From NCBI GenBank assembly GCA_039545295.1, contig BCIK01000024.1, positions 258,130 through 322,129 of the forward strand: a stretch of DNA of 64,000 nucleotides, written 5' to 3'. Positions 1 to 64,000 of the stretch are shown here, piece after piece. The stretch comes from Udeniomyces pyricola. Its lineage: Eukaryota; Basidiomycota; Tremellomycetes; Cystofilobasidiales; Mrakiaceae. Made by a program: the position numbers and the translations under genes. The notes beneath the pieces are model-generated. The model saw nothing but the letters and a program-made list of their open reading frames with translations. It had not been told where the DNA came from and did not search any database. Every line of letters begins with the position of its first letter. Within the stretch, counting starts at the first letter, position 1.

Positions 1-66
1 TTTCTTCTTTCTCTCCCCCCTTCCCCCCCCCCGCTTTTTTCATTCCTACCCTTCTCCCACTTCACA

Positions 67-729
67 GGAAGATCCAAGAAGAAGGTCTCCGAACGTACCT
101 CATCACTTTTGCTCCTTTCTACACGACGCTCTCGCTTTCGCTTCTCTCGACGACGTTCTCGCTCCCCGTCCGAACGGTGACGTCGGTCGTGTCCAAGATG
201 ATCCACAACGGCGTTCTTCCGGCGTCGCTTGATCAGATCGATCACGTCGTCGTCTTCTACCGGGTCGAACTTACCAAGGTCCAACAGGTCGCCCAGGGCC
301 TCGCGGAGAAGGTTAAGAACTTGAACGATGGCAACCAAAAGGTTCGTCGGATCCTGGTTTTTTTTTTTTTTTTTTTTTTTCTCTTTTCTCTCCTGGTTTT
401 GGGGAGGCATTTCGACAGGTCGTTTCTTGGATTGACTCTTTTTTTTTTCCTTTTCTTGCTTTCTTCCCTGTTTCCTTTTTCTTTTCTTTTTCAAACTCCT
501 TCTCCCTTCCTCCCTTTTTCGATTCCTCCAGGCGTTGGAGGGCAAGCTCGGTACGGGCGGTGAGCGAGGTGATGCCCGAGGCGAGCGCGGAGAAGGGGCC
601 GAGGGTAAAGGTGGTCGGGGCGAGAGAAGAGGTGGTCGAGGTGGAGCTCGAGGCGGTCGAGGTGGACGTGGTCGAGGCGCGTTCTCGAATACGCTCGGTT
701 CGCGACGCGTCGGTGGAACGACAGCTTGA
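67..729 (+). CDS. NIP1: Eukaryotic translation initiation factor 3 subunit C, C-terminal part (partial at left edge)
   Basis: This is the C-terminal part of eIF3c, a core subunit of the eIF3 complex that brings the 43S pre-initiation complex together in the cytoplasm. Two exons are visible, 67-341 and 532-729. Bases 1-66 are the pyrimidine-rich end of an intron closing in CAG, so the gene begins upstream of the window. The first exon reads like the end of the PCI domain of eIF3c (RTYLITFAPFYTTLSL, then TSVVSKMIHNGVLPASLDQ, then HRVELT-like FYRVELTKVQQVAQGLAEKV). The second exon is an RGG-rich tail of about 65 residues ending GSRRVGGTTA. Phase across the intron (GGC AAC CAA AAG | GCG TTG) is clean. 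RGG tails are common at eIF3c ends in fungi. The family call rests on remembered PCI-domain similarity. Confidence 0.85.
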
Positions 730-1424
730 GCTTTCTAAAGCAAGGTTGGCAGAGGAGGAGGAGGAGGAGGAGGAGGGGGCTTGGGGGGTTTTTCTTTTTG
801 GAGGCGAGTGGGTGGTTTAGATGGCGGAGGAAGAGAAGAGGCTTGAATGTTGGGTTCGGTTCAAAGGAGGAAGGAGGGTTTCGTTTATACATCTCTGGTT
901 TTCGTTTTCTTCTCTTTTTGTTTGGGGAATTTTTTTTTCCTTCTCACTGCTCCGGTACCTGGTGCGTTCTCTTTCTGGGGTTTCCCAAAAAAAAAAAAAA
1001 AAAACGTTTAAGGGAAGAGAAGGCAAGTGATTTCCAGTGGGACTACATTTTATCCGTTCTTCTAAGAAACCAAGAAAAGGACTAGGACCCGAAATGATAG
1101 AATGAGAGAGATAGAGGTCGACGAGAGAGGTCTTGGAAGTAAAAGGAAAACAAGAAGAAGAAGAAAACGATAAAGGGGGGGGGGGGTTGGTTCTGGGTGA
1201 AACAACGGAATTTAACCTATAGCAGAATGGGAAAGAAAAGGGAACTCGAACAAGAACAGATGAAGGACAACAAAAAAAAAGCCTAACAGAGATACATCCC
1301 TCTTTACTTAGTATGGAACAGATTCTTTATCGAGTCAGACGGGACGGCGCCAGAGGTATATCTATAGCTGGTTGGCGGCTGGATTGGATGACTGGCCTGT
1401 TTGATGAGTTTGGAGGGAGCTCGA
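730..1424. other. Convergent intergenic region, eIF3c / GSH1
   Basis: Gap between the ends of two convergent genes. It holds a GAG trinucleotide run near 750-776, an A-tract near 987-1003, a G-tract near 1177-1187 and purine-rich DNA. Short open frames here are low-complexity and no gene is supported. It presumably supplies both 3' UTRs and polyadenylation signals. Confidence 0.7.
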
Positions 1425-4400
1425 TCAAGGGGATCGGCACCAGTCCTGGCTGCCGACGTAGTTGGGACCCATCAGCTCGGGCGCTAGTCGCGTGCCGACC
1501 TCTCTGCGTGACGACAACACCGAAGGAAAGGGGTCCGAATACAGATGTGTGCGTGGTGAAGTCAGGAGCAAAGGACAGGATCAAGGAGGGAAAGGAGAGA
1601 AGGAGAAAAAGAGAATCACGCGTGAGTAGGAGTCATAATATCAAGACAACGAACCTCTGTCGATAATAGAAAGAGGCAGATTGAAAAAAAAAAAACACAA
1701 GACAGATAGCAAAGGAAAAAGAAAAGAAATAGCTCGTACATTTCGTCGACAGCTCGAGCGAGGTCGTAACAGATCTCGGCGCTCACCACCGAATCGTGCT
1801 TGTACGCCGGGTGGGATCGAATGAACGTTCGGTACCAGCTCGCAGGGGTCACGAGGGTGCCTGATCATCGAAAGAGGGAGGAGCCGGGGAGAGGATATTG
1901 GGGAGCGCGCAAGTGAATGAAAGCAGAAGCGCTGTCAGGGTCAAGGTAACCACAAGTAGTTTGGGCACAAGCGGGAGAAGACGAAAAAGCGAGAGTGAAA
2001 AAAATGCTACGAACCGTTCGCTCGGTCTCGAACCAGATCGAGATACTTTTTGATCTGGCAGCGCGAGATGATGTCGAGTTGGAGCTGGTTGATGTACGCG
2101 TCGACGAGGCCCAACAAGCCGGGGAAGGAATCTCCCTGCAGATTTGTTGGGTTCAAGACCGGCGTGACGAATGGTTTGGTAGTGCGTGTCAGCACGTTGA
2201 AAAGAAAAGGAAAGCAGCGGAGAGGGCGACAAAGGCTTGTTCAAACACGAACCTTGCCGTTCAGGATCTCGTTCACCGTCATTTCTTCATACTCAGAATC
2301 GACATCGACCGGCGGCTCTGGAGGCGGGGCGGCTTGGGTAGGAGAAGCGGGTCGAGACGGCGCCGAACCAGGGAAAACGTTCTTGCGGAAGAAGAACTTT
2401 TCTTTGGCCGCGGCGTCTTTGGGCTGAGCACGACGCATGTTTTCGTCGACCTAGGTCCACGAAGAGGTAAAAGACAGAGAAACAAAAGGCAAGGAAGATC
2501 AGGTTGAATTTCGGGGCCATGATTGCTTCCATGTATCTGAGAGCGTTCATCCTTCTGAAAAGTTAACCCACGAACCTTGGAGATTGGGATGTAGAAGTTG
2601 AGACCAAAACTGAGGATGGCCCTCGTGAGGAGAACAATGAAGACCGAGTAGGCAGCATTCTCGAAATCAGTCGGCTGGACCTCCATGCTTCGGAACTCAA
2701 CTCGCCAGCCGATCTGAGTGTTTGGAGGGGGCGGTTTGAAGCGGAGGGTTTGCCAGTTGGTAGATTGGATGTTCTGAAATGCGATCGCGGGGGGGGGGGG
2801 GGGGACACAAGGCGCAGGTCAATAAGAGAACGAGTATGATCTATAGTAGATCGACTATATCCTTGTTGAATTCCACTTTGAAAAGAAAAAGTATCAACCT
2901 CGAAATGGTCCGTAGATTGCTGATCGTCTTGCTCGATTGCCTCGGAAAAGATGACTAGCGGGTCTCGGATGTACAGATGAGCGATGTGATGAGCGAGAGG
3001 CTCGTCAATACCTGTAGGGTATTGATCAAGACAAAGAAGCGGTCCATGGTAGAGAGGACCAGAATGAGAAAGGTGACGAGAGAACAGACATCAGCGACGT
3101 CGAGACGGCCATAGCATGGACTTCGAGACATATTTGAGAAAACAAGATAGCTAGCTACGTACCATGGTCGAGTAGTCTCTGCTTGACTCCCTCGTCTATC
3201 GGAACGTCGTTGTCATTGTACTCTGGTCGGTTTTGAGGATCGGAAGACATGTACGAGTCGACACTGTCGTACCGGGACTTGGGAATACGACGCTCGCCCG
3301 GAGCCAGAGGCTGACGAATAGGCAGCAAAGCAGTCGACGCAGACGACAATGGGGCGTAAGTCTCATTTACTGGGAACTAAGAGACTAGAGCGATCAAGCA
3401 GAAGTCAGCACTACTCACAGCCAAGCCTCGCTCTCCTGGAGTTCTATCGTCAACAGAGCCAGCAATGACGTCCCAACGACAATCGACGTCGGCGAGGTAG
3501 CCTCGATAAGCAGGGGAAGCAGCCGAAAGAGCAAGCTGAGTAAGAGGCGCGGAACAACAAACGAATCAGCTTGCTGCTGCCAGCAAAGTACACGACAACC
3601 CCAAGATATCCCAGATACAAAGTTCCTTACCATGATGGGCGCGACCGGAGCCAGTGCATCGTACACTCTCAGTGCCTCGGCGATATCCGTTGCCTGGAAT
3701 GTGATTTGAAGACAGCAGCAGCCCATACCAAACGCCATAGCGTCCATGTAGATGTGGTCTGGCTTGGCAGCGCCTTCCTTGGCCTCGCCATCTCCCGAGT
3801 ACATTTGTCGGTCATACGGAATCGAAGGATCGATGAAGGGGCGCGGGGTATTGGTGTCGTGAAAGATGGGGACATTGATGGCGACCTTGGATCCTCGGCG
3901 CGTGCGGATGTTGGCCGCCAGCGTTCTAAGAGAAAGACGTGCGCCAGGCGTGAAGTAATCGGACAGTTGGTGACATCAGTTTCAAGCAAGAAGGGTTCCA
4001 GTCAACCCAACGAAGAGTGCGAAAGTGTGACTGACGGGAATCGGACGTGTTCGTTGATGACCTCGTCGCCGACGAATAAGCTCTGCATCGCTTTACCTGT
4101 GACTTCATTTTGTGGGTCACAGAATGGCCCATCCGTCACACCAAGACGAGGCCAAGAGGTGAATGTCATGGGAATTTCATGAGCGGCCAGGTGTCGGCGA
4201 GCAATCTTTCGTCTAAAGGGGGAGATCGGAAGGCGGGGAACCTTACGCGTCAGTACACGCATTACACAGATCCAGTCACGTGATAAGGCAAAGGTTGGCA
4301 ACATGTTTACCTCAATCGCATGTTTCCCTCGACGGTCAGCAAGCTGGCGATGGAAATGTCATAAGGCGATCCCGGAGTCGACTCGAGCATATAGCGTCCG

Positions 4401-4977
4401 AACTCGGGGTGGAAGGTCGGCGGCACCTCACTACAGAATGGTACCATGGAGTGGCACAGGATCGATCAGTTTCAGGACAGTCAAAGTTCTACGTATGGGT
4501 TGTGCGAGATCCGACGTACAGAGGTGTGCAGTTGGATTCCATGTCCTGGACGACACCAGCGAGCTTGACAAGAATCTCAGTCTGGGAGAGGGCGAGGAAA
4601 GCGTCCTTGGTTTCATCCCGGAAGGAGACGATGATGTACTCGATCTGTATGGGACCGACTCAGAATGCATCAGTACTGAAACCTTTGAGAAAGGATATGG
4701 AGTAGATTGTTATCTGAGATGGAGAACACCAATCGCGTTCAAGCCATATGGATAAGCTCTGGCAGGAGGTCGAGGAGGGGAGGGGGGGGGGGGGAAGGGG
4801 TTAGAAAAGGACGCGACGCTAGCTAACCTCATCACCCCAAAGAAGAGGCTGATGCTTGAGCTTTTTCAGTCGATCATACAAGGCGAGGAACTGAGAGACA
4901 CCCTTGTATTTGACGGTGTCGATGTGCTGCTTTGAGTCTTGCCAGCTGAGGGGGGTGCCGACGACGAGAAGGCCCAT
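1425..4977 (-). CDS. GSH1: Glutamate-cysteine ligase (gamma-glutamylcysteine synthetase)
   Basis: Catalyses the ATP-dependent joining of glutamate and cysteine, the first and rate-limiting step of glutathione synthesis in the cytosol. Thirteen exons on the minus strand: complement of 1425-1503, 1740-1860, 2015-2135, 2253-2450, 2576-2773, 2899-3011, 3163-3376, 3419-3535, 3631-3925, 4036-4212, 4311-4430, 4520-4644, 4828-4977. They sum to 2028 nt, 675 residues, the usual eukaryotic length. The start [12 protein letters not shown] and WGDE|IEY match the family N-terminus. Further signatures are [20 protein letters not shown] (about 249-268), DCRWDVI (about 306), [39 protein letters not shown] and the C-terminal [11 protein letters not shown]. 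One intron (3377-3418) is only 42 bp. Identification is by remembered family motifs; splice choices are manual. Confidence 0.93.
2795..2807. repeat. Poly-G tract in GSH1 intron
   Basis: A run of about 13 G on the + strand (C on the coding strand) inside the GSH1 intron at 2774-2898, close to its acceptor. Similar runs of 10 or more G or C recur at 1177, 4787, 5032, 13950, 27208, 32633, 42296 and 56338. Confidence 0.8.
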
Positions 4978-5540
4978 TGAATCGGCTTGATGCGAAGAGT
5001 CGGGGTGGAAAGTCGGGGAATTGATTGGCGAGGGGGGGGGGGGGNAAATGGATAGACGGGNGGATGGATGGGTGTGGATTAGGTATGGGCAAGAGGACGA
5101 TGATAGACCGTCAAAGGTATCGAATGGGCAAGAGGTCGGTCGATGGACTCCAATGGATGAGGGGATGAGTGAGGGGAATGAAGGAAAAAGGGCAAAGACC
5201 AAAAGAGGGCGATGATTCGATTGATTACACACTCGCTTACGAGCGCTTACGTGCTTGCAGTCGTCTGGCTGAGTCTGGCTGAGTGATCATCGATCATTCA
5301 ACAGTCTCATAACACGATCGAACACATCCATTTGCGAACACATGATCACATCACACATCTCAAACCCATCTTACACAGCTTTCTCTCTCTCGGCCCGACC
5401 CATTGATCTCATCGATCAATGGACCCATAAGTTAACCATCTGACTCTTGTTCCTCTCCAATTTAATACACATATCCACCCCGCCCATCCCGTCTCATTCC
5501 ACCAGCCTACCTCCATCCATCCATTCATCCATCCACAGCC
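4978..5540. promoter_or_regulatory. Divergent promoter region GSH1 / 238-aa mitochondrial-type gene, with two ambiguous bases
   Basis: Shared upstream region of two divergent genes, 563 bp. It contains a G-tract at about 5032-5044 next to an N at 5045 and another N at 5061, followed by GGAT/GATGG-rich repeats. A short direct repeat of GAGTCTGGCT lies near 5260-5284. No gene fits here. No transcription factor site can be named with confidence. Confidence 0.5.
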
Positions 5541-6609
5541 ATGTCCCTCTGGCACAGGGCCAGTCCCATCACCGCCATCACCCGAGTCGCTCAACCAGCC
5601 GCCTCCAGCCGGGCCATTCGCGCCTTCACCTTCATGCCCTCCCGTCCCCTCCGAGCCGGCCATGATCACCATCACAACCATCATCCCATCCCGCCCGAGG
5701 GCGACATCGACCACGGTAGAAGCGGCTGGGGCTTCCAGTCGGCCAGCCGACACGAGCACTTCACCTTTCCCGGCGAAGATCCCGAACCGTACGAGTGGCA
5801 TCCAAGTCAGTCGCTCTCCCCCTTCCGGCCCTCGTGCCGGTCGACTTCCCTGTCGATCTTGCCATCGCAACACGTCCCTAGAACGTCTACTGCATCCCCT
5901 CCTCTCCTCCCTTCCTCCTCTATGTGCTCTGACGTATCATATCGATGCAGGCCACATCTATCGGAGAGAATTGAGTTGCATCATGAGATTTGGACTGATC
6001 TGGATCCAATCCTGTCTCCCTCATCTTTTCCCTAGCTTTCAACACGCCCAGGTGGTGGCTCCTCGCCTTCTCATCCGCGGCCCTTTACTACTTCTGGGAC
6101 CGTATGCCGGACTACCCCGAGCCCGAATTCACCCCGGGATCGTATCAACGCAAGTACTATGATTCGATGGCCAAGCTCGGACCAGACGACAAGCGCTCGT
6201 GGTGGCAGCGATGGGACGACTGGGCCCGAGGCGACCCGGACCCGCATTTTGAGGCAGCGGCCGCCGAATATGAGTTGAAACGCCGCGTGATGGTAGCCAA
6301 CCGGACTAACTTGGACAGAGTGGTCATCACTAACGCTGACGGCGAAAGGATCGATCGATCCCGACAATTGTACGTCTATCGGATTGCATTCGTTGTGGCT
6401 TGAATCTCGGTCGCTCTTGTGCCGGGTGTCGACTTGATCAGTGTAAACTGAGCGCCTGGATGCCTCTCTTTTCGTCTTTACTTTTACATAGGCATCCACC
6501 GAGACCCGGCATGTCCCCTGGTACATACATTGACCAGGAGAGTGACCGCTTCAAGACGGCGGCGGACGATAACCGCCGGGTGCTGGAGGCTGCCTACCGT
6601 GAGAAGTAG
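5541..6609 (+). CDS. Small single-pass, probably mitochondrial inner-membrane protein (possible complex I accessory subunit)
   Basis: Three exons: 5541-5805, 6036-6369, 6492-6609 (717 nt, 238 residues). The N-terminus (MSLWHRASPITAITRVAQPAASSRAIRAF) is basic, rich in Ser and Ala and free of acidic residues, as in a mitochondrial presequence. It is followed by a His-rich stretch (GHDHHHNHH). One membrane segment lies at about 95-108 (WWLLAFSSAALYYFW), followed by DRMPDYPEPEF and a charged tail with tryptophan repeats (KRSWWQRWDDWARGD). A presequence, one membrane span and a Trp/charged tail recall accessory subunits of NADH:ubiquinone oxidoreductase such as the ESSS/NDUFB11 type. I cannot confirm that family from sequence alone. 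The first intron (5806-6035) contains another possible acceptor near 5951, so the first junction is the least certain. Confidence 0.6.
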
Positions 6610-7145
6610 GATGAGAGTCGGTGATTCTGGGTATTGATGGAATGGCTTGCGTGGTGAATAGGGATCATAACGCTAGTGTTGAGTAGTTGTATCGTGTGTA
6701 CTTGATGTATACATTTATGATGAAAATGAGGAAAAACCAAATGATGTAGCAGGAAAAGCGATCAAGGCGATGCATCTTTTTTTTTTCGAGTGTACTAGTC
6801 CGTGATGTCAACCAGATGTTTCCAGATGTATATATCATATCTTGCATAACTTATGCATATATATATATATATATATCTATCTTGATTGTCATCAGGCAAT
6901 GATCGATGACTAGTGACTCGATGATCAAAGAAGACCATCGGTTACGAACGCTCAAATTATTCCAACCGAGTCGAGGGGAAATAATCATTAAATAAATAAT
7001 CAAATAATAGGGGCCGCCGCTAATCCAGCGACTGACATACTGACACTTCTTTGCGTAAACCCCATGACTGATATCACCACCCAGCTACCAGCTACCAGCT
7101 ACCCACCCTTCACCCTCGAGCTCGTCCTCGCCCATCTCTCCAGCC
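6610..7145. other. Intergenic region with AT microsatellite and CCAGCTA repeats
   Basis: Region between the 238-residue gene and the methionyl-tRNA synthetase. It contains an (AT) run at about 6857-6878, AT-rich DNA likely to be the 3' UTR, and a short tandem repeat CAGCTAC x3-4 at about 7082-7104, just upstream of the MES1 start. No further gene is seen. Confidence 0.6.
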
Positions 7146-10100
7146 ATGGTTTCCACCACCTCGACCAACATCCGAGAGGACCCTAACCTCAAGATGTACA
7201 TCCATGATCCCTCCTCGGGCCCAGTGTTCGTCCCTTTCTTCTCTCCAAGTCGCTTCGACCCTTCGATGCCGAGTGGGCGTTTATCTATCCCTCACTCACC
7301 TCGATTCAATATCTCCCTCTCTCAACTTCCATCTCGACAGCCTTCCCGAGAAGGGTCAACGCAACACTCTTATCACCAGTGCCCTTCCCTGTTGGTATCC
7401 CTCCAGTTACTGCAAAAGCGGTCGCATCCTTCCCTTCATGCCGCTTCCAACGCTCGGCCGAGTCCTGTCCGCATGACTTTGGTTCTGATCTTTTGTTTCT
7501 CGCCTGCTTCCTTGACTAATGCGACTTGTAGACGTCAACAATGTTCCTCACCTTGGAAACATCATTGGATCTACGCTCTCGGCAGGTGAGAGAATCTCGC
7601 CCACGGCTTCCCGGTCACTAGACGAGTTGGCTCAGCTGATCAGGATCACCTTTCACCCATGTCTGCTTCCTTCTACGCAACAGACGTCTACGCCCGTTAC
7701 TCGAGGACCCGAAACCGTCCGACGCTTTACATTTGCGGTACAGATGAGTATGGAACGGCGACAGAGACCAAGGTGCGTGTCTTGGTTGGGTCAATTGCTT
7801 GCTGAAATTACTGGTACGCGAGCTCATGTTGAAGCCGTCTTTTCCGACCTCATAGGCCCTTGACGAAGGCGTGTCGCCTCGGGAGCTCTGTGACAAGTTT
7901 TCTGCCTTGCACGCCGAGATCTACAAGTAGGTCTTCATTATAGACTTTGAAAACAGAGAAAAGAGTGTATCAACCCCGGATATATCGATCACTCACGCTT
8001 GAGCTTGTTTGTTCTAGATGGTTCAACATCTCATTCGACTACTTTGGTCGTACCTCGACTGACAAGCAAACCGAGTGAGTTACTCGGTATGGGATGCTGT
8101 AACGTGTGAACGATGTAAGATCCCGTGACTGATATGATCTGAACCATCACACAGGATTGTTCAGGAAATCTACCTCAATATCCGAAAGAACGGGCTTCTC
8201 ATGCAAAAGAGCGAGGACATGACGTACTGCCAGGGTTGCGAACGGTTTGTTCCTTTTTGTGCATAGTTTCGTACCATAGCATCGATTGGAAAACACAACT
8301 GACCTGATGTGGCGGTACGTTGTCTGCTAGATTCCTCGCTGATCGATACGTCGAGGGAACTTGCCCAGACTGCAGCTATGACGTGAGGACCCCAGTATTT
8401 CTTCTACATTTAGATCCCGTTTTGTTCTTCTGTCCTTCTGATCGCTTCACTTCCTCTTTAAATTGAATGTAGGACGCCCGAGGAGACCAATGCGACAACT
8501 GTACGCGAACATTCTCTTCGCCCATTGAGCTGCTGAAACCCCGTTGCAAGCGAAACTCGTCACACACACTCGACGTCCGGCCGTCGTCGCACATGTACCT
8601 TAAGCTTGATGTCATTCAGCCCAAGCTCGAAGCGTGGATTCAGGAGGCCCGTCGGAAGGGAGAGTGGGATGGCAACGTCGTCATCAATGCCAAGGGAGAG
8701 ATTGTCGAGCCGAGGATGAAAGGAGGACTGAGACCGAGTCCCATCACCAGAGATCTTACTTGGGGTGTCAAGGTGGCCAAGACGGGGGATGAGGAGGAGG
8801 ACAAGGCTATGGAGGGCAAGGTCATGTGTAAGTCGTTGCCTAGTTCGGCGTAAACATCACCTTGGAAAGGAATGAGCTTCATATGATTAGCCTGACTCTT
8901 TTGGTTTTTCCGCACCCGTTCTTTTACTCCAGACGTCTGGTTCGATGCTCCCATTGGTTACATCTCGCTCACGGCCAATTACACCGATGAATGGAAACAG
9001 TGGTGGAAGGCTCCCACGGACGTTTCTCTCTACCAGTTCATGTGAGTCGAGCCTATGTTTGCTTGATTGGCCTGGATCATATAAGCGTTGGAAGCGCTCT
9101 AACCGAGCGTTCATTCTATCTCATTTTCATGCGCTCAGGGGAAAGGACAGTACGTATCCCTCTCTTCTGTCGATTGCTCGTCATTTCGCTGTTTCATTTG
9201 AACTGATACCCTTTGGTCCTTTTTGCTTAACTTCATGGCATCTTCAGATGTCTACTTCCACACTGTTGCGTTCCCAGCTACCTTGATCGCAGACGGTGGC
9301 GACTGGACGACCCTCCACCGCATCTCCAGCACAGGTACGTTTACTTTTCTCAGTCTATCTCAGGTCGACCATACGTGCTGATGGACAAAGTCGTGTCTAT
9401 CTTTTCTTTCCCTCCCTGTACACCTTTCCTATGCTCTTGTAGAGTACCTCAACTACGAGTCCGGCAAATTTTCCAAGTCGCGAAACGTCGGTGTGTTTGG
9501 CAACAACGCGCGAGAGACGGACGTGCCGCCTGACGTTTGGCGATACTATCTCATCGCAAACCGACCCGAGACGGGCGACTCTGTATTTGCGTGGAAAGAC
9601 TTTGTCAACAAGAACAACGGAGAGCTTCTCAACAACCTCGGTAACTTCGTCAACCGAGTACGTTCCAGTGGCGCTTGTGTCAAAAGGGTTCTGATATGCG
9701 TTTATCAAGGCCTGACCTAAACATCATCGTTTTGTTTTGGTTGCATTTTCTACAGCTCCTCAAGTTTGTTGGAGCCAAGTTTGACTCCGTTATCCCTTCT
9801 TCGACGACGCTTCCTGGCGGCCCGCTGTCGCCTTCGTCTGCCCCGAACCCAACGGACGAAGTCTTTGTGACCGACATTAACAACCATCTTTCTGCTTACA
9901 TCAAGGCGCTCGAGGCGACTCAGCTTCGAGCTGGTCTCTTTGAGGCCATGTCCATCTCGGCTCGAGGCAACCAGTACCTGCAAGACAACAAGCTCGACAA
10001 CGCCTTCCTTGCTTCGAATCCAGAGCGATGTGCCGAGGTCATTCTCATGGCCGTCAACCTCATCTACACCCTTTCTCCGCTTCTCCACCCCTTCATGCCT

Positions 10101-10547
10101 GAGACGTCGGCCTCGATCTGCAAGCAGCTCAATGCCCCCATGCGATCGCTTCCCGAGGCGTTCAGCATCGACATCCTTCCCGGCCACACGATCGGCAAGG
10201 CCGATCATCTGTTCGTCAAGATCAAGGACGGCAAGGAGGACGAGTGGCGACGCAAGTACGGTGGTGAGACGACGGCGGCCAGCGCTACTCCGGCCGCGCC
10301 TGCACCCGTGAGCAAGAAGGAGGCAGCCAAGCGAGCCAAGGCGGCCGCGGCGGCGTTGGCTGCTCTCCCCCGAACGCCCGAGGTGATTGCGCTGGAGGCT
10401 CAGATCAAGGAGCAGGCTGATCGGGTCGTTGGCCTGAAGAAGGATAACGTTGGTGGGGTTGAGCTCGCCGAGGCTGTTCGGATCCTGAAGGAGCGCAAGG
10501 CTGAGATGGACACCCTCGCTCAGCAGTTGTCGTCGCTGTCGGTCTAG
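7146..10547 (+). CDS. MES1: Methionyl-tRNA synthetase, cytoplasmic
   Basis: Charges tRNA-Met with methionine using ATP (class I aminoacyl-tRNA synthetase). Fourteen exons: 7146-7225, 7341-7390, 7532-7585, 7684-7772, 7856-7926, 8018-8074, 8155-8244, 8331-8382, 8473-8827, 8933-9041, 9139-9149, 9248-9334, 9443-9657, 9756-10547; 2112 nt, 703 residues. The HIGH-type motif is PHLGN at about 49-53 and the KMSKS-type motif is KFSKS at about 377-381. Four CxxC pairs (CQGCERF, CPDC, CDNC, then RCKRNSSH) mark the zinc-binding connective peptide. FDAPIGYIS and MGKDNVYFHTV are further signatures. The 11-nt exon 9139-9149 is needed to build MGKDN. The C-terminus is Lys/Ala-rich with a helical, WHEP-like appearance. 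Compared with the yeast enzyme it lacks the long N-terminal GST-like domain. Confidence 0.95.
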
Positions 10548-10846
10548 AGAGACGTTTGGAGCAGAAGATCAGGCAAAGGATTGATTGATCGATGACGATG
10601 TAATTGCGAGAGGGATGTTGACTACTGGGTCCAAGATTGGGAGATACCAAAGGAATTGTATCGATCTCAACGCCGACAAAGACAGAAGACCTGAACGAAG
10701 ACTATGAACGACGAGGGAGAAAAATATATATACAATGAAATGTGACTCTCAATCCAACCGGCGCGGCCTCATCCGATTCCGGTGTCGGCGACGTAATACA
10801 CGGGCTGGTTGATGGTAGACCTCTGTTCTCTCAACCCCCATCCACC
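10548..10846. promoter_or_regulatory. MES1 3' region and VPS36 upstream region
   Basis: About 300 bp between tandem genes. It holds the MES1 3' UTR and the VPS36 promoter and leader. An in-frame upstream ATG at 10742 would extend VPS36 by 35 residues. The ATG at 10847 lies in a strong context (CCACCATGG) and was preferred. Confidence 0.5.
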
Positions 10847-13800
10847 ATGGACGGCCGTCGTGCCATCGCCCAACAGCTCTACCACGACGAGGACCTCGTC
10901 TCATCCTCCACATTCACTAACATCGGCATTTACAACAAGTCAGTCCCTCTACATCGTACCTGTTCGAACTGTGACGGTCTCCATCCATTTCGGCCCTTGG
11001 CTTGTTCAGTATCCTTTAAGCTCTCGCAGTGGTTAAAGCATCTTTGGTTTGGCAGAAAGCCTATCGTCCATACTCATATACGTCGTGTGTGTTGATTTAA
11101 TCATGGTCCATTCAGCAATACCAAGGTCCCGCCTCCGTTCGACAATGTCCATCTCCATCTCACAAGCCATCGTATCATTCTGTCCCTCCCTGATTCTCCT
11201 GGCGCGTCTTCCTCTCCGTTAACTAGTCCAACATACTCCCTGGCTCTTTCTCAAGTCCGACAAACTGAGTTCTACGCCGGATTTTTCAAGTCCTCTCCCA
11301 AGATCACCCTCACCCTTGCTTCGACCAGCAGCAGCAACCTGCTGACCGCCCCGCATCCTTCTGCGGCCTCGAACATATCCTTGGGGGTCGTCTCTCGCCC
11401 CTCGACGCCTTCTAATCCCCTCACGCCTTCTCCCCTCGCTTCTGCCGCTCTTGCCTGGCCTTGTCCCCTATGTGGGTTCGTCAACCCTCAACCTGCACCC
11501 GGAACGACAGAACGTACGATCAGGTGCTTGACGTGTGGCGTCTTGCGCAAAGATTCACTGCTGGCTGTGCCTTCCTCAACTACGCCAACGCGGACATCGA
11601 GTCCTTTCCAATCACCATCAGGAACCTCTTCAACGAGCGACGGATCGGCTCCTGTGGAGATTTCTATGGGGGCAACCGAGAACGAAGGACGAGGGGATGC
11701 GTCATTCGCTCCTCCGACCCTGAGAGACGGCGCCGCTGAAGATCCGCAAGGCATCGCATGTCCTCAATGTACCTTTCTAAACCATCCAGAAATGCAGTCG
11801 TGCGAGATCTGCTCAGGTCCACTCCCCTCTTCTGCAGCGAAACGACCTCCGAGACGGACTAAGCTCCAATCCCCTGAGGCTCTTTCGACACCCGAGCCAA
11901 ATGACTCTTCCGCAGCAGCATCGCCAACACCGGTACACTCTCCGACAACTTCGTCAGGCTGGCGAGATCCGTTCGAGGCAACCGTGATCCGGTTAAGCTT
12001 TCGTAAGGGAGGGGAGAAGGTGTTTTATCAAACCCTCAAGAAGGTCTTGGCTGACAGGAAATGGGATGACGGCGCGGTGCGTGTTCTTCTTTCTGTTCTC
12101 TCTGATTCAACTCTCTGCGTTGTGTTGCTTTCCAACCGAATGTTACCTAAATCCTTTGACGATCGTCTATATGCGTTACACGGCTCTTTGTGACCTCAGC
12201 CGAGAGTGAGGGATGATGACGAGCCGAATCACTCTCGGCTGTCCACCAATGTAAGCAATGATACCTCATCTTCGCCCTCACTTGCTGATGGACGAGGAAC
12301 AGGCTTAGGTAGGTCTTCTTATCCCCGTGATTGTTGCAGCCCGGTTGGAGTTCAAATTCAGCTGAGCTCTCGATGTGTTTGTCTAGCGACGTGAACTGAC
12401 GGCCTAAATTGTGTCCACAACTTATCGCCCATTTATCCCACCTGTACTTCTCTTTTGTCACCGTCTCGCTCGGCAGATCGGATTCTCAACAAAATCACTC
12501 TAGATGAATCGACTAAATCTGACAAGATTGAATCAAGCATGAAGGACCTGGAAAGTCTGATGGCAAAAGCGGGCGAGATGGTTCGTCGTCCTCTCTTGAT
12601 TTGTGACCTAATCGGCCTTTCTCTTGATTTACATGCGAATGTTGAGACTCGAGAGCGGTGAACCAAATAAGAGGACTCGTAGCTCTTTTGCTTTTTGGTC
12701 AATTGATTGCTCATCTTCCTCACTTTTTTTTTTTTTTCAATCTAACGCAGGCCCGTCTTGCTTCCTCTCTCTCTGCTAAACTCGCCTCTCTCCCTCCTTC
12801 AGTCCAAACCTCTCCATCGGCTCTTGAAACGACGCAAGTTCTCTCGACGACACTTACCCAACTTGGTCTTCCACCCATCACGCTTTCCACTCCGGCGCTC
12901 ACGCACGACATGCTCAGCGCCGACGAGCGCAAGGAAGAAAGGATCTTTCTCGAGGGACTTGCGAGGGAACTCGCCGGGGTCTTGATAGGCGAGGGGGGAC
13001 TGATGGTGGATCGAGCGGGATTGAATGGCGCGGGGCAAAACAAGAAAAAGACGCAAAAGGCAAGGGGGATTGTAGGTTTGGACGAAGTGTGGTGTGTATG
13101 GAATCGAGCGAGAGGCGTAGGTGAGTGTGCATTGTTCGACTAAGAGGAGAAAACAACGAGACACGGGGTCAAGCATAGTATTCTAACCTTATGACGGTTC
13201 CTCTTGACTCTTTTTCATTTAAATCCGCCTTGCTGATGAAACCCTTCCGATTCTTTCGTCCCCCTTCGTGATACAGCTTTGATCTCACCCAAAACAATGG
13301 TGGCCTGCCTGCCTTACCTCCCATCCCAAACGACGCCATCGATCTCCATGTATGAATTCCCCCGATCGTCCCTCCGCGTCCTTCATACGTCTCACTATTC
13401 CCTCGAGGCGTTCCAAACTCGACTGCTAGCAGCGCTCACGCCCTCGTCACCATCATCCTTACCCCTCCTACCTACGTCATCTTCATCTCTCCTCGGGACC
13501 GAGCTTGCCCCTCCTCTATCACCATCACCATCATCATTGTTATCCTCTCCGTTACCTCTTTCTCTTTCTTCTTCTTCTTCTTCCTCTCATACCTCTCCTC
13601 CTTATCAACCTCCACCGCCATCAAATGTAGAAAGAGGCCTCTCGACCCTCGAACTTTCCCTCGCCGAGGACCTCAGCGTGAACGTCATCAAGGAGATGCT
13701 GGAAGAACTCGAAGCGGGATTCGACCATCCAGAAGGGTCCTTGAGGGAGGATTCTATCGCTGCCTCGCGCTGGAGTGCCCTTTCTGGAGGAGGAAGAGGC

Positions 13801-13941
13801 CGAGAAGGAGGAAGAGGAGGTGAAGGAAGACCGGGTTCGATTGTGAGGGATGCACAGGATCGAGCAACGGCAGGAGGAGGAGCGGGCGAAGTTTGGTTCA
13901 GAAACTTGATCTCGACCGAAGTGTGGGTCGAGTTGAATTAA
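10847..13941 (+). CDS. VPS36: ESCRT-II subunit Vps36 with split GLUE domain and two NZF zinc fingers
   Basis: Subunit of the endosomal ESCRT-II complex, which sorts ubiquitinated membrane proteins into multivesicular bodies. Six exons: 10847-10938, 11116-12076, 12200-12308, 12477-12580, 12751-13120, 13277-13941; 2301 nt, 766 residues. The N-terminus is a GLUE (split PH) domain: NIGIYN, then HLTSHRIILSL, then QTEFYAGFFKSSPKITL. Two zinc fingers interrupt it: CPLC...CLTC (about 147-168) and CPQCTFLN...CEIC (about 246-263). The second keeps the Thr-Phe pair that binds ubiquitin in NZF fingers. GLUE resumes with WRDPFEATVIRLSFRKGGEKVFYQTL. The winged-helix core follows: GLDRILNKITLDES, VWCVWNRARGVALISP and LISPKTM. 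A Gly/Arg-rich insertion sits before the final VWFRNLISTEVWVELN. Two NZF fingers inside GLUE is the yeast arrangement. Confidence 0.9.
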
Positions 13942-14355
13942 GAAGCCCCCCCGCCCCCCCCCCCCCCCCCCCCCCCCTCCATCCCGAAGATTTAGAGGTT
14001 TATTCAATGAAACTCGAACAGTTGGAACAGGCAAAGTCGACATGGGTTTGCCAAGCGCAAGATGTTTGTTTTTGGAATGTTGGAGTGGACGGGAGAATCA
14101 TGGGCTATCAATGACTCCGCCAGCTTCCTCTTCCTTCTCCTCTGCTGTTAACCTTTCAACGTCAACTTTTGTCTCCAGTGTCTGTTCTTATTCAATTGAC
14201 TCGGTTTTGACATCTTATTCTATATCAAAGAAAATGGTTTGATTCTGGGAAGCAGTACCGTCTTCGACCCCCAACTCTCTCCCTTTTTGTCATATTCATC
14301 ACCTCCTTTCTATAGCCACTTGCAAGGCTCTCTTTTTCCCGAACTTTTCCCCAAC
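13942..14355. other. Convergent region VPS36 / PMT1 with long poly-C tract
   Basis: Gap between convergent ends. A C-tract interrupted by one G (about 13949-13977) follows immediately after the VPS36 stop. It is a site where sequencing length errors are likely. No separate gene is supported. Confidence 0.6.
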
Positions 14356-17300
14356 TCAACTTTGACCTTGCGTCTGCTCGAGCTCAAGCTCGACTGCTTC
14401 GAGTTCTGCATCGTTCGCCAGAGCCTGCTGAACGAGCTGCTCCGCTTCCTTTCTCGCTTCCGGCTCCAAGTCGCCGAGCTCGACGACCTTGACGGGTTCC
14501 GGGCTCGGTTCAATCGCTTCCCTCGGCGGTGGAACCTCGTCCGCAGCGACTCTGGCGGCGGGATGATCAGCAGCCAAGGGGGAAGGGGAGATAGCTTGGT
14601 GATCATAATTGATTGGGGTAGCGGTGGCATCAGTCGCACCCGTTTGAAGGTCTTCGGCTTGGGCAGGGATAAGGTCATCCTTGGCCAGCGCGGCTTGACC
14701 AGCGAGTTCGGCATCGTACACTGGCGCCTTGTCGTTCATCGCAAAGACGTCATGCCCCGGTTCGACCGGTGCCGCAGGAATCTACGCGAATATCAAAGCC
14801 AAAAAAAAAAAAAAACCCCACACATAACATGTCCAAGCACAAATAATCGTCAGACCCAGAACGAGAAGGGATAGAGAAGAAAAACAGAAGTCCCTTCATG
14901 AAGGGGATCATGCGGGGGATGGCGACAACAAAAACTGAATTCGAGGAGCGGATTGATGATATATGGGAAGAGGAAAAAAACGGAGTAAATGAAAACCGCT
15001 ACGAACCTCGGTCGTCATGAATGCTTCTCCTTCGGCAGGAGGCTGCTCCATCTTGACGGCATCTGAGGCGATGGGGTCCGAAGGGAAAAGGTTGGTCGAG
15101 ACGGGACTTGTGGCGTATTGGGCGAGATCAGTGTGGAAGTCGGCACTGGACATCATAAAAGGGGTTGCGAGTTTCAAAGCGAGCGTGATTTAAATAAAAT
15201 AAAACATTGGAGGTCAACACAGATGTCAGGATGACTTCCCCAGAATTGATGGAAGGAAGGCTCTATCGTTTCCAGTAACGCAAAAGAGGATACTCAATGG
15301 AAGGGGGAAAAGGGGATAGGACGGAAACGAAACTCACCAAGAAAAGTCCCATGTCTTTCTCCACTTTGAGTCCTCGCACTCTTTCCTCGTCCAAGGCCTA
15401 CCGTAGCTCAAGGGACTGAAGTGACGGTATGTTCCAATCGCCAGCATTGCTACGACGCCTGCTGCAAGCCACCTCGATCGAGGCGTCACTCTCGAGACGG
15501 CGAGATCGAACAGCACCGCGAGGAGCAGGATCGAAAAGTAGAGCGCCGGCAAGTAGTGGTGAAGGAAGAGCTGACGTTGCATCAAGAAGAATGGCGTGTA
15601 GTGTAGGGACCAGGCGAGGAGGAGGAAGATGAGCTTGGGGTCGTAAAGGGCCACGGTCGCTGAGAGCAAAAGGCGAACGATGACGTAGAAAAGGCAAGAC
15701 AATCAGTACCTAGGTCTTCCTGATCAGCTGGGAAGAGTCAAATTGGATCGAGAGGTACGAGTAGAACGAAAGAGACACAGAGACAGGCGCCCGGAGAAGA
15801 AAACGGGAACGAACGATGATGCAGGTCCCGGAAACCTCGCTTGGCTCGGAGGATCATGAGCCCTCGGACGGCGATGTATGCAAAGACGCCCGTCGTCGCA
15901 GCCCACCAAGTGAATGGGTTGCCGATCAAGTAGATTTGTCGGTTGTTCTTGACCCAGAAGTTCTGTTGACAAGCACCAAGAAGTGGAGGAGATGAGAACC
16001 GCGAACGACGCACAGTCAGAGAAAGAGAGTAAAGGAGACTGTGAGGTAGAAAAAAAAAAAACAGGGAAGCGGCGTACAATTCCACGCCTCATGAAAGGCC
16101 ATGAGCCCGGTCGGGAGTCATATGCGTGTCTGTCAGTAAGTCCGGCGTTGGTGTGCCACATAACCGCCTGCAGCTCGGCAAACTTAGATAGGAAGCCTGG
16201 TCGATGGTAGTTGACTCGTTCAGCCGTCGCAGGAACTGAATACGAGAGGGCAGAAAAACGAAAATCAAAGGATTTCAGGTCCAAAGTAAGCTTTTATCAC
16301 TCATGTGACACTCGGTCGTCTAAACGACTAATGAGAGATAAAGAGCGAAAGACTTACGCATCGGATGTTCATTCGTCTCAACGTACCACAACGCATTCTC
16401 CAGCGTCGGGTTCTTATTGCAAGTGACTTCTTGCTGCTCGAACCCCCAGTCTGGCAACTTGACGCGGTGGGAGAATAGGTAGCAGCCAGAAAGGTAGTGT
16501 CGAAGCTTAAAGTGCGATCGGAGCGCACGCAGACTCTTGCGCGATTTGCGGTCTTTGGAGGCCGAGAGCTCGACGACGAAGATATCGTTGCTGAGAGAGA
16601 GGAGGAAACGAATAAGGATGATGCGTAGTCGAGGTAGAAGACGAAATATGTAGGAAAAAAAGGCCAAACCAAGAATTGAGCCTTCATACGGGTGACGGTG
16701 GTCTGAGACTCCATGCAAAAAGAACAGCAGAGGGCGATATGAACGAGGAACGTACGCATCACCGGCAAATCCTTCAAACCCGTATCCGCTGACTTCGTTC
16801 TGGAAGTCCACCTCGCTAATGGGCGGTCGGACATCGTGACTGTGAAGTTTCTTTTCAGTTGACTTGTGCGAGAGCCGAATCTGGGTCCCATCCGTGATGA
16901 AGCTAATGGGATCGAGCTTAGTATAGTCCGGATCGGGAACGCCCTCGGTTGAGACGTTAAAGACGACCCATTCGTTGTTGGCGTCCCGGTGAGGGTAGAG
17001 CGTGATTTGTTGCTCTATAATAGTACATACGTCAGAAAATCAACCGACAGTATTCTCATGCACGATGCATGGAGAGATTGAAGGAGACGGGAACTTACGC
17101 TTCGATCCACCGGGATAGTTGTGGAGATGAGAGTGGAGGTAACCACCCTGAGTGTTGAGGTGCCGAATCGAGATGGTCGATCCAAGAGCAACGTCTGCAC
17201 AATGCCAATCAACAAGACAGATCGACCTATTCAGTTGATAATCCTGGCCAAACAACAGTTGATGCCAGGTTGCGTAGACCACCCAAACTGACCAGCATAA

Positions 17301-18742
17301 GTATCGGCCATGCCATGCCCTTGGAGCGTATGCTGGAACTCGGAACTCATAAAGCCATCTCCCTCGCCTGACATATTGAGTACCCAAAAGTGAATCCTGT
17401 GAATGTATAGCAAGGTTTGCGATCGCATCAAGGTCAAAGGGATGGACACTAAAGTCTGCGGAGAACGAGAGAGATATGATACGCAAGGACTGCGCGGACA
17501 GACCTGAAGGTGAACATGTAAACCAAGACGGGCAGCACGATGAGACAGGTCGCCCGAGCGGTAAAGTGCTTCATCCAGATCCTCGGAGTGATCTTGAGGT
17601 TGCCGAGGAGGGTCCAGAGTTGACCGACCGTCGCCAGACCGATGGTAGCGATGGTGAAGAGGCCGACCCATTTGCAGCTTGCGACGGCGCCGAGACTGAG
17701 CCCACTCGCGACGAGCCACTTCCACCAGGGTCGGGTAAATGGCCTCGTCTGGTCTTCGTTGGAGAAGCGGACGAATGCGAGGACAGTAGTAGCGGTGAAG
17801 AGGATCAAGGGCGAATCGAGCAGGATGAGCCGGGATTGGGCGACGAGCGCGTTCTCAAACGTGACGAGCACGGCACCGAGGACGGCGGTAGTGATGGTAC
17901 ATGACAGTGCTCGAAGGGTAAGGTACGCAGTAGGAACGAGAAGGATGCCAAAGATGCCGGGCAAGGTGCGCATAAAGACGTAGGGAACGTCGGACGCGTA
18001 TTCCCTAATGGCAAAGGGAGCAGAAAGGTTGATCAATTCGGAATCTTGACCGGGTTGGTCGGTTTCTATTTGGCAGGACCCACTTGGCAATGTCCTTGAA
18101 ATCATCTATGCCACCCCGGTAACCACCAAGCCAAGCAGCGAAGGTAATGAGTAGCTTGGCCAGGGGAGGATGGACGTCCATGAAAAAGGTTCGGCGAATG
18201 TACTGTAAGAGAGAGGAAAGCGCAGACGGTCGATGAGCAAACATGTGAGGGAACGGCGCTACGGAAACGCCATCGATGCGTACGGTTGGCAAAGGTGATT
18301 TGCACAAACCTTGGACGCGAAGCCTCCAAAGTGCACTTCGTCAAATCTGGATGGAATGTTAGAACGCCGATGAGCATGTGAGAAGGAAAGGCGAGATGAA
18401 GGGATGAGGTCAGACTGCGAGCAGCGAACGATTTGGTGACAGAAATGGAGGAGAAAGAGAGAGCGAGATGGGACTTGTGACTGACACGACACTCGAAGGG
18501 CTCGAGATTCCCCAAAGTCGAACGAATGACGCGAAGACGACGACAGCCCCAAGTAGGGACCATTCTCGCTTGGTGATGCGAGGGGCACCAAGCGAACGGT
18601 GTCGAAGCGAGGAGGGATTAGCGGAGGAGGGAGAGGAAGACCAAGCTGGGTCGCTTGTACGATATTGTAGACGGGCGTCGGCGTCGGACAGGCCGCTTGA
18701 CACTGGCGGGGCTGGCCGGGAGAAAGGGTTGGATTTCCTCAT
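14356..18742 (-). CDS. PMT1: Dolichyl-phosphate-mannose:protein O-mannosyltransferase, PMT1 type
   Basis: ER multi-pass enzyme that moves mannose from dolichol phosphate to Ser/Thr of secretory proteins. Fourteen exons, complement of 14356-14781, 15007-15145, 15338-15659, 15710-15727, 15815-15962, 16078-16235, 16358-16590, 16756-17014, 17099-17194, 17293-17396, 17504-18004, 18084-18202, 18310-18346, 18486-18742; 2817 nt, 938 residues. The first lumenal loop carries VFDEVHFGGFASK (Asp-Glu at about 88-89) and TFFMDVHPPLAKLL, which are closer to PMT1 than PMT2 or PMT4. Then come several membrane helices and the MIR region (LGSTISIRHLNTQGGYLHSH, FVVEL, the Cys-containing LPDWGFEQQEVTC). C-terminal helices follow with QRQLFLHHYLPALYFSILL. 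An 18-nt exon supplies DQEDL. The last exon adds about 142 acidic, Glu/Ala-rich residues beyond the usual end. Confidence 0.92.
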
Positions 18743-19300
18743 CGAGGCCGTTGGGGGAGAGGGGGGAGGGGAGTCGGAAGCTCTCGATCGGAGCTATATA
18801 GAGGTGGGGGAGGAGTCGAAGAGAGGTTGAAGGGGTTATACGCCAGGGCGGTGATGGGTCGGGTGAGTGACCAGTGAGTAATGAGTGATGATTGAGGGGC
18901 GCGTGTGGTGGGCGAGTGGAGAGTTGGCTGATGAGGCTGATGAGACCAGAGGGAAGATGGGCTGGAATTGGATCGACTGCGGAATGGTATTCAATGAGAA
19001 TATAATTCTGAGGACGCATATATCGCTGTATATCCAATCGAATATTGAGTCTATTCCATGCATGTGCTGGCGCGCCCAATCGATCGATTGATCACAGCTT
19101 GGCTTTTCCTTTCCTTTCCTTTCCTTTCCACTGTCCACTCTTTGACTTGTTCCGTCTTTCCCCCCTTTCGACTTCTTACACACACCCACATCACCCACAC
19201 ACTCTCCCATCCCCCTTGCCCACTCAGCTCTCCCTATCCTCATCACCCCACCTACTCATCCCCCCACCCCCTTCGGTAACCCGTCCCCACTTCACCGGTA
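18743..19300. promoter_or_regulatory. Divergent promoter region PMT1 / SCP160
   Basis: 558 bp shared upstream region. It contains a CTTTC tandem run at about 19106-19129, GAGTGA/GTGATG-type short repeats at about 18850-18890, and a pyrimidine-rich leader running into the SCP160 ATG at 19301. No gene is supported within it. Confidence 0.5.
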
Positions 19301-22300
19301 ATGGCTTCCCTCTCTGCTGCTGACCTCCAAAAGGTCAGTCAACTGCCCATCTCATCAGCCATATATAATATCCCCGGCTCTCCTCTTCTCCTCCTTCTAC
19401 TGCTCTTGCCCCACAACCCATCGCGTCCTCTATGCTCACACCGTTCCGGCCATTCTAATCCCTCTCGTCATCCTCCCAACCTCTCACCGTTCCTCTCCCC
19501 AGCGACACGTCGCCGAATTCGCCGAGGGCGACCCCGACCCCTTCCCTGCCTTCAACGACGAACCGACCCCCTCCTCGTCCAAGTCTCGCCAGCAGAACAA
19601 GAACACCAACCTTGACCTCTCCGCCGAGGACGCCTTCCCCTCGCTCGCTTCCGCTCCTGCTCCTGCTCCCACCAAGGCCGCCGCTGCCTGGGGCTCAGCT
19701 AAGCCCAAGTCCGTCAAGACCGCCCCCGTTCAGGTCAAGCCCGCCGGCATCGCCGAGTCCCTCTCCATCGCAGTCGGCCCTCAGACCGATCGCGACGGAA
19801 AGCTCATCCCACTCGGTACCATCATGAAGCAAGTCCAGGACAAGACCGGCGTCACTTTTGAAGCTTCCACCGCGAAAAAGACGGGGCTCACCACCTTTGT
19901 CCTCAAGGGGGCCAATCAGCGAGCTGTCGACCAGGCCAAGAAGCTCCTCACTGCAAAGGTCTCCAAGGTCGTGAGTCCCTGCGTTGCGGTTTCCCCCGAT
20001 GCAACCTGCTGTATCTCTTGTATCAGTAGCATAGCTTGGCTTTTACCAAGCCCAACGATTAGAGATATTTAAGACTCAAAGGAGCATGCCATCGTACCAA
20101 ACCGTTCGGCGAGCTTGCCCCCAAGATGCCTGTCTGATTGACCCTTCAATTCCTTCTTGCCTTTACTTTCTCAATTACCAAGGTTACCCTCACCATCGAT
20201 GCTCCTGTCTCTGTTCTCGGAACTATCATTGGACCCAAGGTAAATTCGTTCTTTTGTACTTGAGGAATCAATCGTCGATTCAAACCGAGCTCATTCGCCG
20301 GTCGTTCTTGCACACTTCAGGGAACGACTCTTCGATCTATCACCGACTCTACTGGTACCCGAATCGATATTCCCAAGCGAGACGCTACCGAGCCCCAGTC
20401 TAATGGAACCCAAGCCGTCAACGAGTACGTTTGAGATCCAAGTTGTGCCTGTCGTATGCTGAGGATAAAGAAGACTCGTCTAATCCGCTCACCTGCCTTG
20501 CTTGGCCCCTTCAGCTCCGACTCCGACGACGAGGAGACTGAGGAGCCTGTCGTCACGATCACCATCAACGGCCCTCACCCTTCCGCCGTTGAAGCCCAGA
20601 GCATCCTTCGAGACCTCATCGGCGAGCGAGTCTCGCGAACGAGGACTCGCATCACAGACATCCCTGCTGCCTTCTTCCCTTTTATCTCCGTTGAGGCTGA
20701 CAAGATCACTGAGTCCGTCGGTGCTGGTCGAGAGGTCCGAATCAACATTCCTCCTCCTGCCATCCTCAAGGCATTCAAAGCTCAAGCGGAAGCTGCTCTC
20801 GATGGAAGTGTTGAAAACGGATGGGAGAGTTCCAACGGTACGAACGGTGAGGGCAACAAGGGCAGGAAGGACAAGGACCTTAGCATCATTGTCAACGGCG
20901 AAAAGTCGGCCGTCGCCGAAGTCGTTGAGGCCATCAACTCGCTCTACGAGCAGCTGGTATGTGTTCAGTTCTATGTTCTCATACCCTCTGTACTTTGCCC
21001 TCGCCTAAAGCTCGGGAGAAGAACCCAACAGGAATAGAGGTTTCAATACATGAAAATAAAGATAATCAACACTCACTCTGCACCACCGGATGACTGACCT
21101 ACCTTTGCCATTTGACATCTTCCAGAGGAGCAGCACCATGACTCTCAACTTCTCGATTCCCAAGAGGCAGCATCGATTCCTGGTTGGACCCAATGCCGAT
21201 GACATCCTTGCCACCACTGGTTGCATCGTCGAGCTGCCCAGCATCGAGGACGCCTCTGACCAGATCGTTATCCGAGGACCCCAGACCCAGCTCTCCAACG
21301 GTCTTCAAGCTGTGCGTCTTGCCTCTCTTGCCCATTCTTCGGATTTGTCAGACGGGTGCTGGATCAGCTTGCTACAAGGTTGTTTTGTTCTGACACTCGC
21401 TGTTCCCTATCGGATGAATTTCTACCTCAGGTCATCAACAAGGCCAACGCCATCGCTGTCGAGACGCTGGATTTGACAGCTCTTCACCGATCATCGTCCT
21501 CGTTCGATCCCCTAGTCTACGGCAAGTCGCTGGTCCGATACCTCGTCAAGTCGTCCAAGTTGCGCAAGATTGCCGAGGCTCATGTCCCCACCAAGATCTA
21601 CCCGCCATTCCCTGCCACTATGGACGCCACTCACACTGTGGTTATTGAGCTTGTCGGAGAGGACCGAGCCAAGGTTGCTAGTGCCAAGGCTGAACTCCAG
21701 GCACTCGCTTCGAGCCTTGGACCGGCTTCGCTCGAGCACGCCGAGATTGATAGCCTCATCCACAGGTTCCTTATTGGCAAGAAGGGGGCTAAGTGAGTGG
21801 TCCATCGTCAGCATTCCACACTTCAAGCACTTCAAGCCTCCTTTTACTGACGCATGCGCCCCGTTCACTTTGCTTGACCAACAGGATGAGCCAGTTCACC
21901 TCCCAGCACGGCGTCGAGGTCATCTTCCCGCTCGAGTCGGAGCAGTCCAACGATGTCCTTCTCGTCGCGATTCCCGAGGCCGGCGCAAGCAACAACGCTG
22001 CCGACAAGAAGGTCCGAGATGTCAAGACGCGAGACAAGCTTCAACTCGTCAAGGAAGAGCTTCTCAAGCTTGCCGGAGAGGCTGCTGACATCAAGACTAG
22101 CACCATTGACGTCGACCGAAAGTGGCATGCCGCCGTTGTTGGTCCCAAGGGCAGCGTCCTCAACGCGTGAGTACCGGCTGATGTGGACGATGTGCTCTCA
22201 GTTGTATGCAGGCTGATGATCGTGACTCCTTGCATTCTCATATAACTTAATTAGCATCATCGGCGAGGAGAAGCTCGTCATCGTCAACGTTGGCAACAAG

Positions 22301-25292
22301 AAGGCCGATGCTTCGGACGACGGTGCCGACCTCATCACCATCCGAGGCCCTTCATCTGAGGCTCAGCGAGTTGAGAAGGAAATCCTCCGAATTGTCGACG
22401 AGGCTAAGAATCACCAGATCGAGAATGGCTACGTATGTCTTAGATCTCTCCATCGTCTCTGATGTGACTTTTCTCTCTGGAGCTCACCCTCTTTCTTTTT
22501 GCCATTCCCCATTTTTGCCGCATCTTACAGGTCGCCTCGTTCTCCGTCGACCGAGCGCACGTCGGTCACCTCGTGGGTTCGGCCGGTTCGGCCATCAACA
22601 AGCTTCGAGACGAGCTTAGCGTCAACATCCAGTTTGATGACGACTCTTCGTCTGCTGGCGGTTTCACGGACGCCAAGAACGGCGACAAGAAGAAGAAGCC
22701 TTCTTCGTCCTCAGCCAAGGCCACGTGCAAGGTCGGTCTGATAGTCCTTCGCATCTACATGGCGTGGCGAGAGTTGGTCGCTGCCGCATGTTGGCTGACT
22801 TTGATTCATCTCATACTCAGATTACTGGACGAAAGGAGGCTGCCGAAGAGGCCAAAAGGCGTTTGTTGGCCCAAGTTGAGCGACTCGTGAGTGATATATC
22901 AATTCGCTTCAGACGTTCTCTTTCCCTTGCTTCTTCCGAAGGAGACGTCACTGATTTCTGTTCTCTCAACACTGTTACTTTTTTTTTGCCTTTGTGCGGT
23001 CGTGCCTTTGTCGTGTATACAGGCCGATGAGACCTCCATCTCCATCATCATCCCGCGAGCTTACCATGCAGGCCTAATCGGTTCGAGCGGCAAGTACGCT
23101 ATCCGACTCGAGGAGAAGTACGGTGTCAAGATCACCTTCCCCAAGAACGACCGTGAAGGATCCGATCAGAAGCCCGACGAGGTCCTCATCCGAGGTGGCA
23201 AGAAGGGCGTCGCGAGCGCAAAGGCAGAGCTCATGGAGGCTGCCGATTACGAGAAGGAGACGGGGCAGTCCCTCACCTTTACGATCCCGTCGAGAGCCGT
23301 CGCCCGAGTTCTCGGCAAGGCTGGCTCGCAAATCAACGAGATCAAGGAGGAGACCGACGCTCAGATCGACGTCGAGAAGGCCGACTCGAGCACTCCGACG
23401 ACCAACATCACGTACGTCACCGATGTTTCTCGCTTTATCGTTGTTTGACAGGAATGACGGCGGCTGATTGTCTTTCAACCCACTCGGTTTCGCTTTCCCT
23501 GTCTGTGTCGTTGTCTTCAGCGTCCGAGGCACCAAGAAAGCCATCAACGCTGCTAAGGCCGCCATCCTTGCTGTTGCTTCTCAGGTTGGGGAGGAGACCA
23601 CTTTGACTGTGGAGATTGATCAGCAGTACCACCGATCCATCATCGGTCAGGGTGGATCTAACCTCCGAGCCCTCATCGTCTCGTGTGGCGGTCCCGAAGA
23701 ATCTCGGCAGCAGGCCGGTCTCGTCTCTTTGTAAGTCGCATCTCTTTGCTGGGTTATCTTCAGGTTTGCAAGTTGACTGAAGGGATATGCACTGACGCGG
23801 GTCAACTTCAAACTGTATGGCCGTTTTCAGCCCCAAGGGCAACGACAGCAACGAGGTACGACTTCGAGGCGAGCCTGCGCTCGTCAAGAAGATCCAAGCC
23901 GAACTCGAACGCGTCGCTGGCGAGTTCAAGGACCGAGTCACCCTCGGAGTCTCAATTCCCGTCGCGTCGCATGCGTCCAAGATTGGACGAGGAGGATCTG
24001 CTCTGCTTGACCTCCAGAAGAAGACCAACACCACGTACGTGTCTCCTCTCTTCATGTCTTTGACCATATATATTTCGGTAGAAACACACATCGTTCGTAC
24101 TAATCCCATCTTGATCGGACTTTCCTCCCTCTTGATCAGGATTCAATTCCCTGGTTCGAGGCAGTACGGGTCGTTCGGCGAAATCGAGAACGCCGCCGAG
24201 TTGGCTGACGTCGACCCTAAGACGGTCGCCAAGGTCAGCGGTTCGCGCTCGGCCGTCGCCGCCGCTATCGAAGAACTTTCGGTACGTGTCGTACATTCGC
24301 GGATGATCCAAAAGTTAGCTATGTGATATATTGTTATGCGTACTGATGGCATACGTGTTGTCACTCGTCACCATCCTTGTTGTCTTTGCAGAAGGAGGCC
24401 CCTGGTCAGAATGCCTCGTCCCGTCAGCCGCGAGAGGCTCAGCCCGACCAGTTGAGCGCGACGGTCGAGATTCCCAAGATCTACCAAGTCGCTATTGCTG
24501 GTGACAAGGGTATCTTCTTCCGAAACCTACGCAACATTGGCGTCATTGTGGACTCGCCCCCGACGCCAGCCAAGCCTGAGACACCCCGACCGACCAAGTC
24601 TGGCAACTCGGGCTCGTCGGCCCCTGCGGGCCGAATTGACGATGATGAGGATGACTCGAGGGCACCCGCTATTTCCCTCGATTACATGTACGAGGTCTTC
24701 GATCGATTCGATACTAGGGATACCGAGACTGTCACGTGGACGCTCAAGTCCAAAGATCAGGCTGCCCTGGACAAGGCCAAGGAGAGGATGTACGTTTCTC
24801 GTTGAATTTCTTTTAGGTCCACCTCTGTTGTCACCTATGCCTATCTGCGGCTGACATCGAGCATCTCTCGTTGTCGGTTGGTGTCCTTCTTGTGTTTCGT
24901 GTCGTCGTCTTGATCTTACACAGCGATGCCGCCATCAAGGCTCAGTCTCAGGCGTCCAAGCTCGGTGTTCTTTCGGGTCTTCCCCAGTCTGCATTGTACG
25001 TTTCATACCCTTGCCCACCTTTCCTTGGGCTTGCCTCTCTTTATCGGCCACTTTTTGTTTTCTTTTCTAGTCGAGCGCAACCTGATTCCTTTCTCGCTGT
25101 CTTTTCGTCAGTGCCCGTATCGTCGGTACCAAGGGTCAAACCGTCCAGCGTCTCCGGGCCGAATCCGGCGCCGACATCTTCATTCCCCGCGGCGAGTCGG
25201 ACTGCATTGAAATCACGGGCGACGACGAGTCGATCGAGATTGCCAGGCAAGCCATGATCGAGATTGCCTCGAGGCCGTCGAACCGGTACTAA
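19301..25292 (+). CDS. SCP160: Multi-KH-domain RNA-binding protein, Scp160/vigilin family
   Basis: Polysome- and ER-associated RNA-binding protein. Eighteen exons: 19301-19333, 19503-19970, 20183-20239, 20321-20424, 20515-20956, 21126-21311, 21431-21792, 21885-22166, 22255-22432, 22531-22731, 22821-22886, 23023-23411, 23521-23730, 23831-24034, 24140-24281, 24392-24789, 24924-24995, 25112-25292; 3975 nt, 1324 residues. KH loops with GxxG include IIGPKG (about 182), LIGKKGAKM, VVGPKGSVL, LVGSAGSAI, LIGSSGKYA, VLGKAGSQI, IIGQGGSNL, KIGRGGSAL, IAGDKGIFF and IVGTKGQTV. At least one more repeat (FLVGPNADDI) is degenerate, giving eleven or more KH units. An acidic insertion (DSDSDDEETEEP) lies within an early KH unit. 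The N-terminal 100 residues are low-complexity (DPDPFPAFNDE, PAPAPTKAAAAW). Ends SRPSNRY. Confidence 0.93.
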
Positions 25293-25920
25293 AGATTAGA
25301 CGAAGGAAGAATAGAGACAAGGCATGAGTTGCCTCATCTTCTTGCATTCTCTTCTTCTTCTTCTTTTTCTTCTGTCTCTCCTTCATCTTACACCTTTTTT
25401 GAAACAAAAACTAAAAAGACTTGAGGCCTGCCCAGTGGAGTTGCTCCTCACTCCTCTCCGTCTCTTGTCTTTCTTCTTAGCCTCCTCTCCCTTTCATTTC
25501 CTTCCTTTACTCCCTCCTTCGAACTCCTACCCCATTGCTTCTTCCCTTTTCTCTTCCACTTGTTTCTTGTACCTTGTCATGTTGACTTCTTTCTTTGTAG
25601 GATACTGCCAAGCTATATATACAAAAACAAACCTTGTGGTCTATGCATCACACGATTTGATATCTTACCCCCCCCTTCTTCATCCGATCCCGTCATCTTT
25701 CACCACATATTCACAAATCACTTTTTCTTATCGGTTTCGTTACTTCTTTCCGTTCTTTCTTGCTCCCTCGCATTTCTCGGACTCTCTTTATCTCGGATAC
25801 ATGCGTTCTATCTCCTTGGATCTCCGTGCTTCTGACTCTGCGGCGCCCTTGGTATGAAGCAACTCGGCGTATCGATGAGGAGAAAAAAATACAGCAGGCC
25901 GAAAGGACCATAGATGTCAA
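25293..25920. other. Convergent region SCP160 / cyclin H, pyrimidine-rich
   Basis: Strongly T/C-rich on the + strand, the expected look of the SCP160 3' UTR and, in reverse, of the cyclin H 3' UTR. Open frames here are Leu/Phe/Ser low-complexity and are not supported as genes. Confidence 0.65.
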
Positions 25921-28072
25921 TCATTCACCATCATCTGACCTATCTCCTCTTCCCGCTATCAACGCGCCCAGCAAACCTCCACCTTGACGTTCACCTCCAT
26001 TTCCGACGATTCCACCCACTCCGTCAACGCCACCAACGCCCCCACCAACAGATGTCGTGGTACCAGGAACGCCAGGGTCCGGGACGATGATGGCACCAAA
26101 GATGGCTTCGTCGGCTGCTCGAACCGTTCGGGCCTTCGCGGCTTTCACGGCCCGCTTGGCGTCTGCCTCGGCGTCTTCTTCGGCTTTGCGTTTGAGATAC
26201 CTAAGGCGATTGAGAAGAGAGAAAAATAAAAAAAGAGGGAGAGAGAAAGAGAGAGAGATAGGAGAATGGGGAGTCAGTCCAAAGAAACGCATCGAACCTG
26301 AATGACTCTTTTTTTTTTCTTCTTATTCTTCTTGTCCCACACTTCCCTTTCTTCTTCGATCCAGATGCATCTCCTCAAAGGAAAGGAAAAAAAAAAACTC
26401 ACAGTGCGCTTCCAACGATCTTTTCAGGGTTCGAACATAATCTTAGCCTTCGATCGACGTCTTTGATCCTCCCGAGATCGACCGGTCGAGTCCGCTGTGC
26501 TTCGATCTCGCCCTGGATCTCTCGGATGATCTCCATTAGAGCCCCTTTCGTCGTCGTCGTCGTCTTGGTAGTAGAAGAGGAAAGAGAAGGGTGCTTATAA
26601 TCGAGGTAGGATTCGGTGAGGGATGGGTTGACGAGATGCAGGCAAGCCAGAGCGATTTGAGAAGAGGTGTAGGTCAGTTCGAGATCAGTTTGACGGCTTA
26701 GAGCGAGGGGTTCAGAAATGGTCGAGAGGAGCTCGTCGAGAACTGCGTTGGAGGGTACAGTGGGCATAGACTAGGATGTTCGGAAGAGAGAGAGAGAGAG
26801 AGCCGGAAAGAAAGAGAGAGAAAGAGAGAAGAAAGAGTCAATAGCTGAGCGAGATTGATTTGGGGCTTCATTAGATCCCTCATCCATTTTTATTTCTTTA
26901 TTTTTTTCCTTCCGTTCAACTTGTTTCAACAACAAAGTCGATGAGCAGGTATGTAACTTTTGACCGAGAAGGATGAGATCTACCTGAAGGTCGAGCCAGA
27001 AGCCTTTGAACGCCTTGTGTGCATGCCAACATGCAAACTCAAACTGGAGGCTCTGCGCAACGAGGAACTCGAGTTGGAGGACCTCGGAGGCGAGGAGACC
27101 TTTGAAACGGGAGATGAGGGCATCGATAGGGATGAGATGGTTTTCTGTCTTGAGGGCGAGGAAGAGACAGGTCGGCCTGGTGAATGTTATATTGGGGGCA
27201 AAGGGGAGGGGGGGGGGGGGGGGGTTAATAATTGAGAGTAGAGGTGCAAGGAAGGGGGAAGGAGTTAGCTTGGAATGCATATCACTCGAGCGCAAGCAAT
27301 CATGTCATGAACAAATTGCTATCAGGTTTTTCTCTTGAGAAGAGATGAACGACAGAGGAAAACGGGAAATGAAAACAGACATGATCTTTCTCGGATGGTA
27401 ATCCATGCAGGTGTTCCAGAGGTAGAATCGCTTGAGATAACTGAGCGTCGTCGCTTCGACGACTTCAGGCGCGCCGAAGCCTTGAACAGTCCGTGGAACG
27501 ACGGAGAGGTAGTAGTTGACGAGCGAGAGTTCATCCGAGACGGTCAGGTAAGGAATCGTAGAGAGATCGGTCGAGGCAGAGGGAGTGGTTACGGAAGAAC
27601 TTGGGGCAGGGGTAGATGCGGATGAAGACGCGGGAGTGGATGTGGTTGAGGAAAGCGAGGAAGCTGCGAGCTGTACGTTCGTTGGTCAATGGAGAACCGA
27701 ATAAGAAGAGAGTCAGTTTAGTGTCTGTCAATGAGATGAGAGTGAGAGGAAACGAGCGAGCGAGCAGTGGTGAGAACGAGTTGAGTCGTGGTAGGGAACA
27801 CGTCGGTCAAGATGTGGCTGTTAAACGCGTCAAGATGCTGCTTGGCTGGCCGAAGGTTGATCGATAGGCACCTTTTCAGCTTCGACATTGGCTTTGACTA
27901 TCTTGACTGATCGATGGTTAAGCTCGGCCCTCATGCGTACGAGCTTGGAGCTGGAGAAGCGCCAGTGGTTGAACTGGCTGGATTCCTCGTAGAGCGGCCG
28001 AAGCCGACGTTCGGTCGGTGGCTTGGTTTCGATGGGTTGTTGGTTTGAGTGTGGAGGTTTAGAGGGTGCCAT
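25921..28072 (-). CDS. CCL1: Cyclin H homologue (TFIIH kinase cyclin, Ccl1/Mcs2 type)
   Basis: Partner of the CDK-activating kinase in TFIIH, nuclear, acting in transcription and cell cycle. Five exons, complement of 25921-26200, 26403-26770, 26984-27176, 27381-27670, 27872-28072; 1332 nt, 443 residues. Near the N-terminus it has YEESSQFNHWRFSSSKLVRMRAELN, the cyclin H block before the cyclin box. A Ser/Thr/Ala-rich insertion follows in exon 2. Then come LTVSDELSLVNYYL, YLKRFYLWNTCMDYHPRKIM and CLFLALKTEN, and the second fold FKGLLASEVLQLEFLVAQSLQFEFACWHAHKAFKGFWLDLQ. TYTSSQIALACLHLV lies near residue 260. The Lys/Glu/Ala-rich helix (LKRKAEEDAEADAKRA) and Gly-rich tail follow. The start ATG is at 28072. 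The first intron donor (GTGCCT) is weak, so the first junction is the least sure. Confidence 0.85.
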
Positions 28073-28756
28073 GGTAGTGATGATGATGGTGATGAACGGG
28101 AACAATAATGGTGATGTTGTTGATGATGATGATGACGATACAGGGGCGGATGGTTGGAGTGTATGTGTATGGGATGGGTGAATGGAATTCGGTGCAAGGC
28201 CGAGGAATGATCTGTGTGTGGAGATCGATATATATATATATATATATATGAATGAGATCAACGTATCTCATGTGATTGTTGAGATGAGATTGTATATGCG
28301 TATGAGATAGATAGATAACATGCATGGATTCATGTCTACTAGTAATATTGACCTTGTCAGTTATGTTATATATACATACTATATATATATATTATACATA
28401 CTATATATATATATTATACATACTATATACATAATATATATATACACAGTATACATGTCCAGCTCGCGCGCTCGCATGCCATGCCAGCCAACAACAGCAC
28501 GCCAGCTGGTCATTATAGTTAGAGTCACCGACCGCCTCGACAGTCACCCTCCAAACCCACCCTGGACCGCGCAGCGTTTGCATTAGACGACTCCCGATAT
28601 AGCCCCTTCTTCTTCTGCTTCTGCTTCTGCTTCTGCTTTTTCTTCTTCTTCTTCTTCCCACTCATTCACACATACACATATATCCACACACACATATACA
28701 CTCACTCATCCTCCATCCTCCATCCTCCTCCCTCATACATATACCCTCCTGCGACC
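28073..28756. promoter_or_regulatory. Divergent promoter region CCL1 / lectin-like membrane protein
   Basis: 684 bp with several simple repeats: GAT/GATG trinucleotides (about 28076-28140), an AT run (about 28228-28248), a 22-bp AT-rich tandem repeat (28371-28430) and CTTCTG/TTC repeats just before the + strand gene. No gene is supported. Confidence 0.55.
28371..28430. repeat. 22-bp AT-rich tandem repeat
   Basis: TATACATACT followed by an alternating AT stretch recurs at 28371, 28393 and 28415, a period of 22 bp, with the third copy partial. It lies in the CCL1 divergent intergenic region. Confidence 0.85.
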
Positions 28757-31384
28757 ATGAACCAGTCGCTCACCACCCATCTATCCCCCCTCTCCCCACT
28801 ACTCACCTACGGACCCTGCATCTCCTGCGACTGGACCCAGGGCTGGAAGCAAGGCTGGAACAACTCCGGTCCTTGGGACGGGTCCTCTCAGCGATGGGCC
28901 GAGGGCTGGTCGACGGCGTCCAACTTGACCATGGACTTCTCCTTCCAAGGAAGCGCCGTCAGCTTGCTCGTCGGTCAGACGTCTTACTACCGCCTCAACA
29001 TTTTCCTCAATGGGACACTTGCCAAGACCCTCGATGATCTACAAACATCCAATGGCAAGCTCGAGCTCGGTAATCTGCCTTCGGGCACCCACGCGCTTCA
29101 GGCCGTCTTTCAGTCCAAGGAAGCGAACCGGGCACCAAGTCAAGATGGCGTCGCGAGGGTGCTTGGCCTGGATGTCGTCTGGAATGGGTGAGTTCTTTGG
29201 TGTGTTTGAGAAAGTAGCAGTCATCTTCGAGAGCGTTCACGTAATGTTCTCCATGAGATAGACAGAGATCTCAAAGGAGAATGCCGTCGAGACTACCCTG
29301 GGCTCTAGGTTGCTTACGGCTTTGCCTCTTCTTCGTCTCAGGTCATCGGTTAATTCGTCCGTGCTCGACGATTCGGCCTGGACGACACGGACGATTGGAT
29401 ACTCGGCAGGTTGGAACTTCATGTCTATCGTTGACCCTCGTACGTAATGGACAAGTCGTTGGCTCTTTGGACGCTTCCTCACGCTTGCTCGGACCCTAAC
29501 TAATCGAGGTGTTGCCCCTTTCTTATTTGCCTTCTTTCCCCTTCATCGTCTCTCTTTTCGTCGTCAAACCTCGATCCCTATTCGACTCGCGACCCATCCG
29601 CAGCGGACAACGTCATCAACTCGACCGAGGCCACAATTCTCACCCCTTCTCTCTCAAACTCTCAAAACTCATCCCTGAGCTGGACGGGCTACAACGGATC
29701 CTCGCTGTCCTTTGACTTTTCGGGCAATTACCTCACTGTTCTCGCCCCGCTCACAGCATCCCTCCCGCTCGGCTCGTTCGTCCCCTTGATCGACTCGGTA
29801 TCATATCCAACTGTCAACCTTTCGCGTAATCTGGCCCCTGCTACAGAGGACTCGAGTACCGTCAGCCGCGAGGTCGTCTGGCATCAGGCCGGCTTGGGTG
29901 ATGGACCTCACTCGGTCACCCTGAGAAACGTTGGAAGCTCTATCTTCATCATTGATGCGTTCAACTTTGGCACGGTCGAACAACAGTCAGTCTGCTTCTT
30001 TTCCTTTCCTAACGGACCAGTAGATTTCGAGATGAATTCAATGTTAACTGCGGACTGATTCGATTACTACGGGGCCGGATCTATCTCTCCTCTCTCCTCT
30101 GTTCCTATTGACCATACCGTCTCAGGCCTATCTCAGTACCAAGCTCGACCAGCTCCTCGGTCTCCTCTGCCTCTTCATCCTCCACTCCTACAACTATCGA
30201 TGTCGACTCGGGTGCTTCCAGCCTCTTTCAGAATGGCTCGTCGAGCGTTGGCATCATCATCGCTATCGCAGTCGGAGCTGCTGGTTTGCTTGGTGAGCTC
30301 TTAAGCCAAGTCTAAAAGTTCAGGGTGGGTGTGCGATGGTCTCATCTTTCATGGCGACTGATCTGTCAACATTCCCTATGAACTAGGTCTTCTCCTACTA
30401 CTCGTTTACAAACGATTCCGCCCATCGCGTTCTACGCCTAATCGTCGATCTGGCATCGGCGGCCTGGCCATCAAACGGTTCTCGAATCATCCCAACCACG
30501 CTTCAACTCTTTTCTCCCCTTCAGCAGGCTCGACCCGGTCCTTTACGCCCCTGATCAACCTTCAGTCCTCGGCCTCGGCCATTGCGCTCAACTCGTCAAC
30601 CTCGACGAGCAGCTCCAATCTCGCCCTTACCCCTGCCACGATCTGGGCCTCTCGCAACCATGCCCATCCTCAGCAGCCCTCGATGCTCCATCCCATCTCC
30701 ACTTCCGCTTCCACTTCTTCTCTCTCGCCTTCTGTCGTTGGGTCCAACCCGACCAATAATGACGCTCGACAGCTGGGTGCCGCTGGCTCGTCCAACTCAT
30801 TTGAACCCCTCTTTGGCGATGGCGGACCTCCTCGTCGACCCGAGATGGATTCTCGTCAATCAAGCGTCACGTTTGGCCTGCCTCGGACTGTCGTGCCCGA
30901 GCCGAGGCGTCTGGTCTCGCAGGCGGGAGAGATTGGCGATATGCTCATCGTTGCCGGGCGACCGGCGAGTAGCGAGGCGGGAGAAGTCGGCATCATGAGT
31001 GGCAGTTCAGAGGGTCATGGCAAGGGACATGGTGAGGAGGATGAGGAGCGGGAGATGGAGGGCCGACGTGCGACGTTCCAAACGACGGGAACAGGCTCAG
31101 TCTATTCCCTTGGAGACTCGTACTATACCCTTGACGACGAACTTCACCGTCGGAGCGGTCAGCAACACTCGATGGACTTCCAACCCATGAACAATGGCGA
31201 AAACGCCTCGGAGCTGGACTCGAGGTCGAGGACCCCGCCGGGGCACTCGTCGATGGAAACCATGATGAACGATAGTGGAGCCGATGGTGCAGGAGAGGCC
31301 GTTGAGATGAGGCGAAGGAATGGGGGAGGCGAGAACGGAACGCCCGACTTTTCTCGCCTTCACCCTTCTGGCAACTACTTTTAA
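28757..31384 (+). CDS. Single-pass membrane protein with two extracellular lectin-like beta-sandwich modules
   Basis: Unrecognised by name, but a common basidiomycete architecture. Five exons: 28757-29187, 29342-29439, 29604-29985, 30126-30292, 30387-31384; 2076 nt, 691 residues. Residues about 20-150 and 180-305 look like two galactose-binding-type modules. The first has FSFQGSAVSLL then LGNLPSGTHALQAVF. The second has LSFDFSGNYLTVL then LGDGPHSVTLRNVGSSIFIIDAFNF. A Ser/Thr-rich stalk and a membrane segment at about 345-368 (VGIIIAIAVGAAGLLGLLLLLVY) follow, with KRFRP as stop-transfer. The cytosolic tail of about 320 residues is Ser-rich and low-complexity. N-x-S/T sites (NNS, NLT, NGT, NSS) in the first half fit an extracellular location. 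No cleavable signal peptide is obvious at the chosen start. Confidence 0.7.
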
Positions 31385-32749
31385 AGTTTGAACCGAGTGA
31401 CTCATCATTCTCCCTGCTGTCCCTCCTCTGGCCTGGCTCTCTTGAACCTTCCCCTTGCATATTTCGTTTCTGATCCTACTCTAGCTTCCATCCTTTCCTT
31501 CTCGTGAAGTCTTTATCTCCCCTGATTTTTTTTTCTCTTTCTCTCTTCTTGAGGAGCATCAATTTTATTGAATAACCATAATCAGCTCAGGCTCCGGACT
31601 GCTTTCTACATCATTTGCACCTGCTCTCCCCCCCCCCCTTCATACTTCCATTTTCTCTCCATCTCTCTTCTCCTCCTTTCCAAGTACATTCATCTCTCTC
31701 TATCTAATGGCCGTTCACCACCTCCTTCTTCACCCTATCTTCTTCTTCTCTTCTTATTTCATTGCACTCCTCTATCTTGCTCTCTCTTTCTATCATCATC
31801 TTGCCCGAGTCTATGACCACTCTCGACGTTCCTTCTTCCATCGATGTGTGACTCTTCTAGCCTTTCTCTCATCATTTTGTTCGTTGTTCTCTTCCTTTCA
31901 TCATTCTCATCACCATCACCATCATCAATCGACATCGACATCTTCAAAAATACCTGATCCGTCATTCTGCCTTTTTTTTTTTTTTTGTCTTTCCTTTTTC
32001 TTCGGGCCGTCGTGTTACTCCTCAAGGCTGATGATCCTTGATCGAGGCTTCTGGTACCGGTGTTATCTACTACAGTAGCTTTGATTCGGAACCCGATGAC
32101 ACTTGCGAATTCTTCTTACTAGATCCGACGTCGATATTCGATCCATGCCGGACACTCCGATATCCGTCGTCCTCCTCTCGTTTCCTTTCTTTTGTTTTTT
32201 TTTCTGCATCGCGATTCATGATAGATTGATAGTTTCACGATCTCAGTGCATGCAGTCCCCACGTATAGCGTCTATACGTCGTGGAAACTGCGTCCATCCG
32301 CACCTAAATTGTTTACAGTACGGCATGATGTGGAGATATATGTGTATATATATGTATATCGTAAGGTTGTACGTCTTAAGTCTCATTCACTATATACCCT
32401 CAATTCCCTTGTCCCGCTTTCAGCACACTGCATGCTCAAACACAACAGTATCATCGACCCGACGAGCAACAAAGCAACAAGCAAGAGAAAAAAAAAAGCA
32501 AATAGAATAGAATAGAAAAGGCTGGAGAACAAGATCAAAGCAGGATGCACGATAGATGAGGGATCAAAGAGGTGAAAGGGCAAGGTATGGGTGTTATGTG
32601 TACGAAACGCGAAGTGAAAAAAGAGAGAAGAGGGGGGGGGGGGGGGAAGGGAGAAAGAGTGTCTAAGATTGGCATGTACGGGAGGGAGGCGGCGGGAGGG
32701 GGTTAAGGAAAAAAAAACAAAGGCAAGCTCGAGATACGACCAAGCGAGC
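31385..32749. other. Convergent region between membrane-protein gene and CPA1
   Basis: 1365 bp. The first half is T/C-rich on the + strand, with a poly-T run near 31972-31986. The second half is purine-rich with a G-tract near 32633-32646. Open frames are Ser/Leu/Phe or His-rich low complexity. I see only 3' UTR-like sequence. Confidence 0.6.
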
Positions 32750-34694
32750 TTAAGCCGAGATGGCAGCCTGAACCTTGTCCATGACACTCGTCTGGGCCGT
32801 CATGGGCGCGGCAAACTCCTTGCCCCTGCACGCGTCGAGGAAGTCGGTGAACATCTCGATCGTATCGAGCGGGCCACCGGCCGACTCAGGGTGGAACTGA
32901 ACACCCCAGATCTTCTTGCCCGAAGCCGGGGTCGAGATGATACCTTCGACGGAAGAATCGTTGGCCTAGATGACGGGAGGATAACACGGAACAGGAAAGG
33001 AAATAACAAAGATGATGAGTACCGCGTTCAGAATGGAGAAGAAGAAAACACAACGAAACTCAAATAAAGAAATCAAAGATCAGGGTCGACAAAGAACGTA
33101 CGTTGATGAACCAAGGCTCGAATCCATCGGGGAACTTCTCAGTCAACTCGACAGCGTACTGATGGTTCTGGGACTGTTACAACGAACAAACGGCGAACAA
33201 TTGTTAGGATCATGACATCCTTGACAAGAAAGAGACTTGAGTCAGACATGGACCAAGCAGGAAGAGGACGAACAGTAATGTAGACTCGACCCGACTTGAT
33301 GGAACCCGAGTTGGCGAGGGCAAGAACCGGCTGGTTGTGGCCTCGGTTACCGAACTGCATTCGGTAGACGTCCATGCCAGCGGCGAGACCAAGAATCTGG
33401 TTGCCCATGCTGTTACATTAGAAATCGCGGAATCCAATAAGACAAGTTCAGATGTATCAGCTTCCGATTTGGGGGTTCGAGTTTCGGGAGTTGAGTCCGA
33501 TGAGAGTCAGAACATAGCAAACAAGCATGTCCTTCAGACTAACCAAATACCAAAGACAGGTTTGTTCCACTCCTGGATCGTCTTTCGAACGTTCTCAACG
33601 GCGGGCATGATCGACTTGGGGTCACCAGGTCCGTTGGTGAGGAAGAGACCGTCGTACTAATGATTCAAACGAGCCGATGATCAAGGGACAAAAAGGGAAA
33701 GGAACGAACGAGGTTCATCACAGTAAGACTTGCGTTCGTGTCTCGTGCGATAAGAGAGAAAGTGCAACGACATCTACAAGATACGAACCTGGTCTCGCTC
33801 AGGGTTGAAGTCGTAGTTCCAGGGGAGGACAGTGACCTTAGCGTTTCGCTTGACGAGAGACCTCAAGATGTTGGCCTTGGTTCCAAAGTCGAGGACGGCA
33901 ATGTGAACGTCTCCGTCCGGGTTGAGGGTGTAGGGCTCCTTGGTCGAGACTCGGTCGATGAGGTTCTCCTTGCTGGGCTCCCAGTAGTCCTCTCGCTTGG
34001 GCGCGGGCTTGGCAACCTCCTCCTCTCCGACGGCAATCCTGCCGAGGGTCGTTCCCTGGTCTCGAAGAAGGGTCGTGACGGCTCGGGTGTCGATACCCGA
34101 GATTCCAGGGACGTTGTGTCGCTCGCACCACTCGTGAAGGGACTCGACGGCGAGGTAGTGAGAGTGCTTGAGCGCGACGTCAGTCACGATGACACCGGAG
34201 CACTTGACACCGTCAGACTCCATCTGAGGGATTCCCGGGATGGAATCGAGAGGCTTGTTGGAGGGGACACCATAGTTGCCAATGAGGGGCGAGGTGAAGA
34301 CGAGGATCTGACCAAGGTACGAGGGGTCGGTCATAGACTCGGTGTCTGCACGGCCAAGATGGTTTGAAATGGTTTGGAATTGGGTGAGTATGAGCAGCAG
34401 AAAACAAATGGCAAAGATGATATAGTAGGAGAGAGAGGAAGAAAAAAAAAGGGCGAGGCGCGAGGACTGACAGCTGGTGATGGAGGTCGAAAAGACGGTC
34501 TCGCCCCAGATGGACTTTTGGCTTCCGAAGCTCGTGCCGGTGAAGGACTGGCCCGACTGAAGGTGGAGCGTCGCCGGGATCGTCTTGGCGATCGTAGGCG
34601 GGACCGCAGTGGCCAGCGACCTCTGGAAGAGGGACGGAGTCGAAGCCGAGGCGGTCGCTCGTCGGGCAAAGTTGTTGAGAAGGGAGAAGGACAT
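32750..34694 (-). CDS. CPA1: Carbamoyl-phosphate synthase (arginine-specific), small glutaminase subunit
   Basis: Glutaminase subunit that feeds ammonia to the large subunit for carbamoyl phosphate and hence arginine. Six exons, complement of 32750-32965, 33102-33173, 33274-33409, 33544-33656, 33789-34345, 34472-34694; 1317 nt, 438 residues. The N-terminus (MSFSLLNNFARRATASAS, then SLFQRSLATAV) is a mitochondrial presequence, as in filamentous fungi and unlike yeast. Then TESMTDPSYLGQIL, SGIDTRAVTTLLRDQG and the amidotransferase fold VLDFGTKANI, LFLTNGPGDP, GIC|MGNQILGLA. The nucleophile Cys298 codon is split by an intron. QFHPESAGGP supplies His392 and Glu394. The start at 34694 has an ACCACCATG context. 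The leader carries a spliced attenuator-peptide ORF (see 34795-35112), so arginine-dependent translational control is expected. Confidence 0.95.
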
Positions 34695-34794
34695 GGTGGT
34701 GATGGCGAAAGTGAGGGGACGAGGCGAGGCGCGGGTGGGTTGGGTTTTTAAAAAGGTGGAAGGTCGGTTGTACGTGAGGGTGTGCGGAGAGGTT

Positions 34795-35112
34795 TCAAGG
34801 GGAGAGTTTGTAGATCTGCTCTGAGATGTAACTGTGAGGGTGGGAGGGTGAAGGAGGAAGAAGAAGGGAGTTTGCAAACGGAGGACCGAAGAGGCGCGCG
34901 GCAGGATAGAGGGAGAGAACGAGGGTGAGATACGAGAAAAAGTCGGACCAAGGGCGGAGAGGCAGTCGAGTCAGCACACAGTTGACCACACCAAGCTGGC
35001 CATAGCGTCCCCCTTGGGGGCCACGACGGGCGAGAGGGGGCAGGTGGCCCAAGGTTAAAGGGCAGTAGGATGGAACTGACTCTTGTGAGATGGTTTCGTC
35101 GAAAATAGGCAT
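34795..35112 (-). CDS. Spliced upstream ORF: arginine attenuator peptide in the CPA1 leader
   Basis: A leader ORF of two exons, complement of 34795-34831 and 35081-35112, 69 nt, encoding 22 residues. It begins MPIFDETI and continues SQDYISEQIYK before a short LSP end. The known fungal attenuator peptides of Neurospora arg-2 and yeast CPA1 share a core Q-D-Y-(L/I)-S-D-H-(L/I)-W. The match here is Q-D-Y-I-S identical, then E for D, Q for H, I, and Y for W. In the family the nascent peptide stalls the ribosome at its stop codon when arginine is high. The stop is 100 nt upstream of the CPA1 ATG. The intron (34832-35080, donor GTCAGT, acceptor CACAG) splits the Asp codon. The family link is strong, but arginine response here is inference. 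Confidence 0.85.
   Translation of the reverse strand: MPIFDETISQESVPSYCPLTLGHLPPLARRGPQGGRYGQLGVVNCVLTRLPLRPWSDFFSYLTLVLSLYPAARLFGPPFANSLLLPPSPSHPHSYISEQIYKLSP
34832..35080 (-). promoter_or_regulatory. In-frame leader intron inside the attenuator peptide ORF
   Basis: A 249-bp intron (83 x 3) with donor GTCAGT and acceptor CCTCACAG, read on the minus strand. It has no in-frame stop, so an unspliced leader encodes a 105-residue ORF ending in the same YISEQIYKLSP and the same stop. The QDY part of the stalling core exists only in spliced RNA. Confidence 0.75.
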
Positions 35113-35581
35113 CCAACGACGGGAGCGAGGTGATCAAGGAGGGAGTTGGGGAAGGGAGGCAGAGGCAAAAGCAAAGGCGAAGGTGAGGTCGAGGGTTCAA
35201 AGATAACGATGGCGAGGTGTTTTGGTTGGATCCATATAATATATAATCCACTCGTCCAACCTTTCACATGCCATTTCACATCATGTTACCTGATGTTACA
35301 TGTCACCGATTACATATCACTCAATGTGACACATGTCACCGATTACATATCACTCAATGTGACACATGTCCTCTGTGACATGTCACACATGTCACGACTC
35401 ATCTGACAGGGTTACTACCAATCACATCACTTGTTGCATCAATCAACATCATATCATTATCCTGCGCCGATTCATATTCATCTCATGTGCATGCCCCTTT
35501 CGGCAGCTGCTTGCTTGCCCACCCACCCACGTACATCCACCGTCTCGTGAACACACCCATCAATCCTCTAATTTCTTCAAC
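35113..35581. promoter_or_regulatory. Divergent promoter region CPA1 / THO1 with TGTCAC-rich repeats
   Basis: 469 bp between the attenuator ORF and the THO1 ATG. It contains the 33-bp tandem repeat and many TGTCAC/GTGACA and ACATGT elements in both orientations (35283-35396). No gene is supported. Confidence 0.55.
35301..35366. repeat. Perfect 33-bp tandem duplication with inverted TGTCAC/GTGACA motifs
   Basis: Two identical 33-bp units at 35301-35333 and 35334-35366, each starting TGTCACCGATTACATATCAC and ending GTGACACA. Related fragments flank both sides (GTTACATG before, GTGACATGTCACACATGTCAC after). The units create the imperfect palindrome GTGACACATGTCAC at each junction. Confidence 0.9.
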
Positions 35582-37128
35582 ATGTCCGCCACTCAACACA
35601 CCGAAACATCGCTGTCAGTCTTCCCCTCCAGTGCTGCTGCTTAGACCCCAGAATCCCTCCCATTCTCGTCCCTGTTTTTGTCTCTTCCCCAAACTCACAC
35701 CCCTCCCTCGCTCATCCGCTGGAAAAGGAAAGCGCTCACCGTCCCCAAGCTCAAGGAGATCCTCGTTTCCAAGTCGGAGCCAGTCACCGGCAACAAGGCT
35801 GACCTCATCGCGCGGATCCTTCAAACCCAAGAAGTCAAGAACGATTTTGACCCCCTTGTGAGTTGGCTTCTTTGCCAGTCCACATCACTAGCCATCATCG
35901 CTGGCCATCACGGTCTGCTGCCCTCGTCCCCGCTCTTCTTGGTCAACGACGCGTACGCGTCGTGCGCTTGCCATGAGGTTTCTCGAGCTCCCCCAACGGC
36001 AACCTACCTACACATTTGATGATTCCATTCTGGCCGTCGTGGAGGACCATGCACTATCTCCCATGACGTACTCTGCCTCGCATCGCGCTCACGTTCGTCC
36101 ATCGATTGGCGGCGACTGACACGTCCATTCTTCCTCTTCCCCTCCGTGCCCATCACGATCCGACTATTTTGCGTTGGTAGCTCGCCCCTCCCGACGACTT
36201 TGACTGGGAAAACGATGAATCTGCTGCCAATTCGATCGCGTCGGCTGCTACCCCCGTTGAGGCTACCAAGACGACCGCTCCTGTCGCCCCCACTGTACGC
36301 CCATCCCTTGCATCTTTGCCTCCAATGGATGGTCAAAACTCGTTGTCGAGGTTTGTTCGCTGATCTTTCTTACATTACATCACCCAGACTACCCCTTCGG
36401 AACCGCTTGCTGCCCCTATCGTGACGCCAGTCTCAGCTGCGGCTGAGGCCTCGGCACCTTCGACCTCCTTAACGGCTGAAGTCGCTTCCAAACCAGCCGC
36501 GACGGCCTCCACCAGCTCGCCCTCGGTCACCGCTCCCAAATCAACAGTCGCGTCCTCGACAAATGATGACATTGAAAAGAAGAAGGCCAGGGCTGCCCGG
36601 TTCGGAGTCGTAAGTCGATTCGCTACGGATGCCTAGGAAGGGTTGGAACGCGTCGTCCAGCTGTACTCTTGCAACCGCGTCGTCGTTCTTCTTCTCCGTC
36701 TTTTCTTTTATGGTTGCTCATTCTTTTTACACTCTTGATTGGCTTTACTCTGTAGCCTTACATTGAGAAGGCTGCTCCTACACCTCCCAAACCTCGCACG
36801 TCCAAGCTCCCCCCTGCCTCTGCGGCTGTTCTCCCTCCTGCACCCAAGACGGCTAAGGGTTCTGCCGCTGCATCGAAGAAGCTGACCGAGAAGCCGGTGG
36901 ATCCAGTCGAAGAGGAGAAGAAGAGGAAGCGTGCTGAGAAGTTTGGTGTTGTGGGAACCCCCGTAAGTTTGACTGGTTCGGTTGTCTTTCGGCTCGGATA
37001 TTCGATGTACCGGTTAGTTGGTTTGCATACCCTGCTGATTGACAGCGAGTTTTCTCTTCTTTTCTTTTTTTTGCTTGCGTCCATCGTCTCTCTTGGACTC
37101 ATAGGCGGACAAGAAGACCAAGGCTTAG
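35582..37128 (+). CDS. THO1: SAP-domain mRNP biogenesis protein, Tho1/CIP29 (SARNP) family
   Basis: Nuclear nucleic-acid-binding protein linked to transcription elongation and mRNA export. Six exons: 35582-35613, 35728-35857, 36181-36294, 36388-36609, 36756-36962, 37105-37128; 729 nt, 242 residues. The SAP domain is at about 12-46 (LTVPKLKEILVSK, then GNKADLIARILQ). It is followed by an acidic patch (DDFDWENDES) and an Ala/Pro/Thr/Ser-rich linker. Two C-terminal basic motifs follow: KKKARAARFGVPY and KKRKRAEKFGVVG, typical of the Tho1 C-terminal RNA-binding part. The last exon has 24 nt and encodes ADKKTKA. The acceptor of exon 2 (GGAAAAG) has a poor pyrimidine tract but is the only one that keeps the SAP frame. 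Confidence 0.88.
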
Positions 37129-37525
37129 ATTGAATAAAAGGTAAACTTGGTAGGAACTGCTGCCGTATACTTACCCCTTCCGTTTCTTCCTCCTTGATCT
37201 GTTTACTCGTCCTCCCTCAATTGAATGTAAGGAGTGAAGTGCTGTGTTGTTTTACTTGGTAGTCTGGCCATGATGTATGAAGCGTTGTCGTATAGAATGT
37301 TTACGAGGACATATATATATATATATATGTTATTGAGACACGAATTGCTGCAGGCGATGAGGATGATGAAGGAGCCGGGGCGGAACAACCTTCGCGGTCC
37401 TTCCGAGTTCTTCTGCTTAGCTCCATGTATGGGCCAATCGTAAGCTTCGACCCGGCCGCCATCTTTTCTTGGCTTAACTTCTTCCCAGTCGCGCTCTGAA
37501 GGGACGTTGCACCCGGCCAACAACC

Positions 37526-38419
37526 ATGACTACTTCTGATCGTCTCTCTTCCACAGCCGTACGTCGATTGGCTGACTTTACTCGGCGTACGCAAAACTGG
37601 TTCAAGACGAATTAACGCTCATTATGTGGTACTCTGACTCCATCTACAAACGATCGATATATATACATATTCCGGCTGATCGTCCCAATTGCCGATGGCA
37701 GGCTTCGTCTTCCGCCCATCCATCTGCGCCGCGAGTCAGCGTACAATCACCTTCACCGACCCTGAGCATTGCTTCACTCAAGGCTGTATCGCGGGAACGG
37801 GTTTCTTTGGACGCTTGCACCTCAACTTGTCCGCCTGATGCCCTTGCCTCAGCTCATCATGACATTCAGATCGAGAGCCTTGCGGCGTCGACTGGTCCGC
37901 GGGTCATGTTAACCACGGCGGCGGCGGCGACGGCCGGAGCACGGAAGGGCTCGAGCGCGCAGTGTACGGGATGCGACTGTAGCTCGTTGGCCAAGAGGAC
38001 GATCGTTGATGTTGAAGACCTGTGAGTTGACGTTTAACTGGAACAGAAACAGTGGGCAGGCTTGTGAAAGGGGAGGGTTAGCGGGCGGACTGAGAACGTT
38101 GACCAAGGGAAGTTACGTCGGAAGACGGATCGGACATGATGGGGGCCATCCATCTATCATGCACGGCCGAGACCGAGAATTAGTTATGATCACAACCGCG
38201 AGCTGATCCATCTTGCGACTCTGGCCTGGTTTTCCTGTGGCGTTGTGGATGGTTGGGACATTGGTTGCCAGTCACCTTAAAGTACTACCCAAGCTGATTG
38301 AGGGACGAGATGCGTTGTCGTTGTCGAGGCGTGGCAAGGTTGAAGCTGATGAAGGAAATGGACGTGTGATTGGAGGGTCGACCAACGTTGTGCTGGCAAG
38401 TTGGCCGTTGGGCGAATGA
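37526..38419 (+). CDS. Unrecognised candidate gene (three exons, 166 residues)
   Basis: Tentative. Exons 37526-37558, 37702-38021 and 38272-38419 join in frame (501 nt) using donors GTACGT and GTGAGT and acceptors GGCAG and GCCAG. The product starts MTTSDRLSSTA and has a Ser/Pro/Ala-rich first half. It then has a short Cys motif (CTGCDC) followed by AKRTIVDVEDL and a final exon reading HLKVLPKLIEGRDALSLSRRG, then GRVIGGSTNVVLASWPLGE. I do not recognise a family. The coherent, non-repetitive end and the strong donors favour a real gene. Without the first splice, the ATG at 37526 gives only a 29-residue peptide (MTTSDRLSSTAVRRLADFTRR...), an alternative small-protein reading. Confidence 0.35.
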
Positions 38420-38854
38420 GGAGAGGCGGTTGATGATTGGGTACTGTTACGTATCAACGCGCGTCGCGTCTGGGTAAATATCGCGCATGACTGGTTGATT
38501 GGGTCAACGAACGCGCGTACGGATGACGTTGAGGCAGTGGTGCGACGCTCGAGGGACGAGTACGGATGATATGATGGATATGTGGTAGTTGTGAGGAAAG
38601 AAAAAGGAAAAGGAAAAGAAAAAGAAGAAAAAAAAAGCGGCCAAAGGCGGCGGTGCAATATTATTACAGATGATTCAAAGTTGTGGGAGTGGAACGATGG
38701 ATCGCATTTCCGTCTGCTTTCCCACCTTTTGCCTTTGCCTTTGCCTTTGCCTTTCGTCGTCTTCCCCCCCCCCCTCCCTCTCCCTTACTCCCCACCACCC
38801 AGTCCCTCCATCCGCCTCCCTCCCCCCAGCACCCCTTCCCCTCATTCTCCACTC
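38420..38854. promoter_or_regulatory. Upstream region of the P450 reductase gene
   Basis: 435 bp with a GGAAAA/AAAGAA-rich stretch (about 38595-38636), a GCCTTT tandem run (about 38730-38750) and a C-rich leader up to the ATG at 38855. No gene is supported. Confidence 0.45.
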
Positions 38855-41800
38855 ATGGTCTCCACCATCGACCTTTGCATCCTCACCCTCGCCGGAGGGG
38901 CGATCTACATCATCCTCCTTTTCAAGGACCGCATCCCCTTCCTCGCCTCCTCCGATTCCTCCTCCTCCATCGACAAGCCCATCTCCAAGCTCAGCGCCAA
39001 CGGTAATGGCTCCTCCAACGGCAACGGTACCCCCAAGTTCACCGGTGATCCCAGGGACTTTGTCGCCAAGATGAAGGCTGGCGTAAGTCGTTCTCTCCTT
39101 CCCTTCCCCTCCTCCCCCACCCACAGCTTTCCTTCTCGCGTTTCCTCCACCGTTTCCCTCTTTGGGCGTTCCCTTTGATGGGGGCCTATCCGCTACTCGC
39201 GATGGCGAGTTTTTCCTTCGGCCTTCATGCGGCTCGATCTCATCAGACCCGTATGGACTGTTGACTGCGTCAGCCAGAGCTCCTGACCCGTCACCGATCG
39301 CCGATCGGGCCGAGCGAGGGCCTGATCGTTTCCTGTCCACTGCGAACAAGAGCTGACAGTCGTTGTTTGTTCCCTTTCCCATTCATCCTTCGTGTCTCAT
39401 TCTCCCTTCTTTTTCACTGCTCCTACTGTCCAATCCTCGACTCCAACTATCACAGAAGAAACGTCTTGCCGTCTTCTATGGCTCTCAAACCGGCACGGCC
39501 GAAGAATACGCCACTCGACTCGCCAAGGAAGCCAAGTCGCGTTACGGCGTCTCCTCGCTCGTGTGTGACATCGAGGAGTACGACTTTGACAAGCTCGACA
39601 GCGTGCCGGAGGATTGTGCTGTCATGTTCGTCATGGCTACTTATGGCGAGGGCGAGCCTACGGACAACGCGATTCAGTTCATGGAATTCCTCAACGAAGA
39701 GACGCCCGAGTTTGCCAATGGGGCTGACCTCGCCGGCCTCAAGTACGTTGTCTTTGGACTTGGTAACCGAACGTAAGTATTCGACAGTGTCGTTTCTTCT
39801 CCTTTTCCTTGATCGCTTGTTACCAAAGCTCGGGTGGGCCTGGGTCTATGTAACACACTGGTCGGGTTTCCCTTGGCCCCGATTCATCCTGCTGACGCAT
39901 GCACCTTCCCTTTCTACATGCTCCAATCAGCTACGAGCACTACAACATCATTGGTCGCAAGCTCGACGCTCGACTGACTGCTCTTGGGGCGAGCCGAGTC
40001 AACGTCGTTGGTGAGGGAGATGACGACAAGTCGATGGAGGAGGATTATCTTGCGTGGAAGGATGGCATGTGGGCTGATCTTGCGAGCCAGCTCGGTCTCG
40101 AGGAGGGAGGCGTCGGGGAGACGCCCGACTTTGTCGTCACCGAAGTTCCTGCCCACCCGACCGACAAGATCTACCAAGGCGAGCTCTCCGTCCGAGGCCT
40201 CCTCAAGACCAAGGGCATCGCCGATGCCAAAAACCCGTTCCCAGCTCCGATCGCTGTCGCGAAGGAGCTCTTCACCGCTGGCGAGAGGAACTGCATCCAC
40301 CTCGAGTTTGATACTACCGGCTCGGGCATCACGTACCAAGCGGGTGACCACGTCGCGCTCTGGCCCTCGAACCCGGACATTGAAGTCGAGCGTATACTTG
40401 CTGTCCTCGGCCTTGCTGACGAGGCTAAGCGTCACACCCCGTTCAACGTCGTCTCGCTCGATCCGACGCTCGCCAAAGTGCCGTTCCCTCAGCCATCGAC
40501 TTACGACGCCGTCTTCCGATACTATCTCGACATTTCAGCTGTTGCCTCAAGGCAAACGCTTTCGCTCCTCTCCCAATATGCTCCTTCGGACGCGGCCCGC
40601 GAGCGACTTGTTCGACTCGGCACCGACAAAGCTGCCTACCACGATGAGGTCGTCGAGGGCCACCTTCGACTAGCCGAGGTCCTTCAACTCGTCGCCGGCG
40701 ACGACACGACGACCTACCCCTCGGCTACCAATACGACTGTTTGGAAAATTCCGTTTGACCGCATCATCTCGGACGTCTCGCGGCTCCAGCCCCGGTTCTA
40801 CTCCATCTCGTCTTCGCCTAAGCTCCACCCTTCCTCCATCCACGTTACCGCCGTCGTCACCAAGTACCAATCTCAGCCGGCATCTAAGGCGCAGCCCGTC
40901 AAGTGGGTCTTTGGCCTCGGAACCAACTACCTCCTCAACATCAAGCTTCTCACCTCATCTACCGACTCGGCCGCCAAACTGGAGGATGCCCCTGCTGGTC
41001 AGGACCTTCCCGTCGGAATCGTTCCGCCCAAGTACACTCTTACCGGTCCGAGGGGCGTTTACCAGGAGGATTCGGTCTTCAAGATGCCGCTCCACGTCCG
41101 TCGATCGACATTCCGACTGCCTACGAGTCCCAAGATTCCCATCATCATGATCGGACCAGGTACTGTGAGTTGTGTTTATTGGCCTAATTGCCGCATCCCT
41201 CTCTCTTCCTCTCTTCCCCCTCCCTCCCTTTACCTTTTCCCTCAACTTTGCTCGTAGGAATTATGGCTGACGCAACGTTTTTCGCTTCCTTATCTCGCTG
41301 TCTGTTTTCTTATGCTTCTTCCTTTCCCATCTCCATTAGGGCGTTGCTCCCTTCCGAGGTTTTATCCAAGAGCGTGTCGCCCTCGCTCGTCGAGCTATCG
41401 AGAAGAACGGTCCAAACGCGCTCGCCGACTGGGCGCCAATCCTGCTCTTCACCGGTTCCCGCGACGAGTCGGACTCGCTCTACGCCTCGGAATGGTCGAC
41501 TTACGCCGCCGAGCTCGGCGGCAAGTTCTCCATCTTTGTTGCCCTGTCCCGAACGGGCGAGAGGAAGCCTGACGGCTCCAAGATCTACGTTCAGGATCGA
41601 TTGTACGAGCAGCGGGCTATTGTTAGCGAGGCCCTTCTGGAGAAGCGCGGGGCTGTCTACGTCTGCGGTGATGGGCGACACATGTCCAAGGACGTCGAGG
41701 CAACGCTCCAGAAGATTCTTGCTGAGGCCAAGGGAGGTTCGCCAGCTGTCGAGGGTGTCGCTGAGGTCAAGGCACTCAAGGAAAAGTCGAGGCTGCACTT

Positions 41801-41956
41801 GGACGTTTGGGTATGTGCCATTTTTGTTCTACTTTTGTCTTTTTTTTTTTTTTTTTCACCTGGTCTGTCATCTTTGCATCAACTTCTTGGGCCCAAGCGA
41901 CTGACACTCTCGTGTTTCCTCCCCGTCCTCGCTTGTCCATCCACATTTAGTCATAG
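38855..41956 (+). CDS. NCP1: NADPH-cytochrome P450 reductase
   Basis: ER-anchored diflavin enzyme that passes electrons from NADPH through FAD and FMN to cytochromes P450, for example in sterol synthesis. Six exons: 38855-39082, 39456-39772, 39931-41164, 41340-41810 and a 6-nt last exon 41951-41956, with introns between (five junction-defined blocks in all); 2256 nt, 751 residues. N-terminal anchor at about 5-25 (IDLCILTLAGGAIYIILLF). The FMN domain has YGSQTGTAEEYA (about 84) and ATYGEGEPTDNA. The FAD domain has RFYSISSSP. The NADPH site has GPGTGVAPFRGFIQER (about 590). The C-terminus LHLDVW|S needs the final exon TCATAG, giving Ser and stop after Trp750, the family's conserved C-terminal Trp that stacks on FAD. 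Confidence 0.95.
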
Positions 41957-43348
41957 ATCATTTCGCTTCCTCTCTACCTTTTCTTTTGCTCTTTCACGTT
42001 TCCTCTCTTTAGTTTCTCCACTCTCTTCCGTTCGTTCACCTCGTTCCTCTGACTTTCTCGCTCCCGTTATTCCCTATCATACCTCGCCTCACTCTTTCTC
42101 TCTCTGCATCTAAATCTGTTGTCTGCAGCTCTTCGAACCCCCCCCCCCCTCCTTCCTCTTTGCTTTCGCTCTCTTTCTTGCATTTATCACCTAGCTCGGC
42201 ATCATTCTCTCTCATCATATATAACCAACACCCTTTCCCTTTCTATATACAAGTCGCTTGGCTCCCCTTCTTTTCTGCTGCTCCCCCTCTCTCTCCCCCC
42301 CCCCCCCCCCCCCCCGCCTTTTGTTTTCTTTTTCTACACCAACTTGGTGACTTCGTTTTACCTTGGTCTTTCATCACACCACCTCTTCCTTAGCTTCTTC
42401 GCTCTTCATAGCTCTATCCGATTCGGGATCGCCCTGCTTCTTAATATCTCTCTTTTTCTCTTTTTTAGTCTTTTTTTTTCTTCTTCTTCTTCCTTTTCGT
42501 ATTTAGAGAGACCCCCGTCTACATGAACTTTTTTTTTTTCAGACATGGATGTCACATGCCACGTTAACCTATTCGTTTATCACGTAGGCAGCACGATTCA
42601 AGAATGCCGTGATGGTGCGCGTCTGTCGCGAACGGGGAGCCGAGCGGGCCGAACGATAACCTCATGAGTGGAAGGCATGTTTGTCAGTCACGAACGAGAC
42701 TAAATTTATTCAAGGTGACTCGGACAACATCATCGTATCCTATCGTATCAAGGGAGGAGACACCAGAGTAAGAGACAGAAAAGAGTGGAAGCCCTTGGAA
42801 GAACGAGAGAGGCAGATAGTAAGCTCAGAGAGGGAGAGGATGGGGGTGTGAGAGAGATGTGAGAGGAAGAACATAAACACGAGAGACTGAAGGTGATCTG
42901 CCTTCGGAGCGACGAAGAGGGAAAAGCCCGAGAAGGGAAAGCCGAGCAGCGATGACATAGTGAGGAAAATCTGAGTTGGTGACCATCAAGGAAGCTGACG
43001 GAATGGAAGATGGCCGAGGAAAAGAGAACCGGGAGTTAGGCAGCGACTAAGAAGGAAGAGGAAGAGAAAGTGCGGGAATTCACAAGTCGAAGAAGAGGAA
43101 CTGGGCGGAGAACATTTGACTAGCTGATCTTATAAACGATAATCAATGGAGCGAGCAAGCAAGACAAAGAAAGGAATTGCTTCAACACGAAGACGGAAAG
43201 AACAAAGTAACACGAAAGAATGAGAAAAGATACGACAAATGGTTGAGAAAATAACAGGGCTTTAGAGACGACGCGGAGCCAACGAAACGAAAGAAGAGAA
43301 AATAAGAAGGAAAGCAAGTGAACTTGTCACAACAAAAGCAGCACGGAC
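41957..43348. other. Convergent region NCP1 / disordered-protein gene
   Basis: 1392 bp. The first 580 bp are T/C-rich with a C-tract at about 42296-42315. The second half is GA-rich, the complement of a pyrimidine-rich 3' UTR for the minus-strand gene. Hydrophobic low-complexity open frames (Phe/Leu/Ser) are not supported as genes. Confidence 0.6.
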
Positions 43349-46300
43349 TCAGACCTTTCCAATGTCACCGTCATCACTCGGAGATGGCTTGGCCTTGGAC
43401 GGATCAACACCTCCCCTACCACGTCGAGTCCCGGTTACGCCTCCACCTTGTTGAGTACCGCCCCTAGATCGATGGGGTTTGGACGTCGAAGATTTAGGCT
43501 GTTGCTGTTGCTGGATCTGATCATTGGATGTTCCTTCAAGGGAAGGTTTAGCATCGAGTGATGATGTAGAAACGCCGAGAGTAGTCGGCATTTCAGTAAG
43601 AGGATCATTCGCTGGACCGACAGAGTTGATGCCAACTGTGAACGATGCGGTAGGGTATCGCGAGGTAGAGGAGAACTTTGGATCCTTGTTCGATGTTGAA
43701 TGTTCGGTAGCCTGATGAGTCTGTTCGGTCTTGGATTGACCAGTTGCCTACAGGACGAGAAACAGAAGATAAGAACTGTCTCAGTAAAAAATGACGGTGT
43801 CACAACATCCATGTAACACAATAGAGGCGAACTGACATGAATGGACCCGGCTAGACTGGGTTTCCCCTTGGCTCTCGTTGTAGTGGCGTTGACCGGCTTC
43901 GGAGGCTGTGAAGGCTGTGAGATGGACCAGCATATACATTAGCTAGCTGGTAGAGAATGCGATAGGAAGTAATAGATCAAACTCGTCATCCGAGCAGCCA
44001 AGGGTCTAGATCGCTTACCTCTCCAAATCTGGCCTCAAGCTGATCAAGTGTCAAGGCTTCACTGTTTTTAGTTTCCTTAGGCGGCGCAGGTATTGCGGCA
44101 CGTCTGACAGTACCTCCAGTTCCTTTTTGGCTGACGGATTCGGGTTGACATTTGGGTTTGGGTCCTTTCGACTCGGCTTTGATCATCATTACACGCTGCT
44201 CCTTCTCCCGATCAGACCTCTCTCGCTCCAGCCTGTCCTCTTTATGTTGCCTCCAGCTGCCAATATTGGTTGAGTGACCTGCGACAAAACTGCTCGTCTT
44301 CTTTTCTTCCCCTGCAGCATTTCCCGAGCGTCCTACCACCTGTTCCATAACCGCTTTCCTTTCTCTGGCGATGATGCCGTCTCCTTCTACGCCCAGAGCA
44401 ACAGTAGCTTGCTCCCATCGAATTGCTCGATCCATGGCCTCTAAAGCCCGCTCGCCCAATGTCTTTGGTTTGCCCGACATATTGGCTTTGGGACCCGACT
44501 TACGAGCCAGGCGGAATCCAGGCGGATTTCCAGCAGGAAGAAAGATGGCTTCGTTGTCAGACGAGGTGAAGCGCGCGAGGGCCGTCGAGATAGGTGGCGA
44601 TTCGGTTGAGGACGAGATAGTCGACGAGGCGGCCGAAGGGAGTGAGACGGGATAAGAGAATGATCTGAAGTCGTTGCCACCTCCGGCATGGGCGACCCCT
44701 TTCCCGCTCGTGACTGTCGCTCGAGCGAGGATTGCTCGTTCGAGAGCGGAGTGCTCGATAGGAGGGGCTGTAGGGCTTCGACTATGCGAGAGTGTAGGGG
44801 CTAATGGCGCGTTGAGCCGATCCGTGAGATGATGACGAAAAGAAGACGATTGACTCAGCCGCAGGGGAGAAGGAGCAGTGAGCGTGAGGAACGGAAGGTT
44901 GCCGGTCGTCAAGCGAGTGGAAGTACCAGAGGTGAGAAAGCTTGGATCGACCATGTAGTCTTGCTGTTGTTGATCATATGCCGCCAAGGGAAGAGCATAT
45001 TCGTCAAACGGTGTGTGATGTGAGAGTTGGAGAAGGCGGTCCATCTGAGCTGTCTGCTGAGAAATGGACTGGCTCGGATGATAGTCGGCAGCGTACAAAG
45101 GTTGTTGAGAAAGCACGTCAGATGAAAAAGCACAAGCGAAATCTGTCGAGATCGATGATGATGGGGTCATCTCGGTTGGGAATTGGAGACCAAGAATCTG
45201 ACTGGCAAGACGGTTGATCAAGTTGCTGTCGGACAGCAGGCTCACATTCTGAGCCACATCGAGCTGAGCGGCAGTAGGTCCATCCGGGTCTCTTTGGCGC
45301 ATCTGTATTTGCGTCTGATGTTGCTGCTGCTGCTGTCGGATGAGCTGAAGATGTTGCGGGATGGTTATCTCAGCAGGAGGGAGCGAGGCATCATTGTTGT
45401 TAATCGACAGATGATGAGAATGCGATAGGGAGTTGGAAGGAAGCGGAAGGATTTGGAAAGCTGGCTCAGCATGGGATGGCAATTGGCTTTGTCGAGGCAG
45501 AGGGGAAGATTCGGCGAGGGCAAGACGAGAAGAGTAATATTCGCTTGGGTCGTAGACGGGCTGGACCAGGGTCGGATGCGACTGTGACTGGCGAGCAGTG
45601 TCTACGTCGATCGGGCCGACATGGGTGGATGAAGCAAGGGTCGGGGGTGCGAGCGTGGCTCGAATCGAGTGAGAGGCCCCGTGGAATGACCTGCTGATCG
45701 GAACAACGTAAGCTGACGGATGGGCGTAGGCAGTCGAGCTGGAGGTTGCCTCGTGTGATGTTCTGGCAGCAGCCCCACCGCCCACACGGCGTTGAAAGTG
45801 AAGGTGGTCAACGTGCTGAGTGACGTGGGATAATAAAAAATGCGAGGACGAATGCGTTAGTGAGCCAACGAGCTCCTGATACATAACGAGTGGGAAGAAG
45901 CGACACCTACCTCAGGCTCTGGGTCACCAGGAGAAGGATGCCAAACGTTCAATCGTCCGTCAGCGTCGATGACAGAGCCATCAACTCCACTATGCGGTCA
46001 AATCAAATACCAGGATTATGTTCGGTATCTCAGCAGACCACTCAATATGTGCTATGAAAGCGAACAACGTCGAAGTTAGCAGATGCATGACGCTCACGAT
46101 GGGTTCCGCGCGTAAGGCAGCGACTCAGGCCCAACCATGACTGGGATCCTCTTCCCACGAAGCCTCTCGCGCTGAGACGTCGGTTTCCTTTTCTTGGAAC
46201 TGGCCGAAGAGGTTACATCGTCCGAGGTAGCTAAAACCTCCTCAGCTTTCCTTTCCTCTCTATAGTCATCGGACCTAGCAGAGAGATACTCTGCCTGGGA

Positions 46301-47338
46301 GCTTGTCCCCTCTGTAGCCGATTGACTTTCGTCCTGTTCTACTTCCTCCGGCACTGGCGCGAATGAGGTTTCTCTCGGAACGTACTCGATTAGCCGCGGG
46401 TTGGCTGCAGGATCTTGCGTTGGTGTCGATGGTAGAGCGAATGGCTTTGCAAATGGGGAAAGGACGCTGGATCGACCATGGGGAGACGTGATGGAGGTGG
46501 AAGGTGAATGAGGGACATATGCCGTGGACGTCGGACCGCGAACGAACTCGTCGGAGACACCGACAGGCTCATAGACGAAAGAGATCGAGTCGCTTGACGC
46601 ATCGAAACCATCCTGGCTGACGTGAGGGGCAGAGAGGAAGGAAGACGATGTTGAAAAGGTTGAGATGTCTGTGAGGGCGGGAGAAGGCTGCGTCACCTGA
46701 CGAAGCAAGCGAGCCGACTGTGTTGGACGATGAGGCGGTCTGGAAGGGGAGACCGTCGGGGTGTCGATGTGAGGTCGGTTGGTTGCCCTGAAATGTGTGT
46801 TGGCTCGAGGGATGAATGGATCTGAATCAGCTGAGAGTGCTTTTGATACAAACAGTCTAGTCGACAAACGACCCGGAGAGTAGAGTTTAGTGTTGGCCAC
46901 GACTGGTGAACGACGTGGGGAAGATGCTGTGGAAGAAGCCGAGGACGTTCGCCCTCTCACGCAGCGACGGTGATGTGTGGCAGGCGTGGTTGCGTAGGGG
47001 TTTGACACGAAGCGGACCTTGCCTCGAGTGGTGATCCTGGACCTAGCCATGGGGATGACGCCTTGCTCCTCGTTCTCCTTATCCTGGCTCGAGACCGGGC
47101 GGCGAGCGCTCGAAGCGGAGATGGGATCCTCTTCGTCATCCGAGGTCCAATCGTCGGAGTCGTCACCTTGACCTGGTTCGTCAGCCAAAACGGCTCGGAG
47201 ACGACGACGTTCGGCTTGCTGTCGTCGTGAGGCGAGGGAAACAGTTCGACGACCGACCCAAAGGCGGCTCGGCAGGGATCCTGGACGGACCCGACGAGGA
47301 GGGGAGATTCCTTTGCTGTGGGAGGTGAGGACCACCAT
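43349..47338 (-). CDS. Large, mostly disordered protein of unknown function
   Basis: Not recognised. Five exons, complement of 43349-43747, 43837-43914, 44019-45815, 45911-45989, 46098-47338; 3594 nt, 1197 residues. It is rich in Ser, Pro, Gln, Arg and Ala, with a Gln/His-rich run (RQQQQQHQTQ) and acidic patches (DDSDDWTSDDEEDP). The more ordered-looking segments are GVDGSVIDADGRLNVWHPSPGDPEPE spanning two junctions, TLGERALEAMDRAIRWEQATVAL, LTLDQLEARFGE and an RGRGG tail. The ATG at 47338 is preferred because the frame upstream is Phe/Leu/Ser low-complexity 5' UTR. The acceptor of the 78-nt exon has a second AG 9 nt downstream in frame. Its composition suggests a nuclear regulatory or scaffold protein, but that is only inference. 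Confidence 0.65.
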
Positions 47339-48291
47339 GGGAAGCGATGGACGGGAAGAGAAAGGGAAAGAAGGAGGAAGGTCGATGGAGGGACGTCGAC
47401 GCCGTTGACTTGTAAAGAAAGGCGGTGAAGGTAGTAGATGGAAAGCGAGTGAGATGGTGGAGGGGGAGAGGAAGGAAGAGGTAGAGGAAGGGCGACCAGC
47501 TGAGGGGCCGGAAGGGAGGGGAGAGAGGGAGAGGCTGAGTTGAGTGAAGAAGAAGAAGAAGAGAAGAAAGGTTTGAGGTTTGAGGTTAGTGGTCCGGAAG
47601 AAGTGGAGTGTCAGTTGGGATAGGAGGAGGCGGAGGCGGAGGCGAGAGAGAAGAAAGGAAAGAAAAGAAAGAAAGAGAGTTGACAAAAGGGGAAAATTAA
47701 GCCAAAGCCAAAGTCAACATGAAACGAATCGAAAGAGTCAAAGAGCTCCGTGCCTGATCAATCAATCAATCATCCATCAGGGTGTCAGTCCAGGGCAAGG
47801 GCAAGGGCAAGTCTATCCATCGAGCCGTGTGATTGATGGCAAGTCAGGGGTCCGTCTAGCTAGTAGCGACATCAACCACCTGGAATAGGGGACGAGAGCA
47901 AGATGATGATGATGATGATGTTAAGGGGGTTCGACAAGTCCTTCGATCAATCGATCGACCCACCTATCACGGCGCTCGACGAAATCATCCGGCCCACGCG
48001 CCAATCACCAATCATCAATCAGCGCACGTCGGCGCGGTACGCATGCGACAATGTCGATGATGATGTCACTCTCCCAACGCACAGACGTCCAGTCGCGAGG
48101 CCCGATGGATTAAACCATGTAATACGTACCAATTATACTGCACTCTCATCACAATATCCATCCCGATCCCCATTGCGTATACCCTTCCTCCTTCGACACT
48201 CAGCCTTATCTTCTTGTCCTCACACCAGAACCTAAGCATTCGATTTGCCACTCTATAGACCTCTCCGCATACCGCACCCTAGCTGTCCATC
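47339..48291. promoter_or_regulatory. Divergent promoter region, disordered-protein gene / senescence-domain gene
   Basis: 953 bp. It includes a GA-rich block read as leader of the minus gene, GGGCAA tandem (about 47797-47812), (GAT)n at 47902-47921, and CAATCA-rich stretches. No gene is supported. Confidence 0.5.
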
Positions 48292-49607
48292 ATGAGCACT
48301 TCTACCACCTCCACTCTCATCACCTTGCACAACGTCTGCGCCTACCATCTCCTCGGCACCGAGACCATCCCTCTGACCCCTGACTCCCCCCAGGATCTCG
48401 CCATCCTGTCCGACTCGTCCTCCACCCCTCCCTCGCTCACTCTCACCATCGGCCCTTCCCTTGCGTTTCCGTTGAACAAAAAGACCTCTTCCTTTGGCAC
48501 TCAATCCAGCAACCCGAGAGGCTACTTCCTCAAGCCCATCCTCGGGGGAGACCAAGCAAGCGATCCCTCGGGCTGGATCAAGCTCGAGCTCGCCGAGGGC
48601 GTCATCGAGAGTGGGGAACGAGACAAGTTTGAAGATATCTTGGTCCAAGCAGGCCTACTCGTGGGCGAGGTCGTCGAAGCCAAGGCAGATGACATTGCAA
48701 GCAGTGAGTCTCTCTGTCCGATCGACCAACCAACCCGGGCCGGGTCCTGATAAGCGCTGACGTATACACTTTTTTTTTCGTTGCTGGCTCCTGGCCATGT
48801 CATGGCTTCAAAATCATAGCCATCCGAGAAATGACGGCTACCGTACTTTCATCCACTAGTCAGCCGGAAAGGTATGCGTAGACGTTAAAGTCAAGGGAAA
48901 TCAAGAGAGGGACGAGAAGAGCATACATCCCCGTAACGACGTTCCCGTCTAACACCACTTGGCTTGTTCCAAACTCCAACTCTTCTTCCTCAGCGAGCCC
49001 GAGCAGCCGACAGAGTTCTCTTCTTCGACCCACTCTTCGCTTGCGACCGCCTCTTCGGTTGTCGGCTCGATCCGATCCGTTACGGATGCCACTTCAGCCA
49101 CGGTTCTCGACCTGACGAACAAGCTCGGTGTCGCTGCTGGAGAGTCCTTGGGTCTCAAGGGAGAGCCAACGGTGAGTGATTGTGGGTCGGTGCATGCATA
49201 CGCTATGGATCTGTTGCTGGTTTCTGATGCTCGATCGTTTTTTTCCTTCAATGCGTCCCGTCCCGTCGATCTGCCAACGGTACCAGCCTGAATCTGCCAA
49301 GTCCGATCTCCGACGAGACGCTGAATCGATCGGAACGGCTACCTACACTTTGGGCGCTGGAGTCGTCGAGGGAATCGCCAACACGGCATCTTCTGGGCTG
49401 AGCAAGGTGCAGGTGGCGATCCACGAGACGTACGGGCAGGAAGCCGAAGAGGTTGCACTCGAGGCGGGTGGGACCATCAAAGACGCGGGAGTCATCGTCC
49501 AGGATGGCATGATGGCGACGAGTGGGTACGCTCATGGGTTTGAGGCTGGCAAGGGCGCGATAGGATCGACTGGTCAGGACGCAGCTGAGGGTAGCAAGGG
49601 GGAGTAG
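48292..49607 (+). CDS. Senescence/spartin-like domain protein
   Basis: Four exons: 48292-48703, 48820-48871, 48994-49171, 49287-49607; 963 nt, 320 residues. The N-terminal part (TLITLHNVCAYHLLGTETIPLTPDSPQDLAILS, then LNKKTSSFGTQS, then RGYFLKPILGGD) resembles the start of plant senescence-associated and spartin-type proteins. The C-terminal 100 residues (IGTATYTLGAGVVEGIANTASSGLSKVQVAIHETYGQEAEEVALEAGGTIKDAGVIVQDGMMATSGYAHG) have the Gly/Ala/Val helical pattern and the YG-x-EA spacing of the senescence domain. That domain is linked in other organisms to lipid droplets and stress, so a membrane or lipid-droplet role is inference. No membrane-spanning segment is certain. Confidence 0.55.
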
Positions 49608-50124
49608 ATTGATTTGTATGGTCGGATCATCAGGTGTAGTATGTGTCATGTATATATATACATATATTGATATGGAAGGATGCCGACGACTGATCGCCGC
49701 TCTAAGCGCTATTATAATATTCCGAACGAACTGGATCGTTTGCTATATGGGCTGCAGATGATGGACCGATATTGTTTGTATGTATATAGGCATGTGTTGT
49801 ATGCGTGAGTATTTGGCAGGATGGGATGACGTGCACTGCACTACTAGTACTATAGTAGAGGTAGTACTGGCGTGATGAATGGTATAGATAGATGTAGATA
49901 TATGATGGTAGTGAAAATAATGTATGTGACTTACTTAATAATTACAATGGACATGGAATTAATGGATCAATTAAATTGAATAACTCACGATGAATCCAAC
50001 TACAGATCCCATCAACTCACCAACAGGAGGACGAGGAAACCATCCCCTTCCCTTTTGCTCGTTTCGACCTCGCCCTCTTGCACCCATCCATTCTCCTTCC
50101 CCAACCGCCGCCGTCCTTCTTGCC
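49608..50124. other. Intergenic region, AT-rich with ATG/TATA repeats
   Basis: 517 bp between tandem genes. It is AT-rich, with TATATATATACATATAT at about 49652-49669 and many GTA/ATG short repeats, then the COX leader. An upstream in-frame ATG at 49990 would add 45 Pro/Ser-rich residues to the COX protein and was not chosen. Confidence 0.5.
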
Positions 50125-51747
50125 ATGTCTCTCCTCCGATCCTCCATCAAGCGCGTCGCTACTCCCTCTCTCGCTGCCGCTCAGCCCGCGACGAGGTCTT
50201 TCACCTTCGCCAACTACAAGATCAACCCTGACTCCGCCCAGGCCGTCAAGGCCCTCGAGGAGCAGCAGGCCAGCAAGCCTACCGAGTTTGAGGAGATCCG
50301 AAACTCGGTCAACACCAAGAACCTCTGGAAGAAGATCGACCCCCAGTTCCAGGATATGCCCCACCACGAGCGAGACGCCATCACGTCCCTCCTCCAGCAG
50401 GCCATGAAGGGCGTGAGTAGTCCAGTGACGCGAGAGTGCTGAGGCGAGGAAGGGCAAAGGGAAAGAGAGAGGCAGAGAGAGAGAGTGCACCCTCGCTCTC
50501 ACTCACTCACTCGTGCTCTTTCCCTGCCCAAGCGAACGCTCCCCCCTCCTGCCCCTCCCTCCCCTCCCCCTTCCTGTATCGCCAACGCTGTCCGGCTGTC
50601 GACGCCATCCCTCTCATGGCGGCTCATGCTCCCATGGCGATCGTCAAGGAACCTATCGACTGATCTCGCTCTCAAACCCCTTACCTCTTCTCTCCCCCCT
50701 CCTCTTCTGCCCGACGATCTCCTTCCGGCGCGCATGCCTCTAGGACTGGAAGAAGATGTCGCTTGATGAGAAGAAGGCCGGTCAGTCTTTTGTCCTCTTC
50801 AAGCGCCGTGTATGCGTCCGACTGGGTGATGCCCTTCCAGTATCACCTACCTCGTGCTTCTCATGGCATCCCATAGTTCTTCAACGAGCTCACCACGACG
50901 TCCTTTCTCTTATCTCTTTGCCTTGATGCCATCGCTACTTCCGACGTCTTCCTTCTCTCTCTCTCCCCCCCCCCCTCCCCCCGCTTTCGACTCCGCGCGC
51001 ACGTATGCTTGCTTCTCATCGAATCCCTTCTTCTTCCCTGTCCTGTCTTGGACCTTCTCGCTTCCCCCATCCTTTCTGCACTACCGGTCTTTCATTCTCT
51101 ATTCTAACGTTTTACACGGCAGCCTACTACATCTCGTACGGTCCTTGGGGAGCTCGACAGCCCACTGGCTCGCCCGCCAGCACTGCCGCCCTCGTCTGGT
51201 GTCTCTACATCGGTCTCGCTACTGCCGGTATCATCTGGAACGTCAACCGATACTTCGGTTCGTCCTCTTTCCATTATCACTATTGTTGACATGTCGCGCG
51301 CCTATCTTGTCGGCAGCGGCACTTTGCTGCGTCGACGTCCAAATGTATGGGAGGGGGGGGGGGAAGGCGTCATCTGGTTGCTGATGCGTTCGTGTCGCCC
51401 CTTTCTATTCTCGCTACAGTTCCTCCTCCCGTCCGAACCATGACTCGAGAATGGCAGGAGGCCCAGAACGCCATGATGATTGAGAAGAACGTGAGTTATA
51501 TAGATCGTCATCTTATTTAGGTTTATCTTTAGGAGCGATGCTGGAATTTGATTCGAATTTACACTCCTCCCTCTTCCACTCCTCAGCAAAACCCCATCAG
51601 CGGTATCTCGTCCGAGAACTACAAGTGCGTCGCCATTCATGTTTCATCTGTGGTCCGTGCAAGGGTTGTCTGTGGGCGCGTTACTGATTTTTTTCCCCCT
51701 TGGTTCCATCGCCTCACAGGGGCAAGGGAGTCATTCAGGAGTGGTAG
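50125..51747 (+). CDS. COX5: Cytochrome c oxidase subunit IV (yeast Cox5 homologue)
   Basis: Nuclear-encoded subunit of respiratory complex IV in the mitochondrial inner membrane. Six exons: 50125-50412, 50744-50780, 51123-51257, 51420-51490, 51587-51624, 51720-51747; 597 nt, 198 residues. Presequence MSLLRSSIKRVATPSLAAAQPATRSF. The matrix part has W-K-K-I/M motifs (LWKKIDPQF, then GDWKKMSLDEKKAAYYISYGPWGARQP), the hallmark of subunit IV. The membrane helix is at about 122-141 (AALVWCLYIGLATAGIIW). It is followed by MTREWQEAQNAMMIEKNQNPISGISS and the short end KGKGVIQEW. Length and order agree with the family. The start with MSLLRSS is chosen for its presequence. Confidence 0.92.
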
Positions 51748-52291
51748 AGATCGAATGGTGGGAGGTTGGTGGTGGAGGAGGGGGCTCGTTAATATCTGAA
51801 GATAAAAGACCACCATCTCGCTCAACAACGTCCAAAAAAGGGAGAGGGGATGAAGGAAGGGAGATGCTCCTCAAGCTCAAAGCGTGGCCAAGAGGAGAAA
51901 AGAGAGAAGTGTCGAGTCATGGTCGTCGGTCTGTCGTACAGGAGTGGCGTACAGAGTCATGGATGACGTGATTGGCATTGGGAATAGAAATGTCTTGTGT
52001 GCTCATCGGGTGTGTCTTGTCCGTGTTGAGGAATCAGAAGTGGACGGATCATGACGATCCATACAAAGGGAGATGAGTGAGCTGCAGCTGTGCTGCTGCA
52101 ACTTGCCCTTGATCCAATCTCCAATTCGATCGATCATCCATTCGTGTCATTCCGCGTGGCAGTTACTAGCTCCGCTTGAAATATGGAAAACAAGGAAGAG
52201 GCCTTTATAAAGAGAGAGGGTTGTCGTATGTTGGCATATCATACGCATTTTATATCGATTCGCTAATGTAAGAAAACAATTCTCTAGAGCG
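51748..52291. other. Convergent region COX5 / FKBP
   Basis: 544 bp between convergent ends. It is G-rich just after the COX5 stop, then mixed sequence with GCTGCAGCTGTGCTGCTGCAAC near 52081-52102. Nothing coding is supported. Confidence 0.55.
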
Positions 52292-53254
52292 CTAGAGCTC
52301 GACTCGACGGTTCTTAATCTCTAGGAGCTCGACCTGCAAGAAAGCAAGATGCGACAAAGGTTCAACATTGTTAGTGCAGATTCAGAAGCGCCGTGCATGA
52401 GCCCTCTCCTCTCTCTCAGAGTTGCCCCTGCAGATAGATTTCTCATCGAAATCGAGAATGCGACAAGATGCTTCCTCTCTGCCGAGAAGAGACCAGAAAG
52501 AACCAGAATTGAACGAGAGGAACAAGGGAAGAAAAACGTCAATCGTCCCGCTCACCTCAAAGACCAAGCTCGCTCCACCGGGAATGACGCCTCCGGCCCC
52601 TCGGTCGCCGTAAGCCATCGAAGAGGGAATGACGAGCTTCCTCTTCTCTCCAACACACATGTCCAACAATCCCTGGTCCCATCCCTTGATGACCTGACCG
52701 GCACCGAGCGTGAACTCAAAGGGACCTCGTCCAATGGAAGAGTCGAACTGGGCACCCGTGGCGAGCAGGGTACCGGTGTAGTGCATGGCGAGCTTGTCGT
52801 TCTTCTTGGACTTGATAGGGCAAGATTCGGGGAGGTTCTTGACACCCTGATAAAGGAAAGACGACCAGTCCGGAGAGAGAAGAGAATCAAAAACAAGATA
52901 GAAAGGCAGATGAGATGGGATTGGAAGGGAACAAAGGGAAACGAGAGATGTCAGAAGCTGCGGCTACGGGCGTTCACATCAAACGAACGCCTCCTCGATC
53001 CTATGTTGCATGCAGCAGTAGACAGCGGTCTGACGTTCCTAGTCTTCCAACGCGTCTTTTCTCGAAGGATAGTCAAACGCGCCAAGCTAATGTCAGAGAC
53101 GTACGATCTGAAGCTTGGTCACGCTCTTGACGGCATCCTCCACGGCATCAGTCGTGCCTTGGTTGAGGTCTCCATCGGTGTGACCGTCGTGGGCGAGGGC
53201 CAACAGGGGAGAAACGGCGAGTAAGAAGAGAGTCGAGAGGGCGGTAAACTTCAT
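52292..53254 (-). CDS. FPR2: ER-lumenal FKBP-type peptidyl-prolyl isomerase
   Basis: Rotamase that aids protein folding in the ER. Three exons, complement of 52292-52333, 52556-52846, 53105-53254; 483 nt, 160 residues. Signal peptide at 1-21 ([21 protein letters not shown]). The FKBP domain holds [82 protein letters not shown]. The binding-pocket residues Tyr, Phe, Asp, Val-Ile, Trp and the GWDQGL motif are present. The end is KNRRVEL. The human ER protein FKBP2 ends in a similar KDEL-like tetrapeptide, so RVEL probably acts as ER retrieval. The length agrees with FKBP13/Fpr2. Confidence 0.93.
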
Positions 53255-53593
53255 GACGAAGGGGTGAGGTAGAGGATGATAGTTGTGTGCAGGCGACGTA
53301 TCGAGGGAGCAGTTGACATGCCAGCGGACAGATGCAAGCACAGCTCATGAGCATCCGCCTTCAATCAATGCGAGCCACGTGACAGATCATCATTACGAAG
53401 CATGCCATCACACTAGAACACAGCTATCCCTCGGTCGCACAAACAAAACAAGCAAGACTGAGATACCAGATATGAAACCCAACACAGAGCAAAACGCAAA
53501 CACATTGACAAAACTGCTACTCCAAGTCAACCAACCGTATACAGCGAATGATCGAACAGACGAAGCGGCAAAACCCCCCAAAGCCGCATTCCT
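53255..53593. promoter_or_regulatory. FKBP upstream region / 3' region of the LRR gene
   Basis: 339 bp between tandem minus-strand genes. It supplies the promoter of the FKBP gene and the 3' UTR of the LRR gene. No motif can be named and no gene is supported. Confidence 0.45.
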
Positions 53594-56297
53594 CTACAGC
53601 AATCCACCAAACAGTACCGCTACGATTCCACTGATCCACCCAACCTTACTGGCTTCCACGCTCGCCCAAAGCGGACCATTTGCTCCGCTCGCGGCGACAT
53701 AGCCGGCATATCCCCCCTGAATCGGGATTGCACCCACGACGGGAGAGAGTCCACTCCCAACTGTCCGATTGATTGTTGGAGGGACGCCTGCGATCCCGAC
53801 CCCCGTTTCACCAGGCACCAAAGGAGTGGAAGACGTCGAGCATTCTAGCTTGCATTTCTCGGCGAATGTCGCGCCTCCCGATGCTGACGATGGGGAGGAG
53901 GGATGAACCATGACTTGGCCAGGCGAAGGGAGAGAAGTCGAGGGTGTACAGGTGAACTTGTTCCCGGGTGATGCAATGTGGCAAACGTTGAGGCGAGGCG
54001 GAGAGTCGCCTGATGGAATTGGACCAGAAAGCGAGTTGTCGTTGAGACGCACGGTGTGGAGAGAAGTCATGGATGGGAGATAGGATGGGATAGGACCTAG
54101 GTATGAAGAAGAAAAGAAACAAAAACAAAAACAAAAACAGACGAGAAATCATGGTCAGAATCAACCGGGAGCACAGGATGACATGTGCCATCCCAACAGA
54201 AACATGGCGTTAGACTTAGGGTTGCCCGTACCGGTATAGTTGTTTGATGAGAGATCGAGTGTTGTCAGGTTGACGGCGAAAGAAAAGTCAGGAATAGTCC
54301 CCGTCCTTTGGCATGTGAGAGTATACCCGATTCAGATCGCAATATTGAAGTTCAGCTGATCAATCATCTCGGATTCTGCGTCACAAATAGAGAAAGAGAA
54401 ACAAAGTACTAACAGTCCGCATCCACTGACGTTCCACAGACTGAGCTCTTTTGCCCGTGTAAGATCAGTGCTAACTCCGCCTCCCTTGTCGGACCCGAGA
54501 GCTGAGTTGCCGGCCAGTCGAACTCGCTTGATCGCTCCTCCACCAGCAACGAGAGCGACCGAAGAGACGTTGTTGTTGGTCAGATCGAGGTTTTCCAGGT
54601 TTGGACTCGAACCAAAGGAAAAGTCGCCCGAGAGGTTGTTATCGGCCGCGTTGAGGGTGATGAGCGACGATGGGAATTCAGGCCAGGCTTCGGAAGAGAT
54701 TGAATTATGGGAGAGGGAAATGACCTTGAGGTGGAGGGGAAAGGTCGCAGGGAGGGAGCCGGTAAGTCGGTTGGAAGCGAGGTTTCTGGTGAGAAGGAAG
54801 GAGGGAGAGGCCGAAGGTAGTATTGATGAATGAGCATCAGTCAGGTCGAAACATAGAATGGTCAAAAGATAGAATAGCCCAACAGGCAGAGGAAAGGAAG
54901 ATCCCTAAAGTCACCAAAACTCCAAAAGAATATCAAACTTGTACGTACATCGAGTCCAACATGTCGAGCTCCCAGATCTCGTCACCAAGTTCCCCACGTA
55001 ACCCATTGTCACCCAAGTCGATCAACCGAACTCGTCCAGCTGCGTTGCACGTGATACCATACCAATCGCAGCAGTCGATCGTGCCTCCCCCGCTCGGCTT
55101 GACGTATCGTTTCTCGTAGCCGCTCCCAGCCTCTCCATCGTCCTCCTCCGCCGCATCGTCCTCCTCGCCTCCCTGATGGCTGGAGCTCGCGCGAGCGTTT
55201 GACTGTCCCCCAAACTTGGGTCGTGAAGACCCACCACCACCACCACCCGTCTTTGGCTTGGAGGAAGGTGGTCTCCATCCCGACCGGGTCGTCCAGTTTG
55301 GTCCGCCTGTCGAGACATAGAAAGTTGAGAGGATAGCGCAATCACCCGAGGTGGAGGAAGAAGACTTGGTTGAGACCGAGTCGGAAGAGGCGGCAGATGG
55401 AGATTTCGTGGAGGAAGGGTGCGCCCACTTCGTTTGGTTGGGTTCGTCGTCCTCAAAGTCATCGGTCGTCGCTTTCGACTTGCCGGTCGAGGCGTAAGTT
55501 CCATCGTCGTTGCCGCCTTGGGTCGAAGATGTAGATTTGTGAGATTTAGGGTTCGTCGAGGACGAGCTCCCGTGCTTGTTGGAGGAGGTGGAAGAGGGAG
55601 AATGTGAGTCGCCACCACCGCTGCCATGTTTGCTGCCCCCGTGTCCTCCACTGTCCCCTGTGTTCGACTTGGATTTGGACGACCCAGATCCGGAGCCAGA
55701 CTTGCCGCCACCTGATGCACCCCCAGTCTTGCCCTTTGATGATCCCTTGTTGCCAGAAGATGACGTCTTGTTAGCGCCCGAGGAGGACCCCTTCTTCTTG
55801 TCAGCCTTGTGTGGATGTCTGCTGGCTCGCTGGTCGTCGCTCTCGCCTCCCCCTCCCTTCTTGCCCTTCTTGCCGGAGGAGGAAGATGAAGACTTGCCCC
55901 TGTGCCGACTTTTGCTCTCCTCCTCGTCATCATGATTTTTGTCCTTGCGTCGTCGGCTGAGGAGAGATGTATGTTCTGAGAGATCCGGTTCCTCCTCTGC
56001 TGCTCCCGGTGCTTCTTCTTCACCCTCTGTTAGTCCCACACAAGAAGAATGCAAACTACGCCCGAGGTTGACACCTGGATGCTGCTGCTGTTGAGAGGGG
56101 AACTGCGGGGTCGACCAATCAAAGGGAGAGAAAAGAACCTGGAACTCGTCAATGCTCAAGTCGGAGAGGACGAACGCGTCCGAGCGAGGGAGCTGACAGA
56201 GTCCAGGTGAGGTGAGATAGAGGAAGGTCGTCGAGAGAACAAGGAGCGTGGGCAGTGACGGTGATGGTTTTCGAGGTAGAGCCCGTCGAGAGTACAT
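53594..56297 (-). CDS. Secreted leucine-rich-repeat protein, probable GPI anchor
   Basis: Four exons, complement of 53594-54096, 54232-54305, 54414-54785, 54949-56297; 2298 nt, 765 residues. A signal sequence (about 15-35, LPTLLVLSTTFLYLTSPGLC) leads into an acidic and dileucine stretch. Then comes a long Ser/Gly/Lys/Asp-rich low-complexity block (about 100-340). CAILSTFYVSTGGPNW and DCCDWYGITCNAAGRVRLIDLGDNGLRGELGDEIWELDML form an N-cap of the plant LRRNT type. Repeats follow: NLASNRLTGSLPATF, LISLSHNSI-like LKVISLSHNSISSEAW, LENLDLTNNNVSS, LTTLDLSSNNYTGPIPSYL and VRLNDNSLSGPIPSG. After a Cys-containing Ser/Pro linker the C-terminus ends in a hydrophobic tail (VGWISGIVAVLFGGLL), the pattern of a GPI signal. 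The ligand is unknown. Confidence 0.75.
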
Positions 56298-56642
56298 GGC
56301 TCGTAAAGAGGTCGGATTGGGCGAACTCGGGGGGTGGGGGGGGGGGGGGATTTAGGATGGATCAGCAATATCGGGGATATAGAGGGGAGGATGGACGTTG
56401 ATGTCAGTTCACGCAAGGTTGACGTTCAATGAAGTGGCTGGCAGAGTCAACCGATGAGGCAAGGGGGCGAGCGAGCTGTTAGGAGGTGGCGGGTCAATTA
56501 AGTACTCGTGTATGCACGTCGGAGGACGATCGATCAGCTCCCGTACCTGTTTTCAGTCCATTTCTTATCTCGCTCTCTTTCTCTTACGCTTTGCACCTGT
56601 GCTCACTCGACGTTTATGGCGTCAACTTTGAGGGACATGTCA
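56298..56642. promoter_or_regulatory. LRR-gene upstream region / 3' region of the PCD-like gene
   Basis: 345 bp between tandem minus-strand genes, with a G-tract near 56334-56349 just upstream of the LRR-gene ATG. No gene is supported. Confidence 0.45.
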
Positions 56643-57385
56643 TCATCCCATCAGTTGGTCTAGAGCGGTCTCGTAAGCATTTGCGAGATGGAGGTCGCGG
56701 AGCGTCAACCCTTGAGGCGGTCTCGTTGGACGATTGGGCTCGGCAATAAAACCCGGAAGGGGTGTGGGAGGATAGCGCGTTCGATGAGTCGTAATGGATA
56801 CGACGAAGGGTAGACTGAGGGTTTCAGGCAGTGGAGAGTCGGTATGGTGCTGAACATAGGCGATAAAACGGAACAGCACGCCATTGACGATGAAACGTCA
56901 GCTCGAAATGGGACGAGACTGTTTGCGGTTGGGCGGGCGATGGGGAGGAAGGACTTGGGCGATCAAGCATTCAACGAGAGGAAACAATGGGTTACCTTGT
57001 GAAGGGCTGATATCTCTTTCCAACGTGTCAACAGGGCGTCACACTGATCGCGTGAAAGAGGGTAGCGCTCTTTGGTGATTGTCTTGTCGAGAGTGAAGGA
57101 GTGCTCGGAGTCGGCCGCGACTTTGGGGTTGATTTCCCAGGCATTGGCGAGAGGCCGGGAAAAAACGTAAGGGTAGAGATGGGCTGGGATGAGAATCGAG
57201 TTGCATCGGTGCTTGTCGTCAAGAGGAGGGGGTTCCATGGCTGGAGTGGGTGAGAGGGATCGCTCGGGGCTCGGGGCAGACGGACGACGCGCTGGCGGCG
57301 TGATGTGGAAGGGTCGTCGTGGCGAGGTGAAGGCGAGGATGATTGGGCGAGGTAGGGGTAGATTCGTGGTGCTTTGGCGTAGCAT
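56643..57385 (-). CDS. Pterin-4a-carbinolamine-dehydratase-like mitochondrial protein, frameshift in second exon
   Basis: Exon 1 (complement 56996-57385, 130 codons) starts with a presequence (MLRQSTTNLPLPRPIILAFTS, then RRPFHI) and ends LLTRWKEISALHK. The best acceptor (CGAG, exon from 56901, intron 94 bp) continues LTFHRQWRAVPF. The frame then breaks at an A4 run (56865-56868). One base fewer there would join FIAYVQHHTDS and the rest in one frame, restoring the pattern FxF...A..FI..V..HH...TTH...GLTxRD..LA of the PCD family. In the assembled sequence, an in-frame product needs the acceptor at 56850-56851 (exon 56643-56849), giving 198 residues but losing part of the fold. The end is QGLTLRDLHLANAYETALDQLMG. 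Either an assembly indel or a damaged gene. Role in mitochondria is inferred from the presequence. Confidence 0.6.
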
Positions 57386-57747
57386 GAGACGTGTAGGTAG
57401 ATGAAGAGCTTGGAGGAGGAGGAGGATGAGGGGAGATTTAGATTGAGCGATGGTGGGGTACGTATATATGATGATGGATATACTACATATATCGGTTGCA
57501 GGTCGTAGCGCGAAGATGCATGATGATGATGATGTTGATATGTTGAGCTCATGCAGGAGAAGAACCAACGTTGTCGTTTGTTTGATGAATATGGATCATG
57601 GTGATATGAAGAGTGAACATGTATAGCAAGTGTGGATATAAATATATGTATATATGTATATATGTATATATGTATGATATACTGAGGATATGACGACACA
57701 ACAACAACAAAAATAAAATAAAAATCGGTTCAAGCACTCGGGACAAC

Positions 57748-57780
<33 letters not shown>

Positions 57781-58337
57781 ATCAATCAGCCAAGATGAGA
57801 GAGAGAGCGCTCAGCAAGCTCCAACCAGACAGACAGACACACCACGCGAGCTCATGGCCCCCACGCCGTCCGCTCGCTCTTGCTCACTCAGCCAAACGGT
57901 CCCATCCCAATCGACTCATATTACTTACTTGAGTAGTTGACTCACACCATCCCCGACGTCGTCGTCGTCCTCTTCTTGCCTCCCTCCGTCCCCACCCTAT
58001 TTCCGTCTTCCCTTTCTCTGCTCCTCAAACGACTCCATTCGCGGGTCGATCCTCACAGACCATCTCCCTCTTTAGAACAGGTGCGAAACAGCTCGAGCCA
58101 ACCACTTCTTGCCTCTACAACATTACGAACTCGCCCTGATCGCCGCCCCCTCTTTCCCTTTCCCTTTCCCTTTCCCTTTCGCTTTCCCTTTCTCGCCGCC
58201 TTCTTCTTCTTCTCTTCCTGCTTCCCTTCCGCCCATCCCTCCGGCCCCATCCCTCCCTGTCAATCATCTCCCAATCCAATCCCTCACAACCAGCTACTTC
58301 GAGACCTTCGTCAGCGCCCTTCCTTCCGCCGCTCGCC
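57386..58337. promoter_or_regulatory. Divergent region PCD-like gene / coiled-coil membrane protein
   Basis: 952 bp. It holds GTATATAT repeats (about 57646-57675), an AT run (about 57750-57781), GAGA repeats, and CCCTTT tandem repeats (about 58155-58190) in the leader of the + strand gene. Open frames here are Tyr/Ile or Pro/Phe low complexity and are not supported. Confidence 0.5.
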
Positions 58338-61300
58338 ATGTCGGCCATTGGCGGCTTAGGTCTCCTCGCCGGCTTCTTCGCCGGTCCTTCAGCGACGATG
58401 CCTCAGTCACTCGATGTCGGGTCCAGCAGCTTCATGCTCTACCTCTTCATCTTTCTCGTCACTGGTGCTCTCGGTAAGTGTGCTGGCTCTGATGATTTGC
58501 GTTCCTGTCAGGTTCCTGCCCAGCTGAGCTAAAGGCCAGGCGCCGGATGCGCCAACTACCGAGTTGCCCAGACGGACGACTTGGAATTTGGGAGCTAAAA
58601 GATGCTTCATCTTGCTTGCACGAGAGCTCCCTTTCGATACGCGTCCACCAATCTACCGTGTATTCAGACGTTGATCCATCGACTTGCAAGATCAGCACAT
58701 ACCAGCAGGGATTGAAGCTGGACATGCCGAGAGCATACTTACTAACGCAACTCTTGCGTCTCATGTCGTTGCTCTCCCCCCCCCTCCTCGTCTTTCCGTC
58801 CCCTTCGCCCGTCTTCCTACGACTCCCGTCCATATACTTGCTTCTCTCGAGGACTTGTAGCTCTGATCACGAACCCGACGGACGCGTCATTCCGATCTTA
58901 TCTTACTGAACTGTCATTTCGACGTCATCTACGGGAGCTTCACCGACCGTCGCCAGCGAACGAGAACGACATCGAGGACCCCTTGCCCTCGGCTGTCGGT
59001 GCCCTCAAGAATCCGAGACCGTCGTCCTCAGTCTCACCCTCGGCATCCTCTGGCTCCCACCGCCCATGTCCTGATTCCATGTCTCTTTCGACCCGCAAGA
59101 CACGTATGACGTCCGAGAACAACCCGCATCTTGTCCCTTTTCGATTTGCCAACAAGGTTTCCATCTCCCTCCGGACACCCCAGTACACGCTCCGCGATTT
59201 TGGTTTCTTCACCCTTGTTACCGTTCCGCCGAATCGACATGCGTCCTCCAAAGGTGCTCGGCGGGGACCCTCAAAATCCACGTCCACATCTTGGACGGAT
59301 CCTGAGGAGGGCGAGAGCTTGTTAGCAGGCGTTTGGTTCATCGGACTCTATGGTCGGTGGTGGATGGCCGGCAGCGTGCGTTCGCAAGACGACAAAGTCG
59401 GTTTCAATGAGCCTGAGAGAGCCGGAATCTTGGATATGAAGGCGTTGGAAGTTATCTCAGAGCCGGTTGCTGGTACGTCAACATCTTATTTTTCCTTGGA
59501 AGGTAAAACCGTCGGTCACCCCTAAGTGAACCTGTCATGTCAGACTGACAGCTTCAATCCTGCCTCCATTGGTCCTTAGCCCTTCGAAAGAAAACTCCCG
59601 AGACGGAGATTGATCCGGCACCCCCTTATCAACGATCCGTAGGCGTCCGTTCTTCCTCGGCGTCCAGGCCGCGTTCCCGCCGGTCGAGCCTCGACAAGTC
59701 CATCGACAAGGCTTCACCACCTCTACCTCTGTCCGAACCCCACCCGATTCCAATTCTTGAACGCCCGTCTCCGATTGAAACCATCCCTCCGGTACCCGAA
59801 ACAATCTCTTCTCACGTTCCTCCGTCTCGCAACCTCTCTGTTCCTCCCATCGACCCTGGCATCCTCGCCGCCAATCCTGCTCTTCATGACCTTCACGCCG
59901 CCGTTCTTGCTTCAGACTCCTCCGTCGCCGATCTTCGCAATCAACTTTCAACCCTCTCTTCTGCCACAGCTGCCTCTCACTTCCAACTCCAAAGCAACCT
60001 CGATGACCTTCGAGCGCGTAAGCGGGACGAGGATGCTGATCGACTGGATGTCAAAACGCGGACCAAAGCGCTTGAGGAGGGCAAAAGGCAAGCCGAAGCT
60101 GCAAAACGTGAGGCCGACAAGAAGTTCAAAGTCACCGAGGGTCTGAGGGATGCGGTTCTAGCTAGAATCGCTATCCTGAGTAAGCAAGTGGAAGAGGCAA
60201 CGGCGACGATGAAGGCTCAGAGTGAAGAGATGACACGGAGTCGAGAACGGGTGCGTGTACGGGGTGAAGAAGTCAGGACGGAACTCGATGCCAAGAGGCA
60301 GGAAGTCATGGAGATGGAAGGTAAAGTGGCGACAGGCGGGAGCGCGATTAAGGACCTAGAGGATCGAGTTAAACGGGAAGAGGCCTCCCTTGAACGAGCC
60401 AAGGCCGATGCGCTCGAGGCGCTCGAGGTCGAGAGGCGCCGTCAGACGGCGTTCTCACCCTTTGGTGCTCCTCAACCACGAGCGATCGAAAACGACTACT
60501 ATGCCCAAAGTTCAGTTGCCCCCTCCGCTGCACCGACCCCTGTGCCATTCAGTCAGGCTCCCTCGATCGCAACCGCGTCTCCGTCAATATTTGATCTGCC
60601 AGCCCAACAGCCCCCCGTCACTCTTCTTCCCCGCCGACGACAACAAACAGACCCTGTTCCCCCGTCCAACTTGCCTGTCGCTCCGGCTCATACCCCCCCG
60701 CATTCGTTTTCTGCCGCCAACGATGTCTTTGGATTTGACGATTTTGGTCCTGGAATTGCACCCAAGGCCTCCCGACGATATGCTTCCCAACTTCCCTCTA
60801 CTTACGATCCTCCGTCTGCATCAACAAACTCTTCGCTTCCATCTTTTGAAGCTACTCAATCTCGCCGGATCCACATGGCCCAGCCTCCGACTCTTCACAT
60901 CTCGGACTTCCAGCCCTTCAACCCGTCCTCCAGTTTTTCGTCCGAGAGCGAGCCCGGCTCGCCGAGCCTCATGTCCGCGTCTTTTTCCAATCTCCTTCCA
61001 CGAGGACTCTTCAACTCCCTTACTCATGATGGTGGCCTCTTCTCACCTGACCTTGATACCGATCCCTCGTCCCCTTTCACCGCCGCCTACAACCGTGCCA
61101 CCTTGGCTGACAGCGATGGCGACGAACACGGACGACTGCTCGAGGACGAGAAGTCCGTGGTTAGGAGCAACCGCGTCAAGACAGATGGTCATGTTCGTCT
61201 GTCGGACGATGAACTGCTCTTTGCGGCCGACGAAGACCCGCTTGGCGACGAAGTTCAAGATCAGATTTTCGATCTTCGAGAGCGCCCCTCTGGTCGACCC

Positions 61301-62829
61301 CCTTCGGACGTCGTGGGACCGGCTTCCCCTCGGTCAGTCTTTTCTGATGACCCTCGATCGCTCCTCCTCGATCCTTCGGCCGACGAAAACTTTTCCTACC
61401 CGCCTCCTGGAATTGATTCTACCGCCCATGCAAATCTCCTCGACCTCGATCTTGACCGTTCGAGCCCTGAAACGAAGCGCACGAAGCGGTTCGCCCGCCT
61501 TCAGCAGCACGCGAAGGAAGACTCGTTTGAGGCCCAAAAGGCCAGCTTAACGCACCAAAAGACGACCTCCGTTCACCTTCTCGGTGATCGAAACAAAGAT
61601 TTCCTCGACGTGGAGTCTACCGGTCCAGACGTTTCTGCCGACGGCGAGAGTCAACCCTCACACTCGCTCTCAAAATTCACGCCCAGGCGATGGTTCTCAT
61701 CGAGCACGCACGAGGAATCACTGCCATCCTCGTCTGTTTCGCCCAACGCTTTGACACCCGTCTCGTCCAACCCGTCATCTCTTCACGCCTCGGTCTCTGC
61801 CATCCCGTCTCTCAATCCAGACGCCAAAGCGTTCGCTTTTACCGGCCCTCTTCCACCCCTTCACCGACCGGTCTCCCGCTCAACGTCGAACCCGACTCCC
61901 GGACCTCGCCCTCAGTCAGACCTGAAAGTTTCTTCGGCTCCTTTTGTTCCTGTTCACTCCTCGTCCGCGTCCAATATCAACACCGTCGTTACGTCTTCCG
62001 CTCGAGCATCGACCGAGTCGCTTCTGCTTCCTCAGTCCCATTCATCCTCATTAAACGGAACGCACGACGCTGGTCCACCCTCTTTGACTTCGCCTGGCAC
62101 AGGCTCTCGCTTTTTCTCTTCTCTTCGCGCGTTTGCACCTTCGGCTGCTGAGCGTGAGGCTCTGACACGAGCGTTACGCAACCCGACAAGTTCCAACAAT
62201 GGGTCCAACCGGTCTCTCGACACGTTCCACCTCGAACAGCCGGCGAGCCCTCCCAGCGGTCAGAGTCAACCGTACCCTTACTCGAACGGTCCGGCAAGTG
62301 CGAGGCTGAGCTCTAGGTTACCTGTCGCTTCGCCTCGACCCAGTCCAAGACCGAGCAATAACGTCGTTGGGAGCAACGGAAGCGCCCAAAGCAGCGAAAC
62401 CGACCTCAGCCGCTTCGCTTGGGATAACGCCAACGTCGAAGGAGGCGGAAAGCGAAAGTCAAGCTTCAGGTACGTTGGTTCATTTCTGTCGCTTCTCCCT
62501 TCCCCCCCCCCCTCCTCCTCTTCCCCCTTGTGTTTCCTCCTTATCAGCCCAATGCCCGCTCGATTTCTTCTATCATCATGTGCTCATGCTCAACTTGTCG
62601 TTTTGCCCTATCTTATAGGTTTTTTCCCTTCACCCGCCGAGCTGCCGACGAAGAAGAGCCGACGCTCCCTCCTGTTCCCGTCACAGCGCTCCCACCCCCA
62701 ACGCCCAACGGATCCGGCTTGAACGGACAATGGGCACCCGCTTGGAGCGCGAAATCGAGGCAGCGTTTCAGCTTCGAGTCTGGACGAGACACGAACTCGA
62801 CAGGTTCAACTGGGTCGTCGGGCCGGTAA
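58338..62829 (+). CDS. Membrane-anchored coiled-coil protein, basidiomycete type, function unknown
   Basis: Four exons: 58338-58473, 58861-59472, 59580-62469, 62619-62829; 3849 nt, 1282 residues. An N-terminal hydrophobic segment (about 30-48, SSFMLYLFIFLVTGALALI) is followed at once by NPTDASFRSYLTELSFRRHLRELH, then a globular-looking part. That part contains VPFRFANKVSISLRTPQYTLRDFGFFTLVTVPP and LAGVWFIGLYGRWWMAGSV. A long heptad region at about 350-535 is rich in Lys, Glu, Arg and Ala. The remaining 700 residues are Ser/Pro-rich and disordered with many short acidic patches, ending GSTGSSGR. An amphipathic segment after a single N-terminal anchor plus coiled coil suggests an organelle or cortex tether; that is inference. 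Exons join in phase through GTAAGT/CTTGTAG, GTACGT/CCTTAG and GTACGT/TTATAG. Confidence 0.72.
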
Positions 62830-63081
62830 AGGATGAAAGACGAAGGATTGAACAAAACGAAATGGATCGCAGAGGGTTGCAATGTGATAGCAATGAGGGA
62901 TCGTGTATATTTATGGGTGTCGCGCTCGCGGACCGTTCAGGACAGAGTGCATATTGACGAGATACAAGTTCGAGAAGAAGCCCGTGTCACGTCAGTTGAA
63001 ACAACACGCCATATGTTTAAAGACCAAAATCATCCTATACAACTCGAAGTGGGGGTCCGAACGAACATCTCGATCAATCGA
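62830..63081. other. Convergent region at the end of the coiled-coil gene
   Basis: About 250 bp between the + strand coiled-coil gene and the minus-strand gene at the right edge. Only short, unsupported open frames are seen. It presumably holds both 3' UTRs. Confidence 0.45.
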
Positions 63082-64000
63082 TCAGGGCTATGAAGAAGGT
63101 TGAGTATGGAAGAGTCCATCAGCAACCGGCGCGCAACAAGCAGACACATATGACACGCAACGGGACCACTGACCGAAGTTCCGTGCATATCAACGTTCCA
63201 GTACTGATCCGTGTCGGGAGGCAGAGGTCGTTGATGGAAGACGTATCGCTGTAAGTCAAATGCGAGAGCGAGGATGGGGAGAAAGTTAGCCGAAAGGCTC
63301 GACTTAGTCTGTAACTCAACATCATCAGATTTATCTCGCGGAATGTCATACCTTGGTCGGGGGCCGGGGAGGAAGCTTATTTGTGGCAGCATCAAAGGTC
63401 TTTTCATTGCTGACCGCGTAGATCTTGTCGAGAACGGAGGGAAGATTGATGCTTTCGGTTCGAGCGATGAGACCTTGGGTTGACTCGGTCATGGCAGGTA
63501 CATCCGATACCTCGTCAGACTTGGGTCCAGAGATACTGGCGCAGATTCAAGTAAGCTCAATCAGTCAGAACAGCCTTTCAAGCACGATGTGGGCGTGGAG
63601 TTTGAAAGCGGTCGTCGGCTGAATGTCACTCGTCCATCACTCACGCGGATTTGCCCGCCGGAGAGGCAAGGAGCAGGTCGGTAATGTGAGATTGGGTGAT
63701 GACCGACATGGCCGGGTAGCTCCGTCGCGTCTGGAAGGCAGAACGCGGATAATCACCATGGATGAAGGGTATGTCAGTTTGAGTGAGGACTGTGAGATGA
63801 AGTGTTTCTTAGGCGAACAAGCCTCCCCCCCTATCCCCCGGCCCGGGATCCGAAGGCGACGTACGTCTCGTTTCCAGTACTTGCAGACGGAGAAGGATGC
63901 CAAGACCCATGACAACTGATCAGTAAACGTAGATGCCATCTATATGGGAGATGTCAATGCATGGCTCTGTTGAGCCTACCGGGTTGAAGGCCGGATCGGA
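63082..64000 (-). CDS. Unrecognised gene, 3' part (continues beyond right edge)
   Basis: Reading on the minus strand, exons from the edge are 63980-64000 (partial), 63865-63939, 63645-63730, 63352-63535 and 63174-63248, all in phase. A possible 6-nt last exon at 63082-63087 (Pro, stop) follows a GTCAGT donor and a CATAG acceptor. The visible protein reads SDPAFNP, MASTFTDQLSWVLASFSVCKYWKRD, TRRSYPAMSVITQSHITDLLLASPAGKSAISGPKSDE, then NLPSVLDKIYAVSNEKTFDAATNKLPPRPPTK and RYVFHQRPLPPDTDQYWNVDMHGTS. I do not recognise a family. WVLASFSVCKYW could be a short membrane-facing helix. The good splice signals and non-repetitive sequence support a real gene. The very end is the weakest point. Confidence 0.55.

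Follow-up and report, generated by a model that had tools for sequence, protein, structure and literature searches.

A candidate arginine attenuator in the CPA1 leader of Udeniomyces pyricola, with a core that would be built by splicing

The leader of the CPA1 gene of Udeniomyces pyricola contains, on the minus strand of the 64,000-nucleotide stretch of DNA analyzed here (the window), an upstream open reading frame (uORF) that we interpret as a divergent CPA1 arginine attenuator whose core would be built by splicing, a reading that we consider probable. Fungal arg-2/CPA1 attenuators work through a stall at the uORF stop codon when arginine is plentiful, together with leaky scanning and mRNA decay. 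Conserved uORFs for arginine attenuator peptides (AAPs) have long been known, and introns within uORFs are not unusual as such. In U. pyricola, the key Asp codon exists only after intron removal, so that the brake should work on spliced messages only.

Results

Organization of the leader uORF

The leader is organized as follows.

35232..35247, minus strand: TATA-like A+T run ATTATATATTATATGG, a probable core promoter as judged from its sequence
35112..35081, minus strand: uORF exon 1, 32 nt, ending TCACAAGA and coding MPIFDETISQ plus the GA of the Asp codon
35080..34832, minus strand: putative leader intron, 249 nt, GTCAGT...CCCTCACAG, with a pyrimidine-rich 3' end
34831..34795, minus strand: uORF exon 2, 37 nt including TGA, with the final base of the Asp codon and then YISEQIYKLSP
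34794..34695, minus strand: intercistronic spacer between the uORF and CPA1, 100 nt, without ATG

Exon 1 ends TCA CAA GA before GTCAGT, exon 2 begins T TAC ATC TCA after the acceptor, and joined they translate on the minus strand to MPIFDETISQDYISEQIYKLSP, a peptide of 22 aa whose Asp codon (GA|T) is split over the junction. The earlier note had given the uORF ATG at 35112, the exon ends, the 22 residues and a stop 100 nt before the CPA1 ATG, and all these coordinates hold. Its proposal that the Asp codon is created across the junction was likewise confirmed, GAT being read in the spliced form and AGT (Ser) at the same place in the unspliced one, and the spliced translation bears out that DYIS is kept and followed by E-Q-I-Y-K.

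The uORF ATG lies approximately 120 nt downstream of the TATA-like run and is the sole ATG of the spliced leader between this box and CPA1. An extra ATG at 35235, inside the TATA-like run, would open a 12-codon ORF if transcribed. Since the CPA1 ATG is at 34694, the spacer extends over 100 nt. In attenuators, the uORF start is as a rule in a weak context and the main start in a strong one, and the start context of the Neurospora arg-2 uORF is weak, as in the leader uORF. Here, the uORF ATG stands in CGTTGG-ATG-C, weak with T at -3, and the CPA1 ATG in ACCACC-ATG-T, strong with A at -3, which fits the requirement for leaky scanning.

An RNA element in the leader was also considered and dropped. 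The spliced stretch from the uORF ATG to the CPA1 ATG has no stable fold (z +0.32; 122 of 200 shuffles were at least as stable), and an Rfam scan of the leader returned no family, the best match, mir-392 (E 0.65), reaching 20.3 bits compared to a gathering score of 62.

On the promoter side, between CPA1 and a divergent gene with a SAP domain (35678-36016, plus strand; PF02037, E 1.2e-9), we observed a 33-bp tandem repeat (35298-35370; 2.2 copies with 100% identity) in which ACATGTCAC/TGACATGT motifs, possibly binding sites, abound.

The downstream gene

The gene downstream of the uORF was modeled as follows.

34694..32750, minus strand: CPA1 coding region, 438 aa, six exons and 5 introns
34694-34472, 34345-33789, 33656-33544, 33409-33274, 33173-33102 and 32965-32750, minus strand: CPA1 exons, with introns placed by protein homology

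This complete 438-aa model passes TIGR01368, which in NCBIfam represents the small subunit of the glutamine-hydrolysing carbamoyl-phosphate synthase, with 394.8 bits for a cut-off of 307.35. In the homologue search, 7,999 candidates were scored and 7,468 had E <= 0.001; the closest match among the best 120 of these 7,468 was a protein of equal length from Phaffia rhodozyma, a Tremellomycete of the order Cystofilobasidiales, with 77% identity over 100% of the query. The model, the family score and this identity uphold the earlier naming of the gene as a real CPA1. The product is predicted to be the arginine-type carbamoyl-phosphate synthase small subunit, and its composition suggests a mitochondrial-type N-terminus. 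PF00988 matches two places in the genome, CPA1 and one locus on contig C3 that presumably encodes the pyrimidine enzyme. A search of viral_contigs with CPA1 turned up no relative among its 5 pattern matches.

Neither QDY nor DY[ILV][SAT] occurs in the first 90 residues of the best 120 of 7,468 CPA1 homologues, which indicates that none of these is a misannotated uORF fusion; this check of N-termini is silent about the leaders of those genes. CPA1 intron 1 (34346-34471, minus strand, 126 nt) is also an open multiple of three, and its retention would add 42 in-frame residues.

Splice sites of the leader intron

The introns 1-5 of CPA1, of 100-136 nt, use the donors GTCAGT, GTTCGT, GTTAGT, GTTCGT and GTACGT, which are all GTNNGT, and the leader donor GTCAGT is that of CPA1 intron 1. 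At the 3' end, the AG that follows the pyrimidine run is the sole one within the final 164 nt of the intron, and the leader acceptor is unambiguous. With its GTNNGT donor, its YAG acceptor and no rival AG, the leader intron agrees with the spliceosomal pattern of this genome.

Independently of CPA1, we applied a coding-drop test, recording where the coding signal falls just after a GT. Such a drop was observed for 118 of 231 GTNNGT sites overall compared to 1,008 of 3,482 for the rest, with 27/31 for GTGAGT, 9/12 for GTAAGT, 19/26 for GTACGT and 11/16 for GTGCGT. GTCAGT showed the drop in 8 of 18 cases and the remaining GTC donors in 434 of 1,762 (binomial P 0.05), suggesting that GTCAGT is a minor donor with a borderline enrichment; GTTCGT, the donor of two CPA1 introns, was not enriched in the same test (11/33). 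We infer that the leader is spliced from GTCAGT to the unambiguous acceptor.

The leader intron, at 249 nt, is about double the length of the introns of the CPA1 coding sequence. According to the accessible text on Cryptococcus introns, leader introns average 118.3 nt in that genus versus 63.4 nt for introns generally, and 3'UTR introns are likewise longer, so that the length of the leader intron appears in character.

Homology-free splice models were tried as well. A search on coding flanks gave 4 introns and then 371 noisy ones, and was abandoned. An iterated model drifted to GTC codons within coding sequence, 14 of its 120 chosen donors being GTNNGT. Against the spliced reading, it scored the leader donor at -0.27, which 77% of the GTs of the strand equal or better, and the leader acceptor at 2.15 (38% of AGs equal or better). 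The same model gave -0.4 to one homology-placed CPA1 donor and was replaced by the coding-drop test and the CPA1 introns.

Rarity of the attenuator-like core

We compared the leader peptide with a set of ATG-started peptides of 18-30 aa, read without splicing or after removal of a single GTNNG[TG]...YAG intron (40-400 nt), from both strands of 264 kb, i.e., the window and 20 further 10-kb stretches, each from another contig (20 of the 38 contigs of this 25.0 Mb genome were sampled for background peptides). This set comprised 8,701 peptides (1,466 unspliced; 8,527 distinct), to which a core score was given by BLOSUM62 comparison with the Neurospora and yeast attenuator cores of ten residues each. 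The leader peptide ranked first of the 8,701 with a score of 39, compared to 29 for the next. With a profile built from the Neurospora and yeast peptides alone, it was first of the 8,527 distinct peptides at E 0.004 (next, 0.29), and with the Neurospora AAP as sole query it was again first, though with a much weaker E of 0.67 (next, 3). The leader (35250-34695) was also subjected to 3,000 dinucleotide shuffles, in which any GT could serve as donor; the highest core score among them was 24, short of the 39 of the leader peptide, and QDY[ILV]S was absent from all. These results establish both the core similarity and its rarity: the likeness to the attenuator core exceeds chance, and the strongest point is the location of the top match, in the single leader that should carry a peptide of this kind.

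Since QDY[ILV]S was found in 2 of the 8,701 candidate peptides, the leader peptide being one, the bare motif would not suffice for the claim. The other, MTEPSTPLCGQIKYQDYLSFPLYSHRT, starts at an ATG near 45969 on the plus strand of the window, uses a hypothetical intron to about 46245 and has a core score of 26; we take it as due to chance.

Coincidence, with a leader that is unspliced or otherwise spliced and a QDYIS core that is the chance product of a hypothetical junction, seems very unlikely to us. The minor type of the donor and the one further occurrence of QDY[ILV]S among 8,701 peptides speak for it, but it would have to account for so rare a core in the one gene expected to carry such a leader peptide, which a rough estimate (7e-8 per 10-mer x ~13 positions x 5 possible leader peptides) puts at ~5e-6.

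Under the GTNNG[TG]...YAG rule, the leader can yield 2 peptides of 18-30 aa, of which the attenuator-like peptide is one. On the same strand, an ATG at 35003 within the leader intron, joined from a donor at 34977 to the acceptor at 34832, would give MASLVWSTVYISEQIYKLSP, with an identical tail and without QD.

Comparison with known attenuator peptides

The gene context is that of the AAPs, a uORF in the leader of an arginine-specific carbamoyl-phosphate synthase small-subunit gene, and the Q-D-Y-(L/I)-S core with its critical Asp and Tyr is present in the spliced form only. The Neurospora crassa arg-2 AAP (24 aa; PDB 2xl1) is alike in its place in the leader of a CPA1 orthologue, in an S-Q-D-Y-(L/I)-S core toward the C-terminal end and in a stop near the core end. 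It differs in having DHLWR in place of EQIYK, with 4/10 core identities, and may also differ with respect to the intron that splits the Asp codon of the leader uORF. The place of Neurospora Asp16-His17, a segment conserved in the Neurospora and yeast peptides, is taken by Glu-Gln, and that of Trp19 by Tyr18. The leader peptide has 22 aa compared to 24-25 in known AAPs, two residues fewer than that of Neurospora, and 11 residues, not 12, follow its Asp, one missing at the C-terminus. The Saccharomyces cerevisiae CPA1 uORF, which is intronless, encodes a 25-aa peptide that is alike in its CPA1 leader, in an identical QDYIS and in 7/10 identities over the core QDYISEQIYK, and unlike in its DHIW (EQIY in the leader peptide) and its longer N-terminus. 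The yeast sequence used here is supported by its match to 2xl1. Scored against each other, the yeast and Neurospora cores reach 53, compared to the 39 of the leader peptide.

In the available text of PMC3130931, the critical residues of the Neurospora peptide are Asp12, Tyr13, a residue printed as Lys14, and Trp19. A phmmer search with the leader peptide of the PDB sequences, which include 2xl1, gave nothing at E up to 10. Given Tyr for Trp19, Glu-Gln, the shorter length and this absence of a PDB match, we describe the leader peptide as AAP-like and probably homologous, not as a proven AAP member.

The spliced uORF could be real and AAP-derived and yet have lost arginine sensing, acting as a constitutive or weak repressor. 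With Tyr in the place of the critical Trp19 (PMC3130931, available text) and a core score well under that of yeast against Neurospora, this has some appeal, but the Trp-to-Tyr and Asp-His-to-Glu-Gln changes are conservative, and the retention of Q, D, Y, I/L and S together is unexplained by selection on a non-functional peptide. We regard such a loss as unlikely, while giving it some weight.

Three further systems bear on the reading of an arginine attenuator, each as described in the accessible parts of the reports. In Cryptococcus, also in the Tremellomycetes, the CPA1 (CND01050) uORF is heavily occupied by ribosomes and represses the main ORF, and a 5-fold rise of the mRNA in upf1-delta links it to nonsense-mediated decay (PMC7049704). 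These data indicate that the class to which U. pyricola belongs has AAP-type control; the Cryptococcus uORF may or may not be intron-split. The XBP1u peptide is also ribosome-arresting and intron-dependent in its presence (PMC10501990, PMC6624018), in the opposite sense, as removal of a 26-nt intron replaces the arrest peptide whereas in the leader uORF removal creates the core; moreover, XBP1u splicing is cytoplasmic, by IRE1, and concerns a main ORF and not a uORF. The Toxoplasma ApiAT1 uORF is arginine-responsive and AAP-like with an essential Asp, but has 33 aa and belongs to a transporter gene, and its authors suggest convergence (PMC8370653).

The intron-retained form

The leader intron is a multiple of 3 without in-frame stop, so the unspliced frame is also open.

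35112..34795, minus strand: unspliced uORF, 105 aa, with the start and stop of the spliced form

It reads ...HSYISEQIYKLSP, with Ser (AGT) before YIS where the spliced form has Asp. A search with this 105-aa ORF as query returned 6 candidates, of which none had E <= 1. The open 249-nt intron was considered as a sign of selection, and this was rejected, as 6,504 of 20,000 shuffles of the intron were also stop-free. Lacking the Asp, an unspliced leader should be unable to attenuate, and the intron-retained form would be arginine-blind.

An mRNA population in which the intron-retained form predominates, the 105-aa uORF merely lowering CPA1 translation and attenuation coming from a minor spliced fraction, would suit a fully open retained ORF and a donor of minor type. 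The shuffles show that openness is to be expected, however, the acceptor is good and the similarity to the attenuator core is confined to the spliced form, and we give this explanation hardly any credence. A related proposal, that regulated splicing of this weak-donor intron is a switch between an arginine-sensing 22-aa form and an arginine-blind 105-aa form, is speculative and in our judgment rather improbable; if true, nuclear RNA processing would decide whether the ribosome can sense arginine.

Discussion

Our results favor the reading of the leader uORF as a CPA1 attenuator with a splice-built core. The sequence and the anatomy of the splice sites are established. The claim of the earlier note, an attenuator-type uORF with a splice-made Asp, stands as regards gene, position, a single ATG in weak context, core likeness and splice sites, and is weakened where the peptide departs from the known ones, Trp19 being Tyr and the length 22, not 24-25 aa.

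From the DNA, we infer splicing, translation, stalling and an arginine response of the leader uORF along the following lines. The leader would be transcribed from the TATA-like box, and removal of the 249-nt intron would join GA to T into the Asp codon of the QDYIS core. The product of ribosomes initiating at the weak-context uORF ATG would then be the 22-aa peptide. When arginine is abundant, this nascent chain would stall the ribosome at the uORF stop, barring scanning ribosomes from CPA1 and probably exposing the CPA1 mRNA to nonsense-mediated decay; with scarce arginine, leaky scanning and termination would permit CPA1 synthesis. For known attenuators, the accessible portions of the literature describe arginine-dependent stalling and leaky scanning (PMC11550727), an Asp-to-Asn control in yeast (PMC7969011) and an essential Asp in an arginine-responsive uORF (PMC8370653).

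AAP-type regulation in basidiomycetes is not new, as the available text on Cryptococcus CPA1 describes it (PMC7049704). A text search with the peptide cores found no attenuator paper among the matches listed. The Hood et al. 2007 survey, the one most likely to describe intron-split attenuators, is outside the scope of the accessible open-licence literature in which we found no attenuator core described as intron-split, and priority for a splice-built core is unproven.

If the junction is used, a residue indispensable to known attenuators is encoded by no single exon, and the translational sensor would exist only post-splicing. Arginine feedback would thereby be tied to splicing, unspliced CPA1 mRNA being arginine-blind by design or accident. 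The EQIYK end would make the leader peptide a natural probe of the extent to which the DH(L/I)W segment is needed for the arginine response. If the reading is true, attenuators built in this way will go unnoticed when conserved uORFs are sought in unspliced genomic DNA.
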